Source: Flaviramulus sp. (GTDB lineage Bacteria; Bacteroidota; Bacteroidia; Flavobacteriales; Flavobacteriaceae). Taken from it: 10,510 nt of DNA. Numbering within the stretch: position 1 is the first letter of the stretch; each line of letters opens with the position of its first letter. The notes beneath the pieces were generated by a model. The model did not search any database and had not been told where the DNA came from. It worked only from the letters and a program-made list of their open reading frames with translations. The DNA is taken from the NCBI GenBank assembly GCA_023255235.1, contig JALRJA010000142.1, positions 1 through 10,510 of the forward strand, given 5' to 3'. The position numbers and the translations under genes are program-made. Shown here piece after piece: positions 1-10,510 of the stretch.

Positions 1-1
1 G

Positions 2-220
2 TATAATATACTCATTTTTACTATTATTTTAAGCTTGTTGGCATTGCTTATTTTATTTGTTTTTAAGTTTAAGTACAGTAATGTTGTAACAAAAAATGCT
101 GAAAAAGCACTTAAAGATACAGAAGAGGCTTTTGAAAATCATAGAAAAACAGCTTTAGAAAGAGAGCAAAAAGTGAGACGTCAATTACTAGATGAAATTA
201 ATAAACAGAAAAAAACATAA
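2..220 (+). CDS. small membrane-anchored coiled-coil protein, 5' end at or beyond window edge
   Basis: This frame is open from the left edge to a TAA at 218-220. The visible protein has about 72 residues. It begins with a hydrophobic stretch of about 20 residues (ILIFTIILSLLALLILFVF) that should span the membrane, followed by a highly charged Lys/Glu/Arg-rich tail likely to form a helix or coiled coil. Base 1 is G, so the codon just before the visible frame could be ATG. If so, the protein would be almost complete, starting M-Y-N-I-L; this cannot be decided from the window. A downstream TTG at 35 is a poorer start because it cuts into the membrane segment. I do not recognise the family. It lies about 80 bases before trmD on the same strand, but trmD appears to have its own promoter. 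Confidence 0.55.
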   Translation, partial: YNILIFTIILSLLALLILFVFKFKYSNVVTKNAEKALKDTEEAFENHRKTALEREQKVRRQLLDEINKQKKT

Positions 221-276
221 CCTTATAGTTTAGGTTTTTAAACCATTAATACAAACTAAAGTCTGTTAATTTCAAT

Positions 277-284
277 TATCTTTG
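277..284 (+). promoter_or_regulatory. Bacteroidota -7 promoter element for trmD
   Basis: TATCTTTG matches the Bacteroidota -7 consensus TAnnTTTG exactly and ends 19 bases before the trmD ATG, which would give a very short leader. I see no good TTG at the -33 spacing, so the call rests on the -7 element and its position. Confidence 0.5.
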
Positions 285-303
285 TGGCATTCAATCTTAA
301 ATT

Positions 304-981
304 ATGCGCATTGATATTATTACGGTTTTACCCGAATTACTTAAAAGCCCGTTTGAAGCATCTATTTTAAATCGTGCTATTGAAGCCAATTTGGTAGAAG
401 TTTACTTTCATAATTTACGCGATTATACCACCGATAATTACAAATCTGTTGATGACAAACAATTTGGTGGTGGTGCTGGCATGGTCATGACCATTGAACC
501 TATTGATAAATGTATAACTGCATTAAAAAAGGAGCGTGTTTATGATGAGGTCATATATATGACTCCAGATGGCGAAACCTTAAAGCAAGGTTTGGCAAAT
601 AAATTGTCGTTAAAAAAAAATATTATTATTTTATGTGGGCATTATAAAGGGGTTGACCAACGTGTTCGTGATTATTTTATAACCCGCGAAATATCAATTG
701 GTGATTATGTATTGTCTGGTGGAGAGTTGGGTGCTGCGGTGCTTTGTGATGCTATTATTAGGCTTATTCCGGGTGTTTTAGGTAATGAAACTTCAGCTTT
801 AACAGATTCTTTTCAAGATAATTTATTGGCACCGCCTATTTACACAAAACCACGTGAGTATAAAGGTATGAAAGTGCCCGAATTATTATTTAGTGGTAAT
901 TTACCCGAAATTGAAAAATGGCGCGAAGAACAAGCGTATAAACGAACTAAAGAACGCAGACCAGATTTGTTGAATGAGTAA
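304..981 (+). CDS. trmD: tRNA (guanine-37-N1)-methyltransferase TrmD
   Basis: TrmD uses S-adenosylmethionine to methylate N1 of G37 next to the anticodon, which prevents +1 frameshifting; it acts as a cytoplasmic homodimer. The 225-residue product fits the family length. The N-terminus [13 protein letters not shown] is typical, and the glycine-rich [10 protein letters not shown] lies near residues 53-62. The SpoU/TrmD trefoil-knot SAM site is visible as YMTPDGETL (85-93), [11 protein letters not shown] (110-120) and [12 protein letters not shown] (131-142). R153 and D168 (in [15 protein letters not shown]) line up with the E. coli catalytic residues Arg154 and Asp169. The C-terminal [16 protein letters not shown] tRNA-binding region is also present. 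The ATG at 304 fits both the family N-terminus and the promoter just upstream. In most bacteria rplS follows directly; here about 1.7 kb separates the two. Confidence 0.97.
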
Positions 982-1129
982 GTTAGCGTACATCAACTTT
1001 AGCTATGCCTATACTAAAAACGCCTCTAATAAATAGCTAAATGCAATTTGGTAAAATTGTTCTTGTATTGTATTCGTTTTTTTAATAAATTCACTAAATA
1101 AAATCTAGAAAGTAACTGCTTAACTGAAA

Positions 1130-1141
1130 CGTTAGCTACAA
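1130..1141 (+). repeat. CGTTAGCTACAA box, copy 1
   Basis: The 12-base box CGTTAGCTACAA is identical to 1798-1809. Each copy lies 24-29 bases ahead of the start codon of one of the two accessory genes. A shorter inverted form, GTAGCTAAC, lies at 2284-2292. Position and pairing suggest a cassette boundary or recombination site; the sequence alone does not prove it. Confidence 0.5.
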
Positions 1142-1165
1142 GTTCTACACAACGCCACCAAATCA

Positions 1166-1714
1166 ATGACTATAGAGAAATTATTAACCGAATTTTATAA
1201 AGAAAATAAACTTCCTGAAAACGGTGGAATTGACAAAGACACGTTTGAGATGAAAGTTCTCGGAATAAACCTAAAACTTCCGAACCCTAAATTTAGAAAA
1301 GATGTAATACACATTCACGACATTCAGCATATATTGAATACATGTGATACTTCTTGGAAAGGAGAAGGATATATTGCGGGATGGGAAATTTCAACTGGAT
1401 TTTGGAAATATTTTCCAATTGCTATTTTCAGTTTTTGGGCAATGGGATATAGCTTATGGCTTCACCCAAAAGCAGTTTATCAAGGTTTTAAAAAAGGGCT
1501 GAATAATATTGGAATTATTAATCTGAAAATTAGTAAATCGGACTTTCTAAAAATGGAATTTGACAAGCTTGTTGAAATCACCAGAAAAGAAAAAACAACC
1601 GAAATGGGGATTTTACAATGGACTGAATTTCTTTTTTGGATTTTGATTAGCCAAATTGTTTTTCTTTTTCCTTTTTTAATTACCATAATTGGAATAATAT
1701 GGATTTTAAAATAA
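1166..1714 (+). CDS. COQ4-like membrane protein of unknown function
   Basis: The product has 182 residues. Residues 51-67 contain HDIQH followed by eleven residues and Glu (H51, D52, H55, E67). This is exactly the HDxxH-x11-E metal-ligand motif of the COQ4 family, with a conserved-looking GEGYIAGWE stretch after it. In eukaryotes COQ4 acts in coenzyme Q synthesis. Bacteroidota normally use menaquinone, so a ubiquinone role should not be assumed; bacterial COQ4-like proteins with membrane segments are of uncertain function. Two hydrophobic segments are visible, a weaker one near 82-100 and a strong C-terminal one near 155-181. The N-terminal 50 residues look soluble. The start at 1166 is the first ATG downstream of the CGTTAGCTACAA box. 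The gene sits in accessory DNA between trmD and rplS, with no clear promoter of its own. Motif assignment is good; function is unknown. Confidence 0.75.
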   Translation: MTIEKLLTEFYKENKLPENGGIDKDTFEMKVLGINLKLPNPKFRKDVIHIHDIQHILNTCDTSWKGEGYIAGWEISTGFWKYFPIAIFSFWAMGYSLWLHPKAVYQGFKKGLNNIGIINLKISKSDFLKMEFDKLVEITRKEKTTEMGILQWTEFLFWILISQIVFLFPFLITIIGIIWILK

Positions 1715-1749
1715 AGCACCGTGTACAGCTCATTGCTTCAAAATTTCTT

Positions 1750-1766
1750 TGCGGAAATTCCCCGCA
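1750..1766. repeat. short G+C-rich hairpin after the COQ4-like gene
   Basis: TGCGG (1750-1754) pairs perfectly with CCGCA (1762-1766) around a 7-base loop. It stands out in AT-rich surroundings and lies between the stop of the COQ4-like gene and the direct repeat at 1773. No T-run follows, so it is not a typical intrinsic terminator. It may be the central stem of a cassette-end structure. Confidence 0.35.
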
Positions 1767-1772
1767 GATTTT

Positions 1773-1802
1773 CACGCAACAAAACCATACACAAAACCGT
1801 TA
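1773..1802 (+). repeat. 30-base direct repeat, left copy
   Basis: This stretch matches 2416-2445 at 29 of 30 bases; the only difference is C at 1780 against A at 2423. The shared core ends ACCATACACAAAACCGTTA. Similarity stops on both sides: this copy continues GCTACAA, the right copy TTTGTGT. The pair brackets the secreted-protein gene and defines a unit of 643 bases. Confidence 0.85.
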
Positions 1803-1809
1803 GCTACAA
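1798..1809 (+). repeat. CGTTAGCTACAA box, copy 2
   Basis: Identical to 1130-1141. It overlaps the last five bases of the left direct repeat and precedes the secreted-protein ATG by 29 bases. GTTAGCTAC (1799-1807) is the exact reverse complement of GTAGCTAAC at the gene's stop codon (2284-2292). Confidence 0.55.
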
Positions 1810-1838
1810 TTTTCCAAGACGCTTAGAAAACTGAATAA

Positions 1839-2291
1839 ATGAAATTTTTCGTTATAATAGTATCATTTTTTTTCTGTCTAAATATAAATGGACAAAATAT
1901 TGAGGGAAAATATTGTTGGTCATTTAAAAACAAATTTATGGGTCGAATTTCTCGATGTCTTGAGTTCGATGGGAATGGAAGGTTTGAATCTGAACTTATA
2001 ACTGACATAGGAATTATTGAAAAAGGCGATTATGAAATTATAGACAATAAATTAATTCTGACATATGATTTAGTAGACGAAACTGAATTTGTGAAAGAAG
2101 ACTACGAAATGTTCGAAATTAAAAAAAATGAAGGCTTGAGTTTTGAGGAATATTATGAGGTTTCTACAGGCGTAAAAATTGGAGAAAGACTAAAGAGGGA
2201 ATTTATAATACTAAAGCATAAAAATATGAAACTGAAATTGAAAAATCTTAAAACAAAAAAGAGAATTATGCTTAAAAAAAACTGTAGCTAA
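1839..2291 (+). CDS. small secreted protein of unknown function
   Basis: The product has 150 residues and starts with a signal peptide (MKFFVIIVSFFFCLNING, probable cleavage before Q19). Cys13 is inside the hydrophobic core and has no lipobox, so a lipoprotein is unlikely. The mature part has a repeated pattern of short beta strands: GKYCWSF, CLEFDGNGRFE, KGDYEIIDNKLILTYD. This recalls small lipocalin-like or beta-sandwich proteins that Bacteroidota export; I do not recognise a named family. The last 25 residues are very rich in lysine, and the final C-S-stop codons are made by the GTAGCTAAC box at 2284-2292. The gene is bracketed by 30-base direct repeats in the trmD-rplS interval, which points to horizontal acquisition. 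No promoter matching the Bacteroidota consensus is evident. Coding status is likely, function unknown. Confidence 0.7.
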   Translation: MKFFVIIVSFFFCLNINGQNIEGKYCWSFKNKFMGRISRCLEFDGNGRFESELITDIGIIEKGDYEIIDNKLILTYDLVDETEFVKEDYEMFEIKKNEGLSFEEYYEVSTGVKIGERLKREFIILKHKNMKLKLKNLKTKKRIMLKKNCS

Positions 2292-2292
2292 C
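2284..2292 (-). repeat. inverted GTTAGCTAC box overlapping a stop codon
   Basis: On the plus strand this reads GTAGCTAAC, the exact reverse complement of the boxes at 1131-1139 and 1799-1807. It supplies the TAA stop (2289-2291) of the secreted-protein gene. Placement of an outer arm on the stop codon is typical of integron-like cassettes. Confidence 0.5.
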
Positions 2293-2415
2293 AAAGAACT
2301 GAGGCAATAAACAAGTAATTTTTTAATTATTTATGGCTAATATACTTCTGTATTCATTATTGTAAGGCACACCGTTTTTAACAATAGAAAAGGCTTGTTT
2401 TAATAGTTTATTAAC

Positions 2416-2445
2416 CACGCAAAAAAACCATACACAAAACCGTTA
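2416..2445 (+). repeat. 30-base direct repeat, right copy
   Basis: Matches 1773-1802 with one mismatch. It ends in CCGTTA, after which the sequence diverges (TTTGTGT instead of GCTACAA). It lies about 125 bases after the secreted-protein stop and just before the hairpin-rich element at 2456. Confidence 0.85.
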
Positions 2446-2455
2446 TTTGTGTTAA

Positions 2456-2527
2456 GGATAGTAGCGGCATCCTTTTGCTTTTGGCAAAAGATATAGCGAA
2501 TAGCCTGACCTTTTGTGAAGCAAAAGG
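2456..2527 (+). other. hairpin-rich structured element, possible RNA or dispersed repeat
   Basis: Three stems can be drawn. GGAT (2456-2459) pairs with ATCC (2469-2472). CTTTTGC (2472-2478) pairs with GCAAAAG (2484-2490) over a 5-base loop; it shares base 2472 with the first stem. CCTTTTG (2509-2515) pairs with CAAAAGG (2521-2527) over a 5-base loop. The pattern of GGAT..ATCC, a variable stem, then an AGCC..GACC tail resembles a structured element I have met repeatedly in Flavobacterium-type genomes, often at gene ends. I cannot name it with certainty; the flavo-1 candidate RNA is one family worth testing. It is not protein coding, and no T-run follows the last stem. Confidence 0.45.
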
Positions 2528-2555
2528 GAACACCAAAAAAATATATATAAAAACG

Positions 2556-2585
2556 TTGCAGATTATTAATTAATAGTTATTTTTG
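2556..2585 (+). promoter_or_regulatory. promoter of rplS
   Basis: TTG (2556-2558) and TATTTTTG (2578-2585, an exact TAnnTTTG) are separated by 19 bases, which is the Bacteroidota primary sigma factor arrangement. Transcription should begin near 2590, giving a leader of about 65 nt. The -33 TTG overlaps AACGTTGCAG, where the accessory DNA may end. Confidence 0.65.
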
Positions 2586-2589
2586 CACC

Positions 2590-2656
2590 CAATTTCGGGT
2601 TAACCTCTGGCGAAAATCGTGCATGTTGTTCTGAATAAATTAATAAATTTAAAGAT
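2590..2656 (+). promoter_or_regulatory. rplS 5' leader, possible L19 autoregulatory element
   Basis: A transcript from the promoter at 2556-2585 would carry about 65 untranslated bases, including CGGGTTAACC and GGCGAAAATCGTGC. The front of the leader is G+C-richer than the region around it, while its last 25 bases are almost pure A/T. Ribosomal protein L19 leaders have been predicted in Flavobacteria, so this position fits. I can draw only short stems (such as CGA/TCG) and cannot confirm the family fold. Confidence 0.3.
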
Positions 2657-3007
2657 ATGGAATCTTTAGTAAAGTATATACAAGACGAATTTGTAACCAA
2701 AAAAGAGTTTCCTGAGTTTAGTGCCGGGGATACCATTACCGTTTATTATGAAATTAGAGAAGGCGATAAAGTGCGTACTCAGTTTTTTAGAGGTGTTGTA
2801 ATTCAGCGAAAAGGAACGGGAACTTCTGAAACCTTTACCATTAGAAAAATGTCTGGCACTATTGGTGTTGAGCGTATTTTTCCGGTTAATTTACCAGCTT
2901 TGCAGAAAATTGAAATTAATAAGCGTGGTAAAGTGCGTAGAGCAAGAATTTACTACTTTAGAGGTCTTACTGGTAAAAAAGCAAGAATTAAAGAAAGAAG
3001 AAATTAA
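2657..3007 (+). CDS. rplS: 50S ribosomal protein L19
   Basis: L19 lies at the 30S-50S interface of the large subunit. The 116-residue product matches the usual 115-120. Typical features are FSAGDTITVYYEIREGDKVR (21-40), RTQFFRGVVIQRKG (40-53), FTIRKMSGTIGVERIFPVNLP (60-80) and the basic tail KVRRARIYYFRGLTGKKARIKERR (92-115). ATG 2657 follows an A-rich leader (TTTAAAGAT) without a clear Shine-Dalgarno, as is usual in Bacteroidota. The gene has its own promoter and a strong terminator, so it is a single-gene transcription unit here and is cut off from trmD by the accessory block. Confidence 0.98.
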   Translation: MESLVKYIQDEFVTKKEFPEFSAGDTITVYYEIREGDKVRTQFFRGVVIQRKGTGTSETFTIRKMSGTIGVERIFPVNLPALQKIEINKRGKVRRARIYYFRGLTGKKARIKERRN

Positions 3008-3035
3008 AAACATAGTTGTGTTTTTAAAAACTATA

Positions 3036-3064
3036 AAAGCCTTGATTATATCAGGGCTTTTTTT
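3036..3064 (+). terminator. intrinsic terminator of rplS
   Basis: AAAGCCTTGA (3036-3045) pairs with TCAGGGCTTT (3051-3060) over loop TTATA, giving ten base pairs with one T-G wobble. A run of seven T follows (3058-3064). It lies 28 bases after the rplS stop. Confidence 0.85.
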
Positions 3065-3121
3065 ATTAACTTTTGTTAATAACTATGGTTTATAAATAGT
3101 TGATATCTAATTGCTTAAAAA

Positions 3122-3153
3122 TTTGGTTTTTTTAAATTGTGGTTATAATTTAG
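3122..3153 (+). promoter_or_regulatory. promoter-like site with no assigned gene
   Basis: TTTG (3122-3125) and TAATTTAG (3146-3153) are 20 bases apart; the second differs from TAnnTTTG at one base. It points rightward into 3160-3735, where I find no convincing protein. It could drive an untranslated RNA or a long leader, or be a chance match in AT-rich DNA. Confidence 0.25.
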
Positions 3154-3219
3154 CAACAGAATGTAATAACAGCTTTATAAGTTGGTTTCGTTTTAAAAAT
3201 GAATTTGTGTTATTTTCTA

Positions 3220-3238
3220 ATAAAGAAACGTTCTTTAT
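3220..3238. repeat. perfect 8-bp inverted repeat
   Basis: ATAAAGAA (3220-3227) and TTCTTTAT (3231-3238) flank ACG. There is no T-run beyond the stem, so a terminator is not indicated; an operator or RNA stem is possible. Confidence 0.4.
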
Positions 3239-3253
3239 ATAATTGTTTTTTGA

Positions 3254-3294
3254 GGTTTTGTTGATGTGCGTGTAGGCGTGATAAACAACAAACC
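3254..3294. repeat. long-looped inverted repeat
   Basis: GGTTTTGTTG (3254-3263) pairs with CAACAAACC (3286-3294), nine pairs with one bulged T, around a 22-base G-rich loop. It may be part of an untranslated RNA in this gene-free stretch. Confidence 0.35.
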
Positions 3295-3735
3295 ATGATA
3301 CTATAACAAGTAGTGCATGTGCAAGCAGGCAAAAAACTGGTGTGGTAGAAAGCTTTGAAAAGCAACAGGAGCGAAAGTAAATGTTGTAATAGAAGCAATG
3401 CTATAAACGAAATGGACGTGCAAACGAAAAGGCAGTTAATAGCATCAAGGAAAACAATTAACAGAAACATGATACAGTAAGTCAATACATTTTGAAAATT
3501 GTAACCATGTTTCGTTGAAATAACAGCACTTAGCTGAAAGGTTTAGATGAAAATTGTAAATCGTTTTGGTTTAGTTACTAAATAAGCTCAAGTTATGTTA
3601 TTTCAAGAAAGCCATGTCAGTAGTAGATTTAGTTCTGCAATGATATGGCTTTTGTTTTTAGAAATAATTCTATCATTAAGACTTTTTGCTGGCATTTTCT
3701 TGTGTTTTATCATCTTTTTTAAAAGTCATTTTTTG

Positions 3736-3743
3736 TATATTCG
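3736..3743 (+). promoter_or_regulatory. candidate -7 element for the icd operon
   Basis: TATATTCG matches TAnnTTTG at all but one base and lies 72 bases before the isocitrate dehydrogenase ATG. Only a T-run, not a clean TTG, is found at the -33 distance. Confidence 0.4.
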
Positions 3744-3803
3744 CAACGCCAAAAAACAAGCTTGTTTAAACAGCTGTTTTAATAGTTAAAATAAACCCAG
3801 TAA

Positions 3804-6029
<2,226 letters not shown>

Positions 6030-6040
6030 ATATAAACAAA

Positions 6041-8413
6041 ATGAAAAACCTGTTTTGGTTTCTACTTGTTCTATGGTTTACTATAACAACCCTAAACGCT
6101 CAAGAAAAATTCACACTTAGTGGTGTTATTTCTGAAGACAAAAGTAACGAAACACTTATTGGTGTTAATATTATAATACCAGAATTACAAACGGGTACAA
6201 CTACCAATGAATATGGTTTTTATTCAATAACACTTCCAGAAGGTAACTACACTGTTGTAATAAGTTATTTAGGTTTTTCAAGTATTTCTGAAAATTTAGA
6301 ACTCACACAAAATATTACCAAAAATTTTAATTTAATAGAGTCTGCCGAAAATTTAAATGAGATTATCATTACAGACAATATTGAAAAGTTAAGCATAAAA
6401 GCACCACAAATGAGTGTTAACAAGCTCTCGGCTACTACCATTAAGGCTATTCCTGTTGTGCTGGGAGAAACAGATGTTGTTAAAGCAATTACACTTTTAC
6501 CCGGTGTTACAAATGCTGGAGAAGGAGCTTCTGGATTTAATGTAAGAGGTGGTGCAGCCGACCAAAACCTCATTCTATTAGATGAGGCTACAATTTTTAA
6601 TTCTTCTCATTTATTTGGATTATTTTCAGTTTTTAATGCCGATGCTATAAAAGATTTAAAACTCTATAAAGGCGGTATTCCTGCTCGTTATGGCGGAAGA
6701 GTATCATCGGTTTTAGATATTTATCAAAAAGAAGGTAATAGCAATAACTTTCATGTAAATGGTGGCATAGGATTGGTTTCTAGCAGACTACTTGCCGAAG
6801 GACCAATTGAAAAAGAAAAAGGGTCTTTCCTTTTGGCAGGCAGATCTAGTTATGCCCATTTATTTTTGCCGCTTTTTGATAATAACAACATCGCCTATTT
6901 TTATGATTTAAATACAAAATTGAGTTATAAGCTAAACAATCAAAATAGTATTTATCTTTCTGGATATTTTGGGCGTGATGTTTTTAGAATTCAAGATAGC
7001 TTTGAAAACACCTATGGTAATTCGCTATTAAATTTTAGATGGAATCATTTGTTTTCTGATAAACTATTTTCAAATTTATCATTAATTTATTCAGATTATT
7101 ATTATGGTTTAAAACTAAACTTTGTTGAATTTGACTGGGTTTCTGGTATTCAAAATTTTAATTTAAAATATGATTTAAAACATTATATCAGCAATAGAAT
7201 CAAATTACAATACGGTTTAAATAGCATCTATTACAAGTTTAATCCAGGAGAAATAAATCCAACGGTTGAAACTTCAGGCATTAACCCTTTTAAGCTTACA
7301 AACAAATATGCTTTTGAAAATGCTATTTACATAGATAATGAGCACGACATATCAAATAAATTAGCTCTTTCTTATGGTTTTCGGTTAAGCACATTTTCTA
7401 GATTAGGACAAGATGCCCTTAATTTATATGAAAATAATCAAGCCGTTGTATTTAATAATGACCTTAAAATTTATGAAAAAGCCCAACCCATAAATACCAA
7501 ACAATATAAAAGAAGTGACGTTATTAAACGCTTTTTTAATTTTGAACCTAGAGTTTCTGCATCCTATCAGTTAAAAGAAACAAGCTCAATAAAAGTTAGC
7601 TATAACAAAATGAGCCAATATCTTCACTTACTTTCAAACACTAGCTCTCCAACACCACTTGATGTTTGGACACCTAGCGGAAAATACATAAAACCCCAAA
7701 TACTGCATCAGTTTGCAATGGGTTATTTCAAAAATTTTGAAAACAATACGTTTTCATTAGAAGTAGAAAGTTTTTATAAAACCATAAAAAACAGAATTGA
7801 TTATATAGATGGTGCCGATTTAATTGCCAACAATGCTATTGAACAAGCTATTTTAAATGGAAATGCAAGAGCATATGGTTTAGAAATCCTACTAAGAAAA
7901 ACCGAAGGAAAGTTTAAAGGGTGGTTGGCTTATACGTTGTCAAAATCTGAACAACAAACCAAAGGTAGAACAGCCACAGAAACAGGTATAAACAATGGTA
8001 ATTGGTATAATACACCTTATGATAAAACCCACGATGTTTCCTTTACTGGTAGTTATAATTGGAACACAAAATGGGAAATTAACACCAATTTCATTTTTCA
8101 AACTGGGCAACCTACAACCTTTCCAAATGGTCAGTATGTATATAACGGAATTAGTATTCCTAGTTTTAGTAACAGAAACGCCAATAGGCTACCAACCTAT
8201 AACAGGCTCGATGTTTCATTAAACTACACACCCAAACCTACCAAAAATAAAGGATTACAAAGCTCTTGGGTTTTTAGTGTATATAATATTTATAATAGAA
8301 AAAATGCCGCATCAATTAACTTTAGAGAAAATAGAAATACCAAAAGTAATGAGGCAATAAGGCTATCCATTTTTGGAATTATTCCATCCATCTCTTATAA
8401 CTTTAAATTTTAG
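6041..8413 (+). CDS. TonB-dependent outer-membrane receptor with carboxypeptidase-regulatory-like domain
   Basis: This 790-residue protein should form an outer-membrane beta barrel that imports a ligand using TonB energy. A signal peptide (residues 1-20, ending TLNA before QEKF) is followed by a CarboxypepD_reg-like beta-sandwich at about 24-100 (GVISEDKSNETLIGVNI, TNEYGFYSITLPEGNY, ISYLGF). The plug domain is at about 125-228, with VVKAITLLPGVTNAGEGASGFNVRGGAADQNLILLDEA and LYKGGIPARYGGRVSSVLDI. The rest is barrel with many alternating aromatic strands, ending in Phe (SISYNFKF) as outer-membrane barrels do. I see no clear TonB box. The partner is not SusD but a DUF4249 lipoprotein starting 2 bases after the stop, a common flavobacterial pairing. 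Substrate is unknown; iron chelates, peptides and glycans are all possible. Confidence 0.93.
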   Translation: MKNLFWFLLVLWFTITTLNAQEKFTLSGVISEDKSNETLIGVNIIIPELQTGTTTNEYGFYSITLPEGNYTVVISYLGFSSISENLELTQNITKNFNLIESAENLNEIIITDNIEKLSIKAPQMSVNKLSATTIKAIPVVLGETDVVKAITLLPGVTNAGEGASGFNVRGGAADQNLILLDEATIFNSSHLFGLFSVFNADAIKDLKLYKGGIPARYGGRVSSVLDIYQKEGNSNNFHVNGGIGLVSSRLLAEGPIEKEKGSFLLAGRSSYAHLFLPLFDNNNIAYFYDLNTKLSYKLNNQNSIYLSGYFGRDVFRIQDSFENTYGNSLLNFRWNHLFSDKLFSNLSLIYSDYYYGLKLNFVEFDWVSGIQNFNLKYDLKHYISNRIKLQYGLNSIYYKFNPGEINPTVETSGINPFKLTNKYAFENAIYIDNEHDISNKLALSYGFRLSTFSRLGQDALNLYENNQAVVFNNDLKIYEKAQPINTKQYKRSDVIKRFFNFEPRVSASYQLKETSSIKVSYNKMSQYLHLLSNTSSPTPLDVWTPSGKYIKPQILHQFAMGYFKNFENNTFSLEVESFYKTIKNRIDYIDGADLIANNAIEQAILNGNARAYGLEILLRKTEGKFKGWLAYTLSKSEQQTKGRTATETGINNGNWYNTPYDKTHDVSFTGSYNWNTKWEINTNFIFQTGQPTTFPNGQYVYNGISIPSFSNRNANRLPTYNRLDVSLNYTPKPTKNKGLQSSWVFSVYNIYNRKNAASINFRENRNTKSNEAIRLSIFGIIPSISYNFKF

Positions 8414-8415
8414 TT

Positions 8416-9228
8416 ATGAAAAAGATATTCCTTCTATTTATAATTAGTTTTACTTACAGTTGTGAAGATGTAATAGATGTAACATTGCCAACAGAAAACC
8501 CCCGATTGGTTATAGAAGCTTCTATAAATTGGTTTAAAGGCACTTTGGGTAATGAGCAACAAATTACATTATCGCTTACAGCACCCTATTTTGAGAATGA
8601 AATTCCGCCAGCAAATGGTGCACAAGTTTCAGTTTCAGATTCTAATAATAACAGCTATAATTTTGTAGAAGAAGCTGCAACGGGTATTTATAAAAACACT
8701 AATTTTGTTCCTGTTATAAATGAAACATATACCTTAACTATTGTGTATCAAGGTGAAACTTATACAGCATCAGAAGTTTTAAAATCTGTAGTAAGTATTG
8801 ACCATGTTGAACAAAATAAAAATGGCGGTTTTAGCGGAAATGAAACCGAAATTAAAGCATTTTATACAGATCCTGCCGATGAAGAAAATTATTATTTTTT
8901 TGAGTTTATAAGTGATATTCCGCTTATTCCTACTTTAGAAGTTTATAAAGATGAATTTTCAAACGGAAATCAAATTTTTGGTTTTTATACCGAAGAAGAA
9001 TTAGATACAGGAGATGAACTTATTATTCGTAACTACGGTATCTCAAGGCAGTTTTATAATTATATGTTTATTTTATTGCAACAAAACAGTCAAGAAGGTG
9101 GTGGTCCTTTTGAGCCACAACCTACTTCGGTAAGAGGTAATTGTATAAATCAAACAAATCCGTTAAATTATCCGTATGGGTATTTTAGAGCATCACAAGT
9201 TGATGAAATGGTTTATATAGTTGAATAA
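8416..9228 (+). CDS. DUF4249-type outer-membrane lipoprotein
   Basis: The 270-residue product begins with a lipoprotein signal peptide, MKKIFLLFIISFTYS, and lipidated Cys16. The residues after the cysteine are acidic (E-D-V-I-D), resembling the export signals that place Bacteroidota lipoproteins on the cell surface; that placement is inference. The start of the mature protein (VIDVTLPTENPRLVIEASINW) and the Ig-like strands that follow (QITLSLTAPYFENE, GAQVSVSDSNNNSYNF, GIYKNTNFVPVINETYTLTIVYQGETYTASE) are typical of DUF4249 proteins, which are encoded next to TonB-dependent receptors and are thought to help ligand capture. The gap of 2 bases to the receptor gene implies translational coupling. 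The length is at the short end for the family, but I see no sign of truncation. Confidence 0.88.
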   Translation: MKKIFLLFIISFTYSCEDVIDVTLPTENPRLVIEASINWFKGTLGNEQQITLSLTAPYFENEIPPANGAQVSVSDSNNNSYNFVEEAATGIYKNTNFVPVINETYTLTIVYQGETYTASEVLKSVVSIDHVEQNKNGGFSGNETEIKAFYTDPADEENYYFFEFISDIPLIPTLEVYKDEFSNGNQIFGFYTEEELDTGDELIIRNYGISRQFYNYMFILLQQNSQEGGGPFEPQPTSVRGNCINQTNPLNYPYGYFRASQVDEMVYIVE

Positions 9229-9247
9229 TAACTAAGTATAAAAACGC

Positions 9248-10291
9248 ATGTATATCAAAAAAATTCTTTTAGCAATAGTTTTAATCGGATTGGTAGTTGC
9301 TGCTTTTTTTGCCAATTTTGTTTACAATGCCATGCTTAAACCCAACACCGCTTTTAATAATGACATAGCCTATATTTATATACCAACTAACGCAACATAT
9401 CAAGAAGTTAGAAGGCAGTTAGAACCTTTATTAGATAATATTAATTCTTTTGATAAGCTCGCCGAACGTAAAAAGTATAAAAGCAATATTAAAGCTGGAA
9501 AATTTGCTATTAAAAAAGCAATGACAAATAATGATATTATTAACTCAATTAGAAGCAACAACTTACCCATAAAATTGTCTTTTAACAATCAAGAAACCCT
9601 TGAAAAATTAGCTGGTCGTGTGGCAAATCAAATAGAAGCAGATAGTTTATCTCTTTTAAAAGCAATGAACAATACTAGCTTTTTAAACACTAATGGGTTT
9701 AACCAAGCAACTGCTTTAGGAATGTATTTACCAAACAGTTATGAATTTTTTTGGAATACATCGGCAGACACTTTTAGAAACAGAATGCTTAAAGAATACA
9801 ATCGTTTCTGGACAGATACAAGAAAACAAAAGGCAAATAATTTGGGTTTATCACAAAATCAAGTAATGGCTTTAGCATCTATAGTTTATGAAGAATCAAA
9901 ACAAGCAACAGAGCAACCTAGAATAGCGGGTGTTTACATTAACAGAATGAAAATAGGTATGCCACTTCAAGCAGATCCAACTTTAAAATTTGCCGCTTAC
10001 CAACTACCTCAATATAAAAATACTATAATCAAACGTGTTTTAAACGTTCATAAAGCAATAGATTCGCCATATAACACCTACAAATATTTAGGGTTGCCAC
10101 CGGGTCTTATAGCCATGCCAGATATTTCGGCTATTGAAGCGGTATTAAATTATGAAAAACACAACTACCTTTATTTTGCTGCTGATGCCAATCGTTTTGG
10201 GTATCATAAATTTGCTAAAACCCTTGCACAACATAATAACAATGCTAAAGAATACCAACGTTATTTAACATTACAAGGCATAAACAAATAG
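9248..10291 (+). CDS. mltG: endolytic murein transglycosylase MltG (YceG-like)
   Basis: MltG is an inner-membrane lytic transglycosylase that cuts nascent peptidoglycan strands and sets glycan chain length. The 347-residue product has one N-terminal membrane segment (about 5-27). A LysM-like periplasmic region follows (about 40-110, including YIYIPTNATYQEVRRQLEP). The catalytic YceG domain contains LGMYLPNSYEFFW (157-169), LASIVYEES (209-217), RIAGVYINRMKIGMPLQADPTLKFA (225-249), SPYNTYKYLGLPPGLIAMP (273-291) and NYLYFAADANRFGYHKFAKTLAQHN (306-330). E216 aligns with the catalytic Glu of the family (E. coli Glu218). The usual ExE arrangement is Y-E-E here; the catalytic position is kept. It starts 19 bases after the lipoprotein stop, so it may be read from the same message. 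ATG 9248 gives the expected short cytoplasmic N-terminus. Confidence 0.95.
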   Translation: MYIKKILLAIVLIGLVVAAFFANFVYNAMLKPNTAFNNDIAYIYIPTNATYQEVRRQLEPLLDNINSFDKLAERKKYKSNIKAGKFAIKKAMTNNDIINSIRSNNLPIKLSFNNQETLEKLAGRVANQIEADSLSLLKAMNNTSFLNTNGFNQATALGMYLPNSYEFFWNTSADTFRNRMLKEYNRFWTDTRKQKANNLGLSQNQVMALASIVYEESKQATEQPRIAGVYINRMKIGMPLQADPTLKFAAYQLPQYKNTIIKRVLNVHKAIDSPYNTYKYLGLPPGLIAMPDISAIEAVLNYEKHNYLYFAADANRFGYHKFAKTLAQHNNNAKEYQRYLTLQGINK

Positions 10292-10338
10292 AAAAATACA
10301 ATAGTTACAAATTCCCATAGTTTGAATTAGTAGCATCA

Positions 10339-10359
10339 AAAAAGAAAATAATTCTTTTT
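10339..10359. terminator. weak candidate terminator after mltG
   Basis: AAAAAGAA (10339-10346) pairs perfectly with TTCTTTTT (10352-10359) around AATAA. The stem has a single G-C pair and the T-run is inside it, so termination would be weak. Its symmetry would let it act in both directions. Confidence 0.3.
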
Positions 10360-10411
10360 ACTTGAAAACATCCAACTAACTAAAAAATACGTAATTACAT
10401 CTTAAAAAGGC

Positions 10412-10510
10412 TTAATAATTATAAAATTCTAAAAGGATTTGTTTATTTAAATACAATAGGGGAGTTGTTAGGTGTTTTAAAAGATATTGACAATTACCTG
10501 TTGAAAAGTA
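10412..10510. other. window-edge stretch with ambiguous open frames
   Basis: A minus-strand frame is open from the right edge to a stop at 10412-10414 (about 32 residues, ending QILLEFYNY). A plus-strand frame is open from just after a stop near 10382 to the edge but has no ATG. Neither translation is recognisable. Either could be the end of a neighbouring gene or non-coding spacer. Confidence 0.2.

Follow-up and report, generated by a model that had tools for sequence, protein, structure and literature searches.

The two small genes lying between trmD and rplS in the stretch of DNA analysed here (10,510 nucleotides, called the window below; contig C258 of a genome that is 77% complete) are very probably gene cassettes of an integron-like recombination system of the Flavobacteriaceae and other Bacteroidota. 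Both have the appearance of worn representatives of a large mobile-cassette family, and the platform behind this family is best read as integron-like, combining folded sites of variable core with an integrase devoid of the I2 insertion. In the window, trmD (304-981) and rplS (2657-3007) were both identified by Pfam, with the two accessory ORFs in between. An origin in Flavobacteriaceae is indicated by the L19-Flavobacteria leader, by those homologues that carry an organism name and by the named genomes with such sites. The interval 1132-2442 can be interpreted as an insertion of two cassettes in tandem, with trmD on one side and a Flavo-1 RNA on the other; this RNA begins four bases beyond the right edge of the insertion (G2442|T2443). 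The following features were defined:

1124-1131, forward strand: left target flank CTGAAACG, with the putative crossover G1131|T1132 (G|TT boundary deduced from repeated cassettes in relatives)
1131-1139, forward strand: core GTTAGCTAC, start of cassette 1
1132-1799, forward strand: cassette 1 (TT...G), gene and recognisable site, pairing R'' lost
1166-1714, forward strand: ORF of cassette 1, 182 amino acids, no Pfam match at E <= 0.1
1709-1799, forward strand: attC-like site of cassette 1, covered by the R1 match at 1709-1807 (57.4 bits, E 2e-10)
Parts of the cassette 1 site: R'' position 1709-1717 (degenerate), L'' GTGTA 1721-1725, inner TTGC 1733-1736/GCAA 1776-1779
Parts of the same site, 3' side: L' TACAC 1788-1792, spacer AAAACC, terminal G1799
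1799-1807, forward strand: core GTTAGCTAC, start of cassette 2, putative crossover G1799|T1800
1800-2442, forward strand: cassette 2 (TT...G), whose core 1799-1807 pairs exactly with 2284-2292; repeated 3' arm at 2416-2442
1839-2291, forward strand: ORF of cassette 2, 150 amino acids, no Pfam match at E <= 0.1
2284-2292, forward strand: R'' GTAGCTAAC, complementary to the core of cassette 2 at every position and spanning the stop codon
2362-2442, forward strand: what is left of the decayed site of cassette 2, its 3' arm at 2416-2442 still well preserved, with the 30-nt repeat
2443-2450, forward strand: right target flank TTATTTGT, overlapping the start of the Flavo-1 RNA
2447-2514: Flavo-1 RNA, directly right of the insertion
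2601-2628: L19-Flavobacteria leader, right of the Flavo-1 RNA

The preliminary description of this DNA had pointed to a box, CGTTAGCTACAA, in front of both accessory genes, and it was indeed found at 1130-1141 and 1798-1809, while the inverted box at 2284-2292 spans the TAA stop codon of the second gene (2289-2291). When the 1800-2442 unit is closed on itself, both boxes form the outer stem of a fold, as had been proposed. The boxes are also more frequent than composition predicts: exact GTTAGCTAC occurs three times in the window, against a mean of 0.06 and a maximum of 1 in 200 dinucleotide shuffles. Tolerating one mismatch leaves a weak excess (4 against 1.8, and 22 of the 200 shuffles reach 4). 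An exact GTTNNNNNN located at most 80 nt before an ORF, together with its complement at the stop, was observed for one of the eight ORFs examined in the window; random trials gave it 10 times in 20,000. The missing box at the stop of the first gene had been correctly noted, the R'' position reading AAATAAAGC. Inner arms, described earlier as not evident, are present at the end of that gene in the form of the GTGTA/TACAC and TTGC/GCAA pairs listed above. The name 'COQ4-like' given to the first gene was not confirmed by any Pfam family at E <= 0.1.

R1, a covariance model of the site, aligns in full length with the end of cassette 1, where the terminal part of the site is nearly deleted. The same model gave 15.1 bits (E 0.17) for the end of cassette 2 (2362-2450) and 17.3 bits (E 0.058) for the stretch preceding cassette 1 (1013-1139), both of which are decayed sites at best. 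Cassette 1 has no pairing R''; cassette 2 keeps its R'' but shows no recognisable inner stem. Both window cassettes are thus partly decayed. The protein of cassette 1 has 356 homologues at E <= 1e-3, and the few among the best 120 of these that name an organism belong to Bacteroidota. For cassette 2, 15 proteins were obtained at E <= 1e-3, one of which is that of the window itself. A search of 296 genomes of the order gave four homologues of the first gene; inspected by eye over 250 nt upstream and 400 nt downstream, they displayed no cassette boxes. For the second gene, the homologues from 397 family genomes (five with a match, the window's own included) were discarded for comparison as too distant, the best reaching 42% over half of the length.

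The target region was compared across 30 trmD-rplS loci, the window's own included. The gap was readable in 17 of them, nine came in the other orientation, and in four trmD was out of reach; this comparison did not establish an empty site. Several relatives (loci L006, L009, L012, L014 and L024) contain about 480-1200 nt of extra sequence in the trmD-rplS gap, which in some of them adjoins a Flavo-1-like stretch. The gap may be an insertion hot spot. On the other side of rplS, about 700 nt of the window (3100-3815) hold no convincing gene before a 737-aa ORF.

A search for genomic copies of the box, as suggested in the preliminary description, delivered two copies of CGTTAGCTAC in the genome, both in the window. 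Such a single-box search yields almost nothing because the box GTTAGCTAC is not conserved: GTT is kept and the next six bases vary with each cassette. The conserved part of the site is the 3' arm, not the core. Relatives were reached owing to a second repeat of 30 bases common to the sites at the second and third junctions, CACGCAA(C/A)AAAACCATACACAAAACCGTTA, located at 1773-1802 and 2416-2445. Its 13-base part ACACAAAACCGTT was found in 132 of 299 family genomes. Single matches are little informative, since a control pattern read backward also occurs (at most three per genome). In some genomes, however, the pattern is clustered on one strand, as in G529 with 14 forward and no reverse matches. 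Clustered sites continue with GTT and six variable bases, for which an exact 9-base complement was present at most 6 kb downstream in 32 of 39 (our own count). In these relatives the cassette starts at G|TTNNNNNN, and the 9-nt complement lies just past the gene, inside a foldable site of about 127 nt.

The pairing between both ends of a cassette was assessed in several ways. An initial test (13 exact pairs out of 37) was blurred because sites with other 3' arms escaped it. With a looser motif comprising the site start alone, the exact complement was found upstream in 157 of 222 cases, against 38 of 2193 for scrambled cores. In a blind test, sites were defined only by the conserved stretch after R'' and by the conserved 3' arm, in a searched site length of 105-140, and R'' was then compared with the core of the nearest preceding site. 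Exact complementarity was obtained for 86 of 154 sites, whereas 1000 shuffles of the cores gave a mean of 3.4 and a maximum of 11; for gaps below 1.5 kb, the count was 80 of 105. The core following the site matched in 10 of the 154. Each cassette therefore tends to carry both halves of its own closed site. The pairing rule is thereby apparent at the level of sequence.

The role of GTT was further addressed without any motif in 31 array loci, which are not a random sample since they had been picked by the 13-base pattern or by integrase matches. There, GTT leads the 64 start trinucleotides in linked inverted 9-mers with a count of 436, followed by TTG with 112 and then 24 (each pair counted on both strands). 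At 80 named integrase loci GTT was not leading (76 links, GCG 130), and rplS loci gave no links. An earlier version of this test was swamped by A/T-rich words and masked stretches and was repeated without them. Cassette boundaries could be read from repeated cassettes: in 90 pairs (four of the 93 found being between genomes), agreement between copies is 96-100% over the 20 positions at either end of the cassette and is lost beyond the shared CG|TT, falling to 44% at the third base past the end.

Site anatomy is regular in length and variable in core. The distance from R'' to G is 123-131 nt in 153 of the 154 blind-test sites; a few longer ones of 188-194 nt (three near 190) occur in the exact-pair set. 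Among 82 sites, 52 distinct cores were counted, with A or G at position 4 in 81. GTTRRRY, the classical integron core consensus, fits four of the 82 sites and four of the 52 distinct cores. In a 48-row alignment, the inner stems GTGTA/TACAC and TTGC/GCAA have 99.5% of cells paired (93.4% in shuffles), and 30 cells changed on both sides (GC to AU, UA to GC or AU) against 9.5 in shuffles. Sliding the partners by 1-3 columns left at most 60% paired. Covariation is carried by only two of nine pairs varying on both sides, and two of the five inner-stem measures were no higher than in shuffles, namely both-side-changed pairs (342 of 500) and further pair types (406 of 500). Folded in silico as closed sites, 77 of 79 were more stable as bottom strand and none as top strand; pairing is given by construction in this set and in the 82-site core set because the sites were chosen for exact pairing. 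The longest ORF runs in the cassette direction in 161 of 173 distinct cassettes and starts at a median distance of 31 nt from the core; for 133 of these 161, its stop lies at most 30 nt from R''.

On other contigs of the window's own genome, R1 detected sites at 66, 62 and 35.5 bits in addition to weaker ones. Four sites were examined for a core/R'' pair, which was exact on C20 and C34 and absent on C18 and C230. The C20 pair is GTTATGTGC (site of 66 bits), the C34 pair GTTAGGCAA (weak R1 match, 25.8 bits, E 0.054), and in both the left flank is not a cassette end. The genome therefore appears to contain single insertions that are dispersed and partly worn. The preliminary description had proposed to look for a tyrosine recombinase in the same genome: an integrase of the array group was not found in this 77% complete genome, which gave three weak matches to the integron-integrase model. 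Such an enzyme may be encoded in the missing quarter, may have been lost or may act from elsewhere.

In relatives, the candidate recombinase is adjacent to the arrays. A search of 12 genomes with TIGR02249 gave no protein over the cut-off, and weak matches were obtained in every genome as well as in all 14 controls. In G530, G337, G520, G539 and G014, a top match lies at most 2.2 kb from a ACACAAAACCGTT-type site on the same strand. The order in G530, on one strand, is leuD, leuB (named by reading the sequence), integrase and cassettes. The next-ranked integrase matches after the genomes examined earlier were then taken, one per genome (a second match in G560 was skipped), giving 40 loci; the profile behind this ranking had been built from integrases mostly found beside arrays. 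At these loci, 45 cassettes were located downstream on the same strand (at 19 loci), three upstream and four on the opposite strand. Contig ends occur within 1 kb of the integrase downstream at 11 of these loci and upstream at none. Where at least 3 kb were available downstream, 14 of 24 loci have a cassette, and the other ten have none by the motif used. The first core lies 36-131 nt past the end of the integrase match in 11 of the 40 loci, preceded by a left flank unlike cassette ends, and some of these 11 loci show an inverted repeat; an attI site would be expected in this interval. Array order and integrase neighbourhood are directly visible in these loci.

Twelve integrases were aligned. 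Residues R232, K257, H321, R324, H347 and Y356, which we take to be the catalytic ones, are invariant in all 12. The I2 region has 18 residues compared to about 61 in IntI4 (2a3v), and the absence of I2 is plain from the distance between conserved motifs, 58-59 residues in 12 of 12. This distance was measured in 71 of the 80 named loci: seven have 99-101 residues (IntI-type) and 64 have 50-69. Four array-type proteins scored 191-219 bits with TIGR02249 (cut-off 265), against 488 and 480 for the two of seven IntI-type proteins tested. The integrase profile of IntegronFinder reportedly depends on the I2 region. The NCBI XerA-type model NF040815, whose title includes 'integron integrase', was passed by two of the four array-type proteins (221 and 236; cut-off 220). 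In a tree of 87 rows, a branch with support 99 separates the seven IntI-type rows from all others, and a group of 43 rows (support 94) unites the 12 aligned and 11 named array-bearing ones and holds neither IntI nor Xer rows; the tree is a quick one with SH-aLRT only, and 33 of its 84 inner branches are under 80. The group also includes 20 integrases with no array shown. The predicted structure of the integrase (pLDDT 82, pTM 0.52) has XerA 5hxy as best Foldseek match, with IntI4 2a3v close behind. An N-terminal extension of about 95 residues (alignment columns 1-95), predicted as alpha/beta, is present in 10 of the 12. Two identical 305-aa integrases without this extension, each with cassettes downstream, were seen in G337 (L083, L129).

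The distribution of the system was estimated across the phylum. R1 matched at E <= 1e-4 in 61 of 296 genomes, and in 17 of 30 among the genomes listed for the window's family, where all 13 without a match carry the genus code g61 (four other g61 genomes match); the numbers of sites per genome are floors because at most 11 candidates were scored in each. At E <= 0.01, matches were obtained in 10 of the best 25 of the 80 named loci and in one of ten rplS loci among those listed. At least two paired sites of the flavobacterial motif near such an integrase were found in four of the 80 named loci: Algibacter onchidii, Winogradskyella ursingii, Seonamhaeicola aphaedonensis and Flavobacteriaceae bacterium S0862. 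Inspection by eye also revealed linked GTT pairs, of differing site sequence, next to the integrases from Bacteroidetes GWF2_41_31 (five cassettes), Flavobacterium aciduliphilum, Aquiflexum and MAG39, and a weaker pair in Algoriphagus. Other I2-less Bacteroidota integrases have neighbouring cassettes at L170 (11044-15802), L145 (11130-18150) and L152 (11226-12510), where site sequences differ strongly from the flavobacterial ones and the 9-nt pairing is kept. Identical HigB/HigA-type toxin-antitoxin pairs (assigned by Pfam on one copy) occupy the two ends of the cassette stretch of G530 (L068, 1253-1850 and 13817-14414, minus strand), which also contains repeated identical 198-aa ORFs and a SMI1/KNR4-like gene.

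According to the mechanism proposed here, a cassette is a unit able to form a circle, starting with TT and six variable bases and ending with a site of about 127 nt, the first nine bases of which (R'') are complementary to the cassette's own start. Closure would generate one hairpin with an outer 9-bp R''/R' stem beginning with GTT, an unpaired spacer, the conserved inner stem made of GTGTA/TACAC followed by TTGC/GCAA, and a terminal part that varies. The tyrosine recombinase encoded just upstream of the array on the same strand would cleave the folded strand, in all likelihood the bottom one, at G|TT and insert cassettes beside its own gene or at stray chromosomal GTT sites; the pair in the window would represent a degenerate two-cassette insertion at such a stray site. 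We infer catalysis, a single-stranded substrate and recombination by the system. Cutting of the folded strand at G|TT by the adjacent recombinase, as well as the choice of strand, is suggested by the likeness to attC. No recombination product or circle was observed.

Ordinary integron cassettes, i.e. a CALIN of ordinary attC sites placed by ordinary IntI, with the flavobacterial sites as a mere sequence variant, would have the same geometry, folded junction and G|TT boundary, and a Vibrio array (L196) included in the same scan displays the same 9-bp pairing. This explanation is nevertheless unlikely, considering the poor fit of the cores to GTTRRRY, the 58-59 residues of array-type integrases where seven IntI-type ones have 99-101, the TIGR02249 cut-off passed in none of 12 genomes and the position of array integrases outside the IntI clade. 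The preliminary description had suspected cassette geometry with an attC-like junction in a non-classical system, which the relatives and the R1 match support. The units might instead be moved by the host XerC/XerD, as with dif-type modules, the nearby integrase being incidental. The three weak model matches in the window's genome and the resemblance of array integrases to archaeal XerA as much as to IntI speak for it. It is still very unlikely, since the core is variable beyond GTT, unlike the dif site, and the arrays are one-sided, following the integrase gene.

Finally, the window boxes could be due to chance or to a local duplication in two copies, unrelated to the family, and each cassette does retain only part of the expected features. 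With site 1 matching R1 at E 2e-10 and three boxes where 0.06 are expected, this appears extremely improbable. The preferred reading, an integron-like cassette system, is presented as a variant of the integron rather than as a member because an I2-bearing IntI and a GTTRRRY core were both looked for and do not characterise it. We give about even chances to a broader proposal, in which a second kind of integron would exist across Bacteroidota, with nearly free cores, folded single strands and a recombinase lineage that never had I2, being either a pre-I2 survivor or an independent invention; I2 would then be dispensable.

PMC9668308 takes the IntI-specific additional domain (I2/patch III) as the criterion of an integron integrase. 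A 2020 eLife study on integrase evolution (PMC7790495) attributes single-strand recombination to the acquisition of the I2 helix and counts missing intermediates among the obstacles to reconstructing this step. An I2-less, non-IntI lineage sitting on arrays with attC-like folded sites would make the I2 question directly testable. For Bacteroidetes, IntegronFinder 2.0 (PMC9024848) reports a single complete integron, that of Salinibacter ruber, and for its earlier study only In0 elements. At least three of the papers PMC9024848, PMC8618304, PMC9668308, PMC8352920, PMC3478194, PMC7790495 and PMC11023631 touch on integrons of Bacteroidetes or Bacteroidota. No description of the system was encountered in the open literature (titles and abstract starts, among the matches listed), most subscription papers and preprints lying outside this search. 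Should the present interpretation be true, gene exchange in Bacteroidota would include a route that has largely escaped attention.

As in integrons, e.g. the Vibrio superintegron, the integrase adjoins an array of co-directional small genes, and the cassette closes to a hairpin site whose outer arms begin with GTT and end with AAC, with a G|TT boundary. The unpaired spacer, the inner arms, the variable terminal part and the bottom strand being more stable in silico are shared as well. Unlike in integrons, the array integrase lacks the I2 insertion of IntI and mostly bears the N-terminal extension, the core is not GTTRRRY, and the cassettes come after the integrase gene and share its orientation, the first core lying soon after it in 11 of the 40 loci. 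The fold and the catalytic residues of array integrases are those of Xer recombinases (XerA, XerC/D, XerH), from which they differ by separating from the Xer rows in the tree and by sitting at cassette arrays. Integron cassettes are also taken up at secondary GTT sites named attG, and the isolated off-array cassettes in the window and on C20 and C34 resemble this type of insertion.
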